A stretch of DNA of 64,000 nt from Acidobacteriota bacterium (GTDB lineage: Bacteria; Acidobacteriota; Terriglobia; Bryobacterales; Bryobacteraceae), in assembly GCA_029776225.1 (NCBI GenBank), contig JAKOTR010000004.1, positions 1 through 64,000 of the forward strand, given 5' to 3'. The notes under the pieces were generated by a model. That model saw nothing but the letters and a program-made list of their open reading frames with translations. It ran no database searches and was not told where the DNA came from. Positions 1 to 64,000 of this stretch are shown in pieces. Both the position numbers and the translations under genes were made by a program. The stretch's first letter is position 1. Each line of letters starts with the position of its first letter.

Positions 1-2
1 AA

Positions 3-542
3 GCGGTCCGCGGTCCGCTTGAGTCCGCCGAATCCCCCACCGATATCGAGCGCTTCAGGTGGCCGGAGGCCGAAGAGTGGGACCTGACGGGGCTCAGGCA
101 ACAGGCGCTCGAATGGAAGGATTATCCCATCCTGTGCGGCTCGTACGAGCCCTTTTATCTGTACAGCCGCATGCGCGGCATGGAGCGCGCGCTCGCGGAC
201 CGCCACCATGACGACGGCGCGATCCGCCCGCTCATCCCGGACCTGCTCGATATCGGCATCGATATCCTCAACCCGATCCAATGGCGCTGCCGCGGCATGG
301 ACCGCGCCGCCCTGGCACGGGATTTCGGTGCGCGGGTCGTTTTCCACGGCGGAATCGATAACCAGCAAACGCTCCCATTCGGAACTGTTGAGGACGTCCG
401 CCGCGAGGTCGAAGACAACCTTGCGCTCTTCTCGGGCTGCAAGGGCTACATCGTCGCGCCGTGCCATAACATCCAGGCAAATACTCCCACCGCGAACATC
501 GTCGCGATGTACGAGGCGGTAAACAGGAAAGGAGCAGCGTAA
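3..542 (+). CDS. URO-D family (uroporphyrinogen decarboxylase/methyltransferase-like) protein, 5'-partial, apparent internal deletion
   Basis: The reading frame is open from the left edge to the TAA at 540-542. The C-terminal half carries clear URO-D superfamily sequence: a DGAIRPLIPDLLDIGIDILN block, then FHGGIDNQQTLPFGT and APCHNIQANTP. Family members include methyl-corrinoid methyltransferases as well as haem enzymes, and this substrate pattern fits the former better (inference). The N-terminal SYEPFYLYSRMRGMERALAD block is followed directly by HHDDGAIRPL. From memory, relatives have roughly 90-100 residues of the TIM barrel between these blocks, so the protein may be broken. It lies 8 bp upstream of a nitrilase-family gene and is probably co-transcribed with it. 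Confidence 0.7.
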   Translation, partial: AVRGPLESAESPTDIERFRWPEAEEWDLTGLRQQALEWKDYPILCGSYEPFYLYSRMRGMERALADRHHDDGAIRPLIPDLLDIGIDILNPIQWRCRGMDRAALARDFGARVVFHGGIDNQQTLPFGTVEDVRREVEDNLALFSGCKGYIVAPCHNIQANTPTANIVAMYEAVNRKGAA

Positions 543-550
543 TCGAAGCA

Positions 551-1402
551 ATGGCCGTATTACAGGTTTCATGCGTGCAGATGCACTGGGCGAGGCCGCT
601 GGAAGAGAACCTGGCGAAGACGCTGGACTACATCAAGTCCGCCGCCGCCTGCGGCAGCCGCGTGGTGTTGTTCCCCGAGGCCAACCTTACCAGCTATTAC
701 TTCCCTTACGTCATTCAACTGGACCCGGCCAAGGTGTGTGAAGCGCTGGATGCAGTCTGCCGGGCGGCCCGCGAGCACAACATCTGGGTGATCGTGGGCA
801 CGATCCGCAAGACGAGCGACCGGCACCTGAACCTGGCGCACGTCATCTCGCCGGAGGGCGCCATCGTCCACGAGTACGCCAAGATCAACATGGCGGGCCG
901 CGACGAGCAACAGTACTGCCGCGGCGGGAATAAGCTCTCGCTGTTTGAAATCGACGGCGTCCTGTGCACGCTGGTGATCTGCCGCGACGGCCGCCACCCG
1001 GAGCTCTACAGGCTGCCGGCCATGGCAGGTGCGCAGATCCTTTTCCACCCCTCGTGCAGCTCGGACGAGATCGAGGCGGTGGCATGGAAGCGAATCTCCG
1101 GGCGCGCGCAGCAGCCCGTGGGCCCTAACACAAAAATCTTCCACTGTGTCGCCAACACGGTGGGACAGTCGCCGGACGGCAAGCAGACATCGAGCGGCGC
1201 TTCCTTCATACGGGAACCGAACGGCCTTCCGCTGGCGGAAGCCGGTTACTACCAGGAAGAGATGATCACCGCGGTGCTGGATCTTTCACGGGCGGACCGG
1301 TCGTATATCCTCGACAGCATGAAGAATCCGCCGTTTCTACGCGAACACTGGGCGCGGATGGTGGAAGAAGTCAAGCAAAGGGCGTCGCTGCGGCCTGAAT
1401 AG
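551..1402 (+). CDS. carbon-nitrogen hydrolase (nitrilase superfamily)
   Basis: A 283-residue protein of usual length for one nitrilase/amidase domain. The family's Glu-Lys-Cys catalytic triad can be placed: E43 in LFPEANL, K111 in HEYAKINMAG and C144 in LVICRDGRHPE. Such enzymes hydrolyse amides, nitriles or carbamoyl compounds in the cytoplasm; no signal peptide is seen. The exact substrate cannot be read from the sequence. The ATG at 551 follows the stop of the URO-D gene by 8 bp, so the two are likely one operon. The 3' end overlaps the end of the convergent methyltransferase gene by 32 bp. Confidence 0.88.
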   Translation: MAVLQVSCVQMHWARPLEENLAKTLDYIKSAAACGSRVVLFPEANLTSYYFPYVIQLDPAKVCEALDAVCRAAREHNIWVIVGTIRKTSDRHLNLAHVISPEGAIVHEYAKINMAGRDEQQYCRGGNKLSLFEIDGVLCTLVICRDGRHPELYRLPAMAGAQILFHPSCSSDEIEAVAWKRISGRAQQPVGPNTKIFHCVANTVGQSPDGKQTSSGASFIREPNGLPLAEAGYYQEEMITAVLDLSRADRSYILDSMKNPPFLREHWARMVEEVKQRASLRPE

Positions 1403-2135
1403 CCTCGCCGTCCGCCGTTTCCGATTCGCGCCCCACCCTCCGCAGGACCGCGATGATGTTGCTGCGCAGGATCCTGAGCGGCGGGATATCGGAGATCCGC
1501 ATGAAAAGCTTTTCGATCCAGGAGAGGAGGGGGATTCTTTCCGTCACCGGCGTCGAGTTGATCAGGTCCAGGGATACGATGTCGAACCCGCACTCGCGAG
1601 CGAGCCTGCGGATTTTCCGAACGGTGTTCAGCCGGTAGCGGGTCGGGAAAACATCTTCCTCCCGACGTCCTTCCAGCCACAAGGCCAGCGCATTCTTGAG
1701 CCGCTGCGGAAGCAGCGAAGCGATGAGGAATTGATAGTTCAGATAGTTCGGGGTGTGGAAAATCAGCAGCCCGTGGGGCTTCAGAAGGCGATGGATGTGC
1801 TTCAGCGCCGCCTTTGGCTCCTCGACATGCTCCATGACCATATTTGCCGTGATCAGGTCAAAGCATCCCGAGCGAAACGGAGCGTGCTCCATGTCGCCGG
1901 CGACGCGATATTTCACGGTCTTATTGTCAACCAGGCTGGAAAAATCCATGTCGATTCCCGCCAGCAGCACCCCCTCCGGAAGTACGGAAAACTCTTCCCG
2001 CCGCATCCACCGCGGAAAAATGCCCCGGCCGCAGCCGACATCCAGCCAGCGCATGCCCGGCCGGACAAACCGGATCAACGTGTCGCGATATGCGTATTGT
2101 GAATTGAGAAACGCCCTCCGGGTGCGTTGCGCCAT
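1371..2135 (-). CDS. class I SAM-dependent methyltransferase
   Basis: A 254-residue protein with a Rossmann methyltransferase core. The SAM-binding glycine loop is WLDVGCGRG near residue 31, and the post-I motifs include DLITANMVMEHVEEP and LKPHGLLIFHTPNYL. This Methyltransf_11/23-like pattern is common in enzymes acting on lipids, quinones or sugars; the substrate is unknown. It has no signal peptide. The gene is convergent with the nitrilase gene, and the two coding regions overlap tail to tail. Upstream, on the same strand, lies tRNA-Lys. Confidence 0.82.
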   Translation of the reverse strand: MAQRTRRAFLNSQYAYRDTLIRFVRPGMRWLDVGCGRGIFPRWMRREEFSVLPEGVLLAGIDMDFSSLVDNKTVKYRVAGDMEHAPFRSGCFDLITANMVMEHVEEPKAALKHIHRLLKPHGLLIFHTPNYLNYQFLIASLLPQRLKNALALWLEGRREEDVFPTRYRLNTVRKIRRLARECGFDIVSLDLINSTPVTERIPLLSWIEKLFMRISDIPPLRILRSNIIAVLRRVGRESETADGEAIQAAATPFA

Positions 2136-2194
2136 CCCCGCCTCCGAGCAGGTTTAACATTCCTGGGGTTAGGATACGACGGACCGAAAAGAAA

Positions 2195-2270
2195 TGGTGA
2201 GCGCGGCGGGATTCGAACCCACGACCCTCTGGTTAAAAGCCAGATGCTCTACCTGCTGAGCTACGCGCCC
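2195..2270 (-). tRNA. tRNA-Lys (anticodon TTT)
   Basis: Read on the minus strand, a full 76-nt cloverleaf is visible. The acceptor stem GGGCGCG pairs with CGCGCTC (one G-U), followed by discriminator A and an encoded CCA (positions 2195-2197). The D arm contains AGCTCAGCAGGTAGAGC. The anticodon stem-loop is TCTGG-CTTTTAA-CCAGA, giving anticodon TTT. The T loop is GGTTCGAATCC. All canonical elements are present. Confidence 0.97.
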
Positions 2271-2338
2271 CCGCTCAACATTACGATAACACACCAAATA
2301 TCGTCCCCCTAGCCTTTCTTTCATGGCACAATGTTCGC

Positions 2339-3949
2339 ATGCCAGATAAAGTCATCCTAGTAGCAAGCGGAGATCTGCGGCCATCGGCTAACCTGACGTG
2401 CTGGGAAGCCCAGAAGCGCGTTGAAGAGTGCGTCATGGCCGCAATCCGGCGCGAAGGCCGCGAGGTCGAACGCGGCCATCCGTACGACCCCGTCAAAGGC
2501 CATGGATTTATCGACAGCCAGAAGTACGGCATCGAGGTGTTCCGCCGCATTCCACCGGAGGCGCCGCTGGTCGTGGTCGAAGCAGTCTGGCAGTACAGCC
2601 AGCATGTGTTGCCCGGCCTGATCACCCATCGCGGGCCGATTCTCACCGTGGCGAACTGGAACGGCCAGTACCCCGGACTGGTGGGTCTGCTGAACCTGAA
2701 CGCCTCGCTGACCAAGGCGGGCGTGAAGTACAGCAGCCTGTGGAGCGCCGATTTCAGCGACGAGTTCTTCCTCAGCGGGCTGCGGCGCTGGCTGAACGGC
2801 GAAACCATCGTTCACGACGCAAGCCATGTCCGGAGCCTGCGCGATGTGAAATTGCCGGAGCAGGCGGCGAAGATCGGCGGCGAGGTGGCCAGTAACCTGA
2901 TCAAGAACAAGGCCATCATGGGCATCTTCGACGAAGGCTGCATGGGGATGTACAACGCAATCATTCCAGACGAATTGTTGCATCCCATCGGTGTGTTCAA
3001 AGAGCGGCTCAGCCAGTCGGCGCTGTTCGCGGCCATGCAGCGCGTCCCCGACGACGAAGCACGCGCCGTCCGGCAGTGGCTCGACGCCAAGGGCATGCGC
3101 TTCCTCACCGGCCCGAACCCGGAAACCGACCTCACCGACGACCAGATCCTTGAGCAGTGCAAGATGTACATAGCCGCGGTCCGCATCGCCGACGAGTTCG
3201 GCTGCGACGTCATCGGCATCCAGTATCAGCAGGGCTTGAAGGACCTGGCGCCCGCCTCGGACTTGGTCGAAGGGCTGCTGAACAACACCGACCGGCCGCC
3301 GGTTAAAGACCCGAAGACGGGGCGCGTGCTGTTCGAAGGCGAGCCTGTGCCGCACTTTAATGAAGTGGATGAGTGCGCGGGTCTCGATGCGCTGGTGACG
3401 AACCGTATCTGGCGGAAACTCGGCTTCGACCCCGAGACCACCCTTCACGACGTCCGCTACGGCGAGCCCTATCGCTGGAATGGGAAAGAGGAATTCGTCT
3501 GGGTGTTCGAAATCTCCGGCGCGGTTCCGCCGCAGCACCTGATCGGCGGTTATCGCGGCGCGGTCAGCCACCGCCAGCCGCCGATGTTCTTCCCGAAGGG
3601 CGGCGGAACGCTCAACGGCGTCAGCAAGCCCGGAGAGATCGTCTGGAGCCGGATCTTCGTGGAGGAGGGCCGGTTGAAGGCAGACCTCGGGCGCGCCAAA
3701 GTGGTCGAATTGCCCACGGAGGAGACACAGCGCCGCTGGAACGCCACCAACCCCGAATGGCCCATCATGCACGCAGTCACCTACGGCATCACCCGCGACC
3801 AGTTCATGGGGCGCCACAAGTCGAACCACATCCAGGTGGCTTACGGGCCGGATGCCCAGGGCGCGAACCTGGCGCTCGCGGCCAAGGCGGCAGCGTTCAG
3901 GGACCTGGGAATCGAAGTCAGCATCTGCGGCACTGAGACCGGGCTGTAG
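2339..3949 (+). CDS. L-fucose isomerase-like sugar isomerase
   Basis: A 536-residue cytoplasmic protein resembling the FucI/AraA-fold ketol isomerases. Matching blocks include WNGQYPGLVGLLNLNASL, FDEGCMGMYNAIIPDELL (with the acidic metal-ligand region) and, near the C terminus, GRHKSNHIQVAYG. The length is close to the ~590 residues of classical FucI. These enzymes interconvert aldose and ketose sugars such as fucose and fuculose using Mn2+. The annotated start ATG lacks a clear Shine-Dalgarno, and a CACAAT -10-like element lies only 6 bp upstream, so a leaderless message is possible (inference). The substrate is not proven; it may feed the aldolase at 8.0 kb. Confidence 0.7.
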   Translation: MPDKVILVASGDLRPSANLTCWEAQKRVEECVMAAIRREGREVERGHPYDPVKGHGFIDSQKYGIEVFRRIPPEAPLVVVEAVWQYSQHVLPGLITHRGPILTVANWNGQYPGLVGLLNLNASLTKAGVKYSSLWSADFSDEFFLSGLRRWLNGETIVHDASHVRSLRDVKLPEQAAKIGGEVASNLIKNKAIMGIFDEGCMGMYNAIIPDELLHPIGVFKERLSQSALFAAMQRVPDDEARAVRQWLDAKGMRFLTGPNPETDLTDDQILEQCKMYIAAVRIADEFGCDVIGIQYQQGLKDLAPASDLVEGLLNNTDRPPVKDPKTGRVLFEGEPVPHFNEVDECAGLDALVTNRIWRKLGFDPETTLHDVRYGEPYRWNGKEEFVWVFEISGAVPPQHLIGGYRGAVSHRQPPMFFPKGGGTLNGVSKPGEIVWSRIFVEEGRLKADLGRAKVVELPTEETQRRWNATNPEWPIMHAVTYGITRDQFMGRHKSNHIQVAYGPDAQGANLALAAKAAAFRDLGIEVSICGTETGL

Positions 3950-3963
3950 GTCTGTGCCGCTTC

Positions 3964-5346
3964 CTATCGCGGCAGCGCGAGCGCGCCGCTCCAGACTTCG
4001 AAGGGGCGGCCGCCGCGCTCGTCGTCTTTATAGAGCGCCAGGTAGGTCATTACCCAGTGCTGCGTAAACGCCTCATCCGCCGGCTTGGCGCGCGCCAGCT
4101 CGTGGACCACGCGCCAGGTGCCCGTGTTCAGGTAGTGCTGTTGGAAGCTTCTCCCCTCCCGCGCTTTGAGAGGCACGACCGCCTGGCTGTGGGTATGTCC
4201 GTATACGATCGTCTGCGCCCACTTGGCAGCTTCTTCCTTCAGTGCATCGCGATAAGACGGCCGCCCGTCGCCTCCATCGGTGCGCTTGCTCAGCCAGCTT
4301 GAAAAGCTGCTGAGCCTCTTGAGCGATACTCCCCGCGAGAACTTCAGCGCCAGCGCCAGCTTCTTCAGCGTCCCCGGAGGAAGAAACGCGCTTCGCGCGC
4401 GGACGAAATCCAGTTTCAGAAAGTCTTGCACCAGTTCATCCCAAATCGCTTTCACCCTGGCCGCGGTTGCCTCATCCGGGCAGGTGCGCCGCAGCAGACC
4501 GTTCACCCACACCGGGATCAGCAGCAATGGCCGGACGTAGTCTATCTGGCGCAACCCTTCCACGCAGGCGGCCGGGAGCCGGCTGCCCAACTCCGCATTC
4601 ACGGTGGCCGCAAAGCGGTTCACCAGGTCCACCACGATCGCGTCGCCGATCGAGGAGGCGTTCCGATCCGCCTCGCAGTTCAGCGGATCGAACCTGTCGC
4701 CGTGGCGGAACCAGGCGCGATGCTGCTCGCAAAGCGACATGAGCTGCGGCGATTCCTCTGGACCGTGCGGGAACGGGCGGCAGGGCGAATTCGCCAGACA
4801 CATCGCCGAGACGATCCGTTCCCGGATGGCGTTGTACGCCTCGCCGGGCAGGTGCAGAAACCAATCGTGATTGCCGGCCACGTAATGCGTTCTGACCCTG
4901 AGCGGCACGCGGTCCCGCGACGCGAAGTCGCGCGACACTTTGGCGACGCCTCCGCTCGCCGTCGCCGGCGGCAACGTCATCACCTCACGCGAGTCGCTCA
5001 GACTGCGAAGCACCTCCAGCGACGGGCCGTTCGCCTCCAGAATCGAGTCGGTGATCTGCCTCACCTTTTCTTGAAACGCGGGGCTTGCCGGGTCCGACCA
5101 GGGACGCACGTACTCCGGATCCCGCGGCGAAACGCAGGGCCACAGCTCGGAGCGTATGAAGTCCAGAATGTCGCCGAGCAGCACCAGGTCCAGCTCTTCG
5201 ATGGGACGGTAGGTTCCGTCCCTGCGCCAAGAGGCGTCATAGGCCATGTCCCGCAGCCGCTCGCGGAAGACGCGAAAGGCAGTCGCCGGAATCGTCCCGC
5301 TGAAGGCGTTGTCGGAAAGATGAAGATCGCTGATGATGACGAGCAT
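3964..5346 (-). CDS. metallophosphoesterase family protein
   Basis: About 460 residues with the calcineurin-like phosphoesterase motifs in order: IISDLHLSD at the N terminus, LVLLGDILDF, HYVAGNHDWFLH and, late, IVYGHTHSQAVV. These supply the D-x-H, GD, GNHD and GH-x-H metal ligands of a dinuclear phosphatase. I chose the ATG at 5346 (MLVIISDLHL) because the family fold begins here. An upstream in-frame ATG at 5424 would add 26 unrelated residues reaching into the promoter of the divergent isomerase. The long insert between the GNHD and GHTH motifs is unassigned. The gene is convergent with the fucose-isomerase-like gene, 14 bp apart. Confidence 0.8.
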   Translation of the reverse strand: MLVIISDLHLSDNAFSGTIPATAFRVFRERLRDMAYDASWRRDGTYRPIEELDLVLLGDILDFIRSELWPCVSPRDPEYVRPWSDPASPAFQEKVRQITDSILEANGPSLEVLRSLSDSREVMTLPPATASGGVAKVSRDFASRDRVPLRVRTHYVAGNHDWFLHLPGEAYNAIRERIVSAMCLANSPCRPFPHGPEESPQLMSLCEQHRAWFRHGDRFDPLNCEADRNASSIGDAIVVDLVNRFAATVNAELGSRLPAACVEGLRQIDYVRPLLLIPVWVNGLLRRTCPDEATAARVKAIWDELVQDFLKLDFVRARSAFLPPGTLKKLALALKFSRGVSLKRLSSFSSWLSKRTDGGDGRPSYRDALKEEAAKWAQTIVYGHTHSQAVVPLKAREGRSFQQHYLNTGTWRVVHELARAKPADEAFTQHWVMTYLALYKDDERGGRPFEVWSGALALPR

Positions 5347-5455
5347 GCCTTGATCCGCAGAGCATACGATGTGCTTTGCCGGTGCGTCAACAGATCCGCA
5401 CTTTGCTATTCTGTTCACTGGCATTTAAATCCGGCACAAGGAGGAACATTAACCG

Positions 5456-6415
5456 GTGAGAGTCGGCGTTTTTACCGCATTGTTGGCTGATCTGCCGCTG
5501 GACAAGGTGCTGGCGAAGCTGAAGGCCATGGGCGTGGACACGGTGGAGCTGGGAACCGGCAACTATCCGGGCGACCCGCACTGCAAGCTCTCCATGCTGA
5601 ACGACCCCAAGGCGCTCGAGGAGTTCAAGAAGAAACTCGACGACAACGGCTTTACGATCAGCGCCCTGAGCTGTCACGGCGAGCCGCTGCATCCCAATCC
5701 GGAGATCGCGCGCAAGCACCAGGACGTCAACTGCCAGACGATTCTGCTGGCTGAGAAACTCGGCGTTCCCGTGGTCATTGATTTCTCCGGCTGCCCCGGC
5801 GACAACGAAGACGCCAAGTTTCCGAACTGGGTCACCTGCGCCTGGCCTCCGCACTTCCAGGACATCCTGAACTGGCAGTGGGAGAAGAAGGTGATCCCGT
5901 ACTGGAAGGAGCGAGCGAAGTTTGCCGCCGATCACGGCGTGAAGATCGCGCTTGAGATGCACCCCGGCTTCGTCGTCTACAACCCGGAGACGATGCTCAG
6001 ACTGCGCGACGCCGCCGGCCCGAGCATCGGCTGCAACTTCGACCCGAGCCACCTGTTCTGGCAAGGCATCGATCCCATCGCCGCTGTCCGCGTGCTCGGC
6101 GACTGCATCTTCCACGTCCATGCCAAGGATACGCAGTTGTATCCCTACAACCTTCCCAAGTGCGGCGTGCTCGACACCAAGAAGTACACCGACGAGCGCA
6201 ACCGGAGCTGGATCTTCCGCACCGTCGGCTATGGTCACGGCGCCGAGTGGTGGGGCGAGTTCATCTCCACGCTGAGAATGTACGGCTACGACTACGTGCT
6301 GTCGATGGAGCACGAGGACAGCCTGATGTCGCCGGAAGAAGGTTTGGCCAAGGGCGTGGCCTTCCTCCAGAACCTTGTAATCAAGGAAAAGCCGGGCGTC
6401 GCCTATTGGGCATAG
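5456..6415 (+). CDS. sugar phosphate isomerase/epimerase (xylose isomerase-like TIM barrel)
   Basis: A 319-residue AP-endonuclease-2/xylose-isomerase-like TIM barrel. Visible blocks are VDTVELGTGNYPGD, ISALSCHGEPLHPN, ALEMHPGFVVYNPETML, GCNFDPSHLFWQG and IFHVHAKDT. These carry the Glu, His and Asp metal ligands typical of sugar isomerases and inosose-type epimerases. The start is GTG, supported by a strong Shine-Dalgarno AAGGAGGAA at 5438-5446. There is no signal peptide. The substrate is unknown. A strong hairpin follows at 6441-6468. Confidence 0.83.
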   Translation: MRVGVFTALLADLPLDKVLAKLKAMGVDTVELGTGNYPGDPHCKLSMLNDPKALEEFKKKLDDNGFTISALSCHGEPLHPNPEIARKHQDVNCQTILLAEKLGVPVVIDFSGCPGDNEDAKFPNWVTCAWPPHFQDILNWQWEKKVIPYWKERAKFAADHGVKIALEMHPGFVVYNPETMLRLRDAAGPSIGCNFDPSHLFWQGIDPIAAVRVLGDCIFHVHAKDTQLYPYNLPKCGVLDTKKYTDERNRSWIFRTVGYGHGAEWWGEFISTLRMYGYDYVLSMEHEDSLMSPEEGLAKGVAFLQNLVIKEKPGVAYWA

Positions 6416-6440
6416 GGCGCCGGCAATGCCAGAAACAGGC

Positions 6441-6468
6441 GGCGGACCGGGCACATGCCCGGTCCGCC
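6441..6468 (+). terminator. strong 12-bp stem-loop downstream of the sugar isomerase
   Basis: GGCGGACCGGGC (6441-6452) and GCCCGGTCCGCC (6457-6468) form a perfect 12-bp stem with a 4-nt loop, 26 bp after the stop codon. It is followed by CTTGC rather than a run of T, so it may be a weakly intrinsic terminator or an mRNA-stabilising hairpin. Confidence 0.55.
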
Positions 6469-6530
6469 CTTGCAAGACGCCCGCGGCCCGGGGAATCCGG
6501 ACTGCATTTGCGCCGTAAAGGACCCGAGCA

Positions 6531-7982
6531 TTGTGGCGCTCATCTCGCGGTAAAAGCCTGTTGATTGCGCTGCTATGCGTAGCCCTGGGCAGGCCGCAGG
6601 CGCAAGACCCCCAGCGCCCCAGCCACCTCCAGGCGCTCGTGGACGCCGCCCGGGCGTTGCCCGCCGAGTATCATGCCGACGCCCTGCTCCGGCTCGCCGC
6701 CACACCCGCGGTGGCCGATCCCGCCTGGAAACTGGAGCTGCTCGAAGAGGCTTTCTCCGTCGCCCCCAACGCCCTGAACCTTTACAAGCGCCGCTGCGCC
6801 GCGCAAACCCCGCGCAACACCCGCGAGTGGCTGTTGGGACAGGCCTTCAACCTCGAGGTGGACACGCTTTCGCTCCAGTGCCGGGCCGTGCGCGGGATGC
6901 TGCCGCTCGATGCCCGCCGCGCCCGGGAAATGTTCGCCCGCATACCCGCGCTGACGCCGCCGCAGACGGGTTGCGAAAGCGCGCTGATTCCCGACCTCCG
7001 GCTGTTCTACGAGACGCTGCAACTCGTGGCGGGGAACGACCCCTCCCTGATCATGGAGCGCATCCGGATGATTTCCTCGCCGGCGGAACTGGCGCCTGCC
7101 GCCGCGCTAATCCGTTCCGCGAAGCTTTCCCCTGACGATCGCCTCGCCCTCATCACGGCCTATGCGGACCGCCTCGCCGTCTTTGCGCGCAACAGCGAAT
7201 CCCTCGGCTCCGCCGCGCGCGATCCCGAACTCGCGAGCCAGCCGGTTGCCCTCGCCGAGGCGGCGCGGCGGGAAGGGATCGCCGTGGACGGCCTGATGCG
7301 CGCCTATCGCGAATTTCTGGCCGCCTGCCTTGGCGGCACGCGCTGTGAGGAGCCGGCCGGCAGCCTCGCCGCGAGCTGGCTCGAACGGTTCAATGAGAAG
7401 CTACGCCTGCCAGGGTATCTTGTCTCCACCGAACTGCTGCCGATCCCGCCCGAGAACATCCGCCCGCAAACCATGCGTCCGGCGGCGGAAACGCAGCTCT
7501 ATGCCTCGCCGGAAGCCCGGGAGCTTGACAGCCGCCTGCGCCGCCTGCGGACCCTGAGCGATTCGGCCTCGCACCGGGAAGAGGACTGGCGGGCCGAAGC
7601 GCAGCACATCCTCGGCGCATTGGAGCAATGGACCGCCGAGGGCGGCGACATCGCCGTCCACTTCCACGAGAAAGCAGGGTTTTACTTCGAGCTGCTCGAA
7701 ACGGCCCCCGCCGGCCCCGCTTCTGCGCGTATTGCCGCGAGCTGCGTTGCTTTTTTTGCGAACCATCCCCTTGCGAAAGCGCAGCCCTTGGAGTATCTGT
7801 TCGAGTTGCAGCGGCTGTTGAGCCTGGCCCGGCGCCAGCAGGACGCCGCGCCGCGCGCCGCCGGCCCGTTCGAGATCATCGAACGGCCAGGCGGAAGCAG
7901 CGCCGCGCTCGCGAGCGAGCTGGCGAATCCGCGCGACCCGGTAATCGCCGTCTACGCGGCGCTCGAACAGGCCGCCCGGTGA
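6531..7982 (+). CDS. hypothetical secreted protein
   Basis: A 483-residue protein that I do not recognise. The N terminus has a basic stretch and a hydrophobic core (RGKSLLIALLCVALG) ending near AQAQ-like residues, consistent with a signal peptide. The rest is alanine/leucine-rich and looks helical, perhaps a tetratricopeptide-like solenoid (DAARALPAEYHADALLRLAA, LELLEEAF); this is inference. The only start in frame upstream of the signal is TTG at 6531, so translation may be weak. The gene precedes the aldolase-BMC pair by 48 bp. Confidence 0.6.
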   Translation: MWRSSRGKSLLIALLCVALGRPQAQDPQRPSHLQALVDAARALPAEYHADALLRLAATPAVADPAWKLELLEEAFSVAPNALNLYKRRCAAQTPRNTREWLLGQAFNLEVDTLSLQCRAVRGMLPLDARRAREMFARIPALTPPQTGCESALIPDLRLFYETLQLVAGNDPSLIMERIRMISSPAELAPAAALIRSAKLSPDDRLALITAYADRLAVFARNSESLGSAARDPELASQPVALAEAARREGIAVDGLMRAYREFLAACLGGTRCEEPAGSLAASWLERFNEKLRLPGYLVSTELLPIPPENIRPQTMRPAAETQLYASPEARELDSRLRRLRTLSDSASHREEDWRAEAQHILGALEQWTAEGGDIAVHFHEKAGFYFELLETAPAGPASARIAASCVAFFANHPLAKAQPLEYLFELQRLLSLARRQQDAAPRAAGPFEIIERPGGSSAALASELANPRDPVIAVYAALEQAAR

Positions 7983-8030
7983 CTGAGCCAAAATTCTGTA
8001 AACTGTAGTGATCGCCGGACCGGAGTTCTC

Positions 8031-9044
8031 ATGGCAGCTAAACTTCAAGGCATTTTCGCTCCCACCCTGGTCCCGCTGGACGATCGCGGCCAGATCAATG
8101 AAGGGGAACTGCGCCGCTTCATCTCCTGGTTGATCGACAAAGGGATTCATGGGCTTTATCCCAACGGTTCCTGCGGTGAATTCATCCGCTTCACCGCCGA
8201 GGAGCGCCGCCGCATCACGCAGATCACCTGCGACGAGGCCCGCGGGCGGGTCCCGATTCTCGCCGGCGCCGCCGAGGCCAACGTGAAGGAGACGCTGGCC
8301 GCCTGCGAAGCCTACGCCGAAATGGGCGCCACCGCCGCAGCCATCGTCTCGCCGTACTACTACAAACTCAGCCCGGAATCGGTCTACGCCTACTTCGCCG
8401 AGATCGCGCGCCACAGCGTGCTTGACCTCACGCTCTACAACATTCCCATGTTCGCCAGCCCCATCGACGTGCCCACCATACGGCGGCTGGCCGAATTTCC
8501 GCGCATCATAGGTATCAAGGATTCCTCGGGCGATCTCGCGTTCATGATGCGCATGATCGCCGCGGTGCGCCCCATTCGCCCCGACTTTTCGTTCCTCACC
8601 GGATGGGAGGCCGTGCTGGCGCCGATGCTGATGATCGGCTGCGACGGCGGCACGAACGCCACCAGCAACGTGGTCCCGGAAGTCACCCGCCGCATCTATG
8701 AGCTGTGCCGCGCGGGAAAGTTCGAAGAAGCCATGGAATGGCAGCGCCGCGTCCTGGAACTCTTCGACATGATGCTGTACCCGTTCGAGTTCCCGAACGG
8801 CTTCCGCACCGGCATCGAGCTGCGCGGATTCCGCTTTGGCAAAGGGCGCCAGCCGCTCACCCCCGCGCAGCAGGCCGAGGGCGCCGCCCTGGCTTCCGTG
8901 CTCCAGTGCATTCTGGCGGATTTCAACGTAGTGGACCGCCCCGCCGCCGGCTGCGCGCCCCGCACCGGCCAGCCCCAGACCGACAAGATCGAACAGATGG
9001 TTTACGAAGTCATGCACGTGCTTGAGAAGAGGGGTGTGCTCTGA
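8031..9044 (+). CDS. DapA/NanA-family aldolase with C-terminal helix extension (candidate BMC cargo)
   Basis: A 337-residue class I aldolase of the dihydrodipicolinate synthase/N-acetylneuraminate lyase family. It has the carboxylate-binding GSCGE (46-50), the catalytic Tyr136 (LTLYNIPM) and Schiff-base Lys163 (IGIKDSSGD). Family members cleave 2-keto-3-deoxy sugars to pyruvate plus an aldehyde, or do the reverse. The family fold ends near residue 300. Residues 302-317 then form a Pro/Gly-rich linker, followed by an amphipathic helix (about 318-337, [17 protein letters not shown]). This is the usual look of a microcompartment encapsulation peptide. The stop codon overlaps the proposed start of the BMC shell gene. 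Confidence 0.88.
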
Positions 9045-9652
9045 ACGAAGCGCTCGCGCTGATTGAGATCGGAGGATGGTCGCCCGGCATGGTCGTGCTC
9101 GACGCCATGGAAAAGGCGGCCCGCGTCCGGCTGCTGCAAACCGAGCTGAACGACAGCCCCGGTGTGTGCCTGAAGCTGCACGGGCCGGTGGCGGACGTCG
9201 AAGCCGCTGCGCGCGCGGCCCAGGACATCGCAAAAGCCATGCACGTCCCGGTTATCGCGCACGTGATTCCCGCGCCTTCGCCGCTCTCCCGGGCGGCTTA
9301 CCAGGCGGCGCCGGACTACAACCCTCTCATCGAGCAGCCAAGCGTGCAAAACCCGGAGAGACAGATGGACAACCAACCGCAGGCATCCTTCGCTGTCGGA
9401 CTGATCGAGACACAAGGCTTTACCGCCGTTTTCGAAGCGATTGACACCGCACTGAAGACCGCCGCCGTGGAGGTGCTGGCCCGCGAAAAGCTGGGCGGCG
9501 GCTACATTACCGTGCTCATCAAGGGCGATGTCGCCGCGGTGCGCGCCGCCATCGACGCCGGCAAGGCCAAGGTGGAAGGGCTCGGCAGGCTCATCGCCGC
9601 CCACGTCATCCCCAGCCCGAGCCAGGGCGTGCTGTCGCTGCTGCCCAAGTAG
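9041..9652 (+). CDS. tandem-domain bacterial microcompartment (BMC-T type) shell protein
   Basis: About 203 residues holding two BMC domains. The second is canonical: [20 protein letters not shown], then [20 protein letters not shown] and HVIPSPSQ. The first is more diverged but begins with the family signature [14 protein letters not shown]. That signature lies upstream of the first ATG (9089), so the ATG start would cut the first domain. The only in-frame initiator that restores it is CTG at 9041, which overlaps the aldolase TGA (CTGA) and has AGAGGGG 6 nt upstream. Two-domain BMC proteins form trimeric pseudohexamers in shell facets. No other shell gene is in the window. Confidence 0.82.
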
Positions 9653-9673
9653 GCGTTTTTCTCCGTTGAGCAG

Positions 9674-10489
9674 CTACGCTGCGGCGGACGGCTTGCGCGC
9701 CACCAGCGAGATTGCCGAGAGGTGATCCCCGAAGCTGCGGAAGAGCCCGCGCATCTCCCGCACGCGGGCGCGGGCTTCACCGTCCCGAATCATGTTGAAC
9801 AAGATTTTCAGGGTGCGGCGAAGGCCTTCGTCGCGCAGCACGCGGCGGGGTTCAAGCAGATGCATGGGCGCACGCGCCTCCCATTCGACAATGAAGCCGC
9901 ATTCCTCCAGCAGAGCCCGCCAGCCCGGCGACGTCAGCAGCCTGACGCCTACGTGAATGCTCAGCGACATGCGCCGCTCCATTTCCTTCAGAACGGAGGC
10001 GGGAAGGTCGTCGGGAACCGCGCAGAGTTCGTGGATGCCGTACCGCCCGCCTGGCCGCAGCAGACGAAAGGCTTCCTGCACGATCCGGCGCTTCTGCTCG
10101 GGAGTCTGCATGGAAAGCATGGCCTCGCCGTAAAGCGCACTGGCGCAGGCGGATGGCAGGCCGGTGCGCTCGGCCGTTGCGTTCAGACACTTTGCACTGG
10201 CGGGCAGCCATCGCCGCATCCGTTCGGCGGCCCCGGCGTCCTGCTCCACTGCGGTGTACGTCCGGGGATTGCGCGCGAGCACGGCACGAGCCGTCAGTCC
10301 CAGCCCCGGCGCGAACTCCACGACGTCGTCTTGCGGTGTGATGTTCAGCGCGGCCAGCATGCGGCCGGTCAGCTCGACGCCGCCCGGCCGGAGAACGCAT
10401 TTGCCGAGCCGGGCCAGCAGCCAGTGTCCGGGCATTCTGGCCGTTGCGGGCATCCGGCCGGCGGTGGATGGCAGAGCATGAGCACTCAT
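9674..10489 (-). CDS. class I SAM-dependent methyltransferase, divergent from nnrS
   Basis: A 271-residue soluble methyltransferase. The SAM site is VVEFAPGLGLTARAVL followed by an acidic YTAVEQD strand end, with a later RLLRPGGRYGIHEL motif. The substrate is not evident. It is transcribed divergently from nnrS. A near-perfect 11-1-11 inverted repeat lies 20 bp upstream of its ATG, so it is probably co-regulated with nnrS by an Rrf2/NsrR-type repressor (inference). It is convergent with the BMC gene, 21 bp away. Confidence 0.8.
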   Translation of the reverse strand: MSAHALPSTAGRMPATARMPGHWLLARLGKCVLRPGGVELTGRMLAALNITPQDDVVEFAPGLGLTARAVLARNPRTYTAVEQDAGAAERMRRWLPASAKCLNATAERTGLPSACASALYGEAMLSMQTPEQKRRIVQEAFRLLRPGGRYGIHELCAVPDDLPASVLKEMERRMSLSIHVGVRLLTSPGWRALLEECGFIVEWEARAPMHLLEPRRVLRDEGLRRTLKILFNMIRDGEARARVREMRGLFRSFGDHLSAISLVARKPSAAA

Positions 10490-10508
10490 CGATAGTCCCT
10501 CCGAGTTC

Positions 10509-10531
10509 TAAATGCAACTAAGTTGCATCTA
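10509..10531. promoter_or_regulatory. NsrR/Rrf2-like operator (11-1-11 inverted repeat)
   Basis: The half-sites TAAATGCAACT (10509-10519) and AGTTGCATCTA (10521-10531) flank a central A at 10520. The inner 8 bp on each side are a perfect inverted repeat, and 10 of 11 outer positions match. NsrR, the nitric-oxide-sensing Rrf2 repressor, binds 11-1-11 palindromes built on an AAGATGCATTT-like half-site, and GATGCA is shared here. It sits between a methyltransferase and nnrS, a gene family commonly under NO control. Confidence 0.6.
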
Positions 10532-10566
10532 CTTGCCCAGCATAGCCCCGCGCCCCCGCAACCGGC

Positions 10567-10587
10567 TGTGACTCCGGTCACGTGACC
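10567..10587. promoter_or_regulatory. candidate CRP/FNR-family site and GGTCACGTGACC palindrome
   Basis: TGTGA (10567-10571) and TCACG (10578-10582) are spaced by 6 bp, one mismatch from the CRP-type pattern TGTGA-N6-TCACA. An overlapping perfect 12-bp palindrome GGTCACGTGACC runs 10576-10587. The sites overlap a possible GTG start (10582) of nnrS, which argues for the downstream ATG at 10633. Confidence 0.35.
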
Positions 10588-10632
10588 CAGGTCACCGACC
10601 CCATCGCCGCATCCGCACGAAACTGGTATCAG

Positions 10633-11925
10633 ATGACACATCCAGACACATTGAGGGAACACGAGCTTGCGCTTCAGCGCGCCGTGACCGTGTGGATCGC
10701 CACCGGGCTGGCGTTCATGCTTCTGCCCGGTACCTTTCTCGGCGTCTGGAACCTGATCGGCATCTCGGGCCAGCAGTCGGCCGCCGAGATCGATCCGGCC
10801 TGGCTCCAGGCCCACGGCCACGCGCAAATGTTCGGATGGATCGGAACGTTCATTCTGGGAATCGGGTTCTACTCGCTGTCGAAGATGGCGGGGGCAGGCC
10901 GCATCGCGGTCCGCCACGCATGGCTCAGTTGGGCGCTGTGGACTGCGGGCGTGGCGCTGCGCTGGGCAACGAACCTGTGGCATTGGGAATGGCGCTTGAT
11001 GCTGCCGCTTTCGGCGGTTCTGGAACTTGCGGGTTTCATCCGATTTTTCCTGACGGTGAGCGGCCACAAGGCCGAAGGGCCTCCCTCCAAAATGGCCATG
11101 TGGATGCGCCTGGTCATCGCGGGCAGCATAGCGTTCCTGCTGGCGTTGATCGCCAACCTCGGCGTCACGATTGCGAATTCGCTCTCCGGCGCCAGCCCCG
11201 CGATTCCGCACGAGCGAAACCAGGCGCTGCTCGCGCTGATTCTCTGGGGATTCCCGGTGCTCAGCATCTGGGGTTTCAGCGCGCGGTGGCTGCCCGTTTT
11301 CCTGGGACTGAAGGCGCCTGAAGACCGCCAACTGAAAGCCGCGCTGGCGCTGAACGCGGCGGCCATCGTTGCGGCGGCGGGCGGTTGGTGGCTGGCCGGG
11401 ACGACGCTTTTCTTGCTGGGCGCCGGCGCAGCCGCGGCGGGATTGCACGTGTTCAGCCCACCCGAAAATCCGCCTAAGATCAACGGAGTGCACTCGACGT
11501 TTCCGGCGTTTGTGCGGATCGCTTACGGCTGGGTCCTCGTCTCGGCGGTAATCGGGGTGGCGGCGGCGCTGTGGGACCATGCGGGAGGGCTCTGGGGAGC
11601 TTCGCGGCACGCCCTCACGGTCGGCTTCATTTCAACGATGGTGTTCGCCATCGGGCAACGGGTTCTGCCCGCGTTCTGCGGAATGCGCGTGCTGTTCAGT
11701 CCCAGGCTGATGTTTGCGGCTCTGGCGCCGCTCAGTGCGGGCTGCGCGCTGCGGGTGATCTCCGAAATCTGCGCTTACGAAGGCTACGCGCCTTCGCTAT
11801 GGCCGTTGCTGCCGCTCTCGGCGGTGATCGAGATGACCGCCTTTACGCTGTTTGCTGCCAACCTGGCGCTGACGCTGCTCCAGCCCCCGGCACACTTGAA
11901 GCACGCGAAGCACGCGACGGCATAG
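10633..11925 (+). CDS. nnrS: NnrS-family haem/copper membrane protein (nitric oxide stress)
   Basis: A polytopic inner-membrane protein of about 430 residues with roughly 12 hydrophobic segments. The NnrS hallmark HGHAQMFGWIGTFILGIGFY lies in an early segment, and a later AIGQRVLPAFCG motif also fits the family. NnrS proteins are membrane haem/copper proteins linked to resistance to NO and to iron-nitrosyl stress. The alternative GTG start at 10582 would add 17 residues but falls inside a palindromic regulatory site, so I prefer ATG 10633 (MTHPDTLREHEL). The upstream NsrR-like operator supports NO-responsive control. Confidence 0.85.
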   Translation: MTHPDTLREHELALQRAVTVWIATGLAFMLLPGTFLGVWNLIGISGQQSAAEIDPAWLQAHGHAQMFGWIGTFILGIGFYSLSKMAGAGRIAVRHAWLSWALWTAGVALRWATNLWHWEWRLMLPLSAVLELAGFIRFFLTVSGHKAEGPPSKMAMWMRLVIAGSIAFLLALIANLGVTIANSLSGASPAIPHERNQALLALILWGFPVLSIWGFSARWLPVFLGLKAPEDRQLKAALALNAAAIVAAAGGWWLAGTTLFLLGAGAAAAGLHVFSPPENPPKINGVHSTFPAFVRIAYGWVLVSAVIGVAAALWDHAGGLWGASRHALTVGFISTMVFAIGQRVLPAFCGMRVLFSPRLMFAALAPLSAGCALRVISEICAYEGYAPSLWPLLPLSAVIEMTAFTLFAANLALTLLQPPAHLKHAKHATA

Positions 11926-11942
11926 GCTCCGGGCGCCGGCCG

Positions 11943-13031
11943 TCACTCGATCCGGTTCTGCACGCCCATGTTGTAGGTGAAGGTGAACTGGAGACGCACC
12001 TCGGAGCCGGGAAACTCCGCTGGAAGCGGCGGAAAGGGCGTCGATGCGCTGATGCCGGCGACGGCGGCGCGGTCCAGCGCCTCAGTCCCCGATGGCGTGG
12101 CGATCACGAGCCTGGGCACGGTGCCGTCGCGGGCGATGGCGAACTGGATCTGGACGCGGCCCCTGCGGCCCATCCGGGCGCTTTCCGGAATGATCACCAG
12201 CCAGTTGCGCTTGACGGTAGCGAGAATGCGGATCAAATAAGGCTTGAAATCCACGCCCATGGGGTCGCTCAACAACTCCAGCGCGCTCGAGGTGTTGCCG
12301 GGAGAACCGAGCTGACTGAGTCCGCCGCCGAGCCCGCCGCCGCCCGGCAAATCGTAATCGCCCACCACTTGCCCCCCGCCGCCGGAACGAATGGCCGCGC
12401 GAGCCGCTTCCGTGACGGAAGTGCTCGGGGGCGCCAGCCGCCCGGGAGAAAGACCGCGGGGCTGGTAACCGGAGCTGGCCGCGCGCGGCGATTCAAATGC
12501 CAGCTTCGGTTTCTCTTCCGGCTGGATCTGCGGCGGAGGCGGAGGCGGGGGCGTGAGCGGCACGGCGCCCGGTCCGAACGGCAGTGTCCGGGAGTCGGCG
12601 AACCCGGAGGCCGCGATCTGGGGTGGTTCAGCCAGCGGACGCGGAGCGGGCTTGGCTTCGGGAGTTCCCGCCTCGGGACCTCCCGCCTTGCGCTCCCTGG
12701 TGCGCGCCAGCGCGGGCGGCCCCGGCGGCACGGAAATGCGGCGCCGCGCCAGCAGGTCTTCCAGCCCGACTTCCCGCGCCACCGCTCCGCGGTTCGGCTC
12801 TCTTTGCGTCAGAAGCGTAGGCGGCGCCACTAGAGTAGTCACGCTCGCCCGCGCGGGCGGGGGCGGCACCTGCTGGAACGTGCCCGGGGGCGCCAAAAGT
12901 GCCAGAACAAGAAAGGCTGCGTGCAGAAGGAGAGAAACGGCCCAGCTTCCCGCCCGCGACCGTCCCGCGGGTAGTTCCACCAGGAGCCGCAGTCCGGCAT
13001 CGTTCTCACCAGGCTGCACCACCACTTCCAT
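11943..13031 (-). CDS. TonB-family energy transducer
   Basis: A 362-residue protein laid out like TonB. It has a short cytoplasmic N terminus, one membrane segment near residues 29-46 (AVSLLLHAAFLVLALLA), a long proline-rich periplasmic region including a run of eight Pro, and a C-terminal TonB domain. That domain shows GRVQIQFAIARDGTVPRLVI and ALDRAAVAGISASTPFPPLP. It would pass proton-motive energy from an ExbB/ExbD complex to outer-membrane receptors such as the one at 32.0 kb. ExbB/D are not in this window. The ATG lies 4 bp after the stop of the oxidoreductase gene, so the two form an operon. Confidence 0.82.
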   Translation of the reverse strand: MEVVVQPGENDAGLRLLVELPAGRSRAGSWAVSLLLHAAFLVLALLAPPGTFQQVPPPPARASVTTLVAPPTLLTQREPNRGAVAREVGLEDLLARRRISVPPGPPALARTRERKAGGPEAGTPEAKPAPRPLAEPPQIAASGFADSRTLPFGPGAVPLTPPPPPPPQIQPEEKPKLAFESPRAASSGYQPRGLSPGRLAPPSTSVTEAARAAIRSGGGGQVVGDYDLPGGGGLGGGLSQLGSPGNTSSALELLSDPMGVDFKPYLIRILATVKRNWLVIIPESARMGRRGRVQIQFAIARDGTVPRLVIATPSGTEALDRAAVAGISASTPFPPLPAEFPGSEVRLQFTFTYNMGVQNRIE

Positions 13032-13035
13032 CCCT

Positions 13036-13989
13036 CTACATCCAGGCCGCTAAAGACTGCTCGACCCGGCGGGAATGCTCTTCGATCTTATCAAGAATGG
13101 CCAGGGCGGCTTCCAGCGCCGCGTACGCTTCCTCGCCTGTTACCAGAGGCTTTCCGCGCGTTTCCACCGCCTCGCAAAAGGCCTCCAGTTGCAGGCGCAG
13201 CGGCTCCGCCTTCGCCACCGGCAGCATCTTGAAGCCGATCTGCCGGTTTTCGGCCACCTCGAAGACAGCAGCTTCCTGCCGCGCGTAGTCGAGAGAAACA
13301 TATTGACGCGGCTGGAACAGCCTAAGTTTTCGGATCCGCTCCGTGGAGACACGGCTGGCGGTGAGGTTAGCGATGCAGCCTGTGGGAAAAGCCAGGCGCA
13401 CGTTGGCGATATCGACCTTCGGCGAGAGGATCGAGATTCCGGCGGCGCGGATCTCCTCGGGCGGCTGGCCGACCAGGCTGAGCACGATATCGAGGTCGTG
13501 GATCATGAGGTCGAGCACCACGTCGACATCCAGGCTGCGCGGCGTGAAGACGCTCATGCGGTGGATCTCGAAGAAGAGCGGGAGCTTGACCATGCCCCGC
13601 AGCGCAGCGACCGCGGGGTTGAACCGTTCGAGGTGCCCCACCTGCAGCACGCGCGAGTGGGCGCGCGCGGTTTCTATGAGGCGGCGTGCGGAGGCCAGGT
13701 CCGGGGCGATGGGCTTTTCCACCAGCACATCGATCCCGGCTTCGAGCAGCGCGCAACCAACGCCGCAGTGCGCGACTGTGGGAACGGCGACCACCGCGGC
13801 ATCCACGCGCCCCGGCAGGTCTTCCAGGTTCAGCGCGGGGCAGCCGAACTGGCTGGCCGCTTCCCCGGCGCGTGCGGGATCCGTGTCCACCACTGCCGCC
13901 AGCTCCGCCCGCCCGGACTCGCGCACCACGCGCATATGGTTGCGCCCGAACGCGCCCGCTCCCACCACCGCCAAACGAATTTTCGACAA
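13036..13989 (-). CDS. Gfo/Idh/MocA-family NAD(P)-dependent oxidoreductase
   Basis: A 317-residue cytoplasmic enzyme. It has the dinucleotide-binding VVGAGAFGRNHMR at the N terminus, the family EKPIA lysine motif (LVEKPIAPD) and the HDLDIVLSL histidine-containing motif in the catalytic domain. Compact members of this type act on nucleotide or cyclic sugars; some (GnnA-like) oxidise UDP-GlcNAc at C3 for lipid A. That role is only a possibility here. It is the first gene of a two-gene unit with tonB. The divergent neighbour is groS. Confidence 0.83.
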   Translation of the reverse strand: MSKIRLAVVGAGAFGRNHMRVVRESGRAELAAVVDTDPARAGEAASQFGCPALNLEDLPGRVDAAVVAVPTVAHCGVGCALLEAGIDVLVEKPIAPDLASARRLIETARAHSRVLQVGHLERFNPAVAALRGMVKLPLFFEIHRMSVFTPRSLDVDVVLDLMIHDLDIVLSLVGQPPEEIRAAGISILSPKVDIANVRLAFPTGCIANLTASRVSTERIRKLRLFQPRQYVSLDYARQEAAVFEVAENRQIGFKMLPVAKAEPLRLQLEAFCEAVETRGKPLVTGEEAYAALEAALAILDKIEEHSRRVEQSLAAWM

Positions 13990-14056
13990 GATTCCTCCCG
14001 CGGGAACGTAAGAACCCGCTCTACTGATCTTACTGCCGCCACGGCTTCGATGCCCC

Positions 14057-14079
14057 TATAATGGGGTCGAAAGGAGGAT
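14057..14079 (+). promoter_or_regulatory. groS -10 element and Shine-Dalgarno
   Basis: A perfect TATAAT (14057-14062) sits inside CCCC-TATAAT-GGGG. A strong ribosome-binding site AAAGGAGG follows at about 14070-14077, 11 bp before the groS ATG. No convincing -35 box or CIRCE inverted repeat (TTAGCACTC-N9-GAGTGCTAA) is seen. Confidence 0.6.
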
Positions 14080-14088
14080 CTGAATCAT

Positions 14089-14379
14089 ATGAACATTCGC
14101 CCACTTCATGATCGTGTGCTGATCAAACGCATTGAAGAGGAGGAGACCAGAGTCGGCGGTATCATCATTCCCGATACGGCTAAAGAGAAGCCCCAGGAGG
14201 GCGAGGTGATCGCGGTTGGCAACGGGAAATTACTGGAGAACGGCGAACGGGCTCCACTCGATGTCAAACCCGGCGACCGCATCCTGTTCGGCAAGTATTC
14301 CGGCTCGGAAGTCAAAGTAGACGGCCAGGAATACCTGATCGCACGGGAAGACGAAATCCTCGGCGTGCTCACGAAGTAG
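14089..14379 (+). CDS. groS: co-chaperonin GroES
   Basis: A 96-residue protein of normal GroES length starting [19 protein letters not shown]. The mobile loop is [20 protein letters not shown] and the end is [10 protein letters not shown]. It caps the GroEL folding chamber in the cytoplasm. groL is not adjacent: the next gene is an ompH-like chaperone, so the chaperonin operon is split in this genome or the main pair is elsewhere. Confidence 0.97.
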
Positions 14380-14454
14380 CGTGATGGCCGCGCCCGGCGT
14401 CGGCTTTTCTGCCCTGTGTTAATCTTGTAAATACATTCTTGGAAGGATTTGCAA

Positions 14455-14979
14455 ATGCTTCTAAACACCTCCACGAAGGTCATTCTGATGGCGGCGGGCG
14501 CGGTCATTTTCTCCGGCGTCGCTGCGGCTCAGGCGAAAATCGCGGTCGTCAATCTGCAGCAGGCGGTCCTCCAGACGGCCGAGATCAAGAAAGCCTCGGC
14601 GGATCTGGAGGCGAAATACAAGCCGAAGCAGGCCGAGATGGAGAAGCTGGAAAAAGAGATTGCCGAAATCCAGCAGAAACTCCAGGCGGGCGCGGGCAAA
14701 CTCACGCCGCAGGCCCAGCAGGAATTGACCCTCGAGGGGCAGCGCAAGCAGCGCGACCTGCAGCGGTTGCAGCAGGACGTCCAGGACGAGTTGAATTACG
14801 AGCGCAACGAAATCCTGCAGAAGAGCGGCCAGCAGATGGCGGAGATTATCAGAAAGCTCGCCGAAGAAAAGCAGTTGGATGTGGTGGTGGACTTCTCGAG
14901 CACTTTGTATATCAAACCCAGCCTGGACCTCACCGCCGAAGCCGTAGCCGCCTACGACAAGGCTTACCCGCCGAAATAA
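14455..14979 (+). CDS. OmpH/Skp-family periplasmic chaperone
   Basis: About 174 residues: a signal peptide (LLNTSTKVILMAAGAVIFSG, cleavage after AAAQA), then KIAVVNLQQAVLQT and a long charged coiled-coil, ending in DVVVDFSSTLYI. This matches Skp/OmpH, trimeric 'jellyfish' holdases that escort unfolded outer-membrane proteins. ATG 14455 has GGAAGGA 7 nt upstream and gives a clean signal peptide; a TTG 6 bp earlier is less likely. Classical Skp genes lie next to bamA/lpxD, but here the neighbours are groS and a small membrane protein. Confidence 0.88.
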   Translation: MLLNTSTKVILMAAGAVIFSGVAAAQAKIAVVNLQQAVLQTAEIKKASADLEAKYKPKQAEMEKLEKEIAEIQQKLQAGAGKLTPQAQQELTLEGQRKQRDLQRLQQDVQDELNYERNEILQKSGQQMAEIIRKLAEEKQLDVVVDFSSTLYIKPSLDLTAEAVAAYDKAYPPK

Positions 14980-15000
14980 CAGTGCGCGAGGGTTAGGTAC

Positions 15001-15462
15001 GTGGCAGGCTTCCTCGAGGAGTACGGAGTCGCCGACGCACGCCGGGCGAGAGTGTTTCGCGCGATCTCAATCTCGGTCCTGGCCATCGTGTTCGGCACCA
15101 TCATCGGGTACTTCGTGCTGCGGACCTGGCCCGCTAAGCGCCAGGTGAACACCTTTCTCGAGGATCTGCGCCGCGGCGATTATCAAGCCGCCTACCGCGA
15201 CTGGGGCTGTGCCGAGGGATGCGACGATTACCCGTACGAAAAGTTTCTCGAGGATTGGGGCCCCAAGGGCGAGTTCGCGGACCCCAGTGGGGCCTCTATC
15301 AAGAGGACCAGCTACTGCAAAAGCGGCGACGTCATCGTCACCATCACTTCCCCCAAAGGCCAGGAAGTTCCCCTGTTCTACCAGCGCAGTAACGGCGCTC
15401 TGGGCTTCGCCCCATGGCCGGTCTGCGATCCTCGCATCCCCGCGCCCGTTGCTGCGCCATAG
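15001..15462 (+). CDS. hypothetical single-pass membrane protein
   Basis: A 153-residue protein that I do not recognise. It has a GTG start and a short soluble N terminus (AGFLEEYGVADARRARVFRA). One transmembrane segment (SISVLAIVFGTIIGYFVL) is followed by a periplasmic domain with four cysteines, two of them in the pair CAEGC. The domain (FLEDLRRGDYQAAYRDWG) resembles DUF4878/NTF2-like membrane-anchored folds, but this is a guess. It lies 21 bp after ompH and is probably co-transcribed. Confidence 0.6.
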   Translation: MAGFLEEYGVADARRARVFRAISISVLAIVFGTIIGYFVLRTWPAKRQVNTFLEDLRRGDYQAAYRDWGCAEGCDDYPYEKFLEDWGPKGEFADPSGASIKRTSYCKSGDVIVTITSPKGQEVPLFYQRSNGALGFAPWPVCDPRIPAPVAAP

Positions 15463-15468
15463 CAGGCA

Positions 15469-16629
15469 TCAGCCGGTATAGGAAATTCGCCAGAGCCTGT
15501 TGCCTCCATCGTCGGAGAGCAGCAGGCTCCCGTCGGGCAACTCCAGCAGGCCCACCGGACGGCCCCAGACTTCAGGCTTGTCTGGCGACAGCATCCACCC
15601 GGTCACGAAATCCACCATGCGGCCACTCGGCTTGCCGTTGCGGAACGGGATAAAGCCTACCGAGTAGCCGACCCGTTTCGACCGGTTCCAGGAGCCGTGA
15701 AACGCGATGAAGGCGCCGCCACGGTACTCGGCCGGGAACTGCTTGCCGGTGTAAAAGATGAAATCCATGGCGGCCATGTGCGCGGGTTCGAGGATGACAT
15801 CGGGCACGATGGTCTTGGCGACCAGATCCGGCCGCTGGCCCTTGTTCCGCGGGTCCTCATTGCTTCCGAGATAGGCATAAGGCCAACCGTAGAAGCCGCC
15901 CTGCTGCACGTGCGTGAAGTAATCCGGGACGAGGTCGTCGCCCAGCCCGTCGCGCTCCTGCACCGTCGCCCAGAGCGTTTCGGTTCCGGGGTACCAGCGC
16001 ATCCCGATCGGGTTGCGCATGCCCGAGGCGAAGATCTCGTGCCCGCTGCCGTCGGGGTTGTAGCGGTTGATGGCGGCGCGGATTGGCGGCTCACCGGGAG
16101 AAACGTTCGACCGCGACCCGACCGCGAGATACATCTTCGTGCCGTCCGGGCTGAACAGAACGTTTCGCGTCCAGTGGCCCGCGCCGGTGAAGCCCAGCGG
16201 AACGATCTCCTTGCCCTCGCCGGCCGTCCTGCTTTTGGCGTCATACGGGTAGCGGCGCAGCGAGGTGGCTTCCGCGACGTAAAGGTCGTTCTTCAGAAAG
16301 GCGAGGCCGAAAGGCCGGTCGAGCCCGCTCAGGATCTTTTTCCGGTTGCCGCCTTCGAGGACATAGACGGCGCCGTCCGGCGCCTCCGCGCTATCGCTGA
16401 GCAGGATTTCCCCCGACGGCCCGAGGGTCATGAACCGTGGCCGCTTGAATCCCTCGGCGAAGACCTCGATCGTGAAGCCCGGGGGGAGCCGCAAGTCCGC
16501 GCCTGCGGGGCGCGGCACGACCTTCGGGGGGTTAACGGCGGAACGTGTGGCATACGGCGGCGGCAGTTGCGCCACCTGCCACACTCCAACCCCAAGGAGA
16601 ACAGCAGCGAAACCCAGTTTCAGTTTCAT
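15469..16629 (-). CDS. secreted sorbosone dehydrogenase-like (PQQ-type soluble glucose dehydrogenase fold) protein
   Basis: A 386-residue protein with a signal peptide (KLGFAAVLLGVGVWQV). It is a beta-propeller of the GSDH/L-sorbosone dehydrogenase family: DLRLPPGFTIEVFAEG, HWTRNVLFSPDGTKMYLAVG, RNPIGMRWYPGTETLW, FIAFHGSWNRSKRVGYSV. Periplasmic members oxidise sugars with PQQ. The RNP-G and HGSW elements fit the family, but PQQ binding is not proven. It is convergent with the small membrane protein (6 bp gap) and divergent from rpmB. Confidence 0.8.
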   Translation of the reverse strand: MKLKLGFAAVLLGVGVWQVAQLPPPYATRSAVNPPKVVPRPAGADLRLPPGFTIEVFAEGFKRPRFMTLGPSGEILLSDSAEAPDGAVYVLEGGNRKKILSGLDRPFGLAFLKNDLYVAEATSLRRYPYDAKSRTAGEGKEIVPLGFTGAGHWTRNVLFSPDGTKMYLAVGSRSNVSPGEPPIRAAINRYNPDGSGHEIFASGMRNPIGMRWYPGTETLWATVQERDGLGDDLVPDYFTHVQQGGFYGWPYAYLGSNEDPRNKGQRPDLVAKTIVPDVILEPAHMAAMDFIFYTGKQFPAEYRGGAFIAFHGSWNRSKRVGYSVGFIPFRNGKPSGRMVDFVTGWMLSPDKPEVWGRPVGLLELPDGSLLLSDDGGNRLWRISYTG

Positions 16630-16758
16630 GGCGAATGGACCTGGAACCCCTCAAGACCCCAGTCTAGGTTCGAAAGCCATGCTGCGCAAGCCGAAAATCG
16701 GCGCGCACCGCGCCGCGCCCGCGGAGATTGACGCGCGGGCTGGCAGTCTCCGCGCCGG

Positions 16759-16788
16759 TTGCGGCCGCCGCAAACGCCCTGTTACAAT
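16759..16788 (+). promoter_or_regulatory. rpmB promoter
   Basis: TTGCGG (16759-16764) and TACAAT (16783-16788), spaced by 18 bp, form a reasonable housekeeping-type promoter. It lies 35 bp upstream of rpmB, whose Shine-Dalgarno is AAGGAGA. Confidence 0.5.
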
Positions 16789-16822
16789 TGAGTTTTCCTA
16801 CCACGATAAGGAGAACCCTTCG

Positions 16823-17014
16823 ATGGCGAAAGTATGTGAGATTTGCGGAAAGGGACCGCGTTTTGGAAACCGGATCAGCCACGCCCACAACGTCACCCCG
16901 CGGCGCTGGAACGTGAATCTCCAGAACGTGCGGGCGGTGATTAACGGCGCGACGAAGCGCATCCGCGTCTGCACGTCCTGCCTCCGCAACGGCAAAGTGC
17001 AGAAGGCCGCGTAA
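16823..17014 (+). CDS. rpmB: 50S ribosomal protein bL28
   Basis: A 63-residue protein of normal L28 length. It has MAKVCEICGKGPRFGN, SHAHNVTPRRWNVNLQ and a C-terminal CTSCLRNGKV. The two CxxC pairs mark the zinc-binding form of bL28. Its TAA stop abuts the stop of the convergent desaturase with no spacer. Confidence 0.97.
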   Translation: MAKVCEICGKGPRFGNRISHAHNVTPRRWNVNLQNVRAVINGATKRIRVCTSCLRNGKVQKAA

Positions 17015-17734
17015 TTACGCCGCTTTCGCCATCGGCAGCCGTTTTACCTTCGCGAGTCCCAGGGCTTCCAACAGCCTGATGAAAGGCCAGGCGGGGTCCA
17101 CCTCGCCCTTCTTGATGGAGAACCGCGCCGCCGACGGGAACTCGTGATGGTTGTTGTGCAGCCCCTCGCCGCCTGAAATCCAGGCCAGCCATCGCAGGTT
17201 GGTCGCCTTATTGTCCCAGTTGCGATACCCGATCGTGTGGCCCAGGCTGTTGATCATGGCGTTCACCACGATGTAGATGACGACGTGCGCCAGCCATGCC
17301 ACCGTCCCCCACAGCCATCCGAACATCAGCATGAGAATGCCGAGTCCGAGAAACACGCCGTAGCCGTTGCCCGGAATGCGGTCGATCAGGTCGGGCTTGT
17401 AATCCGGCGTGTATTTGCGGATGGTCTCGGGATTCGAGGCTTCCCTCCGGTACATGAAAAAGTTCCCGAACAACACCTTCCACATTCCGAAAATGTAAGG
17501 GCTGTGCGGATCGCCTTCCCTATCGGAGAAATGATGGTGCTTGCGGTGAACCGCGGCCCACTCGCGCGGGATAATGCCCGTAAACAGCGTCAGTTCCAGG
17601 TGCATCAGAAAGGCAACAACCGGATGCAGCTCGAGGCCGCGATGCGTGATCGACCGGTGCAGGTAAACTGTCGTGGCAAGCGCCGACAACTGCACGATGC
17701 CCAGCGTAATCAGAATCATCCAAACGAAATCCAT
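17015..17734 (-). CDS. fatty acid (acyl-CoA/acyl-lipid) desaturase
   Basis: A 239-residue membrane di-iron desaturase. The three histidine boxes are HRSITH (26-31), HRKHHH (63-68) and HNNHHE (about 193-198). Hydrophobic segments flank them at the N terminus and between boxes two and three. It would introduce a double bond into fatty acyl chains at the inner membrane. It is shorter than many delta-9 desaturases but has the full set of boxes. Confidence 0.9.
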   Translation of the reverse strand: MDFVWMILITLGIVQLSALATTVYLHRSITHRGLELHPVVAFLMHLELTLFTGIIPREWAAVHRKHHHFSDREGDPHSPYIFGMWKVLFGNFFMYRREASNPETIRKYTPDYKPDLIDRIPGNGYGVFLGLGILMLMFGWLWGTVAWLAHVVIYIVVNAMINSLGHTIGYRNWDNKATNLRWLAWISGGEGLHNNHHEFPSAARFSIKKGEVDPAWPFIRLLEALGLAKVKRLPMAKAA

Positions 17735-17884
17735 TGATCTTTCCCAGCTCTTTCCCAGCCTGTGGCGGGCAGTGCAATTCTCTCAGACAAGCCGTTGCCC
17801 CCGGAACGGCAGCCTTCCTGTATCTTAGCAGACTCCTTCCGATGCCCCGGCCATGATAACCGGAATGCTTTATCCTACTTGGAT

Positions 17885-18742
17885 ATGAGATTCGTAACTT
17901 TCGAGCGGGACGGCGCCGCTCCCGAAGCCGGCGTGATCTCAGGCGGTGAAGTGATCGGGCTTGCCGCGGCGGGATATCCGAACCTGTTAGCGGTGATCGC
18001 GGGAGGCAAGGAAGCACTCGCGCAGATCGAGTCTTTCATCGCCGCCGCCCCGCAAAGCTCGCGCTTCGACGCAAGCGCGGTCTCGCTGCTGGCGCCAATC
18101 CCGCGCCCGCCCAAGATCATCTGCGTCGGACTGAACTACGCGGACCACGCGCGCGAAGCGAAACTCGATATCCCCAAGGTGCCGACGATTTTCGCGAAGT
18201 TCCCGACCGCGGTCATCGGTCCCGGCGCGAACATCGTGCTGCCCAAAGCCTCCAGCAAGCCGGATTACGAGGCCGAGTTCGCCTTCGTCATCGGCCGCGG
18301 CGGGCGCCACATTCCGGCCGCGCGCTGGCAGGAGCACGTTTTCGGATACCTGAATTTCAACGACGTCAGCGCACGCGACTACCAGATGGCCACCACGCAA
18401 TGGATCATGGGCAAGACCTTCGATACGTTCGCGCCCATGGGCCCCTGGATCGTCACCGCGGACGAAATCGCCGACCCCCACGCGCTCGAGATCAAGCTCA
18501 CTCTGAACGGCGAACTGATGCAGTGTTCGAACACGCGCAACCTGATCTTCGGCATTCCCGCGCTGATCGAGTTCCTCTCCAGCGTGTTCACGCTTGAGCC
18601 CGGCGACGTGGTAGCGACCGGCACCCCCGCCGGCGTCGGATTCGCCCGCAAGCCGCCCCGCTATCTGCGGCCGGGCGACGAGGTTGTGGTCGAGGTTCAG
18701 GGCTTGGGAGCGCTGCGAAACCCGGTAGTGGCGGAACAATAA
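17885..18742 (+). CDS. fumarylacetoacetate hydrolase (FAH) family protein
   Basis: A 285-residue enzyme. I placed the start at ATG 17885 (MRFVTFERDG), the usual family N terminus, rather than an earlier in-frame GTG. FAH motifs: KIICVGLNYADHA, a metal-ligand EAEFAFVIG, FGYLNFNDVSARDYQ and GDVVATGTPAGVGFAR. Such enzymes hydrolyse or decarboxylate acylpyruvates, or act on 2-keto-3-deoxy acids such as ketodeoxyfuconate, in aromatic or sugar degradation. Which one applies here is not decided. Confidence 0.88.
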   Translation: MRFVTFERDGAAPEAGVISGGEVIGLAAAGYPNLLAVIAGGKEALAQIESFIAAAPQSSRFDASAVSLLAPIPRPPKIICVGLNYADHAREAKLDIPKVPTIFAKFPTAVIGPGANIVLPKASSKPDYEAEFAFVIGRGGRHIPAARWQEHVFGYLNFNDVSARDYQMATTQWIMGKTFDTFAPMGPWIVTADEIADPHALEIKLTLNGELMQCSNTRNLIFGIPALIEFLSSVFTLEPGDVVATGTPAGVGFARKPPRYLRPGDEVVVEVQGLGALRNPVVAEQ

Positions 18743-18785
18743 CCGCGGCGCCGGGCTGCAACTCTTGAGCTACAATAACGGCGCT

Positions 18786-19910
18786 ATGCGGCGCGTTCTC
18801 GTGTCCTTTCTCCTGTCTGCCGCGGCCGTCCTCGCTCAGGATTCCGCCTTTCTGAAGCAGGGCACGGTGAGCAACCGGGCGGTCATGCTGTTCTCCAACG
18901 ACAAGCTGGAACTCGCCATCGCGGTGCAAGGTGGCTCGCTGCTGAGCCTCGTTATGCGCGATGATCCCTCCCAGCTCAGCCCGTTCGGTGACACCAGCGC
19001 GCGCATTTACGGCCACTTCGTCTGCGTGGATGGGTTCGGCCCCAGTTCAGCGGAAGAGCGCGCCGCGGGACTGCCCGGGCACGGCGAAGCGCACAGACAG
19101 CCCTGGGAGATGACCGCTTCGGGCAAACAGGGCAACACGGCAAGCGTGACGTTCCGGGTGAAGCTGCCGCTGGTCCAGGAAACGCTGACCCGCAGCTTTC
19201 ACATCGTGGACGGCGAGAACGTCATCTACGTGGACAGCGAACTCGAAAGTCATCTGGCGTTCGACCGCCCGGTGAACTGGGCCGAGCACCTCACGATCGC
19301 CTCGCCTTTCCTCGAACCGGAGAGCCTTGTGGTCGATCTGCCCGCCGCCCGCTCCAAGACGCGCAAGCATCCTCAGACCCAGGAGCGTACGCGCCGCCGG
19401 CTCGCCTCGGACCGCGAATTCACCTGGCCCAATGCGCCACTTGTTGAGGGCGGCACAGCGAACGTGCGCTTCGCGCCACCGCCCTCCGGAACCGGCGATC
19501 ATGTCACCTCCCTCATCGATCCTTCGCGGCGGCTCGGTTGGGTCACGGCGCTGAACACGAAGCGCCGCGCGCTGCTCGGATACATCTTCCGGCGCGAGGA
19601 GTACCCCTGGCTCCAGGACTGGCAGAGTTACGAGACCATCACGCGGATGAACCGCGGCCTCGAGTTCGGAACCCAGCCGTTCGACGTGCCCCGCCGCGAG
19701 GTCATCGATCTCCGCTCGATGTTCGGCGCGCCCGTATACCGCTGGCTGCCCGCAAAATCGAAGATTACGACCCAGTTCCTTCTGTTTTGGGTAAGAGCGC
19801 TGGAGGGCATGACTAAGATCGACGACGTCAGGATCGAAAACGGACGTATTATCGCCGAGGACCGCGCGGCGCAAAAGCGGATCGAGCTGACCGCTTCACG
19901 ACCGCTGTAA
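18786..19910 (+). CDS. hypothetical secreted protein, possible galactose-mutarotase-like beta sandwich
   Basis: About 374 residues with a signal peptide (RRVLVSFLLSAAAVLAQ). The body (LELAIAVQGGSLLSLVMRDD, GFGPSSAEE, NVIYVDSELESH) resembles the beta-sandwich aldose-epimerase-like folds seen in secreted carbohydrate-binding proteins, but I see no catalytic motif. The ATG at 18786 gives a compact signal peptide. A TACAAT -10-like element lies 10 bp upstream (18771-18776). Confidence 0.6.
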   Translation: MRRVLVSFLLSAAAVLAQDSAFLKQGTVSNRAVMLFSNDKLELAIAVQGGSLLSLVMRDDPSQLSPFGDTSARIYGHFVCVDGFGPSSAEERAAGLPGHGEAHRQPWEMTASGKQGNTASVTFRVKLPLVQETLTRSFHIVDGENVIYVDSELESHLAFDRPVNWAEHLTIASPFLEPESLVVDLPAARSKTRKHPQTQERTRRRLASDREFTWPNAPLVEGGTANVRFAPPPSGTGDHVTSLIDPSRRLGWVTALNTKRRALLGYIFRREEYPWLQDWQSYETITRMNRGLEFGTQPFDVPRREVIDLRSMFGAPVYRWLPAKSKITTQFLLFWVRALEGMTKIDDVRIENGRIIAEDRAAQKRIELTASRPL

Positions 19911-20134
19911 CTGCGGCCCCTTCCAATATAACCGCGGATTCCGGTAAACAGAAAAGCTGCCAGGAATTTCGTAGTAAGTGCTCCCGGCAACCGAAATTTC
20001 CCCGCCGGCAGGAAGTTACCCGTTCTTCTTGACAACGGGCAAAATCGTGTGGCAGCTACTTATCTGCAACAATATCCGTCCAGGTGCGCCGCCCCGATTG
20101 ATATCCGATACTGAAGACAGAGAGGTACGAGGGG

Positions 20135-21061
20135 ATGGGGAATGCACTGGGTTTGTGTTGTGTTCTTCTTGCCGGCGCCCTGATCGCCCAGCAGTCGGGC
20201 CCCAGGGTAGAAATCAAGCCCCGCACCGACTCCGCGGCCACACCCGTTGACCATACGCCGAGGATCTATCTCGATGTCAAGCTCGTTCTCGTTCCGGTTA
20301 GCGTTACCGATAAAATGGACCGGCCTTACCGCGGTCTTCAGAAAGAGAATTTCCGGATCAAAGACGAAGGTGAGGAGCAGGAGATCACTACCTTCTCGAG
20401 CGAAGACGCGCCGGTTTCGGTGGGAGTCATTTTCGACGCCAGCAGCAGCATGCGCGGCAAGATGAAGGAGTCGCGCGCCGCGGTGGACCGTTTTCTCGAC
20501 ACCGCCATGCCCCAGGACGAATTCTTTCTGCTCAAATTCAACGACCGGCCCGAGCAGCTTTGCTCCTTCACAACCGACACGGAAGAGATCCGGGGGCTGC
20601 TCCGCGGCGTCTATGCGACCGGGTGGACAGCGCTATTGGATGCCCTTTACACCGGCATTCAGACTATGAGAAAGGCGGGAAATTCGCGGAAGGCGCTGCT
20701 GGTGCTCTCCGATGGCGGCGACAACAACAGCCGCTACAACGAGCTGGAAATCAAGGATCTCGTGCGGGAATCGGACGTGCGCATTTTCGCGATCTCGATT
20801 GAGGACGGTTCGCGGCTGCTCAAGAACCTCGCCAAGGAGAGCGGAGGGCGGGCATTTCGCGTGCGCAAGCTGAAGCAGCTCAATGAGGTCATCGCCAAGG
20901 TCAGCGCGGACATGCGCAGCCAGTACGTGCTGGGTTACAAGCCCAAGAACCTGCAACCTGATGGGAAATACCGCAAAGTAAAAGTCGAAGTGACGCCACC
21001 GCCGGGCGCCCCGAGCCTTCGCGTCGCCTGGAAACGGGGTTATTACGCCCCGTCCTACTGA
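20135..21061 (+). CDS. VWFA-related domain protein of acidobacterial type
   Basis: A 308-residue secreted protein: signal peptide (GLCCVLLAGALIAQ), a short strand-rich leader (VPVSVTDKMDRPYRGLQKENF), then a von Willebrand A domain. The metal-ion site starts VIFDASSSMRGKM (DxSxS), with the downstream VLSDGGDN acidic motif. It ends in a beta-rich tail (QYVLGYKPKN). This matches the VWFA-related family (TIGR03436 by recollection) that is strongly enriched in Acidobacteriota. The binding partner is unknown. Confidence 0.87.
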   Translation: MGNALGLCCVLLAGALIAQQSGPRVEIKPRTDSAATPVDHTPRIYLDVKLVLVPVSVTDKMDRPYRGLQKENFRIKDEGEEQEITTFSSEDAPVSVGVIFDASSSMRGKMKESRAAVDRFLDTAMPQDEFFLLKFNDRPEQLCSFTTDTEEIRGLLRGVYATGWTALLDALYTGIQTMRKAGNSRKALLVLSDGGDNNSRYNELEIKDLVRESDVRIFAISIEDGSRLLKNLAKESGGRAFRVRKLKQLNEVIAKVSADMRSQYVLGYKPKNLQPDGKYRKVKVEVTPPPGAPSLRVAWKRGYYAPSY

Positions 21062-21154
21062 TTCACACGGGCTGGGCATGTGCGTGTCCCCACCGGAGGC
21101 TGTGCATGCCCGCCAGGCGCCGCTTACTTAGGAACAAAGAAGGCGCGGTTCCCG

Positions 21155-21160
21155 TATAAT
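21155..21160 (+). promoter_or_regulatory. -10 element for the 21.2 kb methyltransferase
   Basis: A TATAAT lies 5 bp before a GTG at 21166. Transcription would start at about that GTG, so the native start may be leaderless (see the methyltransferase entry). Confidence 0.45.
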
Positions 21161-21269
21161 CAACCGTGACTAACTCTCTGCCTGTTCTCTGCACACGGGT
21201 TGCTTTTCGCTTCTCTGCTCGCTCGCATTCGCCCAGACCGCCGAACACGGCAGAATCTGGCGCGAGTAC

Positions 21270-22028
21270 ATGGAGTGGTCGAAGGCCCAGCCGGCGGACC
21301 GCTCCGGACTTCAGGAATATCGCGCTAAGCTCATCCAAGACGGCTTGACCGAGGCGCAGGCTGATGAGCGGATCGCGATCATCCCCAAGCTCTATCGGGA
21401 ATACCCTGCCTTTCGAACGGAAGCCGCCACGCTCGGCTTCAACCGCCTTTACCGCACGCCCGGCCAGACCCGCTTCACCACCGAGCCGAACGCGTTTCTG
21501 GTTTCCACCGTCAAGACACTGAAGCCCGGCAAGGCGCTCGACGTCGCGATGGGGCAGGGCCGGAACGCCGTCTACCTCGCCGCCAACGGCTGGGATGTCA
21601 CCGGCTTCGATATCGCCGAAGAAGGCCTGAAAATCGCCGCCGAAAACGCCGCCAAATTCGGCGCCCGCATCACCACGGTCAAGGCCGACTTCGAGGAATT
21701 CGATTACGGCAAGGAGCGCTGGGACCTCATCTATTTCGTTTACACGGATGCGCCGATCGTCGATCCCGAGTATGTCGCCCGGATTTGCCGCGCCCTCAAA
21801 CCCGGCGGCATGCTGCTGATCGACCGGCCGTTCCGCTCGCTCACCGACCCCGAACCCGGTTGGCCGGAAACCGAACAAGACAAGGTGAACGCCCTGCTCA
21901 AGGCCTGGTCCGGGCTTCACATCGTTTTTTGCGAGGACACGACCGGCATCGCGGACTGGCAGCAGACGGAGGCCAGCCGACTGGAAAAGAAGCACCGGAT
22001 GGTGCGCCTGCTGGCGCGCAAGCTGTAG
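21270..22028 (+). CDS. class I SAM-dependent methyltransferase, probably secreted; 5' end frameshifted
   Basis: From ATG 21270 the product is 252 residues with a SAM-binding core (ALDVAMGQGRNAVYLA, GWDVTGFDIAEEG, RALKPGGMLLIDRPF). The frame stays open upstream and encodes FSLLCSLAFAQTAEHG, a good signal-peptide core and cleavage site, but has no ATG/GTG/TTG before a TAA at 21171-21173. A GTG at 21166 in the +1 frame encodes TNSLPVLCTRVA. One extra T in the T4 tract at 21204-21207 would fuse them into a complete signal peptide. So the gene either has a real or sequencing frameshift, or starts at CTG 21186. Confidence 0.72.
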   Translation: MEWSKAQPADRSGLQEYRAKLIQDGLTEAQADERIAIIPKLYREYPAFRTEAATLGFNRLYRTPGQTRFTTEPNAFLVSTVKTLKPGKALDVAMGQGRNAVYLAANGWDVTGFDIAEEGLKIAAENAAKFGARITTVKADFEEFDYGKERWDLIYFVYTDAPIVDPEYVARICRALKPGGMLLIDRPFRSLTDPEPGWPETEQDKVNALLKAWSGLHIVFCEDTTGIADWQQTEASRLEKKHRMVRLLARKL

Positions 22029-22059
22029 AGCGCGGGAAGCGTAACCCGGGAAATCCGGC

Positions 22060-23436
22060 CTACGAATTGGCGGAGGCCGATCGCTTCGGCTCCAGAATGA
22101 ACGTGGGCGCCAGCCCAGAGACGCTCGAAAATCCGCCTCCGTTTCGCGCCGACAACCAGCTCGAGCAGCTCTGGACCTTGCCGAGGTAGGCGTGCGGGTG
22201 CAGGTCCACCTGCATCTCGCGGACCTCGACTTCCCCGTACCGCAGCAGCGGGAAGGGCTCGTAATTCGCCTGCACCTTTTCCTGAACCACGTAGGGGGTG
22301 CGCATCGCCCGCTTGAGCGCCCGCTCCCAGGAAGCGTCGTCGCTTTCCCAGCCGCGGATCGAATGGTGCTCGCCGGAATCGTCGTTCGGCTTGAGAACCA
22401 GTTTCTCGCGGTTCTTCAGAACGAACTCGGGCAGGTCGATGGTCTGCCCCTGGTACGTAGTCTTGGTGGCCGAAACCACCCGGGTCCAGGGGATGTACTG
22501 TTGAATCGCTTTGCGCTCGGCCACGGGGAACGATGCCGTGATCGAGTCGTCGGTGAGCAGGTCAAAAATCGCTTTCTTGTGCGCCAGCTCGGAGCGGAAG
22601 CTGTTCACCACGCACGTCTTGCCTTCGCGGTATGCCCGGACGAGGGGGTGAGAAAGGTCGTATCGGAGCAGAAACTCCTGAGCTTTGACGCGCCGGTAGA
22701 CAAGGTCTATCTCGAAGTTGCCGCGCCGCAACACCCCGCGGCGGTAATCGAGCTGATCGGGCGTGACAATCTCGGTGGGATATCCTTCCGAGCGGAAGTA
22801 CTCGCGCAGCAGCAGATACTCACCCTGGGCGCCGCTGTGGAAGGGCTGGCGGAATTCCAGGATCGCGATATTCGGGGACTTCTTCCCGCCGAACTGCTTG
22901 TACGCCTTGAGCAGCGCCGCGAGCAGATGCTTCTTGCCGCCAAGCTTTTGCAAGTTGTAGCGCTTTCTGAACTCCTTGACGGGCGGCGCTTCGTAGAACA
23001 GGTCCGCCAGCGCCTCGCCGTAGGCGACGCCAATGGGTGTGTCGGCGTTGTATTCAACGAAGTAAAGCGATCCGTTAGTAAGATGAGTGCCGAGAAGCGA
23101 GGTGACCGCCAGAAACGGGTAGCCCGGGTCGATGGAGGCCAGCATCTTTTCGGCCGGGAGCAGCTCCATGCGCGCAAGCAAGGCGGGGTTGGCAAGGGCC
23201 ATTTGCTTGACGCGGTCAATTGCCGAAAAAAGGGCCTCGGCGGCCTTTACTATCGTGGCGTACTGGCGTCGTGTTATAAAATTCGGACGCAGAAACGGGC
23301 AGATCAGCCTGCCACCCTGGGTGAGATGCTCGGCCTGCATTCTTTCGGCCAGAGCTTCAGCCCAACCCAGGTCCTTATAAGGTTCGCTTTCCAGTAATTT
23401 CTGAAAACGGGCGACCGCCTCATCCAATTGACTCAT
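22060..23436 (-). CDS. ATP-grasp-like protein, function unknown
   Basis: A 458-residue cytoplasmic protein. The C-terminal third resembles an ATP-grasp nucleotide fold: a lysine strand (REKLVLKPNDDSGEHHSI), then TPYVVQEKVQANYE, followed by EMQVDLHPHAYLGK. Circularly permuted ATP-grasp and glutathionylspermidine-synthase-like enzymes look similar. The N-terminal part (PFLRPNFITRRQY, YFVEYNADTPIGVAYG) is also typical of that group. They ligate a carboxylate to an amine with ATP. The substrate and partner are unknown, and no peptide-synthesis gene is adjacent. Confidence 0.6.
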   Translation of the reverse strand: MSQLDEAVARFQKLLESEPYKDLGWAEALAERMQAEHLTQGGRLICPFLRPNFITRRQYATIVKAAEALFSAIDRVKQMALANPALLARMELLPAEKMLASIDPGYPFLAVTSLLGTHLTNGSLYFVEYNADTPIGVAYGEALADLFYEAPPVKEFRKRYNLQKLGGKKHLLAALLKAYKQFGGKKSPNIAILEFRQPFHSGAQGEYLLLREYFRSEGYPTEIVTPDQLDYRRGVLRRGNFEIDLVYRRVKAQEFLLRYDLSHPLVRAYREGKTCVVNSFRSELAHKKAIFDLLTDDSITASFPVAERKAIQQYIPWTRVVSATKTTYQGQTIDLPEFVLKNREKLVLKPNDDSGEHHSIRGWESDDASWERALKRAMRTPYVVQEKVQANYEPFPLLRYGEVEVREMQVDLHPHAYLGKVQSCSSWLSARNGGGFSSVSGLAPTFILEPKRSASANS

Positions 23437-23623
23437 TCTGACTGGCTTCTGTTTTTCAGTATCTCACAGGGGCCACACAAACGGAAACATTTTACACCGG
23501 AAATATCAACGTAAGTGACTGAGTTTAAACGAGATATTTAGCTTGACGCGAGCGGCCTTCCGCGTTCTCGCCGGCGAGGGGTCCAGCTCTGGACGCCCCG
23601 CCGTGGGGTACAGTGGTAAGTCT

Positions 23624-25675
23624 ATGGGGCGCCGACTACTCACCTTTTTGATCGCGGCCGTGTGCTGTATACACGCGGACGAGGGTTTGTGGCTTTTCAA
23701 CAACTTCCCGAAGGAACTGGTGGCAAAAAGATACGGCTACCAGGTTACGGACGCCTTCCTGGACCACCTGAGGCTCTCCTCCGTGCGCTTCAACAACGGG
23801 GGGTCCGGGTCGTTCGTTTCGCCCCGCGGGCTGTTGTTTACCAACCACCATGTCGGCTCGGAATGCATTCAGAAACTGAGTTCGGCCGAGCACGATTACA
23901 TGGCCAACGGCTTCCTGGCGGAAACGGAAGCCGACGAGCAGAAGTGCCCGGACCTGGAGGTGAATGTCCTTTTAAAAATGGAGGACGTAACTGCCAGGGT
24001 GAAAGGCGCGGCAAAGCCGGGCGCCACTGCGGCGGAAGCCAACGAGCAGCGCAAGGCCGAAATATCCCGCATCGAGTCGGAGTGCAATGCAAAAACTGGC
24101 AATCGCTGCGACGTGGTGACGCTCTATTCGGGGGGTGAGTACCACCTCTATCAGTACAAGAAGTACACCGACGTCCGGCTCGTCTTTGCGCCCGAAGTGG
24201 ATATCGCGGCCTTCGGCGGCGATCCCGACAATTTCACCTACCCGCGCTACTGCCTCGATTTCGCCTTCTTCCGCGCTTACGAGAACGGCAAGCCGGCGCA
24301 GCCGCCGGACTACCTGCGCTGGAGCCGCGAAGGCGTCAAGGACAACGAACTGGTGTTTGTCTCCGGGCATCCCGGGACCACCGGCCGGCTGTCCACCGTG
24401 GCCGAACTGGAGTTCGCCCGGGACGTCTCCTACCCCCTTGTGCTGGCCCGCCTCAAGTCGCTCATCAACACCCTGCAAGCCTATAGCAACCAGAGCGAGG
24501 AGAACCGGCGCGCCGCCCGCGACAACCTGTTCTCCCAGCAGAATGCCTTCAAGGCCTACAGCGGCTTTCTGAGCGGCCTGCGCGATCCCGCATTGATGGC
24601 CCAAAAGAAGAAACAGGAGGCGGCTCTGCGCGCGGCTATCGACCGCGACCCGGAGAAGAAGAAAGAGTTCGGAAACTCCTGGACGGAAGTAGCCGCCGCC
24701 TATAAGATCTACAGGTCCCTGTACAAGCCGTTTTTCCTCCTCGAGCGGAATGCCACTCACGGATCCGATCTGTTTGCGATCGCCCGCGACGTGCTGCGCT
24801 ATTCCGAGGAGACCCGGAAGCCGAACGAGCGCCGCCTCCGCGAGTTCACCGACACCAGTCTGCCGGCCCTCGAACAGCGGATGTACTCGCCGGCGCCGAT
24901 CGTCCCCTCGATGGAGATCGCGGTCATCGCCGATTATCTGAGCTTCCTGCGAAAGGAGCTCGGGGCCAACGATCCGACCGTCCGGGCACTGCTCAACAAC
25001 AGAACGCCCGCCGAGGCGGCCGCGGCCTACGTGAATTCCAGCAAGCTGATCGACGTAGAGGAGCGCAAACGGCTGGCGAATGACCCCGAGGCGGTGAAGA
25101 ACTCCACTGACGGTATGATCGTGCTGGCGCGGATTCTGGACGGCCCCGCGCGGCGGTACCGCAAGGAGTACGAAGACCGCATCGAGGCGGTGCTGGTGTC
25201 CAGCGCGGGCAAAATCGCCCTGGCGCGCTTCGCAGCCTACGGCGCGAACGAGTACCCGGATGCAACCTTCACGCTCCGCCTGACTTTCGCGCGTGTGGCC
25301 GGATACCGCAACAAGGCGGGCCAACCCGTGCCCTATGCCACGACCTTCGCGGGACTTTATCCTCGCGCGACCGGCAAAGAGCCGTACAAACTGCCGCCGC
25401 GCTGGATCAAGATGAAGTCCGCGATCAACCTGGATACCCCGTTCAACTTTGTCTCGACCGCCGATACGCACGGGGGCAACTCCGGGAGCCCGACGGTGAA
25501 CGGCAAGGGCGAAATTGTCGGCATCCTCTTTGACGGAAACATCGAGAGCCTGCCGAACAGGTTCGTCTTCACGGATCAGCAGGCGCGCTCGGTCCACGTG
25601 GCGAGCCAAGGCATCGTCGAAGCCCTCCGGAACGTGTACCATGCCCGCCGGCTGCTGGCGGAAATCGGGATGTGA
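23624..25675 (+). CDS. S46-family dipeptidyl-peptidase (DPP7-type)
   Basis: A 683-residue periplasmic serine peptidase. Signal peptide: RRLLTFLIAAVCCIHA; mature start DEGLWLFNNFP is typical. The His of the triad lies in TNHH (73-76), the Asp region is FGGDPDNFTYPR, and the nucleophile is Ser620 in GGNSGSP. Eighteen residues after Ser620 is Gly638 (FDGN). In this family Gly here marks DPP7-like preference for hydrophobic P1, while Arg marks DPP11 (Asp/Glu). I chose ATG 23624 over an earlier TTG at 23543, which would add 27 non-family residues. It removes N-terminal dipeptides from peptides for amino-acid use. Confidence 0.9.
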   Translation: MGRRLLTFLIAAVCCIHADEGLWLFNNFPKELVAKRYGYQVTDAFLDHLRLSSVRFNNGGSGSFVSPRGLLFTNHHVGSECIQKLSSAEHDYMANGFLAETEADEQKCPDLEVNVLLKMEDVTARVKGAAKPGATAAEANEQRKAEISRIESECNAKTGNRCDVVTLYSGGEYHLYQYKKYTDVRLVFAPEVDIAAFGGDPDNFTYPRYCLDFAFFRAYENGKPAQPPDYLRWSREGVKDNELVFVSGHPGTTGRLSTVAELEFARDVSYPLVLARLKSLINTLQAYSNQSEENRRAARDNLFSQQNAFKAYSGFLSGLRDPALMAQKKKQEAALRAAIDRDPEKKKEFGNSWTEVAAAYKIYRSLYKPFFLLERNATHGSDLFAIARDVLRYSEETRKPNERRLREFTDTSLPALEQRMYSPAPIVPSMEIAVIADYLSFLRKELGANDPTVRALLNNRTPAEAAAAYVNSSKLIDVEERKRLANDPEAVKNSTDGMIVLARILDGPARRYRKEYEDRIEAVLVSSAGKIALARFAAYGANEYPDATFTLRLTFARVAGYRNKAGQPVPYATTFAGLYPRATGKEPYKLPPRWIKMKSAINLDTPFNFVSTADTHGGNSGSPTVNGKGEIVGILFDGNIESLPNRFVFTDQQARSVHVASQGIVEALRNVYHARRLLAEIGM

Positions 25676-25684
25676 GTGAAAGAA

Positions 25685-25716
25685 AAAGCCGCGCCGGGGA
25701 GTGCCGGCGCGGCTTT
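25685..25716. terminator. bidirectional intrinsic terminator between the S46 peptidase and clpC
   Basis: AAAGCCGCGCCGG (25685-25697) and CCGGCGCGGCTTT (25704-25716) make a perfect 13-bp stem with a 6-nt loop. There are A-runs upstream and Ts downstream, so it can serve both convergent genes. A 10-bp direct repeat TCAGGAAGCT (25716-25725 and 25729-25738) follows. Confidence 0.8.
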
Positions 25717-25738
25717 CAGGAAGCTCTCTCAGGAAGCT

Positions 25739-28216
25739 TTAGAACATGTAGAGAGGGGTGCCGGGCTCGCGTTCCCCGGCGCCAACGGCGACTTCCTCGC
25801 CCTCCTTGCCTTCCTTCACCTGGCGGCAGTAGATGCCTGCATCGCCCAGGTAGACTTCCAGGTCGGCGGGCTGCGGAAGGGAACCCTGGATCAGCGCCTC
25901 CGCGAGCGGATCCTCGATGTACCTCTGGAGCGCACGGCGCAGCGGCCTCGCTCCGAAGCTGCGATCGTTGCACGTCTTCTCCAGAATGTACCTGGAGGCA
26001 TCCGGCATGAGTCTGATCTTGATCTGCTTCGCTTCCAGGTTCTTGTTGATCTGGCCGACCATCAGGTCGATGATCTTGATCAGGTCGTCGTCGGTGAGCG
26101 ACTGGAAGAGAATGATCTCGTCGAGGCGGTTCAAGAACTCGGGGTTGAACGCCCGCTTCACCTCGCTCATGACCATATCCTCGATCTTTTGCGGAATGCC
26201 CTGGCCGGCCGGGAGCGAGAAGCCCATGCCGGTCTTCTTCTCCAGGAACCGCGCACCGAGGTTCGAAGTCATGATGATGATGGTGTTCTTGAAGTCCACC
26301 TGGTTGCCGATGCCGTCGGTCAACTGGCCGTCCTCGAACACCTGCAGCAGGATGTTGTAGACGTCCGGGTGCGCCTTTTCGATCTCGTCCAGCAGGACGA
26401 TCGAGTAGGGCTGCCGTTTCACGCGCTCGGTAAGCTGGCCGCCCTCTTCATAGCCGACATATCCCGGAGGCGAACCGATGAGCTTGGAGACCGAGTGCTT
26501 CTCCATGAACTCGGACATGTCGAAGCGCACCAGCGCTTTCTCGCTGCCGAACAGGAATTCGGCCAGCGCGCGGGCGACCTCGGTCTTTCCGACACCCGTC
26601 GGACCCAGGAAGAGGAACGACCCGGCGGGGCGCTTCGGCGATTTCAGGCCGGCCCGCGAACGCCGGATGGCGCGGGCCAGCGCGCTGATCGCCTTGTCCT
26701 GGCTGATCACGCGCTTGTGCAGCTCGTCCTCGATGCGGAGCAGCTTGGTGACTTCCTCTTCCTTGATGGCCGTCATGGGCACGCCGGTCCAGCGGGCCAC
26801 CACCTCTTCAATGTCGTCCTTGCCGACCACACCGGTCGAGGTGTCGTCGAGATTGTAGCGCTCGCGGAGCTGGCGGAGATTCTCCCGCTCTTTGCGTTCC
26901 TCGTCGGAGTAAAAGCGCGCCTTCTCGAACTCGTGGTTGGCGATGGCGCTCTCCATGCGGTGGACGATGAACTTGATCCGCTTCTGGATCTCGGAAACCT
27001 CCGCGGGCAGCGTCGTCTGGCGCAGCTTGACCCGGGCGCCGGCTTCGTCGATCAGGTCGATTGCCTTATCGGGCAGGAACCGGTCGGGAATAAACCGGCT
27101 CGAGGCGTAAACGGCTGTCTCGATGGCCTCTTCCGTGTAGGCTACGGCGTGAAACTTCTCGTAGCGCTCCTTGATCCCGAACAGGATCTTGATGGCGTCC
27201 TCCTCGCTGGGAGGCGGCACCTTCACCGCCTGGAAGCGGCGCTCAAGCGAGCGGTCTTTTTCGATCGACTTGCGGTACTCGGCGGGAGTTGTCGCGCCGA
27301 TGCACTGGATTTCACCGCGGGACAGAGCGGGCTTCAGGATGTTGGCGGCGTCCAGAGAACCTTCCGCCGAACCGGCGCCCACCAGCGTGTGAAGCTCATC
27401 GATGAAGATGATGGCGTTCTGGTTTTCCATCAGCTCCTTCATGATGGTCTTCAGGCGCTCTTCGAACTGGCCGCGGTACTTGGTGCCCGCCACGATGAGC
27501 GAGAGGTCGAGGGCGAGAATCCGCTTGTCGGCGAGGAACGAGGGCACGTCGCCGTCGGCGATGCGCTGTGCAAGTCCTTCTACAATCGCGGTTTTCCCCA
27601 CGCCGGGCTCGCCGATCAGCACGGGGTTGTTCTTCGTGCGGCGGCAGAGAATCTGCACGACGCGCTCGAGTTCGTAGTCGCGCCCGATCAGGGGATCGAG
27701 CGTGCCGTCCAGCGCAGCCTGGGTGAGGTCGCGGCTGAATTCCGACAGCAGAGAACTCTCCTTGGGCCGGCTGGAAGAAACCTTTTCGGAAGAGGACCGC
27801 GCGATCTCCTCCCGAACCTGGGAGAGCCTCAACCCGCGCTCGTGCAGGATCTCGGCTGCGAAACACTTCTCCTCGCGCAGCAGGCCAAGAAGCAGGTGCT
27901 CGGTGCCGATGTGCTTGTGATTGAGGCGCTCCGCCTCTTCGGCGCCGTAGGCTAGCACCCGCTTGCATTCATGGGAAAGCGGCAGATCGACTGAAGTCGA
28001 AACCTTTTCGCGGATCGTGGTGTGCGCTTCGATCTGCTTGCGGATCGAGTCGATGTGAGCCGCCGACCGCAGAAACCGGTTCGCCAAGGCCTTGTCTTCC
28101 CGCAAAAGCCCCAGCAAAAGGTGTTCGGTTTCGATATAAGGGCTGCCGAACTGGCTGGCCTCATACCGTGCGAAGAAGATCACGCGTCGGGCCTTTTCCG
28201 TATATCTCTCAAACAT
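25739..28216 (-). CDS. clpC: ATP-dependent Clp protease ATP-binding subunit ClpC
   Basis: An 825-residue Hsp100 unfoldase that feeds ClpP. Order: two Clp_N repeats ([14 protein letters not shown]-type and [14 protein letters not shown]), AAA+ domain 1 with Walker A GEPGVGKT near 204, a UVR-like middle domain ([15 protein letters not shown]), and AAA+ domain 2 with Walker A GPTGVGKT near 538. ATG 28216 ([11 protein letters not shown]) is the normal ClpC start; an in-frame extension to 28294 is unlikely. This ATG lies inside the last codons of lolD (8-bp overlap), so translation is probably coupled. Confidence 0.94.
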
Positions 28217-28958
28217 AACTATTCCCGCCTTCGAAGGCTGCGGAATCCGCGCGCGGCGCGGCGCCTTCCAAAGACGCCTCCTCGTATAGGACACCGCCTT
28301 CGAGCCTTACAACCCGGTCGCACCGTCTGGCGAAGGAACGATTATGAGTGACGTAGATCGAGGTCAACCGATGGGACCGGTGCAAGTCGGCCAGCATCCC
28401 CATAATCATTTCCCCGGTTCTGTAATCCAGATTGCCGGTAGGTTCGTCGGCAAGCAGAAATTCCGGCTTGCCCACCAGCGCCCGCGCGAGAACCACCCGC
28501 TGCTGTTCGCCCCCCGACAACTCCCCGGCCCGGTGAGTGGCACGGGCCTTCAACCCAACCTCATCCAGCATCTCGAGGGACGCCGGAGCGGCTTCCTTAT
28601 AAGAGATCCCCCGAATCAGCAAGGGCATCATCACATTTTCCAGTGCCGTAAACTCCGGCAGGAGATAGTGAGTCTGCCAGACAAAGCCGATTTTCCGATT
28701 CCGGAAGTCCGCCAGTTCCGGGTCAGACAATGATGTGAGTTCTCTCGATCCGAAGTATATCCTACCGGCCGTCGGCCTGTCCAGGGCGCCTAACAGATGG
28801 AGGAGAGTGGACTTGCCCGCGCCCGACTCGCCGATCAAAGCCAACTGTTCGCCCTGCTCCACCTCAAGATTCAGGTCCTCGAAGACCGCAAACTCCGTGC
28901 CGCCGGACAAATATTTCTTCGTCAGGCCGACAGCTCGGATGGCGATCTCTCTCGACAT
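28209..28958 (-). CDS. LolD-like ABC transporter ATP-binding protein
   Basis: A 249-residue ABC ATPase with Walker A GESGAGKST (41-49), a Q-loop in VWQTHYLLPE, signature LSGGEQQR, Walker B FLLADEP and H-switch YVTHN. The overall pattern (PTAGRIYFGSREL, DYRTGEMIM) is that of LolD/MacB-type ATPases, which power lipoprotein release or related inner-membrane export. The LolC/E or MacB-type permease is not next to it; clpC follows with an 8-bp overlap. The substrate is therefore open. Confidence 0.85.
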   Translation of the reverse strand: MSREIAIRAVGLTKKYLSGGTEFAVFEDLNLEVEQGEQLALIGESGAGKSTLLHLLGALDRPTAGRIYFGSRELTSLSDPELADFRNRKIGFVWQTHYLLPEFTALENVMMPLLIRGISYKEAAPASLEMLDEVGLKARATHRAGELSGGEQQRVVLARALVGKPEFLLADEPTGNLDYRTGEMIMGMLADLHRSHRLTSIYVTHNRSFARRCDRVVRLEGGVLYEEASLEGAAPRADSAAFEGGNSYV

Positions 28959-29346
28959 GGACCTCTCCCTTACCAGGGTCCTCTACTACTACGCTAACAC
29001 GGACCATGGCCCTGGCAAGCTGTTTACAGACATTACTCCCCGAAACTGAGCTGTAACGCAAGCCTTACATTACAGATGCTCAAAAGGGGCATTACGTTGC
29101 AGCCTCAAAACACCACCCCGCTGGGGTGGTGGGGCAGCGCTGAACCGCTCCGGCCACCGCTCGTTGAAAATCAGTTGGTAAGTAGCGGGAACGCCTTACA
29201 CCCTAACTTCCTCAAATTGTTAGCATTTTACGGTAAGAAGGCGGTAATGTAGCGGCAAACCACTCCCCCGGCAGCCCTGCCCAGGCCAACAATCGACTCC
29301 GTCACATGCGCTCCGGCCGCAAGGCCGTGGGCAGGAGAAGACACAC
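28959..29346. other. 388-bp intergenic region between divergent lolD and amidohydrolase
   Basis: No coding region is supported. It contains an inverted repeat CTGTAA-N13-TTACAG (29051-29075) and a 9-bp stem-loop, CACCACCCC (29111-29119) with GGGGTGGTG (29123-29131). On the minus strand the stem is followed by TTTT, so it could stop antisense transcription toward lolD. Promoters for both divergent units must lie here, but no strong -35/-10 pair stands out. Confidence 0.5.
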
Positions 29347-30468
29347 ATGGCCGTGAAGAAAAGCATGCCGGGCTGCGCCGGCTACAGCCGGGCCACTCGG
29401 GCGGCGGTACTGGCAACGCTGGCCCTGGCTGCCGGGGCTGCGGCTCAGAAATCGCCTGAGACCCTTCTCTTAAAGGATTACCGCCCGGTCCCCATCCACA
29501 AGATCCCGGTGACGGAGGTACCCAAGGCCAAGTACCCCGCCGTTGACATGCACACGCACGTCTACGCCAAAACGCCCGAGGAGGTCGCCGAGTGGGTCAA
29601 GACCATGGACGCCGCCGGAACAGAAAAGACCATCGTGCTGACCGGCGCTACGGGCGAGCGGTTCGACGCGCTGCAAAGGATCTATGCCAAATTCCCGGAC
29701 CGCTTCGATCTATGGTGCGGCATCGACCGCAGCAGAGCCGGCCAGCCGGATTTCGCGGAGACCGCCGTCAGGGAGCTGGAGCGCTGCTTCCGCGCGGGCG
29801 CGCGCGGCGTTGGCGAGATCTCGGACAAGGGATCGGGCATCTTCCGGGGAGCGGACGGCGCCCGCATTCACCCGGACGACCCGCGCCTGGACCCGATCTG
29901 GAGGAAGTGCGGCGAGTTGAACCTGCCTGTCAATATTCACGTGGCCGACCCCATTTGGGCCTACGGCCCGATGGACGAGACGAACGACGGTCTCATGAAC
30001 GCCTTCAAATGGCGTCTGGACGACAAGCCGGACATCGTCAAGTTCGAAGGCATGATGGAGATCCTGGAGCGCACGGTGAAGCGCCACCCCGGGACCATTT
30101 TCATCGCCTGCCATCTCGCCAACCTGGATTTCGACCTGACGCGCCTGGGCCGCCTGCTCGATACCTACCCCAACCTCTATGTGGACGTCTCGGCGCGATT
30201 CGGGGAGCTGGCGTCCACGCCCCGCGCCAGCGCCAAATTCCTGATCCAGTATGCCGGGCGGGTGATGTATGGCACCGACCAGGGCCGCATGGAGCGCGTG
30301 TACCGGAGATCGTTCCGCATCCTGGAGACCCTCGATGAGCATTTCTACTACATCGACGGCTTCAACTATCACTGGAATCTCTCCGGCCTCGGTCTGCCCG
30401 ATCCCGTGCTGAAGCAGATTTACCGCGACACCGCCCTGCGGCTGATCGCCCGGACACCGAGGCCCTAG
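29347..30468 (+). CDS. secreted amidohydrolase family protein
   Basis: A 373-residue protein with a signal peptide (ATRAAVLATLALAAGAAAQ). The amidohydrolase_2 TIM barrel follows: metal-binding VDMHTHV, GARGVGEISDKG, LPVNIHVADP, IACHLANLD and the catalytic-Asp region MYGTDQGR. Such enzymes hydrolyse or decarboxylate cyclic and aromatic acids or lactones. In this glycan-use block it may act on a sugar lactone or ester (inference). It starts the block, 14 bp before the sulfatase. Confidence 0.82.
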   Translation: MAVKKSMPGCAGYSRATRAAVLATLALAAGAAAQKSPETLLLKDYRPVPIHKIPVTEVPKAKYPAVDMHTHVYAKTPEEVAEWVKTMDAAGTEKTIVLTGATGERFDALQRIYAKFPDRFDLWCGIDRSRAGQPDFAETAVRELERCFRAGARGVGEISDKGSGIFRGADGARIHPDDPRLDPIWRKCGELNLPVNIHVADPIWAYGPMDETNDGLMNAFKWRLDDKPDIVKFEGMMEILERTVKRHPGTIFIACHLANLDFDLTRLGRLLDTYPNLYVDVSARFGELASTPRASAKFLIQYAGRVMYGTDQGRMERVYRRSFRILETLDEHFYYIDGFNYHWNLSGLGLPDPVLKQIYRDTALRLIARTPRP

Positions 30469-30482
30469 CGAGGAGGAAGGCT

Positions 30483-32012
30483 ATGCACCGGCGATCGTTT
30501 TTGCAACTTTGTGCGGCGGGCGCGGCGGGGCTGCTGGCAAGAGCGGCGGAGCCTGCCTCGCCTCCCAACGTCGTCCTGATCTACGCCGACGACCTGGGCT
30601 ACGGGGACGTCGGCTGCTACGGGGCGCGGCTGGTGAAGACTCCGCACATCGACCGGCTGGCCGCCCGTGGCGTGCGCTTCACGGACGCGCACTCGTCGTC
30701 GGCTACCTGCACGCCGTCGCGCTACAGCCTGCTCACGGGCCAGTACGCCTGGCGCAAGAAAGGCACGCGCGTGCTTCCCGGAGACGCCGCGCTGATCCTC
30801 GAGCCGGGCCGCCCCACCCTGGCGTCCCTTTTCAAAGAGGCCGGCTACTCCACCGCCTGCATCGGCAAGTGGCACCTGGGACTCGGCCGCGGCGACCTCG
30901 ACTGGAACGGCGAGATCCGCCCCGGTCCCCTGGAGGTCGGTTTCGACTACAGCTTCATCATCCCGGCCACCGGCGACCGCGTGCCCTGCGTCTACGTGGA
31001 GAACCACCGCGTGGCGGGGCTGGACCCGTCGGATCCCATCCGCGTCAGCTACCGCGAGCCCATCCCCGGCGAGCCGACCGGCCGCACGCATCCCGAACTG
31101 CTCAAGGTGAAGTACAGCAGCGGCCACAATGCCGCGATCGTGAACGGCATCAGCCGCATCGGACACATGAGCGGCGGCAAAGCCGCTCGCTGGGTGGACG
31201 AGGAGATGGCCGCCACGCTGGTTTCGAAAGCTCTCGCCTTCATCGAGCGCAGCCGCCGCAACCGCTTTTTCCTGTACTTCTCCACGCACGACATCCATGT
31301 GCCGCGCGCGCCCCACAAGCAATTCGTGGGCACGACTGGCTGCGGCGTGCGCTGCGAGGCCATCGCCCAGTTGGACTGGTGCGTCGGCCGCATTCTGGAC
31401 ACCCTGGAGCGATTCGGCCTTACGCGCAACACTTTGGTCCTGTTCACCAGCGACAACGGCCCGGTGGTGGACGACGGCTACGCCGACGGCTCGCCGGAAG
31501 ACCTCAATGGCCATCAGCCCGCCGGCAACCTGCGCGGCGGCAAGTACAGCATTTACGAAGGCGGCACCCGCGTGCCGTTCATTGCCTCGTGGCCCGGCAG
31601 GATCAGGCCGGGAGTATCCAGCGCCCTCGTGGGGCAGGTGGACTTCCCCGCCTCCATGGCGGCGCTGCTGAACCGCAAAATTCCCCCCGGAGAGGCGCCG
31701 GACAGCGTCAACGTGCTTCCGGCCCTTCTGGGCGACTCCCCGCGCGGCCGCGACAGCCTGGTGGAGCACGACGCCACGCTGCTCGCGCTGCGGCGGGGCA
31801 AGTGGAAATACATTCCCAGGGAAAAGCCGGGAGCCGACGAACTCTATGACCTGGAGTCCGATCCGGGGGAAACCACCAACGTCGCGCACGCCAACCGCGC
31901 GATTGTGGAGCGGATGAAACAGGAACTGGAACAGATCCGCGCCGCGGGAGGCGCGGCCGGCCTGCCGCGGCCCGAAAACGCCGGCCCGGCCGGGCCGGGC
32001 TTTCAAGAGTAA
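30483..32012 (+). CDS. arylsulfatase-family sulfatase, Tat-type signal
   Basis: A 509-residue type I sulfatase. The twin-arginine-like signal is HRRSFLQLCAAGAAGLL. Metal ligands begin at ADDLGYGDVG (Asp36-Asp37). The formylglycine motif is C76-TPSR (SATCTPSRYSLLTG), followed by GKWHLG and FTSDNGP. Cys76 needs conversion to formylglycine; no maturase gene is seen in the window. It is expected to remove sulfate esters from glycans in the periplasm. It lies between the amidohydrolase and the large receptor. Confidence 0.92.
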   Translation: MHRRSFLQLCAAGAAGLLARAAEPASPPNVVLIYADDLGYGDVGCYGARLVKTPHIDRLAARGVRFTDAHSSSATCTPSRYSLLTGQYAWRKKGTRVLPGDAALILEPGRPTLASLFKEAGYSTACIGKWHLGLGRGDLDWNGEIRPGPLEVGFDYSFIIPATGDRVPCVYVENHRVAGLDPSDPIRVSYREPIPGEPTGRTHPELLKVKYSSGHNAAIVNGISRIGHMSGGKAARWVDEEMAATLVSKALAFIERSRRNRFFLYFSTHDIHVPRAPHKQFVGTTGCGVRCEAIAQLDWCVGRILDTLERFGLTRNTLVLFTSDNGPVVDDGYADGSPEDLNGHQPAGNLRGGKYSIYEGGTRVPFIASWPGRIRPGVSSALVGQVDFPASMAALLNRKIPPGEAPDSVNVLPALLGDSPRGRDSLVEHDATLLALRRGKWKYIPREKPGADELYDLESDPGETTNVAHANRAIVERMKQELEQIRAAGGAAGLPRPENAGPAGPGFQE

Positions 32013-32028
32013 TTACGTGGAGGTGATT

Positions 32029-35000
32029 ATGTCGAGAACCGCTGTCGAGGTCCAAGCCCGTTGCAGGCGAGCCGGCATGTTGCTCGCGCTTGCCGCCGCG
32101 CTGCTTGGGACCGCTCCGGCCCTGTGGTCCCAGGAGATGAGAGGAACCATCGCGGGCCGCATTACCGATCAGTCCGGGGCCAGCATCCCCGGAGCTCAAG
32201 TCACGATTACCAACCAGGCCACCAACGTCGTCACAGAGGTGGTCACCAACGTGGAGGGCAACTATGTGGCCCCCTTCCTGCCCCCGGGCGTTTATTCAAT
32301 CCGGGTCCAGCGCGAGGGCTTTCAGAGCATGACCCGCAGCGAAATCACCCTCCAGACCCAGGGGCGCCTCACGGTCGATTTCACGCTCGCCCCGGGCAGC
32401 GTCACCGAGACCGTCCAGGTCACCGCCGAGCCCCCCATGCTCCAGACCGCCAGCGCGGACTTCGGCCAGGTGCTGGATACCCGGATGCTGAACCGCCTGC
32501 CGGTGATCGGCATGAACCCGCTGGCGATCGCCGATATGGCGCCCGGCGTCGTGCCCCAGACCGTCAGCAGCATTACGGACTACAACAGCAGCTACGTCCG
32601 CATCAACGGCAGCAGCGGCACGGGCAACCAGATGACCATCGACGGCGCCGCGGCGGACGTGCCGCGCATGCTGGGCGTCAGCTACGTGATGCCCATGGCC
32701 CAAATGGTCGAGGAACTGAAGGTCGTCACCGCGGTGTTCGACGCCTCCCAGGGCCGCACGAACGGCGGCTCCATTCTGGTGGCCACCAAAGCCGGGACCA
32801 ACGAACTCCACGGCAGCGCCTATTACAACTTCCGCGACGAACGCTTCAACGCCAATTCCTGGACCAACAAATATTTCGGCACGCCGCGCGGGCAGGAGAA
32901 CTTCTGGATCGCCGGCGGAACTCTGAGCGGCCCGATTTTCCGGAATCGCACCTTTTTCAGCGCGGGCGTCGAGAAGCAGCGCAACATCCGGAGCCAGAGC
33001 TGGAACTGGCGCGTCCCCACGGAACTGGAGCGGAAGGGCGATTTCTCGCAGACTCTCAGCCCCTCCGGGGCGCCGCTGCAGCTTTACGATCCGCTCACCA
33101 CGGTCATGAGCCCGAGCGGCACGTTCGTCTCCCGTGAACCGTTCCCCAATGCTGTGATCCCGCCGAGCCGGATCAACATTGTCGGTTCGTCGGTCGCCGC
33201 GCAGTTCCCGCAGCCGAACTTCTTCGGCAACCCCAACCAGCTCGGGGTAGTGAATTACGCCACCGGGGTGATCGTCGCGTCGCCCTACCTCTACTTCCAG
33301 TCGCGCATCGACCATCAACTGAATGACAAGCACCGCTTGTACGGCCGGTTCGCCCGCAACATCGGGGACGTCAATAAGGTGGACTTCGGCACCCTGCCGA
33401 TCAACGCCTACACCGGTCACTTCACCCAGTCGCGCAGAGCCTACCACTACGTGCTCGAGGACACCGTCACCCTGCGGCCCACGCTCGTGGCTACGTTCCG
33501 CGTGGGCTTCAACCGTTTCAACCAGCACATCTTCGGGCACGGCGACACTCTGGATCCCAACCTGCTGAATCTTCCCGACGTGCTCAAGGGCCAGCTCTAT
33601 AGCGGCGGCGGCGCGGGAACCGGCTGGCCGCGCTGGGTCATCAACGACGGCAACGTACCCGTAATGGGACCCGGCTTCCGCGTAAGCGTGAATAACGTGC
33701 TCTCCGGCAGCGCCGGATTCAACGCCTTCTGGGGCAACCACAATTTCCGCTGGGGCGCCGAGTACCGCGATACGCGCTGGAATGAGAACAACCCCGGCAC
33801 GACCCAAAACGGCCAGTTCACGTTCGACAAGAACCTGACGCGGGCAAACGACAACAACGCCTCCAACAATACCTCCGGCAGCGGAATGGCCTCGCTGTTG
33901 TTAGGACTGCCCACCGCCGGCGTGATCCAGCGCTCGGCCGCCGCCGCGGGGCAGAGCCAGTACGCCGCCCTGTACATCCAGGACGACTACCGTGTCCTGC
34001 CGAAGCTCACTTTGTCGCTGGGGCTGCGGTGGGAAATCGAGACTCCCTTCACCGAACGCTACGACCGCATGTTCTACGACTTCTCGCCCAACGAAGACCT
34101 CGGCATCACCGTGCCGGGCATCGGTCCGCTCAAAGGCGGCGTGCGGTTCGTCAACACCGGCGGGCTGCCGCGGCGCCAGGGCACGCTCGACAAGAACAAC
34201 TTCGGCCCTCGAATTGGGATCGCCTACACGGCCGATTCCAAGACCGTGATCCGGGCCGCCTGGGGGCTGGTGTACGAAGGGCTGATCAACAATCTGACCG
34301 ATATGCTCGCCCAGCCCTATATCCCGGCCAGCTACACGTTCCGGACCAACTATGTCGGCTCGGCCGACGGCAACCGTACCGTGATTCCGGGCGTCAATCT
34401 CTCCAATCCGTTCCCCAACGGATTCAATCCGATCACCGGCAACTCGCTCGGCAACAGGACGCAGCTCGGGGACTCGGTTGCCTACATCAACCCCGACATC
34501 CGCCTGCCGCAGATTCACCAGATCCAGGTCACCCTACAGCGCCAGTTGCCCTGGTCGTCTGTCGCCGAGGTCGCCTACGTGGGGGTGCGGTACGACGGCC
34601 TGTTCTGGGGTCCCGGCTACAACCTGAACGAAGTTCCGGATGAGTACCGCATGGAGGACCAGGCTGTTCCCAATCCGTTCTTCAACATCCTGCCGCCGGC
34701 CAGTGTCCGCGGCAGCGCGGCCACCATCACAGCGAACCAGTTGAAAACCCGCTTCCCGCACTTCACCAGCGTCACCGAGTACAACGCGCGCGGTCCGTGG
34801 GGCCGCTACCATGCCCTCCAGACGCGGTGGGAGAAACGGCTGAGCCACGGTGTGCAGGTGGTCGCCAATTACACCTTCTCGAAGAACATGGAGTTCACGC
34901 CACAAAGCGTGGTCAACGAGCGCTTCTATAAGACCGTCACGTCCAGCGACCGCCCGCACCTCGGCCGCGTGTTCTTCACCGGCGAACTGCCCTTCGGCAG

Positions 35001-35496
35001 AAACCGGTGGAAGGGGCACGCCTGGCCGGGATGGCTCCAGCACATCGCCGGCGGGTGGTCGCTGAGCTGGGCCTTTAAGTACGCCACCGGCGCGCCGCTG
35101 GGACTGTCCGGTCCGAACGGCCGTCCCATTCCGCTCGCCAACCCGCGGACTAACGCCAGCGTCCACGACGCCCTCGGAACGACTCCCGGCGGGATTCCCT
35201 ATCTCGACATCACCAAAATCCAGCCGCTGCTCAGCAAGTACGACATCACGCCGGAACCGGAGCGCTACAGTTGGCTGCGGGCGCCCGACCGGATCACCCA
35301 CGATGCCGTGTTCTTCAAGCAGTTCGATATCACCGAGCGCTTCGCCTTCGATCTGCGGGCCGAAACAATAAACGTCTTCAACAGCCCGCTGTGGGGCGAC
35401 CCGGGCACCAACATCAACAACACCACGACCTTCGGCCGCATCACCAGCGGCGAGAACCCGCGCACCTTCCGCCTGACGGGAAGGCTGACGTTCTAA
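32029..35496 (+). CDS. TonB-dependent-receptor-like outer membrane protein with carboxypeptidase regulatory-like domain
   Basis: About 1155 residues. After a signal peptide there is a CarboxypepD_reg-like beta sandwich (GTIAGRITDQSGASIPGAQV, PPGVYSIRVQREGFQS), then a plug-like region (GSVTETVQVTAE, FGQVLDTRMLNRLPV) and a long beta-barrel. It ends in the aromatic residue of RLTGRLTF, as outer-membrane barrels do. This Oar-like architecture is much expanded in Acidobacteriota. It probably imports or binds glycan fragments with energy from TonB. ATG 32029 follows GGAGGTGA; the GTG at 32017 overlaps that site. The preceding sulfatase ends 16 bp upstream. Confidence 0.88.
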   Translation: MSRTAVEVQARCRRAGMLLALAAALLGTAPALWSQEMRGTIAGRITDQSGASIPGAQVTITNQATNVVTEVVTNVEGNYVAPFLPPGVYSIRVQREGFQSMTRSEITLQTQGRLTVDFTLAPGSVTETVQVTAEPPMLQTASADFGQVLDTRMLNRLPVIGMNPLAIADMAPGVVPQTVSSITDYNSSYVRINGSSGTGNQMTIDGAAADVPRMLGVSYVMPMAQMVEELKVVTAVFDASQGRTNGGSILVATKAGTNELHGSAYYNFRDERFNANSWTNKYFGTPRGQENFWIAGGTLSGPIFRNRTFFSAGVEKQRNIRSQSWNWRVPTELERKGDFSQTLSPSGAPLQLYDPLTTVMSPSGTFVSREPFPNAVIPPSRINIVGSSVAAQFPQPNFFGNPNQLGVVNYATGVIVASPYLYFQSRIDHQLNDKHRLYGRFARNIGDVNKVDFGTLPINAYTGHFTQSRRAYHYVLEDTVTLRPTLVATFRVGFNRFNQHIFGHGDTLDPNLLNLPDVLKGQLYSGGGAGTGWPRWVINDGNVPVMGPGFRVSVNNVLSGSAGFNAFWGNHNFRWGAEYRDTRWNENNPGTTQNGQFTFDKNLTRANDNNASNNTSGSGMASLLLGLPTAGVIQRSAAAAGQSQYAALYIQDDYRVLPKLTLSLGLRWEIETPFTERYDRMFYDFSPNEDLGITVPGIGPLKGGVRFVNTGGLPRRQGTLDKNNFGPRIGIAYTADSKTVIRAAWGLVYEGLINNLTDMLAQPYIPASYTFRTNYVGSADGNRTVIPGVNLSNPFPNGFNPITGNSLGNRTQLGDSVAYINPDIRLPQIHQIQVTLQRQLPWSSVAEVAYVGVRYDGLFWGPGYNLNEVPDEYRMEDQAVPNPFFNILPPASVRGSAATITANQLKTRFPHFTSVTEYNARGPWGRYHALQTRWEKRLSHGVQVVANYTFSKNMEFTPQSVVNERFYKTVTSSDRPHLGRVFFTGELPFGRNRWKGHAWPGWLQHIAGGWSLSWAFKYATGAPLGLSGPNGRPIPLANPRTNASVHDALGTTPGGIPYLDITKIQPLLSKYDITPEPERYSWLRAPDRITHDAVFFKQFDITERFAFDLRAETINVFNSPLWGDPGTNINNTTTFGRITSGENPRTFRLTGRLTF

Positions 35497-35570
35497 CCCC
35501 GACGCCGCGGCCGGGCTGCGCTCCGCTACTGCAGGGCGCGGCCGCCGCGGAGTGACCGCGCTGAGCACTC

Positions 35571-35616
35571 GAGGAATCGCCAGGCCGGAACAGCGCGCCG
35601 GCAGAGGCGATTCCTC
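35571..35616 (+). repeat. long inverted repeat between receptor gene and GH2 gene
   Basis: GAGGAATCGCC (35571-35581) and GGCGATTCCTC (35606-35616) are perfect complements. The loop itself holds GCCGG/CCGGC. It may be a terminator for the receptor gene (a pyrimidine-rich stretch follows) or a leader structure for the GH2 gene. Confidence 0.5.
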
Positions 35617-35648
35617 TTCTCCTCAATCTCCTGAAACGAGGTACGAAC

Positions 35649-37532
35649 GTGAAGACTGCCATTCGATTCCTGGTGCTGGGCGCGGCGGCCGCCGCCTTCC
35701 ACGCGTATGCGGACTCGGATATCGAGTTCGCCCCCTACGTGCTCCCCGCTGCAAAGATGTCCTGCGACGACGGACAGGACCCCATGGGCAGCCGCCTTTT
35801 CGCCACCACCCGTCTCCGCACGCAGATCGGGCTCGGGGGGCTCTGGGACTTTCTCCCCGACCCGCAAGACAAGGGCGAAGCCGGCCGCTACTACGTCAAT
35901 TTCCCTGAACCCGAGACTTCTCTCTGGGTGCCCGGCTCCTGGAACGCCGAGCCGCGCTACTCGGGCTATATCGGTCCCGCCTGGATGCGGCGAACCTTCA
36001 CCCTGCCCCGCTCCGGCAATCTGCGGCTCCACTTCGGCGGGGCGTTTTACCGGACCAAGGTCTGGCTGGACGGCGAGTACCTGGGCGCTCACGAGGGCGG
36101 CTACACGCCCTTCAGCTTCGCCGTCAAAAACGCCACGGCCGGTCCTCACACCCTCGTCGTGCGCGTGGACAACACCCTGGACGACCGCACTCTGCCCAAG
36201 CGCGGCGTGGACTGGTTTCCTTACGGCGGCATCGACCGCGCCGTCTACGCCGAGCTGGTGCCGGACGTCTGGATCGAGCGCTTCCACATCATCCCGCGGC
36301 GCCGGTCCGGCGGGGCGGCGGCGCTTGAGGTGCGGGTTTTTCTCAGAAATCTCGGCGCCGCGGCACGCACCGAGACGCTAACTCTGGCCATCGACGGCCG
36401 TCAGGTTTACTCGGGGACGCACGCGGCGCCGCCGGGCGAGAGCACCGTCACCTTCGAGACCGTTCTTGAAAACCCCAGGCTATGGTCGCCCGCGAATCCC
36501 AGTCTCTACTCCGCGCGCCTCGTCCTGGGCGCCGAATCCGACGATCAGCTGACGCGCTTCGGCGTTCGCTGGATTGAAATCGACGGCACGCGGCTGCTAC
36601 TGAACGGCAGGCCCTTCCGCATCATCGGCGTGAACCGGCATGAAGACCACCCGGACTGGGGCTCCGCCCTGCCCCCGCACATCCTCCGCCAGGACGTCGC
36701 GATCATCAAGCGCATGGGAGCCAACGCCGTGCGCGGCCACTATCCTCCCAACCAGATGTTCCTGGACTACTGCGACCAGGTGGGACTGGTCTTCATGAAT
36801 GAAATCCCCGCCTGGCAGAACACTCCCGCGCAGCTCTCCGACCCCGTAGTGCAGGAGAAGATTCGCCGCGAGTTCCGCGAGATGGTCTTACGCGACATGA
36901 ACCACCCCAGCGTCATCACCTGGAGCCTGGGCAACGAATGGCGCAATCCGGACGCCTGCTACGAACCCGCGCGCGTGCTCGCCGCTTACGCCCGCACGCT
37001 GGACTCCACCCGCCCGCTCACGCTGATCACCGCCGGATACGCAGGCCGGCTGCAGGAACTCTTCGATGTGATCTCCACGAACTGGTCGCGGCACGAATGG
37101 TACGACCCGGCCACGCACATCGACACCGAAGTGGCCGCCCGCACCGTGCGCCAGTTGCGCCGCATTCACGAGCTCTTTCCCCAAAAACCCGTGATCCTGT
37201 CCGAGTTCGGCGGCGCCGAGTCCCAGGCCGGATGGCACGATTGGAGCGCCGTGAAATGGAGCGAGGAGTTCCAGGCGCGCAATGTGGCGGACTCCGGCGC
37301 GTGGGGACTGGCGCAGGACTGGATCGCCGGCGGCTGCGTCTGGCAGTTCGCCGACAGCCGCTCCTCTCCCGAGCGCATTCTCGCGGGGCGCCTGCACGGC
37401 TGGAACGCAAAAGGAATCCTCGACGCCTACCGCCGGCCGAAGCTGGCCTATTACGAGCTGCTGCGCCTCTTTCGCGCGCATCGGGAAGAACGCTACGCCT
37501 CTGGACTGACGGCGTCGCCCGCGGGAAATTGA
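35649..37532 (+). CDS. glycoside hydrolase family 2 (beta-galactosidase/beta-glucuronidase type)
   Basis: A 627-residue secreted GH2 enzyme. Signal peptide: AIRFLVLGAAAAAFHAYA. Then the jelly-roll sugar-binding domain (LWVPGSWNAEPRYSG), immunoglobulin-like domain, and TIM barrel. The acid/base is Glu430 (SLGNEW) and the nucleophile Glu519 (VILSEFGG), both present. GH2 exo-enzymes remove terminal beta-galactosyl, glucuronyl or mannosyl units. Next to a sulfatase and an outer-membrane receptor, it fits breakdown of a sulfated glycan (inference). The start is GTG 35649 after a weak GAGG. Confidence 0.9.
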   Translation: MKTAIRFLVLGAAAAAFHAYADSDIEFAPYVLPAAKMSCDDGQDPMGSRLFATTRLRTQIGLGGLWDFLPDPQDKGEAGRYYVNFPEPETSLWVPGSWNAEPRYSGYIGPAWMRRTFTLPRSGNLRLHFGGAFYRTKVWLDGEYLGAHEGGYTPFSFAVKNATAGPHTLVVRVDNTLDDRTLPKRGVDWFPYGGIDRAVYAELVPDVWIERFHIIPRRRSGGAAALEVRVFLRNLGAAARTETLTLAIDGRQVYSGTHAAPPGESTVTFETVLENPRLWSPANPSLYSARLVLGAESDDQLTRFGVRWIEIDGTRLLLNGRPFRIIGVNRHEDHPDWGSALPPHILRQDVAIIKRMGANAVRGHYPPNQMFLDYCDQVGLVFMNEIPAWQNTPAQLSDPVVQEKIRREFREMVLRDMNHPSVITWSLGNEWRNPDACYEPARVLAAYARTLDSTRPLTLITAGYAGRLQELFDVISTNWSRHEWYDPATHIDTEVAARTVRQLRRIHELFPQKPVILSEFGGAESQAGWHDWSAVKWSEEFQARNVADSGAWGLAQDWIAGGCVWQFADSRSSPERILAGRLHGWNAKGILDAYRRPKLAYYELLRLFRAHREERYASGLTASPAGN

Positions 37533-37719
37533 GGCTCGCATAACAGTCGAACCAGACGCCGGATACCTGCCGCTGGCTGAAGACAAGCAGCGTGGTGGTT
37601 GTAAACCACCGGCGGCGGCGCCGCGCGGTGCGTGCGCGCTTGTAATATCAGCGAATTCGGCTCTGGAAGGAGAAGTGCACTTACAGGCGGCGTCCGGTCA
37701 GGACGGAACGGAGGCTGCC

Positions 37720-37956
37720 ATGAAAAAGAGATTGCTCGGCATCGCGGTATTGGCTGTAGGGCTGACCACGGTGGGGTGTGCGGCGCGCGGGTACCGCCGT
37801 TACGCTCCGCCTCCGCCGCATCATCGGCCAGAAGTGGTGGTTCACGTCCACAAGGACCGCGTATGGGTTCCCGGTCACTACCGGTGGGACGGGCACCGCT
37901 ACAAGTGGGTCGAAGGGCGTTGGGTCAAAGCGCCCCGCCGCGGCTACGACCGGTGA
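37720..37956 (+). CDS. small YXWXGH-type lipoprotein
   Basis: A 78-residue protein: MKKRLLGIAVLAVGLTTVGC gives a lipoprotein signal with Cys20. It continues with a His/Pro-rich stretch and VWVPGHYRWDGHRYKWVEGR, the WVPGHW-like repeat seen in small periplasmic lipoproteins (YXWX2GXW family). The function is unknown; it may sit in the envelope. ATG 37720 has GGAGG at 37710-37714. A longer GTG start at 37675 has its AAGGAG too close. Confidence 0.7.
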   Translation: MKKRLLGIAVLAVGLTTVGCAARGYRRYAPPPPHHRPEVVVHVHKDRVWVPGHYRWDGHRYKWVEGRWVKAPRRGYDR

Positions 37957-37961
37957 GAATT

Positions 37962-37980
37962 GCCGGCGCCCCGCGCCGGC
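37962..37980 (+). terminator. terminator after the small lipoprotein
   Basis: GCCGGCG (37962-37968) and CGCCGGC (37974-37980) form a 7-bp GC stem with a 5-nt loop, followed by TCTTACT, 6 bp after the stop codon. Confidence 0.6.
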
Positions 37981-38148
37981 TCTTACTAACTTGATAACAG
38001 TCCCGACCGGCTCTCCCGGTTTCAAATAAGATTCCCGATTCTGTTCCCCCTCGCATCGAAGAGTTGCCCGCCTCCCGCGCACCGGCAGCGCGACTCCCTC
38101 GCGCCGGTAGCGCTTTCCACCTGAAAGCTGCTATTTTTGCCAGTTACG

Positions 38149-39105
38149 ATGATCGCGGTCGGGATTGGCGAGGTTCTGTTTGACAACTTCGAAGACGGAA
38201 CGGACGCGCTGGGAGGCGCGCCGCTGAACGCAGCGGTCCATGCGCACCAGCTCGCCTGGCCTCTAGGGCTCGGCGAAGGCATCATGGTGAGCGCCGTGGG
38301 CGCGGACAACAACGGCGAGCGTGTTCTGGAAGAGCTGCGCGGGCGCGGCATGTCCACGCGCTACATCCAGGTCGTTCCGCAGCGCCCGACGGGACTCGTC
38401 TCCGTGTTCATGCGCGACGGGCAGCCGGGCTACCAGATCTCCGCCGGTGCCGCCTGGGACTTCATCGAATACGACGGCGCGCTCGACGAGCTTGCGGCCC
38501 GCTGCGACGGGGTCTTTTTCGGCAGCCTGGCGCAGCGCTCCCCGGTTTCCCGAAAAACCATCCGGCGCTTTCTCGAGCGCGCTCCGCAGGCGCTGCGCAT
38601 GTACGACGTGAACCTGCGGCGCAACACGCTCACCGGGGAGGAAGGCTACAACGCGGAGATCGTAGATACAAGCTGCCGGCTGGCGTCCGTCGTTAAGATG
38701 AACGCCGCCGAACTGATCGAGATCTGCGCGCTGCTCGGCCTGGAGTGCGCGGGCGAGGAAAGCGAGGCCGGGCTGCGCCGCCGTATGGAGGCGTTGCTGG
38801 CGCGGTACCCGATTGAAGCGGTCGTCCTGACGCGTGATGCGCGCGGCACGCTGCTGTTCACTCGTGACGGCGAGTACACGGCCGCGGCGCTGCCCGTGCC
38901 GCCGGAGCAGGCGCATCCGGTGGGCGCGGGCGATGCGTGCGCGGCGGGCATCCTGTTCGCCCTGGTGATGGGCTGGGAGCGCCCGCAAGCCGTGGAGCTG
39001 GCCAACCGCATGGGCGCGTGGGTCGCATCGCAGTTGCCCGGGACACCGCCGTTGCCCGCGGCGATTCTCGATTTCGTGCGTGAAAACAACAGGGAGACGA
39101 AATGA
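38149..39105 (+). CDS. PfkB-family carbohydrate kinase (fructokinase-like)
   Basis: About 318 residues. It has an N-terminal GEVLFDNF, the sugar-binding GGAPLNAAVHAHQL, KMNAAELIEI, and the ATP/anion-hole motif PVGAGDAC with catalytic Asp. It resembles bacterial fructokinases, which phosphorylate fructose or related ketoses in the cytoplasm. ATG 38149 (MIAVGIGEV) begins the fold; a TTG 12 bp upstream is an alternative. Its TGA overlaps the ATG of the sugar porter (ATGA), so uptake and phosphorylation are translationally coupled. Confidence 0.87.
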   Translation: MIAVGIGEVLFDNFEDGTDALGGAPLNAAVHAHQLAWPLGLGEGIMVSAVGADNNGERVLEELRGRGMSTRYIQVVPQRPTGLVSVFMRDGQPGYQISAGAAWDFIEYDGALDELAARCDGVFFGSLAQRSPVSRKTIRRFLERAPQALRMYDVNLRRNTLTGEEGYNAEIVDTSCRLASVVKMNAAELIEICALLGLECAGEESEAGLRRRMEALLARYPIEAVVLTRDARGTLLFTRDGEYTAAALPVPPEQAHPVGAGDACAAGILFALVMGWERPQAVELANRMGAWVASQLPGTPPLPAAILDFVRENNRETK

Positions 39106-40430
39106 GACTGAACGCATACCTGGTAAAGAGCACCGTGGTGGCGGCATTGGGCGGCCTGCTGTTCGGGTTTGATACCGCCGTGATCGCGGGAACCACGAGC
39201 GCGCTCACCGAAACCTACAACCTGACCCCGGCCTCGCTGGGACTCACGGTGGCCAGCGCTCTGCTGGGCACCATTGTCGGCGCCATGCTCGCCGGGATTC
39301 CCGCGGACCGCTACGGCCGGCGCGCCAGCCTGCGCGGGATGGCGCTGCTCTATCTGGTCTCCGCGCTTGGCTGCGCCTTCGCCTGGGACTGGAATTCACT
39401 GGTGATCGCGCGGTTCGTGACAGGACTGGCCATCGGCGGCTCATCCGTGATCGGGCCGATGTACATTGCCGAAATCGCCCCCGCGAAGTGGCGCGGGAGA
39501 CTCGTGGGATTTTTCCAGTTCAATGTGGTGTTCGGAATTTTACTGGCCTATTTTTCGAACTACGTGGTCGGGACGATGGGGTTCGGAGCCGCCGAATGGC
39601 GCTGGAAACTCGGCGTGGCGGCGGCGCCGGCGTTGCTGTTCCTGATCATGCTTTATACGATCCCGCGCAGCCCGCGCTGGCTGGTAAAGAAAGACCGGAT
39701 CGACGAGGCGCGCGAAGTGCTGCGGCTGACTGGCGAGCCGGATTACGAAAAGGAACTCCAGGAAATCGTTGTCTCGATCGGCGCGGAGAAGGGTTTGGCT
39801 TCCGAGCCCCTCTTCTCGCACAAGTACCGCTGGCCCATTTTCCTGGCGATATCGATCGGAGTCTTCAACCAGCTTTCCGGCATTAATGCGATTCTGTATT
39901 ACCTGAACGATATCTTCAGGGCAGCGGGCTTCGACAAGGTGTCCGGAGACTTGCAGGCGGTGGCGGTAGGCGCCACGAACCTGGTGTTCACGGTGATCGC
40001 AATGTCGGTGATCGACCGGCTCGGGCGGAAAACCTTGCTGCTGGCGGGCTCGGTGGGTACGGCGATCTGCCTGGCGGGCGTCGCCGCGATCTTCATCACC
40101 GGCCAGCGGCAGGACCTGCTGGTGTGGCTGCTGATCGGATACATCGCCTCCTTCGCTTTCTCGCAGGGCGCCGTGATCTGGGTGTTTCTGGCCGAGGTAT
40201 TTCCAAACCGGGTGCGGGCGAAAGGGCAGAGCCTGGGCAGCTTCTCGCACTGGTTCATGAACGCTCTGATCTCGTGGACATTCCCGATGATGGCCGCATC
40301 CTCGGGCGGCGCGCCGTTCGTGTTCTTCTCCGCGATGATGGTGGTGCAGTTCTTTGTCGTGCTGCTGCTCTATCCGGAAACCAAGGGCGTCACTCTCGAA
40401 GAGATGCAGAAGAAAATGAAGATCGCCTGA
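39102..40430 (+). CDS. MFS sugar porter (sugar:proton symporter family)
   Basis: A 442-residue, 12-segment inner-membrane transporter. It has the sugar-porter signatures LFGFDTAVIAG, DRYGRRASL, GLAIGGSSVIGPMYIAEI, PRSPRWLVKK, NQLSGINAILYY and the terminal PETKGVTLEEM. Family members import hexoses or pentoses with protons. It is coupled to the PfkB kinase by an ATGA overlap, which suggests a ketose or a hydrolysis product from the upstream glycosidase (inference). Confidence 0.92.
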   Translation: MRLNAYLVKSTVVAALGGLLFGFDTAVIAGTTSALTETYNLTPASLGLTVASALLGTIVGAMLAGIPADRYGRRASLRGMALLYLVSALGCAFAWDWNSLVIARFVTGLAIGGSSVIGPMYIAEIAPAKWRGRLVGFFQFNVVFGILLAYFSNYVVGTMGFGAAEWRWKLGVAAAPALLFLIMLYTIPRSPRWLVKKDRIDEAREVLRLTGEPDYEKELQEIVVSIGAEKGLASEPLFSHKYRWPIFLAISIGVFNQLSGINAILYYLNDIFRAAGFDKVSGDLQAVAVGATNLVFTVIAMSVIDRLGRKTLLLAGSVGTAICLAGVAAIFITGQRQDLLVWLLIGYIASFAFSQGAVIWVFLAEVFPNRVRAKGQSLGSFSHWFMNALISWTFPMMAASSGGAPFVFFSAMMVVQFFVVLLLYPETKGVTLEEMQKKMKIA

Positions 40431-40448
40431 GATACCGCCTGAGATACC
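40425..40448 (+). repeat. 12-bp perfect tandem duplication at the porter stop codon
   Basis: GCCTGAGATACC occurs twice back to back (40425-40436, 40437-40448). The first copy contains the porter stop TGA. It looks like a slippage duplication. Confidence 0.8.
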
Positions 40449-40459
40449 GGGCTCTCGCA

Positions 40460-40480
40460 GGGGCGGCGCAAGACCGCCCC
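40460..40480. terminator. hairpin between convergent genes
   Basis: GGGGCGG (40460-40466) and CCGCCCC (40474-40480) form a 7-bp stem with a 7-nt loop between the sugar porter and the convergent secreted protein. There is no clear T-run. Confidence 0.45.
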
Positions 40481-40506
40481 ACGCTCCGGGCGATTGCGGG
40501 AAAACT

Positions 40507-41358
40507 TTATTGCGCCTGTTTCGGCGTCCCGGCCGCGGGTGCACCCGCAGCTTGCGGCTCGGGCGGGAAAAAGATGTGGAGGGGGATCAACTCGCCGGTG
40601 GGCTCGACCTGGACATCGACGACGACATACGGAGCGGGCGGCTTCTCTCCCTTCGGATCGTACTGAATGGAAACTGTGGCGGTCCCCCCGGACCGAATCA
40701 TTTGCTGGTCCAGCGTGAGAGTGAGCCCCGGAACCTCGACCCGCGGCCGCCTGATCACAAGCTTGACCCAGCCGCGCAGGCCATTCTTGATCGTGACGGA
40801 ATCCGAGGCCGGCACCCCGGCCAGCTTCACTGTAGTCTTGTCCGCCTTGACGCGCCCTGTGAGATCCTCCGGCTTTGGGCCTTCGGGCAACTGGAGCTGG
40901 CGGGGCGATCCCCCCTCGCCCGATGCGGCGGGGTTCACTATGCCGAAAGGCGTTTGCCTTGGTGCGTTCTGATCGAAATACCAGAACCACTCCCCGTTTT
41001 CGAGCTTCCAGGTGCTCGTTTTTGGCACCTTCAGCGTCGTCTTGCCCAGCCCCATCATCAACACTTCTTCTTCGCAGTTCACGGTGACCTTCGCCTTGGT
41101 GAAGTTATCCGAATACTCTGTCTTGACAATCTCGAAACCGAGATAGCGAGGTTTTGGGATTGTGAAGAAGAAGTCCTTGCTGTCTTCCGCTACCACCTGA
41201 TCGGCCAAGCGCGGCTTGCCATCCACGTGCGCCTGAAAAAAGATTTCAACCCTGCTGCGCAGGGCTTTGTCCACGTCGGGGGGCGCCTGGGGCGTCTCCG
41301 GCCCGGACTGCGCCGGCATAGCCAGACCAACGCATAGTAAAAGGCCCAAAATCCGCAT
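40507..41358 (-). CDS. hypothetical secreted protein
   Basis: About 283 residues; not recognised. ATG 41358 gives a signal peptide (RILGLLLCVGLAMPAQ). The first half (VDKALRSRVEIFFQAHVDGK, YSDNFTKAKVTVNCEEEVLM) looks like an NTF2-like domain. The second half is beta-rich (LAGVPASDSVTIKNGLRGWV) and may be an immunoglobulin-like domain. It has a Pro/Ala-rich tail. It is divergent from the Tat-exported oxidoreductase, 94 bp away. Confidence 0.62.
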   Translation of the reverse strand: MRILGLLLCVGLAMPAQSGPETPQAPPDVDKALRSRVEIFFQAHVDGKPRLADQVVAEDSKDFFFTIPKPRYLGFEIVKTEYSDNFTKAKVTVNCEEEVLMMGLGKTTLKVPKTSTWKLENGEWFWYFDQNAPRQTPFGIVNPAASGEGGSPRQLQLPEGPKPEDLTGRVKADKTTVKLAGVPASDSVTIKNGLRGWVKLVIRRPRVEVPGLTLTLDQQMIRSGGTATVSIQYDPKGEKPPAPYVVVDVQVEPTGELIPLHIFFPPEPQAAGAPAAGTPKQAQ

Positions 41359-41452
41359 GGAAATCATTCTATCGCGGGCAGAACTGCCGGCCGCGCAGAT
41401 GCCACAACAGCGGTTCCAACGCTGCCAGAGCGGTGATATGCTGCTATACGCC

Positions 41453-42763
41453 ATGCAACGAAGGGACTTTGTGACGGCGGCGGCGTGGACGGCGGCTTCG
41501 GCCCGCCGGATCCTTGGGGCTAACGAACGGGTGGTCATGGGACTGATCGGATGCGGCGGCCGGGGACGGTACGTGGCACGGCTGATGCGCGAAGTTCCCG
41601 GCGTGGAGTACGCCGCAGTCTGCGATGTCTACGACCGGAACGCGGAGCAGGCCCGCGAGTGGGCGGGCCCTTCGGCGCGCGCCTTCCGCGATTTCCGGAA
41701 GCTCCTCGAGCTGAAGGAAATCGACGCCGTACACATCGCCACTCCCGACCACTGGCACGCCATCCCGACCGTCCTGGCCTGCCAGGCGGGCAAGCATGTC
41801 TTCGTCGAGAAGCCGCTGGCCCACAACGTGCGCGAAGGGCGCGCGATGGTGGAAGCGGCGCGGCGTTACAAGCGCATTGTGATGCCCGGAACGCAGCACC
41901 GCTCGGCGCCTCACCTGGCCGAGGCGGCGCGCATCGTGCAGAGCGGCGAACTCGGGCGGGTCCATTTCGTCCGGGTGTGGAATTACTCGAACATGTATCC
42001 CAACGGCATCGGCAGCGAGCCGGACGGCCCGGTGCCCGAAGGACTCGACTGGGATTTCTACCTCGGCCCGGCGCCCAAACGCCCCTTCAACCGCAAGCGC
42101 TTCCTGAGCACCTACCGGTGGTTTTGGGATTACTCCGGCGGCTATATCACCGATTTCGGAACGCACCGGTTCGACACCGTACACCAGATCATGGGCGTGG
42201 ACCTGCCCGTGACGGTGGCGGCGGCCGGACGGAGATTCGCCGTTCAGGACGCCGGCGAAGTGCCGGACATGCTCCAGGCGACCTACGAATATCCCAACTT
42301 CATCCTGAGCTACGAAGGGTGCAATCTGAACGCGCATGGCGTGGGCGGGCGAACTCCCGGCATGCGCTATTACAACGCGCGCGGCGCGGACGACCGTCCC
42401 AACGGCATGGCGTTCTACGGCACCAACGGCGCTCTCTACGCCGACCGGCTCGGCTTCGAGGTCTACCCCGATCCCAAGGGCCGGGACACGCCGGAACTCC
42501 GCATGGAGAGAAAGCAGTTGAACGGCGCGGAACCCACTCCCCTGCACGCCCGGAACTTCATCGAAACGCTTCGCAATCGTAAAAAGCCGGTGGCCGACGT
42601 AGAAGACGCGCATCGCGCCACGAATATTGCCCATCTCGGAAACATTGCGATGAAGACCGGGCGTAAGCTGCGCTGGGACGCGGAAAAGGAGGAGTTTATC
42701 GGCGATCCCGAGGCCAATAAGCTGCTTGCACGCGAGGCCCGCAAGCCCTGGGATTTGATCTGA
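41453..42763 (+). CDS. Gfo/Idh/MocA-family oxidoreductase with Tat-type signal
   Basis: About 436 residues. The N terminus MQRRDFVTAAAWTAAS is a twin-arginine-type signal, followed by the dinucleotide fold (GLIGCGGRGRYVARLM), the EKPLAHN lysine motif and the catalytic-domain motif DFGTHRFDTVHQIMG. Exported members of this family carry tightly bound NAD(P) and act on sugars in the periplasm, as in glucose-fructose oxidoreductase. ATG 41453 starts right at the Tat motif; upstream in-frame starts add unrelated sequence. Confidence 0.85.
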   Translation: MQRRDFVTAAAWTAASARRILGANERVVMGLIGCGGRGRYVARLMREVPGVEYAAVCDVYDRNAEQAREWAGPSARAFRDFRKLLELKEIDAVHIATPDHWHAIPTVLACQAGKHVFVEKPLAHNVREGRAMVEAARRYKRIVMPGTQHRSAPHLAEAARIVQSGELGRVHFVRVWNYSNMYPNGIGSEPDGPVPEGLDWDFYLGPAPKRPFNRKRFLSTYRWFWDYSGGYITDFGTHRFDTVHQIMGVDLPVTVAAAGRRFAVQDAGEVPDMLQATYEYPNFILSYEGCNLNAHGVGGRTPGMRYYNARGADDRPNGMAFYGTNGALYADRLGFEVYPDPKGRDTPELRMERKQLNGAEPTPLHARNFIETLRNRKKPVADVEDAHRATNIAHLGNIAMKTGRKLRWDAEKEEFIGDPEANKLLAREARKPWDLI

Positions 42764-42841
42764 AGCCCGGCCCGCGCGGGCACGGCTCCGGCACAGCATT
42801 GGGTTATACTGAAGGACAGATTCCGCTGGAGAGGTCATCGA

Positions 42842-44443
42842 ATGGCTTATCGCCGGTCCGCGCTTTTGTTGCCCGCCGTGATCGCGGCGTGCTCGGTTCT
42901 GGGAGGGGTTTTCGGGCCTAGCCTCACCAGCTCCGCTTCCGCCGCATCCTCGGAAGACGATATCAAGGCTAGTGTCAACGGGTTCACCAAGGTGTACGCA
43001 CTGGTGGAGAAGCACTATGCCGACCCATTGCCGCCCGACAAGGCGATCTACAAGGGCGCCATTCCCGGGATGCTGCGCACGCTCGATCCGCACTCCAGCT
43101 TCTTTGATCCGCGCGAGTTCCAGCTTCTCCGCGAAGACCAGCGCGGGCACTACTACGGCGTCGGCATGACCATCGGCCCCAGCCGCAAGGGAAACGGAAG
43201 GACGATCTGCATCTCGCCGTTCCCCGGTTCGCCCGCCGCCAAGGCCGGCATCCGGCCCGGCGATGAGATTCTCGCCGTGAACGATAAGCCTACCGACAAC
43301 CTCAGCATGACGGAGATTGCCGACATGCTGAAAGGTCCGCGCGGCACGACCGTCAAAGTGAGCATCGGCCGGGACGGCCACGACACCCCGCTCATTTTCA
43401 CGCTCACACGCGACGAGATCCCGAGAAAGAGCGTGCATGAGGCCTTCTGGCTCAAGCCCGGCATCGCCTATGTCGATATCGCCGCGTTCAGCGAGACCAC
43501 CAGCCGGGAACTGGAAGAGAACCTGAAAAAGCTTGGGGAAGAGAACATCAAGGGTCTGGTTCTCGACCTCCGCGACAACCCCGGAGGCCTGCTGAATGAG
43601 GGCGTCGCCGTCGCCAGCCGGTTCCTCAGGAAGGGCCAACTGGTCGTATCGCATCGCGGGCGCGCTTCCGCGGAAAAGCCCTACACCGCGCGCACCGGCA
43701 ACGGCAATTACGACTATCCGATAGTGGTGCTGGTCAACCGGTATTCGGCTTCCGCCGCCGAGATCGTTGCGGGCGCTCTGCAGGACCACGACCGCGCCTG
43801 GATCCTCGGCGAGAACACCTTTGGGAAGGGCCTGGTGCAGACGGTTTTCAACCTGGCCGAGAATACCGGCCTTGCCCTGACCACAGCCCGGTACTACACG
43901 CCGAGCGGCCGGCTCATCCAGCGCGACTACTCCAACATATCCTTCTACGACTACTACTTCCGGAAGGATGGGCAGAAAAACAATCCCCTGGACGCAAAGT
44001 CCACCGATAGCGGACGCACGGTCTACGGCGGCAACGGCATCACCCCCGACGAGAAATTTGAAGAGCCCAAGCTCGACCGCTTCCAGGCCACCGTGCGCCG
44101 CCGTTATGTGATCTTCAATTTCGTCGCGCACTACCTCGGCAACCGCCAGACAAAGCTGCCGAATGGCTGGGAACCGGATACGGCCATCATGGAAGAACTC
44201 CACAAGTTCATGCTGGACAAGAACATCCGCTTCACAGAGGCCGAGTTCGCCCAGCACCAGGACTGGCTTAAGCGGGAACTCAAGCGCGAGATGTATACCA
44301 GCGCTTTCGGGCTTGACGAGGCCCGCCGCCTCACGATCGAAACCGATCCGGAGGTGGCTCGCGCGATTGAGGCCATGCCGAAAGCGCGCGCCCTGCTTGA
44401 GACCGCGAAGCGGGTGGTCGCGCAGCGTGTCGGGAAGCAATAA
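42842..44443 (+). CDS. S41-family C-terminal processing peptidase (CtpA/Prc type)
   Basis: A 533-residue periplasmic protease. Signal-like N terminus (RRSALLLPAVIAACSVL), a PDZ domain (PAAKAGIRPGDEILAVNDK), then the protease core: VLDLRDNPGG, the serine motif YSASAAEI (Ser302/Ser304) and Lys329 in TFGKG. Ser and Lys form the catalytic dyad, so it is probably active. It trims envelope proteins at their C termini. A TATACT -10-like element lies at 42805-42810. The tail of about 130 residues after the core is unassigned. Confidence 0.9.
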   Translation: MAYRRSALLLPAVIAACSVLGGVFGPSLTSSASAASSEDDIKASVNGFTKVYALVEKHYADPLPPDKAIYKGAIPGMLRTLDPHSSFFDPREFQLLREDQRGHYYGVGMTIGPSRKGNGRTICISPFPGSPAAKAGIRPGDEILAVNDKPTDNLSMTEIADMLKGPRGTTVKVSIGRDGHDTPLIFTLTRDEIPRKSVHEAFWLKPGIAYVDIAAFSETTSRELEENLKKLGEENIKGLVLDLRDNPGGLLNEGVAVASRFLRKGQLVVSHRGRASAEKPYTARTGNGNYDYPIVVLVNRYSASAAEIVAGALQDHDRAWILGENTFGKGLVQTVFNLAENTGLALTTARYYTPSGRLIQRDYSNISFYDYYFRKDGQKNNPLDAKSTDSGRTVYGGNGITPDEKFEEPKLDRFQATVRRRYVIFNFVAHYLGNRQTKLPNGWEPDTAIMEELHKFMLDKNIRFTEAEFAQHQDWLKRELKREMYTSAFGLDEARRLTIETDPEVARAIEAMPKARALLETAKRVVAQRVGKQ

Positions 44444-44454
44444 GATTCTAGTTA

Positions 44455-46227
44455 GTGCCAGATTACAACTCTGAACCCCAGATCACCGTCCTCGATGCGG
44501 GCGGACAGTATTGCCATTTGATTGCCCGCAAAGTGCGCGAGCTTGGCGTCTCCGCCGAGGTCCGCCCCAGCGGCACGCCTGCCGCGGACCTCGCACGGTC
44601 GAAAGGCATCATCATTTCGGGCGGCCCGGCGAGCGTCTACGAGCCCGACAGCCCGCAGGTCGATCCGGGCATTTTCCGCGCGGGCAAGCCGGTGCTCGGC
44701 ATCTGCTACGGGATGCAACTGATGGCGCACCTGCTGGGCGGCACCGTCAAACGCGGCGAAAAAGGCGAGTTCGGGCTGTCCCTGCTCAAAACCGTACCCG
44801 CACCGCTGTTTGAAAACATCTCCGAGCCGCAGCAGCAGGTCTGGATGAGTCATCGCGACACCGTGACCGGCCTCCCGCCGGGCTTTCAAGCCATCGGCTC
44901 CACGGACAACTGCGCCATCGCCGCCATGGCCGACTTTGCCAGGTCACTGTACGCCGTGCAGTTCCATCCCGAGGTGGTGCACACCTGCCGCGGCATCGAG
45001 ATGCTGGAAAACTTCGCGCTCCGCATCTGCGGCTGCGAGAAGGACTGGAACCCGAAACACCGCATTCCCCTGCTGAAGCGCCGCATTCAGGAAATCGCGG
45101 GCGACCGCAACGTGTTTTTCTTTGTCAGCGGAGGCGTGGATTCCTCGGTCGCCTTTATCCTCTGCGTGCAGGCGCTCGGCGCCGGCCGCGTCCGCGGCAT
45201 CTACGTGGATACCGGATTGATGCGCGAGGGCGAAACGGATTTTGTCCAGCGGACGTTCGAGGAGCTTGCTCCCGGCGCCGTGGTCATCGAGCCCGCCGAG
45301 ACGCGCTTTCTCAGGGCGCTCGAAGGCGTCCGCGACCCGGAACGGAAGCGCCGCATCATCGGCGAGGAGTTCGTCCGCGTCCAGGAAGAGATCATCGAAT
45401 CCGGCCACATTCTCGAGGGAGACTGGATTCTCGGGCAGGGGACCATCTATCCCGACACCATCGAATCTGGAGGCGACGGGAATGCCGCGGTGATCAAGAC
45501 GCACCACAACCGCGTGCCGGGCATCCAGCAGTTGATCGCCAGCGGCCGCATCGTCGAGCCGCTCACCTCGTTTTACAAGGACGAGGTGCGGGAGATCGGC
45601 GAGGAACTCGGGCTGCCGGCCGAGCTGCTGTACCGCCACCCGTTCCCCGGCCCCGGACTCGCTGTCCGCTGCCTGTGCTCCGAGACGGCCGCTCCCGTCC
45701 GGCGCGCCGAAGACGGCTGGCTGCTGCCAATCCGCAGCGTGGGCGTTCAGGGCGACTCGCGCAGCTACGGCCCCGTGCTGGCCTTCGAACGCTATCCGGA
45801 ACCCGCCCTGTTTGAGGAAGCGACCGCACTGGTCAACCGCCTCCCGGAAATCAACCGCGTGGTGGCGCTGGTGGATAGCAACGCCCCGCTCGCCTCACTC
45901 AGGTCCTTTGAAAGCTCGCTGACGCCGGACCGCCTCGCCCGGCTCCGCCGCGCCGATGCCGCGGTCCGCCGCCTTTCCCATCACAGCGGGTTCGACCGCC
46001 TGGTCTGGCAGTTCCCCGTCATCCTCATCCCGCTCGGCGTGCCGGAACGGACCGATTCCGTCGTGCTTCGCCCCATCGACTCGGTGGACGGCATGACGGC
46101 ACGCGCGGTCCCCATGGACCGCGCGCTACTTGATGAAATCGCCCGCGAGCTGCTGCGCATGGATGGCATCGCGGCCGTCTTCTACGACCTCACCCACAAG
46201 CCGCCGGCCACCATCGAGTGGGAGTAG
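44455..46227 (+). CDS. guaA: GMP synthase (glutamine-hydrolysing), long form
   Basis: A 590-residue enzyme for the last step to GMP (XMP + ATP + glutamine). The glutaminase triad is Cys84 (GICYGMQ), His171 and Glu173 (QFHPE). The ATP-pyrophosphatase P-loop is SGGVDSS (225-231). The dimerisation end VDSVDGMTARAVPMD and the final PATIEWE are typical. It is about 65-80 residues longer than usual bacterial GuaA, with the extra part before the C-terminal domain (PALFEEATALVNRLPEINRV), recalling the longer eukaryote-like form. The start is GTG 44455 without a strong Shine-Dalgarno. Confidence 0.95.
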   Translation: MPDYNSEPQITVLDAGGQYCHLIARKVRELGVSAEVRPSGTPAADLARSKGIIISGGPASVYEPDSPQVDPGIFRAGKPVLGICYGMQLMAHLLGGTVKRGEKGEFGLSLLKTVPAPLFENISEPQQQVWMSHRDTVTGLPPGFQAIGSTDNCAIAAMADFARSLYAVQFHPEVVHTCRGIEMLENFALRICGCEKDWNPKHRIPLLKRRIQEIAGDRNVFFFVSGGVDSSVAFILCVQALGAGRVRGIYVDTGLMREGETDFVQRTFEELAPGAVVIEPAETRFLRALEGVRDPERKRRIIGEEFVRVQEEIIESGHILEGDWILGQGTIYPDTIESGGDGNAAVIKTHHNRVPGIQQLIASGRIVEPLTSFYKDEVREIGEELGLPAELLYRHPFPGPGLAVRCLCSETAAPVRRAEDGWLLPIRSVGVQGDSRSYGPVLAFERYPEPALFEEATALVNRLPEINRVVALVDSNAPLASLRSFESSLTPDRLARLRRADAAVRRLSHHSGFDRLVWQFPVILIPLGVPERTDSVVLRPIDSVDGMTARAVPMDRALLDEIARELLRMDGIAAVFYDLTHKPPATIEWE

Positions 46228-46239
46228 GCACTCGCCGCG

Positions 46240-47232
46240 CTACTGTGCCGATCCTGCTTCGGCCTTCAGAAACGCGTCGACGTTGTTCTTGTCGATGAGC
46301 GTCGCGCCGGTGTCAACGAAACTCGGCAGCGGCGACCGCGTGTCCTGCGCCCAGTTGAGCGTGAGTGAGGGGGGCTTGTAGTGGTTCAACTGGTCAAGAA
46401 CCTGAAGGCCGAAGAACGCCATGGTGTACGGCTTCTGAGCAATCGTGGCATGGATCACGCCCTTCTGGATCATCTCCAGCGTTCGCGGATCGGTGTCCAT
46501 GGCGACGACCGTCTTGCCTTTCACCTGCCTGCGGGTCAGCACCTCGGCCACTTCGGGGCACGCCAGGGCCTCCAGGCAGACGAACGCATCCACCGGCGCG
46601 TTCTTCTCCACCAGCTCCATGGTCTTGTCGAACGCGACAGTCGGATCGCCCTTGATGTCCACGACTTCCGTGATTTTGATCCCGGGATGGCCGCGGAACA
46701 CCTGCTCGTAGCCGTTCAGCCGCTCCTTCAGGTTCGGCTGCTCGGGCATCGTGAACACAATGACGTTGCCTTTGCCCTTCAGTTGCTCGGCGACAATCCT
46801 GGCGCCCATCAACCCGGCCTCGTAGTTGTTCGTGCCGATGAACAGAAGGCGCTTGCTCTTCGGCGCATCGGAATCAATCGTGATAACCGGAACACCCCGC
46901 TCAATCGCGGCATCGATTTCCGGAGCCATGACGGCGGGATCGCCCACCGACACCATAATGCCCGAGGGATTTTTGCTCAGGGCTTTCTGAAACTCCGCCT
47001 TCTGGGCCTGGACATCGTAAGTCTCCGGCCCGACCATTTCCCACTTCACCTGGTACTGGGTTGCGGCGTCCTGGAAGCCGGCCAGCGCGGCTCGCCAGTA
47101 CGGAATCTTCGAGTTAAGGGTCACCAGATAATAAATTTCAGAAGGATCGTGCCGGGACCCGCCGCAGCTCAGCAGAGACGTCGCAAGCGCCCCGGCCACA
47201 ATGAATCGGAGCATGACTTTCGATCTGGACAT
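46240..47232 (-). CDS. sugar ABC transporter substrate-binding lipoprotein (RbsB-like), orphan
   Basis: A 330-residue periplasmic-binding protein of the Peripla_BP_4 (LacI/RbsB) fold. The lipoprotein signal ends LATSLLSCGGS with Cys23. Ligand-fold blocks include KIPYWRAALAGFQDAATQY, VPVITIDSDAPKSKR, NNYEAGLMGARI and FVCLEALACPEVAEVL. These proteins deliver pentoses or other sugars to an ABC importer. No permease or ATPase of that class is in the window, so it works with distant genes or as a sensor. Confidence 0.87.
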   Translation of the reverse strand: MSRSKVMLRFIVAGALATSLLSCGGSRHDPSEIYYLVTLNSKIPYWRAALAGFQDAATQYQVKWEMVGPETYDVQAQKAEFQKALSKNPSGIMVSVGDPAVMAPEIDAAIERGVPVITIDSDAPKSKRLLFIGTNNYEAGLMGARIVAEQLKGKGNVIVFTMPEQPNLKERLNGYEQVFRGHPGIKITEVVDIKGDPTVAFDKTMELVEKNAPVDAFVCLEALACPEVAEVLTRRQVKGKTVVAMDTDPRTLEMIQKGVIHATIAQKPYTMAFFGLQVLDQLNHYKPPSLTLNWAQDTRSPLPSFVDTGATLIDKNNVDAFLKAEAGSAQ

Positions 47233-47497
47233 AACCTGGGAGAGCTTCCGGAGGCGAGGCGCGGGCTCGCGCTCGGAACAGCCCGGATAAGCCAGTATAG
47301 TTCAACTCCGCCGCCTGCACCATCTGTTTTCAGGTTGTGCCGGCCTCCTTTGCGGCCGGCCTCGCTCCTGCGGCGGACCTGCGGCAAGCGGCCGGGCTGA
47401 CTCGGCGCGGATTCGTCTGCTAATCTTGTGATTAAGCACTCGATGCTGCAAGTCCGATAGCACACTTGAATACCGCCTTTTTGGTTTCTTAGAAGAT

Positions 47498-48076
47498 ATG
47501 AACGAGGAGAAATTTCCGGACTCGACGGAAGCCGCTCCGGGTTCCGCAACCGGAGCCGAAACAGCCGAAACAACCGAATCGACGGAAACAGCCGATGTCG
47601 CAGACTCGGCGGCTCTGGTCGCAGCGCTGACTTCGGAGCGAGATCAACTCGCGCGGGAGCGGGCCGATCTGTACGATCAACTGCTCCGCCGCACCGCCGA
47701 GTTTGAGAACTTTCGCAAGAGAACACAGCGGGAGCGTACCGAGCTTTTCGAGTTCGCGGCCATGGACGCCGTCCGCGAACTGCTCCCCGTGCTCGACGAT
47801 TTTGAAATCGCCCTCAAGGTGGAATCCGCCGACAAGGATTACGCCAAGGGGATGGAACTGATCTACCAGCGCTTGCTCGGCACCTTGCAAAAAATAGGGC
47901 TGGAACCCTTTGATTCTCAAGGGAAAAAGTTCGACCCGGAAATGCACCACGCCGTCGAAGTGGTCCCCTCCGAAGAGGCGGAGGAGAACACCGTCGTGCA
48001 GGAATTGAAGAGAGGGTACAATTTCAAAGGACGCCTGCTGCGGCCGGCTATGGTGAAGGTCGCAGCCAAGAAGTAA
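47498..48076 (+). CDS. grpE: nucleotide exchange factor GrpE
   Basis: A 192-residue GrpE: an acidic Thr/Glu-rich N terminus, a coiled coil ([20 protein letters not shown]), the conserved [25 protein letters not shown], and the beta domain [14 protein letters not shown] ending [19 protein letters not shown]. It releases ADP from DnaK. It is followed 4 bp later by dnaJ. dnaK is not in the window. No CIRCE element is seen in the 265 bp upstream. Confidence 0.96.
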
Positions 48077-48080
48077 AAGC

Positions 48081-49202
48081 GTGCCGCAAGTGACGAAACG
48101 CGATTACTACGAAATTCTGGGGGTAAGCAGAAACGCCACCGAACAGGAGTTGAAGAGCGCCTACAGGCAAATGGCGCTCAAGTACCACCCAGACCGGAAC
48201 CCCAACAACCCCGAAGCCGAGGAGAAATTCAAGGAAGCCGCCGAGGCCTATAGCGTGCTCAGTGATCCGCAGAAACGGGCCGCTTACGACCAGTACGGGC
48301 ACGCGGGCGTTTCAGGCGCCGCTTCGACCGGCTTCGACCCCAGCGTGTTCGCGGATTTCACCGATATCTTCGGCGATTTCTTTGGGTTCGGCGACCTGTT
48401 CGGCTCCACGGCGCGCCGCCGCACGCGGCCTCAGCGCGGGGAGGACCTCCGCTACGATCTCGAACTTTCTTTTGAAGACGCCGTGCGCGGCATGTCGGCC
48501 GAGATCCAGGTTCCGCGGCAGGAAGTCTGCCACCGCTGCCTCGGCAAAGGGGCCGAGCCCGGCGACATCGCCACCTGCCGGACCTGCCACGGACGCGGGG
48601 AGACGGTCTATCAGCAGGGCTTCCTCTCCATCCGGCGCACGTGCCCGCAGTGCGGCGGCACAGGCAGCGTCATCCGCAAAGCCTGCCCGCAGTGCCGCGG
48701 ACAGGGACACGTTCTCACCCAGGACAGGCTGAAAGTGAACATCCCTGCCGGGGTCGACAACGGCACCCGCCTGCGGCTCTCGGGGAAAGGCCAGGCCGGC
48801 ATCAACGGCGGGCCGCCCGGCGACCTCTACGTTTTCATCCGGGTGCAGGACCACCCCATCTTCGAGCGCAGGGAAAAGGACCTCCACTGCACGATTCCGA
48901 TCAACGTCGCGCAGGCGGTCCTCGGCGCGGAAATCGAAGTGCCAACGCTCGACGGCACACAGCCACTCAAGATTCCCGAGGGCACCCAGAACGGCGCAAC
49001 GTTCCGCCTCAAGAACCAGGGCGTGCCCGACGTGAATGGCCGCGGGCGCGGCGACCTGTTCGTGCACGTGGAAGTGAAGATCCCCACGAAGCTCACACGC
49101 GAGCAGCGGAAGCTCTTCGAGCGGCTCAGGGAAACCCTCCCGGAGGACAACAAACCCGCCGAGCGCGGCCTGTTTGAAAAGGTCAAGGACTACTTCATGT
49201 AG
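48081..49202 (+). CDS. dnaJ: chaperone DnaJ (type I)
   Basis: A 373-residue Hsp40. J-domain with HPD ([13 protein letters not shown]), Gly/Phe-rich linker ([16 protein letters not shown]), and four zinc-finger repeats [32 protein letters not shown]. The C-terminal substrate domain follows ([20 protein letters not shown]). It stimulates DnaK. The start is GTG 48081, 4 bp after grpE, so the pair is an operon. Confidence 0.96.
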
Positions 49203-49218
49203 GGGCCGCCCTGCGGGG

Positions 49219-49776
49219 CTACTTCGCGCAATCCATAAAGTAATAAGCGATCATGTGGCAGACGATCATGTGCGCGTCCTCGATCCTGCCCATGTGCGGC
49301 TCGCTCACCTGAATGTTGAGTTGCGCCAGGCGGCCCAGCTTGCCCCCGTCCCGCCCCGTGAGCGCCAGCGTCCGGCAGCCCGCCTCGTTTCCATACTCGA
49401 TGGCCCGCACTACGTTCGCCGAGTTGCCCGACCCGCTGATCCCCATTACCAGGTCACCCGGCTCCGCAAAATTCCTGAGCTGTTCGACGAACACGCACTC
49501 ATAGCTCACGTCGTTGGAGTAGGCGGTGAGCGTCGGCATGGAATCGGTTAGCGCCAGAATGCGAAACCGCGCATCGCGCCCGTAACTGGCGCCCTTCACG
49601 AGGTCGGTGGCGAAGTGGGATGCCGTCGCCGCGCTGCCGCCATTGCCGCACACAAAGATGTTCTTTCCGGCGTCCCGGGCCTCCCGGAACCAATCGATGG
49701 CCTGGGAAACCAGCCTCAGGTCTATGGTGTCGATCGTCTTCCGCAGTTCCGCCACGTACAACTCGGGAAAACTCAC
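49219..49776 (-). CDS. GmhA-like SIS-domain sugar-phosphate isomerase
   Basis: About 185 residues with the SIS phosphosugar site (CGNGGSAATASHF, GISGSGNSANVV). It resembles sedoheptulose-7-phosphate isomerase GmhA, the first step to ADP-heptose. Two metal-site residues differ from E. coli GmhA: Asp58 replaces Glu65 and Glu166 replaces Gln172, while His54 and His174 are kept with exact spacing. The start GTG 49776 overlaps the ROK gene stop (GTGA) and follows GGAGGAAG. It is the last gene of a five-gene coupled operon. Confidence 0.85.
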   Translation of the reverse strand: MSFPELYVAELRKTIDTIDLRLVSQAIDWFREARDAGKNIFVCGNGGSAATASHFATDLVKGASYGRDARFRILALTDSMPTLTAYSNDVSYECVFVEQLRNFAEPGDLVMGISGSGNSANVVRAIEYGNEAGCRTLALTGRDGGKLGRLAQLNIQVSEPHMGRIEDAHMIVCHMIAYYFMDCAK

Positions 49777-50639
49777 TCTTCCTCCTTCGCGCCGCCGCAC
49801 TTCGCCAGCGCCAGCGCTCCGTACAAGACACTGTCATCGCCCAGCGCCGCCTGAGTCACGTCGATGCGCGCCCGCGACCACGCCGTGATCTGCCGCCTCA
49901 GTTCTTCATTGAGCGGCCCGAACAGCGCCGCGCCGGCCTTGCTGATGCCGCCGCCGATGACAAGCCGCGCGGGATTCAGCAGCATGATGCAGGCTTTCAG
50001 TCCGAGCGCCAGGTCCACCACGTAGCGGCGTACAAACTCCGGATCGTACATCAGCTCGCGCGCCGAACGGCCGTGGTCGTGCTCCATCCAGATCCCCGCG
50101 CACATCCTTTCCAGGCAGCCCCGGGCGCCGCACAGGCACTCCGGGCCGCCCGGCCTCACGGTCAGATGGCCGATCTCGCCGGCATAGGAGTCCGCTCCGC
50201 GGTATATCCGGCCATCGACCACCAAACCGCCCCCGATCCCGGTCGAGAGCGTCATGTAAAACAGCGGGGAATACCCTTTGCCCGCCCCGTACACAGCCTC
50301 CCCGAGCGCGCCCACGTTCGCGTCATTGTCCATGACGGCGGGCAGCCCGAGGTTCGTCTCCACCCAGGCCGGCAGCGCGAAATCCTGCCATCCACCGACG
50401 TGCGTGGAAAGCGCTACGCGCTGGGCCGCAAAATCCACCGGCCCGCCGAAGCCTATGCCGCAGCGGTCAAGCGGCGCTTCCCTGCTCCACGCCTCCGCGA
50501 TCTCGCGGATTTGAGCCAGCATCCAGTCCCGGCCGCCCTCGCGGTTGGTGGAGCGCGATTCGCGCTTCACCATCCGGTCGCCCTCGAACACCGCCACACT
50601 GACCTTCGTGCCGCCGATGTCGATGGCCAGTATCCTCAC
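49773..50639 (-). CDS. ROK-family sugar kinase
   Basis: A 288-residue ROK protein without the DNA-binding domain, so a kinase. ATP motif IDIGGTKVSVAVFEG; sugar/catalytic region MDNDANVGALGEAVYGAG; zinc motif with CLCGARGCLERMCAG. ROK kinases phosphorylate hexoses such as glucose, N-acetylglucosamine or N-acetylmannosamine. Its ATG overlaps the stop of the upstream PfkB-type kinase by 4 bp (ATGA), and its TGA overlaps the next GTG. Confidence 0.88.
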   Translation of the reverse strand: MRILAIDIGGTKVSVAVFEGDRMVKRESRSTNREGGRDWMLAQIREIAEAWSREAPLDRCGIGFGGPVDFAAQRVALSTHVGGWQDFALPAWVETNLGLPAVMDNDANVGALGEAVYGAGKGYSPLFYMTLSTGIGGGLVVDGRIYRGADSYAGEIGHLTVRPGGPECLCGARGCLERMCAGIWMEHDHGRSARELMYDPEFVRRYVVDLALGLKACIMLLNPARLVIGGGISKAGAALFGPLNEELRRQITAWSRARIDVTQAALGDDSVLYGALALAKCGGAKEEE

Positions 50640-51619
50640 CGCTGCCTTGCCTCCGCTTGCAGCACTTCCTGCGGCGATGCCGTGCCCGTGCCCTTTTTCA
50701 TGATCGTGACCGACGCCACCAGATTGCCGATCCGCGCCGCTTCCACCGCCTGCCCGGTCACCGCAAGCGCCATCGCCGCCCCCGCGGTGAAGCTATCGCC
50801 GGCGCCGCAGATATCCACCGGATTCTCCACCGGACGGGTACGCACCGGCGTTTCGCGCCCGGGCTCGACGACCACTACGCCCTCCGGTCCCTGAGTGACG
50901 ATCATCAGACCCGCCTCCAGGTGCTCGCGCAGCGCCTGGTAGTCCACCTTCCCGAACAGCCGCATGCAAGCCTCGTCGGCCTCCTGCCGGTTCGGCTTCA
51001 CCACCACCCGGCGAAACTGCTCGATGCGCTTGCGCGAGTCCGCCCAGAACACTTTGTCCGGGTTGCGCGTCGCCAGGTCACTCAGCATCTGCCGCATCGC
51101 GGGCGTTACGACGCCGCCGCAGTCGGTCTCCGCCTGGTCCGCCACGATGATCACGCCGTAACCTCCGACGGCAGACTCCAGGCGCGTCAGAATTTTTCGC
51201 TCGGTCTCCTCCGGCAGGGGTTGTGCGTTGATGTAATCTACGCGCGGCTGGTCTTCCACACCCGTCTTTGCGTTGATCAGCTTCGTGTATGTGAACGTGG
51301 GGACGGGCGCCTTCACCAGGAACTCGGTTGAGATGCTCCGCGCCTCCAGCGCGCGCTGGAGCTCCTCCCCAAAACCGTCGTCGCCTACGACCCCCAACAC
51401 CGCCACCCTGTTCGCCTCGAGCGCAACCAGGTTGTTGGCGACCGTCCCGCCGGCGCCCGGCGTCACTTCGGTCGAGACCACAGCAATGCGCGGGATCCCC
51501 GTCTCGCGCGACGGTTCGGACAGCTCCGGATCGTACGTGCACCAGCGGTCAAGACAAATGTCCCCCACCACGAGCACTGCGAGCTTCGTGAATCCCGACA
51601 GAATCTGTTCGGTCGTCAT
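50636..51619 (-). CDS. HldA/RfaE1-like heptose-phosphate kinase (PfkB family)
   Basis: A 327-residue PfkB kinase closest in pattern to the kinase half of HldE: VVGDICLDRWCTYDPELSEPS, TPGAGGTVANNLVAL, VKPNRQEADEACMRLFG, and the catalytic DICGAGDSFTAGAAMAL. HldA phosphorylates D-glycero-beta-D-manno-heptose 7-phosphate at C1. There is no nucleotidyltransferase domain fused or nearby. It is in the middle of the five-gene operon with 4-bp overlaps on both sides. Confidence 0.83.
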   Translation of the reverse strand: MTTEQILSGFTKLAVLVVGDICLDRWCTYDPELSEPSRETGIPRIAVVSTEVTPGAGGTVANNLVALEANRVAVLGVVGDDGFGEELQRALEARSISTEFLVKAPVPTFTYTKLINAKTGVEDQPRVDYINAQPLPEETERKILTRLESAVGGYGVIIVADQAETDCGGVVTPAMRQMLSDLATRNPDKVFWADSRKRIEQFRRVVVKPNRQEADEACMRLFGKVDYQALREHLEAGLMIVTQGPEGVVVVEPGRETPVRTRPVENPVDICGAGDSFTAGAAMALAVTGQAVEAARIGNLVASVTIMKKGTGTASPQEVLQAEARQR

Positions 51620-52605
51620 GAGTTCTCTTCCGCCTCACACATCGCCGCGCAGACGGCCCGGCGCAGAGCCGGAAACGTGGCGCGGTGATCTCCCTGAAAG
51701 TAGAAGCTCGAACCACCGTCGGCCACCGTACGGACCAGGATCGTCTTATGCGGGCGGAAATAATAGCCCGCGTCCGTCTTCGGCAGTTCCCGCCGGAAAT
51801 CGCCCTGAATCGGGACCAGATCGAACACCGCCGTCGCGAAATTCCGGATGGCGCGCCCCTCCTGCCGCGCTACGTTGCGCGCCATGGCCAGCGCCTTCAG
51901 ATAGACTTCCGGCCCCATCACGGCGGAGCCGAAGTTCAACAGCACGCCGCCTTCGAGCCGCTCCACGGTGTTCGCGAAGATAAGAAAGTCGCGGTAGCTA
52001 GCCGCGCCCAGCGCCGCGCCGTCGCAGTTGGGATGCTCGTGGAGAATGTCGTAGCCGATGCCCACGTGTACCGTCGCCGGCACGGAAAGCCTCCATGCCG
52101 CGGCCAGCACGCTCAGGTCGCGATGCGGGAAATCGCTCATCTCGATGCGCCGCCCGATGTGCTCGCCCAGCCCGGCCTGTTCCCGGGCCGCCTCGACGAT
52201 CCAGTCGTTCAGCTCGCCCGTCTCCTGCCACAGCCCGAACTCCCCGGAAACGATGTACCGCGCCACGCTCTCGGTAGTCGCCCCGATACGCGCCAGTTCG
52301 TAATCGTGGATCGCTCCCGCGCCATTCATCGCGATGTGGCTGATGGCGCCGCGTTCCATCATGTCGATGATGTGGCGGTTCACGCCGGCGCGGAGCAGGT
52401 GCGCGCCCATCGTGAGAATTCGCGCCGCCCCCGTCTTCCTCGCTGCCACCAGGCGCCGGGCCACTTCCTCCAGGTCCGGGTGTGAGTAGGGAGGCGCGGG
52501 GTCGTCAAGCTTCAGCCAGTCATCCACGCAAAGAAGGCTTTCGCGTTCACCGAGCGGGCGGATCCTCAGCCGCGACCGGTCGAAAACAGTGTACTTGGAG
52601 CTCAT
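51616..52605 (-). CDS. conserved protein of unknown function in sugar-phosphate operon
   Basis: 329 residues from ATG 52605 (MSSKYTVFDRSRLRIRPL). I cannot assign it. It has striking conserved-looking blocks: RILTMGAHLLRAGVNRHIID, ISHIAMNGAGAIHDYELARI, GATTESVARYIVSGEFGLWQ, ILHEHPNCDGAALGAASYRD and ILVRTVADGGSSFYFQGDHR. The Gly/Asn-rich loop and repeated His/Asp suggest a Rossmann-like enzyme. A remote link to deoxyhypusine-synthase-like folds came to mind but I cannot support it. The ATG overlaps the HAD gene's TGA (TGATG); the stop overlaps the kinase start. It is likely an enzyme of the same pathway. Confidence 0.6.
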   Translation of the reverse strand: MSSKYTVFDRSRLRIRPLGERESLLCVDDWLKLDDPAPPYSHPDLEEVARRLVAARKTGAARILTMGAHLLRAGVNRHIIDMMERGAISHIAMNGAGAIHDYELARIGATTESVARYIVSGEFGLWQETGELNDWIVEAAREQAGLGEHIGRRIEMSDFPHRDLSVLAAAWRLSVPATVHVGIGYDILHEHPNCDGAALGAASYRDFLIFANTVERLEGGVLLNFGSAVMGPEVYLKALAMARNVARQEGRAIRNFATAVFDLVPIQGDFRRELPKTDAGYYFRPHKTILVRTVADGGSSFYFQGDHRATFPALRRAVCAAMCEAEENS

Positions 52606-53414
52606 CAGCAGAACAGAACGTTCATCAGTTCCTGGTGACACTCGTAGTTCGGGATGATGAAATCGGCGCCAACGCTGGTCAGCCGCTTTCGCTTCCACTC
52701 GTTCACCACGCGGCACTCCGGCTCATCCGTAGCCACACCAACGGCCACGCCGCCGACTTCCTTCACGTTTTCAATCTCGACATACCCGTCACCGAAACCG
52801 AGAAAGTTCGGCCCGTCGCATTCGGCCGACGCAATGATCTTCTGGATCAGGATTTTTTTCGAGAAGCTCTTGTAGTCGTCGAGCGCGCCGTAGACCCCGC
52901 CGTCAAAATACCGGCTCACGTCCAGCAGGTCCGCCTCTTCGCGCATGTACTGCTGGTCCGTGCCGCTTGCCAGGTACATCTTCAGACCGCGCTCTTTGAG
53001 CGCTTCGAGCAGGGGCCGCGCGCCCGGGACAAGGTATTTTTCCGGCGGAACTTGGCCTTTCCGCAGCTCTTCGAGCCGGTGGGCGATTCTTGCGTGCAGC
53101 AGCTCGAGGTATCTGTACTTGTATTGCAGCGGGTCGAGCGGTTTGCCGCCCCGCAGCTCCACCTGCCTCGCCAGCTCGATCATCTGGTAGATCGTCTGCT
53201 TGCCCGTCAGCCGCCCGACGAACTCCGTCACCAGCTCCCGAAGGTCCTCCTCGCGCTCGCCGGTCTTCAGATCCAGCAGAATCTCCACCATCATGGGGAT
53301 CATCACGTCGGTCCAGCCGGCGCGGATCAGTGAAAGGGTTCCGTCGAAATCAAAGAGGACTACCCGGGCGTTCCGGGCCGATACACCCGGGCGTACATGC
53401 TCAATCATCCTCAC
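52605..53414 (-). CDS. HAD-superfamily phosphatase
   Basis: A 269-residue HAD hydrolase. Motif I is VLFDFDGTLS, motif II lies in MYLASGTDQQYMREE, and motif IV is LGFGDGYVEIENVKEVGG. The helical cap between I and II (about 100 residues) is of the C1 type, larger than in GmhB. It probably dephosphorylates a small sugar phosphate. It is the first gene of the five-gene coupled operon. Confidence 0.85.
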   Translation of the reverse strand: MRMIEHVRPGVSARNARVVLFDFDGTLSLIRAGWTDVMIPMMVEILLDLKTGEREEDLRELVTEFVGRLTGKQTIYQMIELARQVELRGGKPLDPLQYKYRYLELLHARIAHRLEELRKGQVPPEKYLVPGARPLLEALKERGLKMYLASGTDQQYMREEADLLDVSRYFDGGVYGALDDYKSFSKKILIQKIIASAECDGPNFLGFGDGYVEIENVKEVGGVAVGVATDEPECRVVNEWKRKRLTSVGADFIIPNYECHQELMNVLFC

Positions 53415-53498
53415 TATTCTAGACTAGATGCGCTGGAAGCCGGATATTGTTGATAGCGGCGGCGCGCGCCGCACTCGACGGCGGTTTCTCTGCGGCTG

Positions 53499-54338
53499 CT
53501 AGATGTTCAGGTCGCGCAGAAACTGGTAGCTGGCCTTCATCGCTTCCAGATCCATTTCGACGTAGTAATTCTTCACCCCGCCCGTCCTGGCGGCTCGGAA
53601 CAGTCTTTTCCAGTCCACTACGCCCTGGCCCACCGGCACTTGTTTCTTCGTCTCCGCCGACCAGTCCGCCAGGTGCAGCGAGATAAAGCGGCCGGGATAC
53701 TTCTCCAGGTAGTCCGCGGCATGATACCCGGCACTGACCACAGCAACCTGGAACTGCATCTTCGCCACTTTCGGATCGAGCGTCTCAAGCAGCCGGTCAT
53801 AGATAAGCACTTCGTCGATCCGTGCGAACTCGGTATGGTGGTTATGAAACCCAGCCACCAGTCCCGCTTTCAGCGTCTTCTCGCCGATCTGGTTCAGATC
53901 CTCGGCCGCGCGCGTCCAATCCGACAGCGTCGCATTCCGCGGCAGGCCGAAGCTGGCGACGATCATCTGCTTGAGCCCCAGTTCCTTCGCGAAGGCGATG
54001 CGCTCGTCCAGATGCTCCTTGAGTTCCCGGAACTGGTAGTGGCAGCTTTCGCAGGTCAGGCCGGCGTCCTCGATGATGCGGCGCATCTCCCGCGCGGTCA
54101 ACTTCAGCAGAGACCCGAAGCCGGACCGCTCGTATCCGGGCGGCGAGCACAGTTCGATGGTGCGGTATCCGATCGAGGCGATTTGCCTCAGCGCGCCCGC
54201 AAAATCCTTGTCCACCATTTCCCTGACGGGGTAGGTCTGGCAGCCGATCGGCAATCCGAGTGGTGCGGCGCAAAGCGGTTTCAAGCCCGCGCCGGCCGCG
54301 CACAAGGCCGCGCCCACAAAACTCCTTCTCGTCATCAT
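53499..54338 (-). CDS. Tat-exported sugar phosphate isomerase/epimerase-like TIM barrel
   Basis: About 279 residues. The N terminus MMTRRSFVGAALCAAGAG is a twin-arginine signal. The TIM barrel follows with TIELCSPPGYERSG, ESCHYQFRELKEHLDERI, GFHNHHTEFARI, AKMQFQVAVVSAGYH and FISLHLADWSAE, giving the expected His/Asp/Glu metal ligands. It lies 40 bp downstream of a Tat-exported Gfo/Idh/MocA oxidoreductase, a pairing common in Acidobacteriota and Planctomycetes. The substrate is unknown. Confidence 0.83.
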   Translation of the reverse strand: MMTRRSFVGAALCAAGAGLKPLCAAPLGLPIGCQTYPVREMVDKDFAGALRQIASIGYRTIELCSPPGYERSGFGSLLKLTAREMRRIIEDAGLTCESCHYQFRELKEHLDERIAFAKELGLKQMIVASFGLPRNATLSDWTRAAEDLNQIGEKTLKAGLVAGFHNHHTEFARIDEVLIYDRLLETLDPKVAKMQFQVAVVSAGYHAADYLEKYPGRFISLHLADWSAETKKQVPVGQGVVDWKRLFRAARTGGVKNYYVEMDLEAMKASYQFLRDLNI

Positions 54339-54378
54339 CGCTATGTCTCCTTTGCCTCCTTCCCTGGACGCCGGAAGA

Positions 54379-55905
54379 TCAAATGGTCTGGGGATCCCAT
54401 CCTTTGCGGTACTCGCGGGAGAGATACCGGTTCGCTTCGCTAACGTTGGTGATCGAGACGCTCGCCGCGTCGAAGACCAGCCTCTTGCCGGTGCGCAGCG
54501 CGACAGCGTAAAGATTGGCGGCATCTGAGATCGGGCCTGCATGGAGGAAAGAACCTTCGGATTGCCTGCCGCTGCCTCGGCACGCTTCGATCCACGCGCG
54601 CATGCCCGCCGATTGCCTCCCGGCCTCCCTTCGCCTGCCCTCGCTGCGCGGCTCCGGCGCCTGATAGGTCCTGATGAGTTTTTCCGGTATGAGCCGCGGA
54701 TTTTCCACCCGGAAGCCCGCCAGGATCTTGCCCTTGTCGCCGGTGAACATCATGCCCTCCGCCGGCAGTTCCTTTCCTTCCTCCAAAAGCTCTTCCGGGG
54801 TGGGCGGGCGCATGCCGCCTTCATACCAGATCAAGTCGATGGCCGGCCTGTCTCCGCGTGCGGGGTACTTGAAACGTACAATACTGGCGTCGGGGAACGA
54901 GTAATCGTTCTTAATCGTGGTGGAAACGCCGTCCTTCAGCATGCAGTGATGGCTCAGCATGGGTTCGACGATGGTCGGCGCGTCCAGTTCAAGCGCCCGG
55001 AAAACGGTCCACAGGCTGTAGTGGCCCATATCGGCCATGGAGCCGCCGCCGAAATCGTACCATCCGCGGAAGACCATGTGCGTGTAGTGCGGATGATAGG
55101 GACGGTCGGCCTCGGGCCCCAGCCACAGGTTCCAGTCAAACCCCTTCGGCACAGGAGGCCTGTCGGTGGGAATGGTTGGATATTGCGGCCACACCGGACG
55201 GTTCGTCCAGTTGTGGACTTCGCGCAGCGTGCCGATGGCGCCGTCTTTGATCCACGCCATCACCTGTTCCATGGAACCGTTGCTGTCCCAAGGCAAAAAA
55301 TGCGTGGCGACGCCTCGCTCGCGCGCCGTATCGATCACCATCCGGGCTTCCTTGAGGCGGTTCGCAATCGGCTTGTGCAGGATGACGTGCTTGCCCCTCT
55401 TCATCGCCGCGATGCTGATGACCCCGTGAAGGTGGTCCGGCGTCATGATCTTCACCGCGTCGAGGTCTTTTTCTTTCTCGAGCATCTCGCGGAAATCCGC
55501 GTACGCCGAACAGCCTTTGTATCGCTCCGCCGAACGCGCGTTGGCGTAATACGTCTCGACGATCTCCTTGCCGACGTCGCGGCCCCCGGGGATGTTGCCT
55601 TCCGCGCCGGCTTTCCAGTCAGGCTTCCCTAACGCTTTGCGAATGCTGTTCACGAGGCCATCGCGGGACCAGTCGCGATACCCCACGGCGTACTTGCTGG
55701 GATCGCAGACCGAAACGACCTGAATTTCGGGAACGGGAAGCAGGGCGAGCAGTCTCCGCAGTCCCTCGGTCCCAACTCCGATGTAGCCCAGGGTGATCTT
55801 GTCGCTGGGAGGCACGAACGCCGGCCCTCCTAATACGTGTCTTGGGACGATCGTAAACGCAGCGGCGGCGCCCAGAAATTGGCGGCGGTTCTTCTCGGAT
55901 GTCAT
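54379..55905 (-). CDS. Gfo/Idh/MocA-family oxidoreductase with Tat-type signal
   Basis: About 508 residues; longer than cytoplasmic members. The twin-arginine signal is EKNRRQFLGAAAAFTIVP. NAD-binding ITLGYIGVGTEGLRRLL, lysine motif HVILHKPIANRLKEA (EKP replaced by HKP), and ADMGHYSLWTVFRAL follow. The EKP glutamate is missing, but the Lys that contacts substrate is kept. ATG 55905 follows GAGGTAGG. It is co-transcribed with the downstream sugar isomerase. Confidence 0.84.
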   Translation of the reverse strand: MTSEKNRRQFLGAAAAFTIVPRHVLGGPAFVPPSDKITLGYIGVGTEGLRRLLALLPVPEIQVVSVCDPSKYAVGYRDWSRDGLVNSIRKALGKPDWKAGAEGNIPGGRDVGKEIVETYYANARSAERYKGCSAYADFREMLEKEKDLDAVKIMTPDHLHGVISIAAMKRGKHVILHKPIANRLKEARMVIDTARERGVATHFLPWDSNGSMEQVMAWIKDGAIGTLREVHNWTNRPVWPQYPTIPTDRPPVPKGFDWNLWLGPEADRPYHPHYTHMVFRGWYDFGGGSMADMGHYSLWTVFRALELDAPTIVEPMLSHHCMLKDGVSTTIKNDYSFPDASIVRFKYPARGDRPAIDLIWYEGGMRPPTPEELLEEGKELPAEGMMFTGDKGKILAGFRVENPRLIPEKLIRTYQAPEPRSEGRRREAGRQSAGMRAWIEACRGSGRQSEGSFLHAGPISDAANLYAVALRTGKRLVFDAASVSITNVSEANRYLSREYRKGWDPQTI

Positions 55906-55944
55906 GTGCCTACCTCGAAATGATCTGATTTGCTGCCGGTTGCG

Positions 55945-55950
55945 ATTATA
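55945..55950 (-). promoter_or_regulatory. -10 element upstream of the Tat oxidoreductase
   Basis: On the minus strand a TATAAT lies about 40 bp before the ATG at 55905. No clear -35 box is seen at the expected distance. Confidence 0.45.
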
Positions 55951-56038
55951 CACCTGGAGGGCGCGCGCCCGGACGCGCAAAAGGCGGGCACGAATCAGGT
56001 GGGACTTACTACTACTCTATGGAACGCGGGCGGCGGAC

Positions 56039-56422
56039 TTATTGCCGCGGCTTGTAAGCCACGCAGTCGATTTCAACGTGCATCGGCGCCACAAACTTCG
56101 CCTCGACCGTGGTGCGGGCCGGCTTGTTATCGCCGAAAAACTCCGCGTAGACCTCGTTCATGGCGGCGAAGTCCGCGGCATCGGCAAGAAACACCGTACA
56201 CTTCACCACGTCGGCCATCGTCGCGCCGCAGCCTGCAAGAATACGCCGGATGTTGTTCAGCACCAGCCGCGTCTCGTGGCAAACGTCGCCCGTCGAGAGC
56301 TGGTCGGTCTCCGGATCGACCGGCCCCTGGCCGGAAACGAAAATGAAATCTCCCGCACGCACTGCGGGGGAATAGGGCCCGCGGGGCGACGGAGCGCCCG
56401 GCGGGCTGATTCGCTCGATCAT
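56039..56422 (-). CDS. RidA family protein
   Basis: 127 residues of the YjgF/YER057c/UK114 family: GDFIFVSGQGPVDPETDQL, NNIRRILAGCGATMADVVKC and ARTTVEAKFVAPMHVEIDCV, including the Arg of the active site (PARTTVE) and the late Glu. RidA hydrolyses reactive 2-aminoacrylate-type enamines. It lies 12 bp downstream of the NYN/OST-HTH gene on the same strand. Confidence 0.92.
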   Translation of the reverse strand: MIERISPPGAPSPRGPYSPAVRAGDFIFVSGQGPVDPETDQLSTGDVCHETRLVLNNIRRILAGCGATMADVVKCTVFLADAADFAAMNEVYAEFFGDNKPARTTVEAKFVAPMHVEIDCVAYKPRQ

Positions 56423-56434
56423 GTTCGTCCTCTA

Positions 56435-57778
56435 TCAGTCGGCGGCCGGCCCTGCGGCAGTCTTGCGGGTCCGCCGGGTGCGCGTTGCCGCCGCGGTAGT
56501 GGTGCTGCTCGCGGCAGTCTTCTTCGTCGTCCGGCGGGTTGTCCCGGTGCTCGCGGTACGGCGCGTGCGTGTTGTCTTTTTTGGCTTCTCCATCAGCGCG
56601 GGCGTCTGGTTGGACTCCGGCTGCTTCTCGTCAAGCTCGGCTGCGCTGAGGGCTGCCAGCTCCTCGGGCGTCGGCTCCGGCGGAGCCGGGGGATAGAATT
56701 CCGCGCCCAGCGTAACCATCAAACCGTGCTCCTCATCCGGCTGAATGCGGACAAGGAGTTTGTCCTGCGCGTAGTTGAGGAACTCCGCAAACTCCTGGAA
56801 TCCGCACTTGCGCGGCTCGAAGTCCGGATGCTCGCCCCGGAACCAGTTCTCCAGCATCTCCGCAGGCGCGCCGGAGTCCATCTCCAGCCGGTGCGTTTCC
56901 AGAACATCGCGCAGCAGCGGCAGCACTTCTTCCGGCTTTTGGACCGGCTCTTCCGCTTTCGCCGCTCCCTTCCGCTCGATCACGTAGCGGCCCTCGGCGC
57001 CGCTGATGTTGACGTAATCGGCGTCCCTGAGCTTCTCGACGAACTCGGTGAAGCTGCTCACTCCGTACGCCTTTTCGCTGAACGCAGGATCGAGCTGGAG
57101 CATGGTCGATTTCAGCAGGCCCAACTGCGGAGTCACCGCGCGGCGCTCCAGCACTTGAAGCGCGCGCTCGACCAGCGGCATGGCTTGCGACAGTTCGAGC
57201 GGCGCCGGCCGGTTGCGCGGGCCTCGGCCTCCCCGTCCCTGCTGTTGCTGCTTCGACGGCTCCTGTTCGCCCTGCGCCTGTCTCTCCTGGGACTGTTGCC
57301 GCCCGCGCGGCTCATCCCACAGCGACTCGAAGCTGATGAACTCGTGACAGTTCTTCTGCAATATCGTGCTCGTGAAGGCGCGGCCGCCCACTACGAACAC
57401 CGTCTTGCCGTATTCCTTGAGCTTGTTCAACAGCGGGATGAAATCGCTGTCGCCGCTCACAATCGCGAACGCGTTGATGTGGTCGTGAGTGAATGCCATC
57501 TCCAACGCGTCCAGCGCCAGGTTGATGTCCGCGCCGTTCTTGTCCCCGCGCGGCGAGGGTACGCGCTGCACCATCTGCACCGCGTTTTCGGCCATTTGCC
57601 GTTTCGCGCCTTCCTGCCGCCCCCAGTCCGCGTAAGCGAACTTGGCGACGATGTCCCCGCGCTCCTTGAGTGCTTCCAGAACCGCCGCGACGTCGAACTC
57701 TCGTTGCAGGGTAGATTTCACACCGATCTCGATGTTGTCGTAGTCGACAAACACGGCGATCTTCAATTTGTCGTTCAT
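56435..57778 (-). CDS. NYN-domain/OST-HTH (LOTUS) protein with basic tail
   Basis: A 447-residue protein in four parts. Residues ~1-155 are an NYN (PIN-like RNase) domain with acidic metal residues: FVDYDNIEIG, DKNGADINLALDALEM and AIVSGDSDFIPLLNKLKEY. Then a Gln-rich linker, two helix-turn-helix OST-HTH/LOTUS-like modules (SSFTEFVEKLRDADYVNI; CGFQEFAEFLNYAQDKLL), and a ~50-residue Arg/Lys/Thr/Ala-rich tail like a histone H1 tail. The parts suggest an RNA-binding ribonuclease. Its target is unknown. Confidence 0.85.
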   Translation of the reverse strand: MNDKLKIAVFVDYDNIEIGVKSTLQREFDVAAVLEALKERGDIVAKFAYADWGRQEGAKRQMAENAVQMVQRVPSPRGDKNGADINLALDALEMAFTHDHINAFAIVSGDSDFIPLLNKLKEYGKTVFVVGGRAFTSTILQKNCHEFISFESLWDEPRGRQQSQERQAQGEQEPSKQQQQGRGGRGPRNRPAPLELSQAMPLVERALQVLERRAVTPQLGLLKSTMLQLDPAFSEKAYGVSSFTEFVEKLRDADYVNISGAEGRYVIERKGAAKAEEPVQKPEEVLPLLRDVLETHRLEMDSGAPAEMLENWFRGEHPDFEPRKCGFQEFAEFLNYAQDKLLVRIQPDEEHGLMVTLGAEFYPPAPPEPTPEELAALSAAELDEKQPESNQTPALMEKPKKTTRTRRTASTGTTRRTTKKTAASSTTTAAATRTRRTRKTAAGPAAD

Positions 57779-57915
57779 ATTGCTGCTTTCGTGTTTTTAA
57801 TATGTGTATCCAATTTGCCGCCGTGACTCTCTATATGAGGCGGCGGCCAATACATTTGCATACGGTCCGCCTTCCCGGCGCTCCGCGGCTGGAGCCGACC
57901 CGGCCGCGTTCTACT

Positions 57916-58317
57916 TCAGGCAGCCTGCTTCGCGGAGGACCGTATGAATTGCACAATCTCTTCGAGCGAGGCGCCCGGCTGAAATACTGCCGCCACGCCC
58001 TGATTCTTCAACTGCGCGGCATCCTCGTCCGGGATGATGCCGCCCACCACAACGACCACATCGCTCAAGCCATTGCCGCGAAGCAGTTCCATCACCCGCG
58101 GCACGATCGCGTTGTGCGCGCCCGACAGGATCGACAGGCCGATCACCTGAACGTCCTCCTGCAGCGCTGCATTCACGATCATTTCCGGAGTCTGGCGCAG
58201 GCCCGTGTAGATGACCTCCATGCCTGCGTCCCGCAAGGCGCGTGCAATCACCTTGGCTCCGCGGTCATGGCCGTCCAATCCCGGCTTGGCGATCAGAACG
58301 CGAATTCGGTCGTCCAT
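57916..58317 (-). CDS. B12-binding small subunit of acyl-CoA mutase (IcmB/MCM C-terminal type)
   Basis: 133 residues of a stand-alone cobalamin-binding domain: [19 protein letters not shown] gives the D-x-H-x-x-G motif that contributes the lower His ligand to cobalt, then [15 protein letters not shown] and [18 protein letters not shown] 58317 is the normal start. It is encoded 110 bp downstream of the large subunit on the same strand. The split arrangement matches IcmA/IcmB and archaeal-type mutases. Confidence 0.92.
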
Positions 58318-58427
58318 ACAAATCACTGCGGCCGGGCGCAGCCAGGAAAGGCCCATAGCCCGGCGCAGGTTGGCTGTCGCTTCCTCTACAGCATACTCCC
58401 GTTCTCCGCCGGCGCGCGCGCCGGAAC

Positions 58428-59984
58428 TCAGCTTGCGGCTTCTTCCCGGTATCTGCCGAATACATCGGCCAGCGCCCCGCAGATCTCTCCAACCGTGGCG
58501 TAAGCCCGGATGGCCTCCAGGATAAACGGCATCGTGTTCTCGGTGCCCTCCGCCGCACGGCGCAGCGCGTCCAGAGCGGAAGCGACGCGTACATTGCTTC
58601 GCCGTTTCCGAAGCGCGGAGAGCTTCTCCTCCTGCTGCCGCGCGGCTGCTTCATCGATTTGCAGCAACTCGACCGGCTGCTCTTCCCGCTCCGCGAAGGC
58701 GTTTACGCCCACGATCTTCCGTTCCCCGGTTTCGAGCGAGCGTTGATACTCGTAGCTCGCCTCGGCGATCTCGCGCTGCGGGTAGCCTCGCTCGATCGCC
58801 GGAATCATCCCGCCCATCGCGTCGATGCGGCGGATGTACTCTTGGGCGGCGTCTTCGATCTCATCGGTCAGCCGCTCCACAAAATAGCTGCCGCCAAGCG
58901 GGTCCGCCGTCGCGGTGACGCCGCTTTCATACGCGATCACCTGCTGCGTCCGCAGCGCCAGCGTTGCCGCGCGCTCGGACGGCAGAGCATACGCCTCGTC
59001 GAGCGAGTTCGTGTGCAGCGATTGCGTGCCCCCGAGCACTGCCGCCAGCGCTTGCAGCGTGGTCCGCACCACGTTGTTGTACGGCTGCTGCCAGGTGAGC
59101 GAACAGCCCGCCGTCTGCGTGTGAAACCGCAGTTTCAGGCTGCGCTCGTGGCGCGCTCCAAAGCGCTCCCGCATGATCCGCGCCCACATCCGCCTCGCCG
59201 CGCGGTACTTGGCGATCTCCTCGAAAAATTCGTTGTGCGCGTTGAAAAAGAAACTGAGCCTGCCCGCGAAGTCGTCCACCGCCAGGCCGCGCGCCAGCGC
59301 CCATTCGACGTACTCGATCCCGTCCCGCAGCGTGAATGCCAGCTCCTGCACCGCTGTCGAACCTGCTTCGCGAATGTGATAGCCGCTGATGGAAATCGGG
59401 TTGAACTTCGGCAGGTGCGCTGCGCCGAACTCGATGGTATCGGTCACAAGCCGCATCGAGGGCCGGGGCGGGTAAATGTACTCCTTCTGTGCGATGTACT
59501 CTTTCAGGATGTCGTTCTGGATTGTCCCGGAAATGCGTGTCCAATCTGCCCCTTGCTGCTCGGCCACCACCAGGTACATGGCCCAGATCACCGCCGCCGG
59601 CGAGTTAATCGTCATCGAGACGGTCACTTCGGAAAGCGGGATCCCCCGGAAGAGGGTCTCCATGTCCTCCAGCGAACTGACCGAGACACCGCACTTGCCC
59701 ACCTCGCCCATTGCGTTCGGGTCGTCGGCGTCATAGCCCATCAGCGTCGGCAGATCGAAGGCCACCGACAGCCCGGTTTGCCCCTGCCGGAGCAGGTAGT
59801 GGTAACGGCGGTTGGTTTCCTCAGGAGTGGCGAAACCCGAGAACTGGCGCATCGTCCAGAGCCGTTCCCGGTACATCTGGGGGTGAATTCCGCGGGTGTA
59901 CGGAAATGCGCCCGGCTTGCTGGTGTCCCGTTCACGCCCGCCGTTTTCCGGGCCGTAGACGGCTGCCACCGGCAACCCGCTCAA
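58428..59984 (-). CDS. adenosylcobalamin-dependent acyl-CoA mutase large subunit, isobutyryl-CoA mutase-like signature
   Basis: A mutase-only large subunit of ~518 residues ([55 protein letters not shown]). Methylmalonyl-CoA mutase uses Tyr89 and Arg207 to bind the substrate carboxylate; here the equivalents are Phe48 and Gln166, with identical 118-residue spacing. This is the Phe80/Gln198 pair of isobutyryl-CoA mutase. The GTP-binding chaperone is not nearby. No ATG lies near the N terminus. TTG 59984 is used here, but the family RTLSGLPV block extends upstream, so CTG 60026 (with GAGG 6 nt before it) may be the true start. Confidence 0.88.
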
Positions 59985-60043
59985 CGTACGAGATTGTCCT
60001 TGAATTTTCTTTTGTGGGGCGCCCAGAACGTGCCTCGACTCTT

Positions 60044-60049
60044 ATTATA
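60044..60049 (-). promoter_or_regulatory. -10 element upstream of the mutase large subunit
   Basis: A perfect TATAAT on the minus strand. The predicted start of transcription, near 60037, lies about 11 nt before the CTG at 60026. This fits a short leader carrying the GAGG. No good -35 box is seen. Confidence 0.5.
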
Positions 60050-60111
60050 CCGCTCCGCCTGGCGCCCCAGTGTTCGCCGCGAGGAACTGCGACTCCTTCA
60101 TATTGCGGCGC

Positions 60112-63100
60112 TTATTCCGGCGTGCCGCTCACGGCCGTTTCGGTTTTTCCCACTTTGAGTACCTTCCCGTCCGCCGCACGGTAGATGAGGCGGTAATAAA
60201 CGACTCTCTGTGGAATCGCCGGCACGGTCACGTGACAGCCGTTGGTGCACGGAATGCCCGAATAGCTCTCTCCAGCCCAGAAAAACGGCTGCTTCTCGTT
60301 CACCGGCTGCGGAACTTTGCCGCCCGTCACGCTTACGCACTTCTCCTGCCGCGATCCGCACCGGAACTCGGGATCGTACCCGAATTCGACAATTACGTTG
60401 TCGGTGAACGGAGGCGTCGACGAGACCTCTCGCTGAATGGGAACGAACGTGGCCAGGTTCTCGGTACTTTCCTGGCGCGGGTAAGGCGGCAGCTTCAAAC
60501 CGACGATCACGTTCTGCGTGCCCCCGGCGCCGGGTGTGAAAGCCAGCGCCCAACTGGCGTCGGGCAGCGCCATCGTGTTGGCGTAGGGATAGTAGGCCCG
60601 CTGCGGAAGCGTGAGATGCCGGCTCAGCGTTCGCGACCACCTTCCCATCCTGTCGTTCGGGCCTCCCACCGGGCCTAACCCAATCTGGTACGTGGTCTCA
60701 AAGCGCGGCCCGGCGTCCACGATGCACGGCCGGATCGAATCATTGATGCCATCCGCAAATCCGTTAGTCCCGCACTGCGCGGGCACGGTCACCGACGGGC
60801 AGTTCAGCAGGACCTGGCCCACCGCCGCGCCGCTCCACGGCGTCCCGTCCTCCTTCGTGCATTCCGTGTTCGGGTCGTACTCGATCACACAGTAGCGGTG
60901 TGCGTACTCCGGCCCCTCGTCCATCTTCGAGTTCGGCCCGCTCACGTCGATCAGCACCTTGTTGCCGCAACTCGCCGCGGTCGGAGCGTGTTTGCGGCTC
61001 AGCGCCGGATGCGTGCTGTCGGGCGTCAGCCGCCAGAGCGTGCCCTGGGTTCCCAGCGCCGACATCTCCATGGGCGGAATCGCCGGATTCGCGTACAGCG
61101 GGCTGAAGTCCAGCGCCCACGGGTGTGCCTCCACATCCTGCTGTGGGAGCGATACGTGCGTGTCCGATCCCGTATTGGCTGTCTTGCCCGCAAACGGCAC
61201 GTAGTAGCCCAGCGTCCGGTACTTGCCGCTCTTGTACTGCGCGGACATCTCCGGAATCGTCCCTTCAAGAACCCTGTATCCCTCGGAAATGCGCCGGTTC
61301 CCTCCCATGGCGCCATGATCCTGCGGAAGCGGGTACAGGGCTGCGTAGCCGGACGTCCCCGCTGGGTCGGCCATCACATCCCACCACTGCACCGAGCCCT
61401 CCGCCGGGCACCACATGATCATCGGATCCCCGGCGGCCCAGGCCCTCGGAGCCTGCCCGTCCAAACCTCGCAGGACGGTCCAGTTGCCCCCTCCGTTGTT
61501 CCGCAGTAACTGGATGAACTCCCGCCCGCTCGCGGAAAGGCAGTTGCCGACGCACAACTTGTCGCCCACTCGCAACCCCTGCCCGGGAAGATATCCCAGT
61601 TCTCCCGGCTGGCTGTTGCCGTCATCAAAGCGGGAGTCCGTGCAAGGATTCGCGTCGTAGGGCTCCTTGGTGATCGTGATGTCGGTGCAGACCGGCTGGC
61701 CGCCGACCTTGTATGCCGCATCCCCCGTATTGAAGTCGTTCCAGTTCGCCGGGCACGCGCCCCCCGATGCCGGAATGGCCGCGTGATCCACTCGGAACGG
61801 CCCACTGCCGCAGGAGGTGCTGTCGTATGGAAGACTCTTGAGATTCACCCCCGAGTACACCCGCCCGTCGCTCCCGAGGACGGGCGAGTTCCCGTGCATC
61901 CCGCAAAAACGGAACGGGTACGATCCGTTCGTCGATCTCGCCCCAATGATCTGCCCCTTCGTCGGAGAGTCGTCCGCCACATCCATCACCGCTGCCCAGC
62001 CGTAACTGTCCGTCGGCCCCCACAGGCACATAAACCCCATGTAATTCCCATCGCCCCCTCGATCGGTGCAGCCGCGTGTCTTGAATTTTCCGGCTTCCGG
62101 CGAATGCGCGTTTACCCACTCCTCCACGAGCTCGTCCACCTTCTTGCCTCCCGCGTTCACCGGAGTGAACGTGGCCTCCAGCCCGTACGTCTCGTAATGC
62201 CGCTCGAGATTGTCGCCGGTGTACTCTACCAGAAAAACGACGCCGTCCCTTGTGCAATAAAACTTGTTGGGGTCCGTCGCATGCCAGCTCGGCGAAGATG
62301 CCGTGCAGGCGCCTGACGACCACGACAATCCGCCTTGGCTGCCCCCGGTGATATTGGTCGTGCCCAGGAAAGTGGCGTCGCCCGTCTCCGCGCTTACAAA
62401 ATAAAGCGAATAGACGGCGTCCCGCGGCACCAGACAGTGATATCCTTCGCGCGTAACTCCCTTGTAAGTTTGCGTGACCTTCACGGGGTGGCACGCATGC
62501 ACCCCACCGGCATAATACCAGCCAGGAGTCGTGTAAATCCCTATCGAAAACGACAGGTACTGCAGCGTCACCGTGTCCGGTGATGGCGTCGTCTTGCGTA
62601 CCAGCACGCTGAAGTTGGAAGCCGTGTACGGGTATGTCCCTGGCGCCGGCGGCGCCTGCAACACGACCGTCTTCACGTCCGGCACGCTTTCGATCACGTA
62701 CGAGGTATCCCCCAGAGTGATGCGGCTGCCCCGAGTCCAGTTCAAATTGAAATACTGGCTGGTATTGGGGATCGTGAACTTGTTCCCGGTCAGCGTCCCC
62801 GTTCCGGTCCTCCCGAACAGGTCTTTGCGCGATATATGCGTTTTCAACGGGTCCGCAGGGTCTTCCCAGAATTTCAGCACCGGGATGATGTCACCGATTT
62901 GGCACCCCGAGCCGCACTGGGTGAGGTCCTGCGTCACCACCCGCGTAAAGCAGTCCACGCCGTTCTTGCTCAGGCAAAGGTCTACCGACCCGTCGGGTCC
63001 CGGCTTGCTCGCGCTCCCCTTCAACGTGATCACCACGTAGGCCGGATTGTAAAACCCGGTCAGGTTGGATGTCTGCGAATTCAGAATGTCCGTGTGGCCG

Positions 63101-64000
63101 TTGTCGTATCCGGGAACCACCCACGACGACGTCGCCGCCAGCCACGGCTGCTCGCCCGTTCCTCCCGTGAACGAGACGCTGTTGGAATCGTCCGCCACCA
63201 GCGCGTCGTACAGCGTGCCCGACGACGCCGTCCACCGCGGTGTCGCTCCGTTGTCCCAAACCTCCCGGATCGGTCTCACCGTCGGCGGCGCCGGGCGGAT
63301 CGCCGTGATCGCCCGCATCAGGATCCCGCTCTGCGGGTCGATGATCGTCTGCGGCGAAGACTCCTTCGTCGGATCGAATTTAATCCACCGCTGGTTCGTC
63401 TGATTAGCCGAAAACGGGGATTTCAGCGTCACGCGGTTTGCATCGATCACCGCGGCGACTTCCCTCATCTCTCCGATCTGCGGGCCCGAGTTCAGCGCGA
63501 TCTGGTCCCCCACGGCCAGCCCATGATTCACCGAGGTCACCGTCGTGCCGTTGCTGCTGAGCGGGTTCGCTCCCACCGAGTACACCGGCGTAAAGTCGAT
63601 CGTCGGATACGCAACCTGGTTCGGAGCCTCCGGATCCGCCGGCCAGGTATCGAAGTAGTTGTTCCCTAGCGGAATATTCGTGGTCCGGAAAACCCCTTCC
63701 GCGCTGTCGGCCCCGCAAAGGATCCGGTAGCGGTGCTCCGTCGCGGCTTGCAGTGCGCGCGAGTACCAGCGCCCGTCCCGCGCCTTCTCGGCTTTCCGGG
63801 CCCCGATCACAAACGTCCGCTCCCGGCCGTTCGCGATGTTGCCCGGACGGGTATCCTGGTCCGCCCCGCTGAACAGCCGCGTGTTCACGTCATGCACCAG
63901 CACCGCTACCGTTCCGCCCCCCGTATATTCGCCGTTCCCCGCCTTGCCGTCCAGCAGGAATGTCTTCGGCCCGGTCACGGTGACAACGGCATATCCGTTC
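60112..64000 (-). CDS. very large extracellular/envelope protein, N terminus outside window
   Basis: At least 1296 residues; the frame is open to the right edge (NGYAVVTVTGPKTFLLDG), so the start is beyond 64000. I do not recognise a family. It is beta-rich with many paired cysteines (SQCGSGCQIGD-type, GIPCTNGCHVTVP), Gly/Asn/Thr-rich loops and a C-terminal domain (VIVEFGYDPEFRCGS, VVYYRLIYRAADGKVLKVGK) that may be fibronectin-III-like. The composition fits a secreted, disulfide-stabilised protein. It is convergent with nothing; the mutase lies downstream on the same strand, 85 bp away from the preferred mutase start. Confidence 0.65.
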   Translation of the reverse strand, partial: NGYAVVTVTGPKTFLLDGKAGNGEYTGGGTVAVLVHDVNTRLFSGADQDTRPGNIANGRERTFVIGARKAEKARDGRWYSRALQAATEHRYRILCGADSAEGVFRTTNIPLGNNYFDTWPADPEAPNQVAYPTIDFTPVYSVGANPLSSNGTTVTSVNHGLAVGDQIALNSGPQIGEMREVAAVIDANRVTLKSPFSANQTNQRWIKFDPTKESSPQTIIDPQSGILMRAITAIRPAPPTVRPIREVWDNGATPRWTASSGTLYDALVADDSNSVSFTGGTGEQPWLAATSSWVVPGYDNGHTDILNSQTSNLTGFYNPAYVVITLKGSASKPGPDGSVDLCLSKNGVDCFTRVVTQDLTQCGSGCQIGDIIPVLKFWEDPADPLKTHISRKDLFGRTGTGTLTGNKFTIPNTSQYFNLNWTRGSRITLGDTSYVIESVPDVKTVVLQAPPAPGTYPYTASNFSVLVRKTTPSPDTVTLQYLSFSIGIYTTPGWYYAGGVHACHPVKVTQTYKGVTREGYHCLVPRDAVYSLYFVSAETGDATFLGTTNITGGSQGGLSWSSGACTASSPSWHATDPNKFYCTRDGVVFLVEYTGDNLERHYETYGLEATFTPVNAGGKKVDELVEEWVNAHSPEAGKFKTRGCTDRGGDGNYMGFMCLWGPTDSYGWAAVMDVADDSPTKGQIIGARSTNGSYPFRFCGMHGNSPVLGSDGRVYSGVNLKSLPYDSTSCGSGPFRVDHAAIPASGGACPANWNDFNTGDAAYKVGGQPVCTDITITKEPYDANPCTDSRFDDGNSQPGELGYLPGQGLRVGDKLCVGNCLSASGREFIQLLRNNGGGNWTVLRGLDGQAPRAWAAGDPMIMWCPAEGSVQWWDVMADPAGTSGYAALYPLPQDHGAMGGNRRISEGYRVLEGTIPEMSAQYKSGKYRTLGYYVPFAGKTANTGSDTHVSLPQQDVEAHPWALDFSPLYANPAIPPMEMSALGTQGTLWRLTPDSTHPALSRKHAPTAASCGNKVLIDVSGPNSKMDEGPEYAHRYCVIEYDPNTECTKEDGTPWSGAAVGQVLLNCPSVTVPAQCGTNGFADGINDSIRPCIVDAGPRFETTYQIGLGPVGGPNDRMGRWSRTLSRHLTLPQRAYYPYANTMALPDASWALAFTPGAGGTQNVIVGLKLPPYPRQESTENLATFVPIQREVSSTPPFTDNVIVEFGYDPEFRCGSRQEKCVSVTGGKVPQPVNEKQPFFWAGESYSGIPCTNGCHVTVPAIPQRVVYYRLIYRAADGKVLKVGKTETAVSGTPE

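What the first reader, a model, noticed from the sequence alone, without database searches (positions are those of the whole stretch)
49219..53414. Five-gene fully coupled sugar-phosphate operon without a nucleotidyltransferase
HAD phosphatase, unknown enzyme, HldA-like kinase, ROK kinase and GmhA-like isomerase overlap by 1-4 bp at every junction (TGATG, ATGA, ATGA, GTGA). Isomerase, kinase and phosphatase mirror the ADP-heptose route, but the nucleotidyltransferase (HldC/HldE-C) and epimerase are missing, and two extra proteins are added. It may make a different phosphorylated or free sugar, a signalling heptose, or recycle cell-wall sugars.
Basis: partly seen in the sequence, partly recalled or inferred. 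Interest (0 to 1): 0.75.

Follow-up and report, generated by a model that had tools for sequence, protein, structure and literature searches.

The report
Conserved five-gene sugar-phosphate operon
A bacterium related to the Acidobacteriota carries a tightly packed five-gene operon whose core recurs in other phyla; it resembles the first steps of making the seven-carbon sugar of outer-membrane lipid, but its isomerase has a changed metal site and one gene is an enzyme of unknown job whose fold is otherwise known from polyamine and amino-acid chemistry.

Summary
In detail: five minus-strand genes at 49219-53414 overlap by 1-4 bases at every junction. Four of 80 named relatives have the same order; 37 of 80 have the HAD-GSU-PfkB core.

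The "unknown enzyme" is an NCBIfam GSU2086-family protein (383 bits, cut-off 250). Its model has the fold of deoxyhypusine synthase and ornithine cyclodeaminase.

The "missing" parts are partly elsewhere: an HldC-like nucleotidyltransferase and heptosyltransferase-type genes lie on other contigs; no HldD over cut-off, no GmhB. The window holds the only GmhA-like and the best HldA-like gene.

The isomerase is not canonical GmhA: zinc ligands H-E-Q-H read H-D-E-H. The D and E changes are in 33 of 33 SIS proteins from loci of the window's GSU2086 type; 13 of 13 others keep E and Q.

GSU2086 has two deep types. In the phylum, GSU2086 and HldD coexist in 3 of 396 genomes, against about 30 expected, relatedness uncorrected.

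Best reading: a heptose-like sugar-phosphate module with an unassigned, probably NAD-dependent, isomerase or epimerase. A catabolic role is the main rival. No substrate is shown.

The parts
52605..53414 (-). HAD phosphatase or phosphomutase with a C1-type cap; first gene, GTG start
   Evidence: PF00702 E 1.5e-13; the alignments of 20 and 19 keep FDFDGT, SGTD, one Lys (K186) and FGDG; model pLDDT 91.5, top Foldseek hits beta-phosphoglucomutases; no TIGR00213 (GmhB) match in the genome at E 1e-5
51616..52605 (-). GSU2086-family protein, type II: fold of deoxyhypusine synthase / LOR-SDH ornithine cyclodeaminase; probable NAD-dependent sugar-phosphate enzyme (inferred)
   Evidence: NF052581 383 bits, cut-off 250; model pLDDT 95, AgrE Z 19.8, DHS Z 15.8-18.6 in the rows shown; type II side of a branch with support 100
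50636..51619 (-). PfkB kinase nearest to the heptose-7-phosphate kinase domain HldA
   Evidence: TIGR02198 145 bits, below cut-off 345; best solved relative HldA 4e84, E 1.2e-13; strongest TIGR02198 match in the genome
49773..50639 (-). ROK-family sugar kinase
   Evidence: PF00480 E 6.4e-52; near GSU2086 in 10 of 80 related loci, so an optional member
49219..49776 (-). GmhA-like SIS isomerase with altered zinc-ligand set H-D-E-H
   Evidence: TIGR00441 122 bits, below cut-off 209; only gmhA match in the genome; motifs SHFATDL and RIEDAHMIVCH

Best explanation
The operon encodes a sugar-phosphate module that is a paralogue of the early ADP-heptose route. Inferred scheme: the SIS enzyme interconverts a ketose phosphate and an aldose phosphate (sedoheptulose 7-phosphate or a close analogue); the GSU2086 protein, using bound NAD in the redox-neutral way of its fold relatives, isomerises or epimerises the same sugar phosphate; the HldA-like PfkB kinase adds a phosphate, probably at C1; the HAD enzyme removes the other phosphate (taking the place of GmhB) or acts as a phosphomutase; ROK lets free sugar enter. 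In this genome the product most likely feeds the unlinked HldC-like nucleotidyltransferase and the GT9 transferases. Shown: gene order, families, predicted fold, co-occurrence, the altered zinc-ligand residues. Inferred: every substrate, NAD use, and the link to HldC.
For: The window's PfkB and SIS are the best HldA and the only GmhA candidates in the genome, which also has an HldC-like gene and GT9 genes. In G345, of the same class, homologues of PfkB and HAD are fused and followed by HldC and HldD. G024 and G050 have an HldC-HldD pair, the HAD-GSU-PfkB triad, only a weak gmhA match and no GmhB; G298 shows the same contents by family search, but its HldC-HldD region was not fetched. Of 40 type I GSU2086 rows, 10 have a SIS gene near and 2 have HldE plus SIS; L196 has PfkB-HldC-GT9-GSU-GT9. 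In Geobacter, transposon fitness values of GSU2085 hldE, GSU2086 and GSU2087 gmhA are -3.1, -3.2 and -3.7 (PMC5585712, one passage seen). 124 of 129 GSU2086 genomes have a GmhA-like gene, against 172 of 267 others.
Against: Two of the four zinc ligands differ in all 33 SIS proteins from type II loci, which suggests a substrate other than GmhA's. In 80 loci no GSU2086 gene has both HAD and a nucleotidyltransferase near (41, 15, both 0), so the HAD form may not lead to a nucleotide sugar. Of nine triad genomes tested for GmhB, four do have a match (G062, G156, G164, G242), so HAD need not be its substitute there. The PfkB~HAD fusion is in three genomes, and HldC was found beside it in only one. 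HldC-type genes are in 352 of 396 genomes of the phylum, so finding one here says little. Some relatives lie near sugar transporters and IolG/IolE-like genes. 15 of 80 loci have GSU2086 with none of the partners near. G187 and G289 have HAD and ROK without the rest. Geobacter fitness may include polar effects and concerns an HldE operon. The 80 loci were chosen by their GSU2086 gene, so its presence in all of them is no evidence.
Confidence: 0.42

Rival explanations
1. A catabolic or salvage route for an unknown sugar or polyol: imported sugar is phosphorylated by ROK or PfkB, isomerised by SIS, remodelled by GSU2086, and fed to central metabolism. The likeness to heptose enzymes is ancestry only.
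For: Named relatives have RbsB/RbsA-type transporter genes near HAD-GSU-PfkB: upstream with Gfo/Idh and TIM-barrel genes in L172 and L183, downstream in L191, on the other strand in L166. A Chloroflexota plasmid has SBP, ATPase, two permeases, deoC and two Gfo/Idh genes before HAD-GSU-PfkB-SIS. The Gfo/Idh and TIM proteins there score nearest to IolG and IolE, far below cut-off. The window has a TIM-barrel and a Gfo/Idh gene upstream and an RbsB-like gene 2 kb downstream. Altered SIS zinc ligands.
Against: The Gfo/TIM pair was not found in L130 or L131, two loci with the full five-gene order (L124 has only 1.4 kb upstream). Binding-protein or permease markers were found in 7 of 80 loci with the queries used (L141, L143, L166, L172, L181, L183, L191). 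A phosphatase paired with a kinase is odd in a catabolic route. Triad genomes G024, G050 and G298 carry HldD over cut-off and HldC matches of E about 1e-51.
Confidence: 0.28
2. The ordinary ADP-heptose pathway with scattered genes: SIS = GmhA, PfkB = HldA, HAD = a substitute GmhB, HldC elsewhere; GSU2086 and ROK are accessory and do not change the product.
For: HldC-like gene and GT9 genes in the genome; PfkB~HAD fusion followed by HldC-HldD in G345; no GmhB match in G000, G024, G050, G298 and G104.
Against: SIS lacks two of four GmhA zinc ligands. The GSU2086 type tracks the SIS type, which is not expected of an accessory gene. No HldD over cut-off. GmhB matches exist in four other triad genomes.
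Confidence: 0.18
3. HAD is a phosphomutase of the beta-phosphoglucomutase kind, primed by the bisphosphate that PfkB makes, so the module moves a phosphate to C1 without net loss.
For: C1-capped fold with beta-phosphoglucomutases as the top structural matches.
Against: C1-capped phosphatases, such as the alnumycin P phosphatase, score close behind; a fold match cannot tell a mutase from a phosphatase.
Confidence: 0.1

Closest known systems
Early ADP-heptose pathway (GmhA, HldA, GmhB, HldC, HldD)
   Same: Isomerase, PfkB kinase and HAD enzyme of matching superfamilies; HldC-like gene and GT9 genes in the same genome
   Different: GmhA zinc ligands not kept; HAD is C1-capped and no GmhB match; no HldD over cut-off; GSU2086 and ROK added; nucleotidyltransferase unlinked
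Geobacter sulfurreducens GSU2085-GSU2087 (hldE, GSU2086, gmhA)
   Same: GSU2086-family gene beside heptose kinase and isomerase genes; the three have similar fitness defects (PMC5585712, one passage seen)
   Different: Annotated hldE and gmhA there; no HAD or ROK in the passage seen; its GSU2086 was not typed here
AgrE/ArgZ C-terminal ornithine cyclodeaminase domain and LOR/SDH proteins
   Same: Fold (AgrE Z 19.8 over 219 residues), sequence similarity by profile (E 9.6e-6), HDxE motif
   Different: About 16% identity; stand-alone; sits with sugar-phosphate genes; substrate unknown
Deoxyhypusine synthase
   Same: Fold (Z 15.8-18.6 over 243-268 residues in the rows shown)
   Different: About 8-13% identity; profile match only E 0.14

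Membership tests
GmhA (sedoheptulose-7-phosphate isomerase) | Zinc ligands His, Glu, Gln, His (H64, E68, Q175, H183 in B. pseudomallei), said to be completely conserved in orthologues (PMC5705639, passages seen) | tested here: not met
   Window SIS has H, D, E, H; D and E are in 33 of 33 SIS from type II loci, E and Q in 13 of 13 others
GmhA (sedoheptulose-7-phosphate isomerase) | NCBIfam TIGR00441 cut-off 209.45 bits | tested here: not met
   122.4 bits; only 48 of 396 genomes of the phylum pass, so the cut-off is strict
HldA (heptose-7-phosphate kinase) | NCBIfam TIGR02198 cut-off 345 bits | tested here: not met
   145 bits, nearly full length
GmhB (heptose-1,7-bisphosphate phosphatase) | TIGR00213 match | tested here: not met
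   No match in G000 at E 1e-5; the HAD model is C1-capped, beta-phosphoglucomutase-like
HldC nucleotidyltransferase in the genome | TIGR02199 cut-off 181.5 bits | tested here: inconclusive
   180.6 bits at G000:C81:229326-229745, just under
HldD epimerase in the genome | TIGR02197 cut-off 274.6 bits | tested here: not met
   Best 142.6 bits among 13 matches
NCBIfam GSU2086 family (NF052581) | Cut-off 250 bits | tested here: met
   383.2 bits
Deoxyhypusine synthase / ornithine cyclodeaminase fold | Shared fold over the domain | tested here: met
   All 50 rows shown are AgrE/ArgZ, LOR/SDH or DHS, Z 15.8-19.8
Deoxyhypusine synthase / ornithine cyclodeaminase function | Bound NAD and the catalytic residues of the solved enzymes | not testable with these tools
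   No coordinates at hand; conserved H100, D101, E103, K237 and others are candidates only
ROK kinase | PF00480 above gathering score | tested here: met
   177.3 bits, cut-off 22.9

The most novel reading that the evidence does not exclude
GSU2086 proteins are NAD-dependent sugar-phosphate epimerases or isomerases, possibly the first carbohydrate enzymes of the deoxyhypusine-synthase/ornithine-cyclodeaminase fold. Type I works with canonical GmhA and takes the place of HldD by setting the sugar's stereochemistry before nucleotide activation; type II, the window's kind, does the same job for a related sugar made by the altered SIS enzyme.
Probability: 0.2. Interest if true: 0.85.

Novelty: new variant of a known kind. 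Interest (0 to 1): 0.57.

Why it matters
If right, a large uncharacterised family (over cut-off in 129 of 396 genomes of this phylum; relatives in several other phyla) gets a first testable role, and genomes with heptose isomerase and nucleotidyltransferase genes but no HldD may get an explanation. It would add sugar chemistry to a fold known from polyamine and amino-acid enzymes. Even if the sugar is not a heptose, the matched types of GSU2086 and SIS define a sugar-phosphate module that labels such as gmhA and hldA would mis-describe.

Tried and rejected
Considered and set aside. (1) 'No nucleotidyltransferase in the genome': rejected, HldC-like gene found. (2) Upstream TIM-barrel (53499-54542) and Gfo/Idh (54379-55980) genes as part of the operon: not found at L130 and L131 (L124 has too little upstream sequence to tell); left out, though strand and an 84-base gap would allow read-through. 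(3) Promoters and terminators: 1 promoter-like site against 1.4 expected, 7 terminator-like against 5.9; no information. (4) Phage records: no match. Plasmid records: two matches, both read. (5) Literature: searches gave one paper with a table row for GSU2086 and no functional description; the library lacks most subscription journals. Searches were for the GmhA zinc site. (6) HldD replacement as a settled claim: too strong, because 3 genomes carry both, 86 gmhA-bearing genomes carry neither, and relatedness was not corrected for. (7) 'GSU2086 is the constant member of the module': dropped, because the 80 loci were chosen by it; among the 14 genomes chosen by HAD it stands beside HAD in nine. 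(9) The 80 named loci are the best matches to the window protein, hence type II; they are no random sample, and some end at contig edges.

Full report
OBSERVATION. The five genes exist at the stated place, all on the minus strand: HAD 53414-52605, GSU2086-family 52605-51616, PfkB 51619-50636, ROK 50639-49773, SIS 49776-49219. The "unknown enzyme" has no Pfam match at E 0.01 but is a strong NF052581 'GSU2086 family protein' (383 bits, cut-off 250).

REST OF THE PATHWAY IN THIS GENOME (G000, 5.18 Mb, 97.7% complete). GmhA: one match, the window's own SIS. HldA domain: the window's PfkB is best at 144.6 bits; the next is 67.3. HldC: one near-cut-off match at C81:229326-229745, 180.6 bits, and one of 24.2 bits on C93. 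HldD: best 142.6 of 274.6. GmhB: none at E 1e-5. GT9 family: two strong matches on C93 (156 and 122 bits), three weaker ones over cut-off and two below it. So the nucleotidyltransferase is unlinked, not absent, and the window holds the only or best candidates for isomerase and kinase. HldC-type matches (E 1e-38) are in 352 of 396 genomes of the phylum, so this one alone is weak evidence.

WHERE.

CONSERVATION. Of 396 genomes of the phylum, 129 have GSU2086 over cut-off and 14 have a relative of the HAD at E 1e-20 or better. Of these 14, nine have GSU2086 and PfkB with it: G000, G024, G050, G062, G104, G156, G164, G242 and G298 (G298 also has a second, divergent locus with the order HAD-PfkB-GSU). 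Two of the window's own family (G187, G289) have HAD overlapping ROK without GSU2086 or PfkB. Three (G211, G320, G345) have PfkB and HAD fused. G062 has SIS and ROK just upstream, with a PfkA-type phosphofructokinase between. The loci include Acidobacteriota, Planctomycetota, Armatimonadota, Chloroflexota, Bacillota, Nitrospirota, Myxococcota, Pseudomonadota and Thermodesulfobacteriota. The exact five-gene order is in L124, L130, L131 and L172. There GSU/PfkB is -4 in all four, PfkB/ROK -4 in three and -7 in one, ROK/SIS -4 in three and +3 in one, HAD/GSU +10, +13, -11 and +20 by the nearest possible start codon.

TWO TYPES. Of type I rows 28 have no partner near, 10 have SIS and 2 have HldE plus SIS. 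Type II rows: HAD 51, nucleotidyltransferase 17, PfkB 8, SIS 1, none 15. A clade of 15 rows (support 99) has nucleotidyltransferase in 14; two Lachnospiraceae rows with nucleotidyltransferase lie inside a Clostridial clade of HAD rows (support 96), and L196 lies among Planctomycetota; so the partner seems to have switched more than once. The type is mirrored in the SIS protein. GmhA zinc ligands are H64, E68, Q175 and H183, completely conserved among orthologues (PMC5705639, passages seen); the gonococcal enzyme has the same site, and its E65 and H183 matter for LOS synthesis (PMC5387315, passages seen). Of 46 SIS proteins aligned, 33, all from loci with a type II GSU2086, have D for E and E for Q; three of the 33 also lack the first His and one the last. 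Thirteen keep E and Q: 12 from type I loci, and one (L141) beside a second GSU2086 gene on its contig. Spacings of four and eight residues fit the published numbering. GSU2086 keeps polar residues across both types (H69, N94, H100, D101, E103, E112, E128, H180, D186, H191, D206, E233, K237, D262, R284, R292, H307, each in over 93% of both) and differs by type at 113, 126, 235, 263, 288, 293 and 300; position 126 is Trp in 92 of 92 type II rows. This looks like one chemistry with a changed substrate (inference).

FOLD. The model of the window GSU2086 protein (pLDDT 95) matches AgrE/ArgZ (Z 19.8, 219 residues, 3.2 A), LOR/SDH and deoxyhypusine synthase (Z 15.8-18.6). A profile search finds AgrE/ArgZ at E 9.6e-6 and a deoxyhypusine synthase only at E 0.14. 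The genome's own LOR/SDH-type protein on C93 aligns with the family profile at 91% probability and shares HDxE. These relatives use bound NAD in redox-neutral reactions (established knowledge; one PDB title names an AgrE-ornithine-NAD complex). NAD binding by GSU2086 is inferred.

HEPTOSE LINK. In G345, of the same class, a PfkB~HAD fusion is followed by HldC and HldD; its HAD part is 34% identical to the window's. That genome has a second HldC-type match and two matches each for GmhB and gmhA, so the run may be one of two routes. The fusions in G211 and G320 had no HldC found beside them. Of nine triad genomes tested, GmhB matches are absent in G000, G024, G050, G104 and G298 and present in G062, G156, G164 and G242. 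G024 and G050 have an HldC-HldD pair elsewhere. G176 and G349 have GSU2086-HldE-SIS, with a GT9 gene next door in G349. L196 has PfkB-HldC-GT9-GSU-GT9. Solidesulfovibrio plasmid pDCAR1 has a nucleotidyltransferase-kinase fusion, GSU2086 and SIS beside sialic-acid-type genes. In Geobacter, hldE, GSU2086 and gmhA have fitness values -3.1, -3.2 and -3.7 on electrodes (PMC5585712, one passage seen).

HLDD. HldD over cut-off: 91 of 396; with GSU2086: 3 (G024, G050, G298, all with type II triads); expected 29.6; Fisher p 3e-14. Within the 296 gmhA-bearing genomes: both 3, GSU2086 only 121, HldD only 86, neither 86. In family f22, 15 have HldD only and 11 GSU2086 only, none both; in its genus g47, 13 and 2 (read from the listings). 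The p-values ignore relatedness. In the f22 stretches fetched, HldD and all but one of the GSU2086 genes (L078, with SIS) had none of the other queried heptose genes near, and whether the two genes occupy the same site was not compared; direct gene swapping is not shown.

CATABOLIC SIGNS. L172, L183, L191 and L166 and a Chloroflexota plasmid have sugar ABC transporter genes near HAD-GSU-PfkB, several with Gfo/Idh or TIM-barrel genes. Binding-protein or permease markers were found in 7 of 80 loci. This weighs against a purely envelope role and is one reason why confidence stays below one half.

VERDICT. A real, conserved module; not a canonical ADP-heptose operon by the tests made (GmhA ligands and score, HldA score, GmhB match); it works like its early steps in my best reading. 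The key unknown is what GSU2086 does.

Noticed in passing
L023 (G000:C93) 3537-6463: Two GT9 heptosyltransferase-type genes flank two short ORFs; the second (5074-5484) has only weak similarity to the HldC domain (24 bits) and seems to lack the usual nucleotidyl-transfer motif (recalled). Perhaps a decayed HldE.
   Followed up: partly
L003 9792-10751 (G000:C17): A type I GSU2086 paralogue with no heptose gene beside it, between genes that look like mtnA and a CAAX protease on one side and uvrA on the other (annotation by eye).
   Followed up: partly
L023 498-1733 (G000:C93): A LOR/SDH-type (ornithine cyclodeaminase-like) protein, the third and weakest GSU2086 relative in the genome.
   Followed up: partly
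L123 7215-10636 (G345): A PfkB~HAD fusion followed by HldC and HldD: a compact heptose run with a non-GmhB phosphatase domain.
   Followed up: partly
L086 5638-6921 (G062): A PfkA-type phosphofructokinase gene lies between SIS-ROK and HAD-GSU-PfkB.
   Followed up: no
L195 16921-18024 and 18175-19245; L206 4189-5957: Thiamine-dependent E1 or split-transketolase-like genes; the two L195 ORFs stand for clusters found in 5 and 11 of 88 loci (which loci was not listed; naming by eye), and L206 has an annotated transketolase pair.
   Followed up: no
window 46240-47232: An RbsB-like sugar-binding protein gene on the minus strand, 2 kb beyond the operon's end, past grpE- and dnaJ-like genes on the other strand (the last two by eye).
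   Followed up: no
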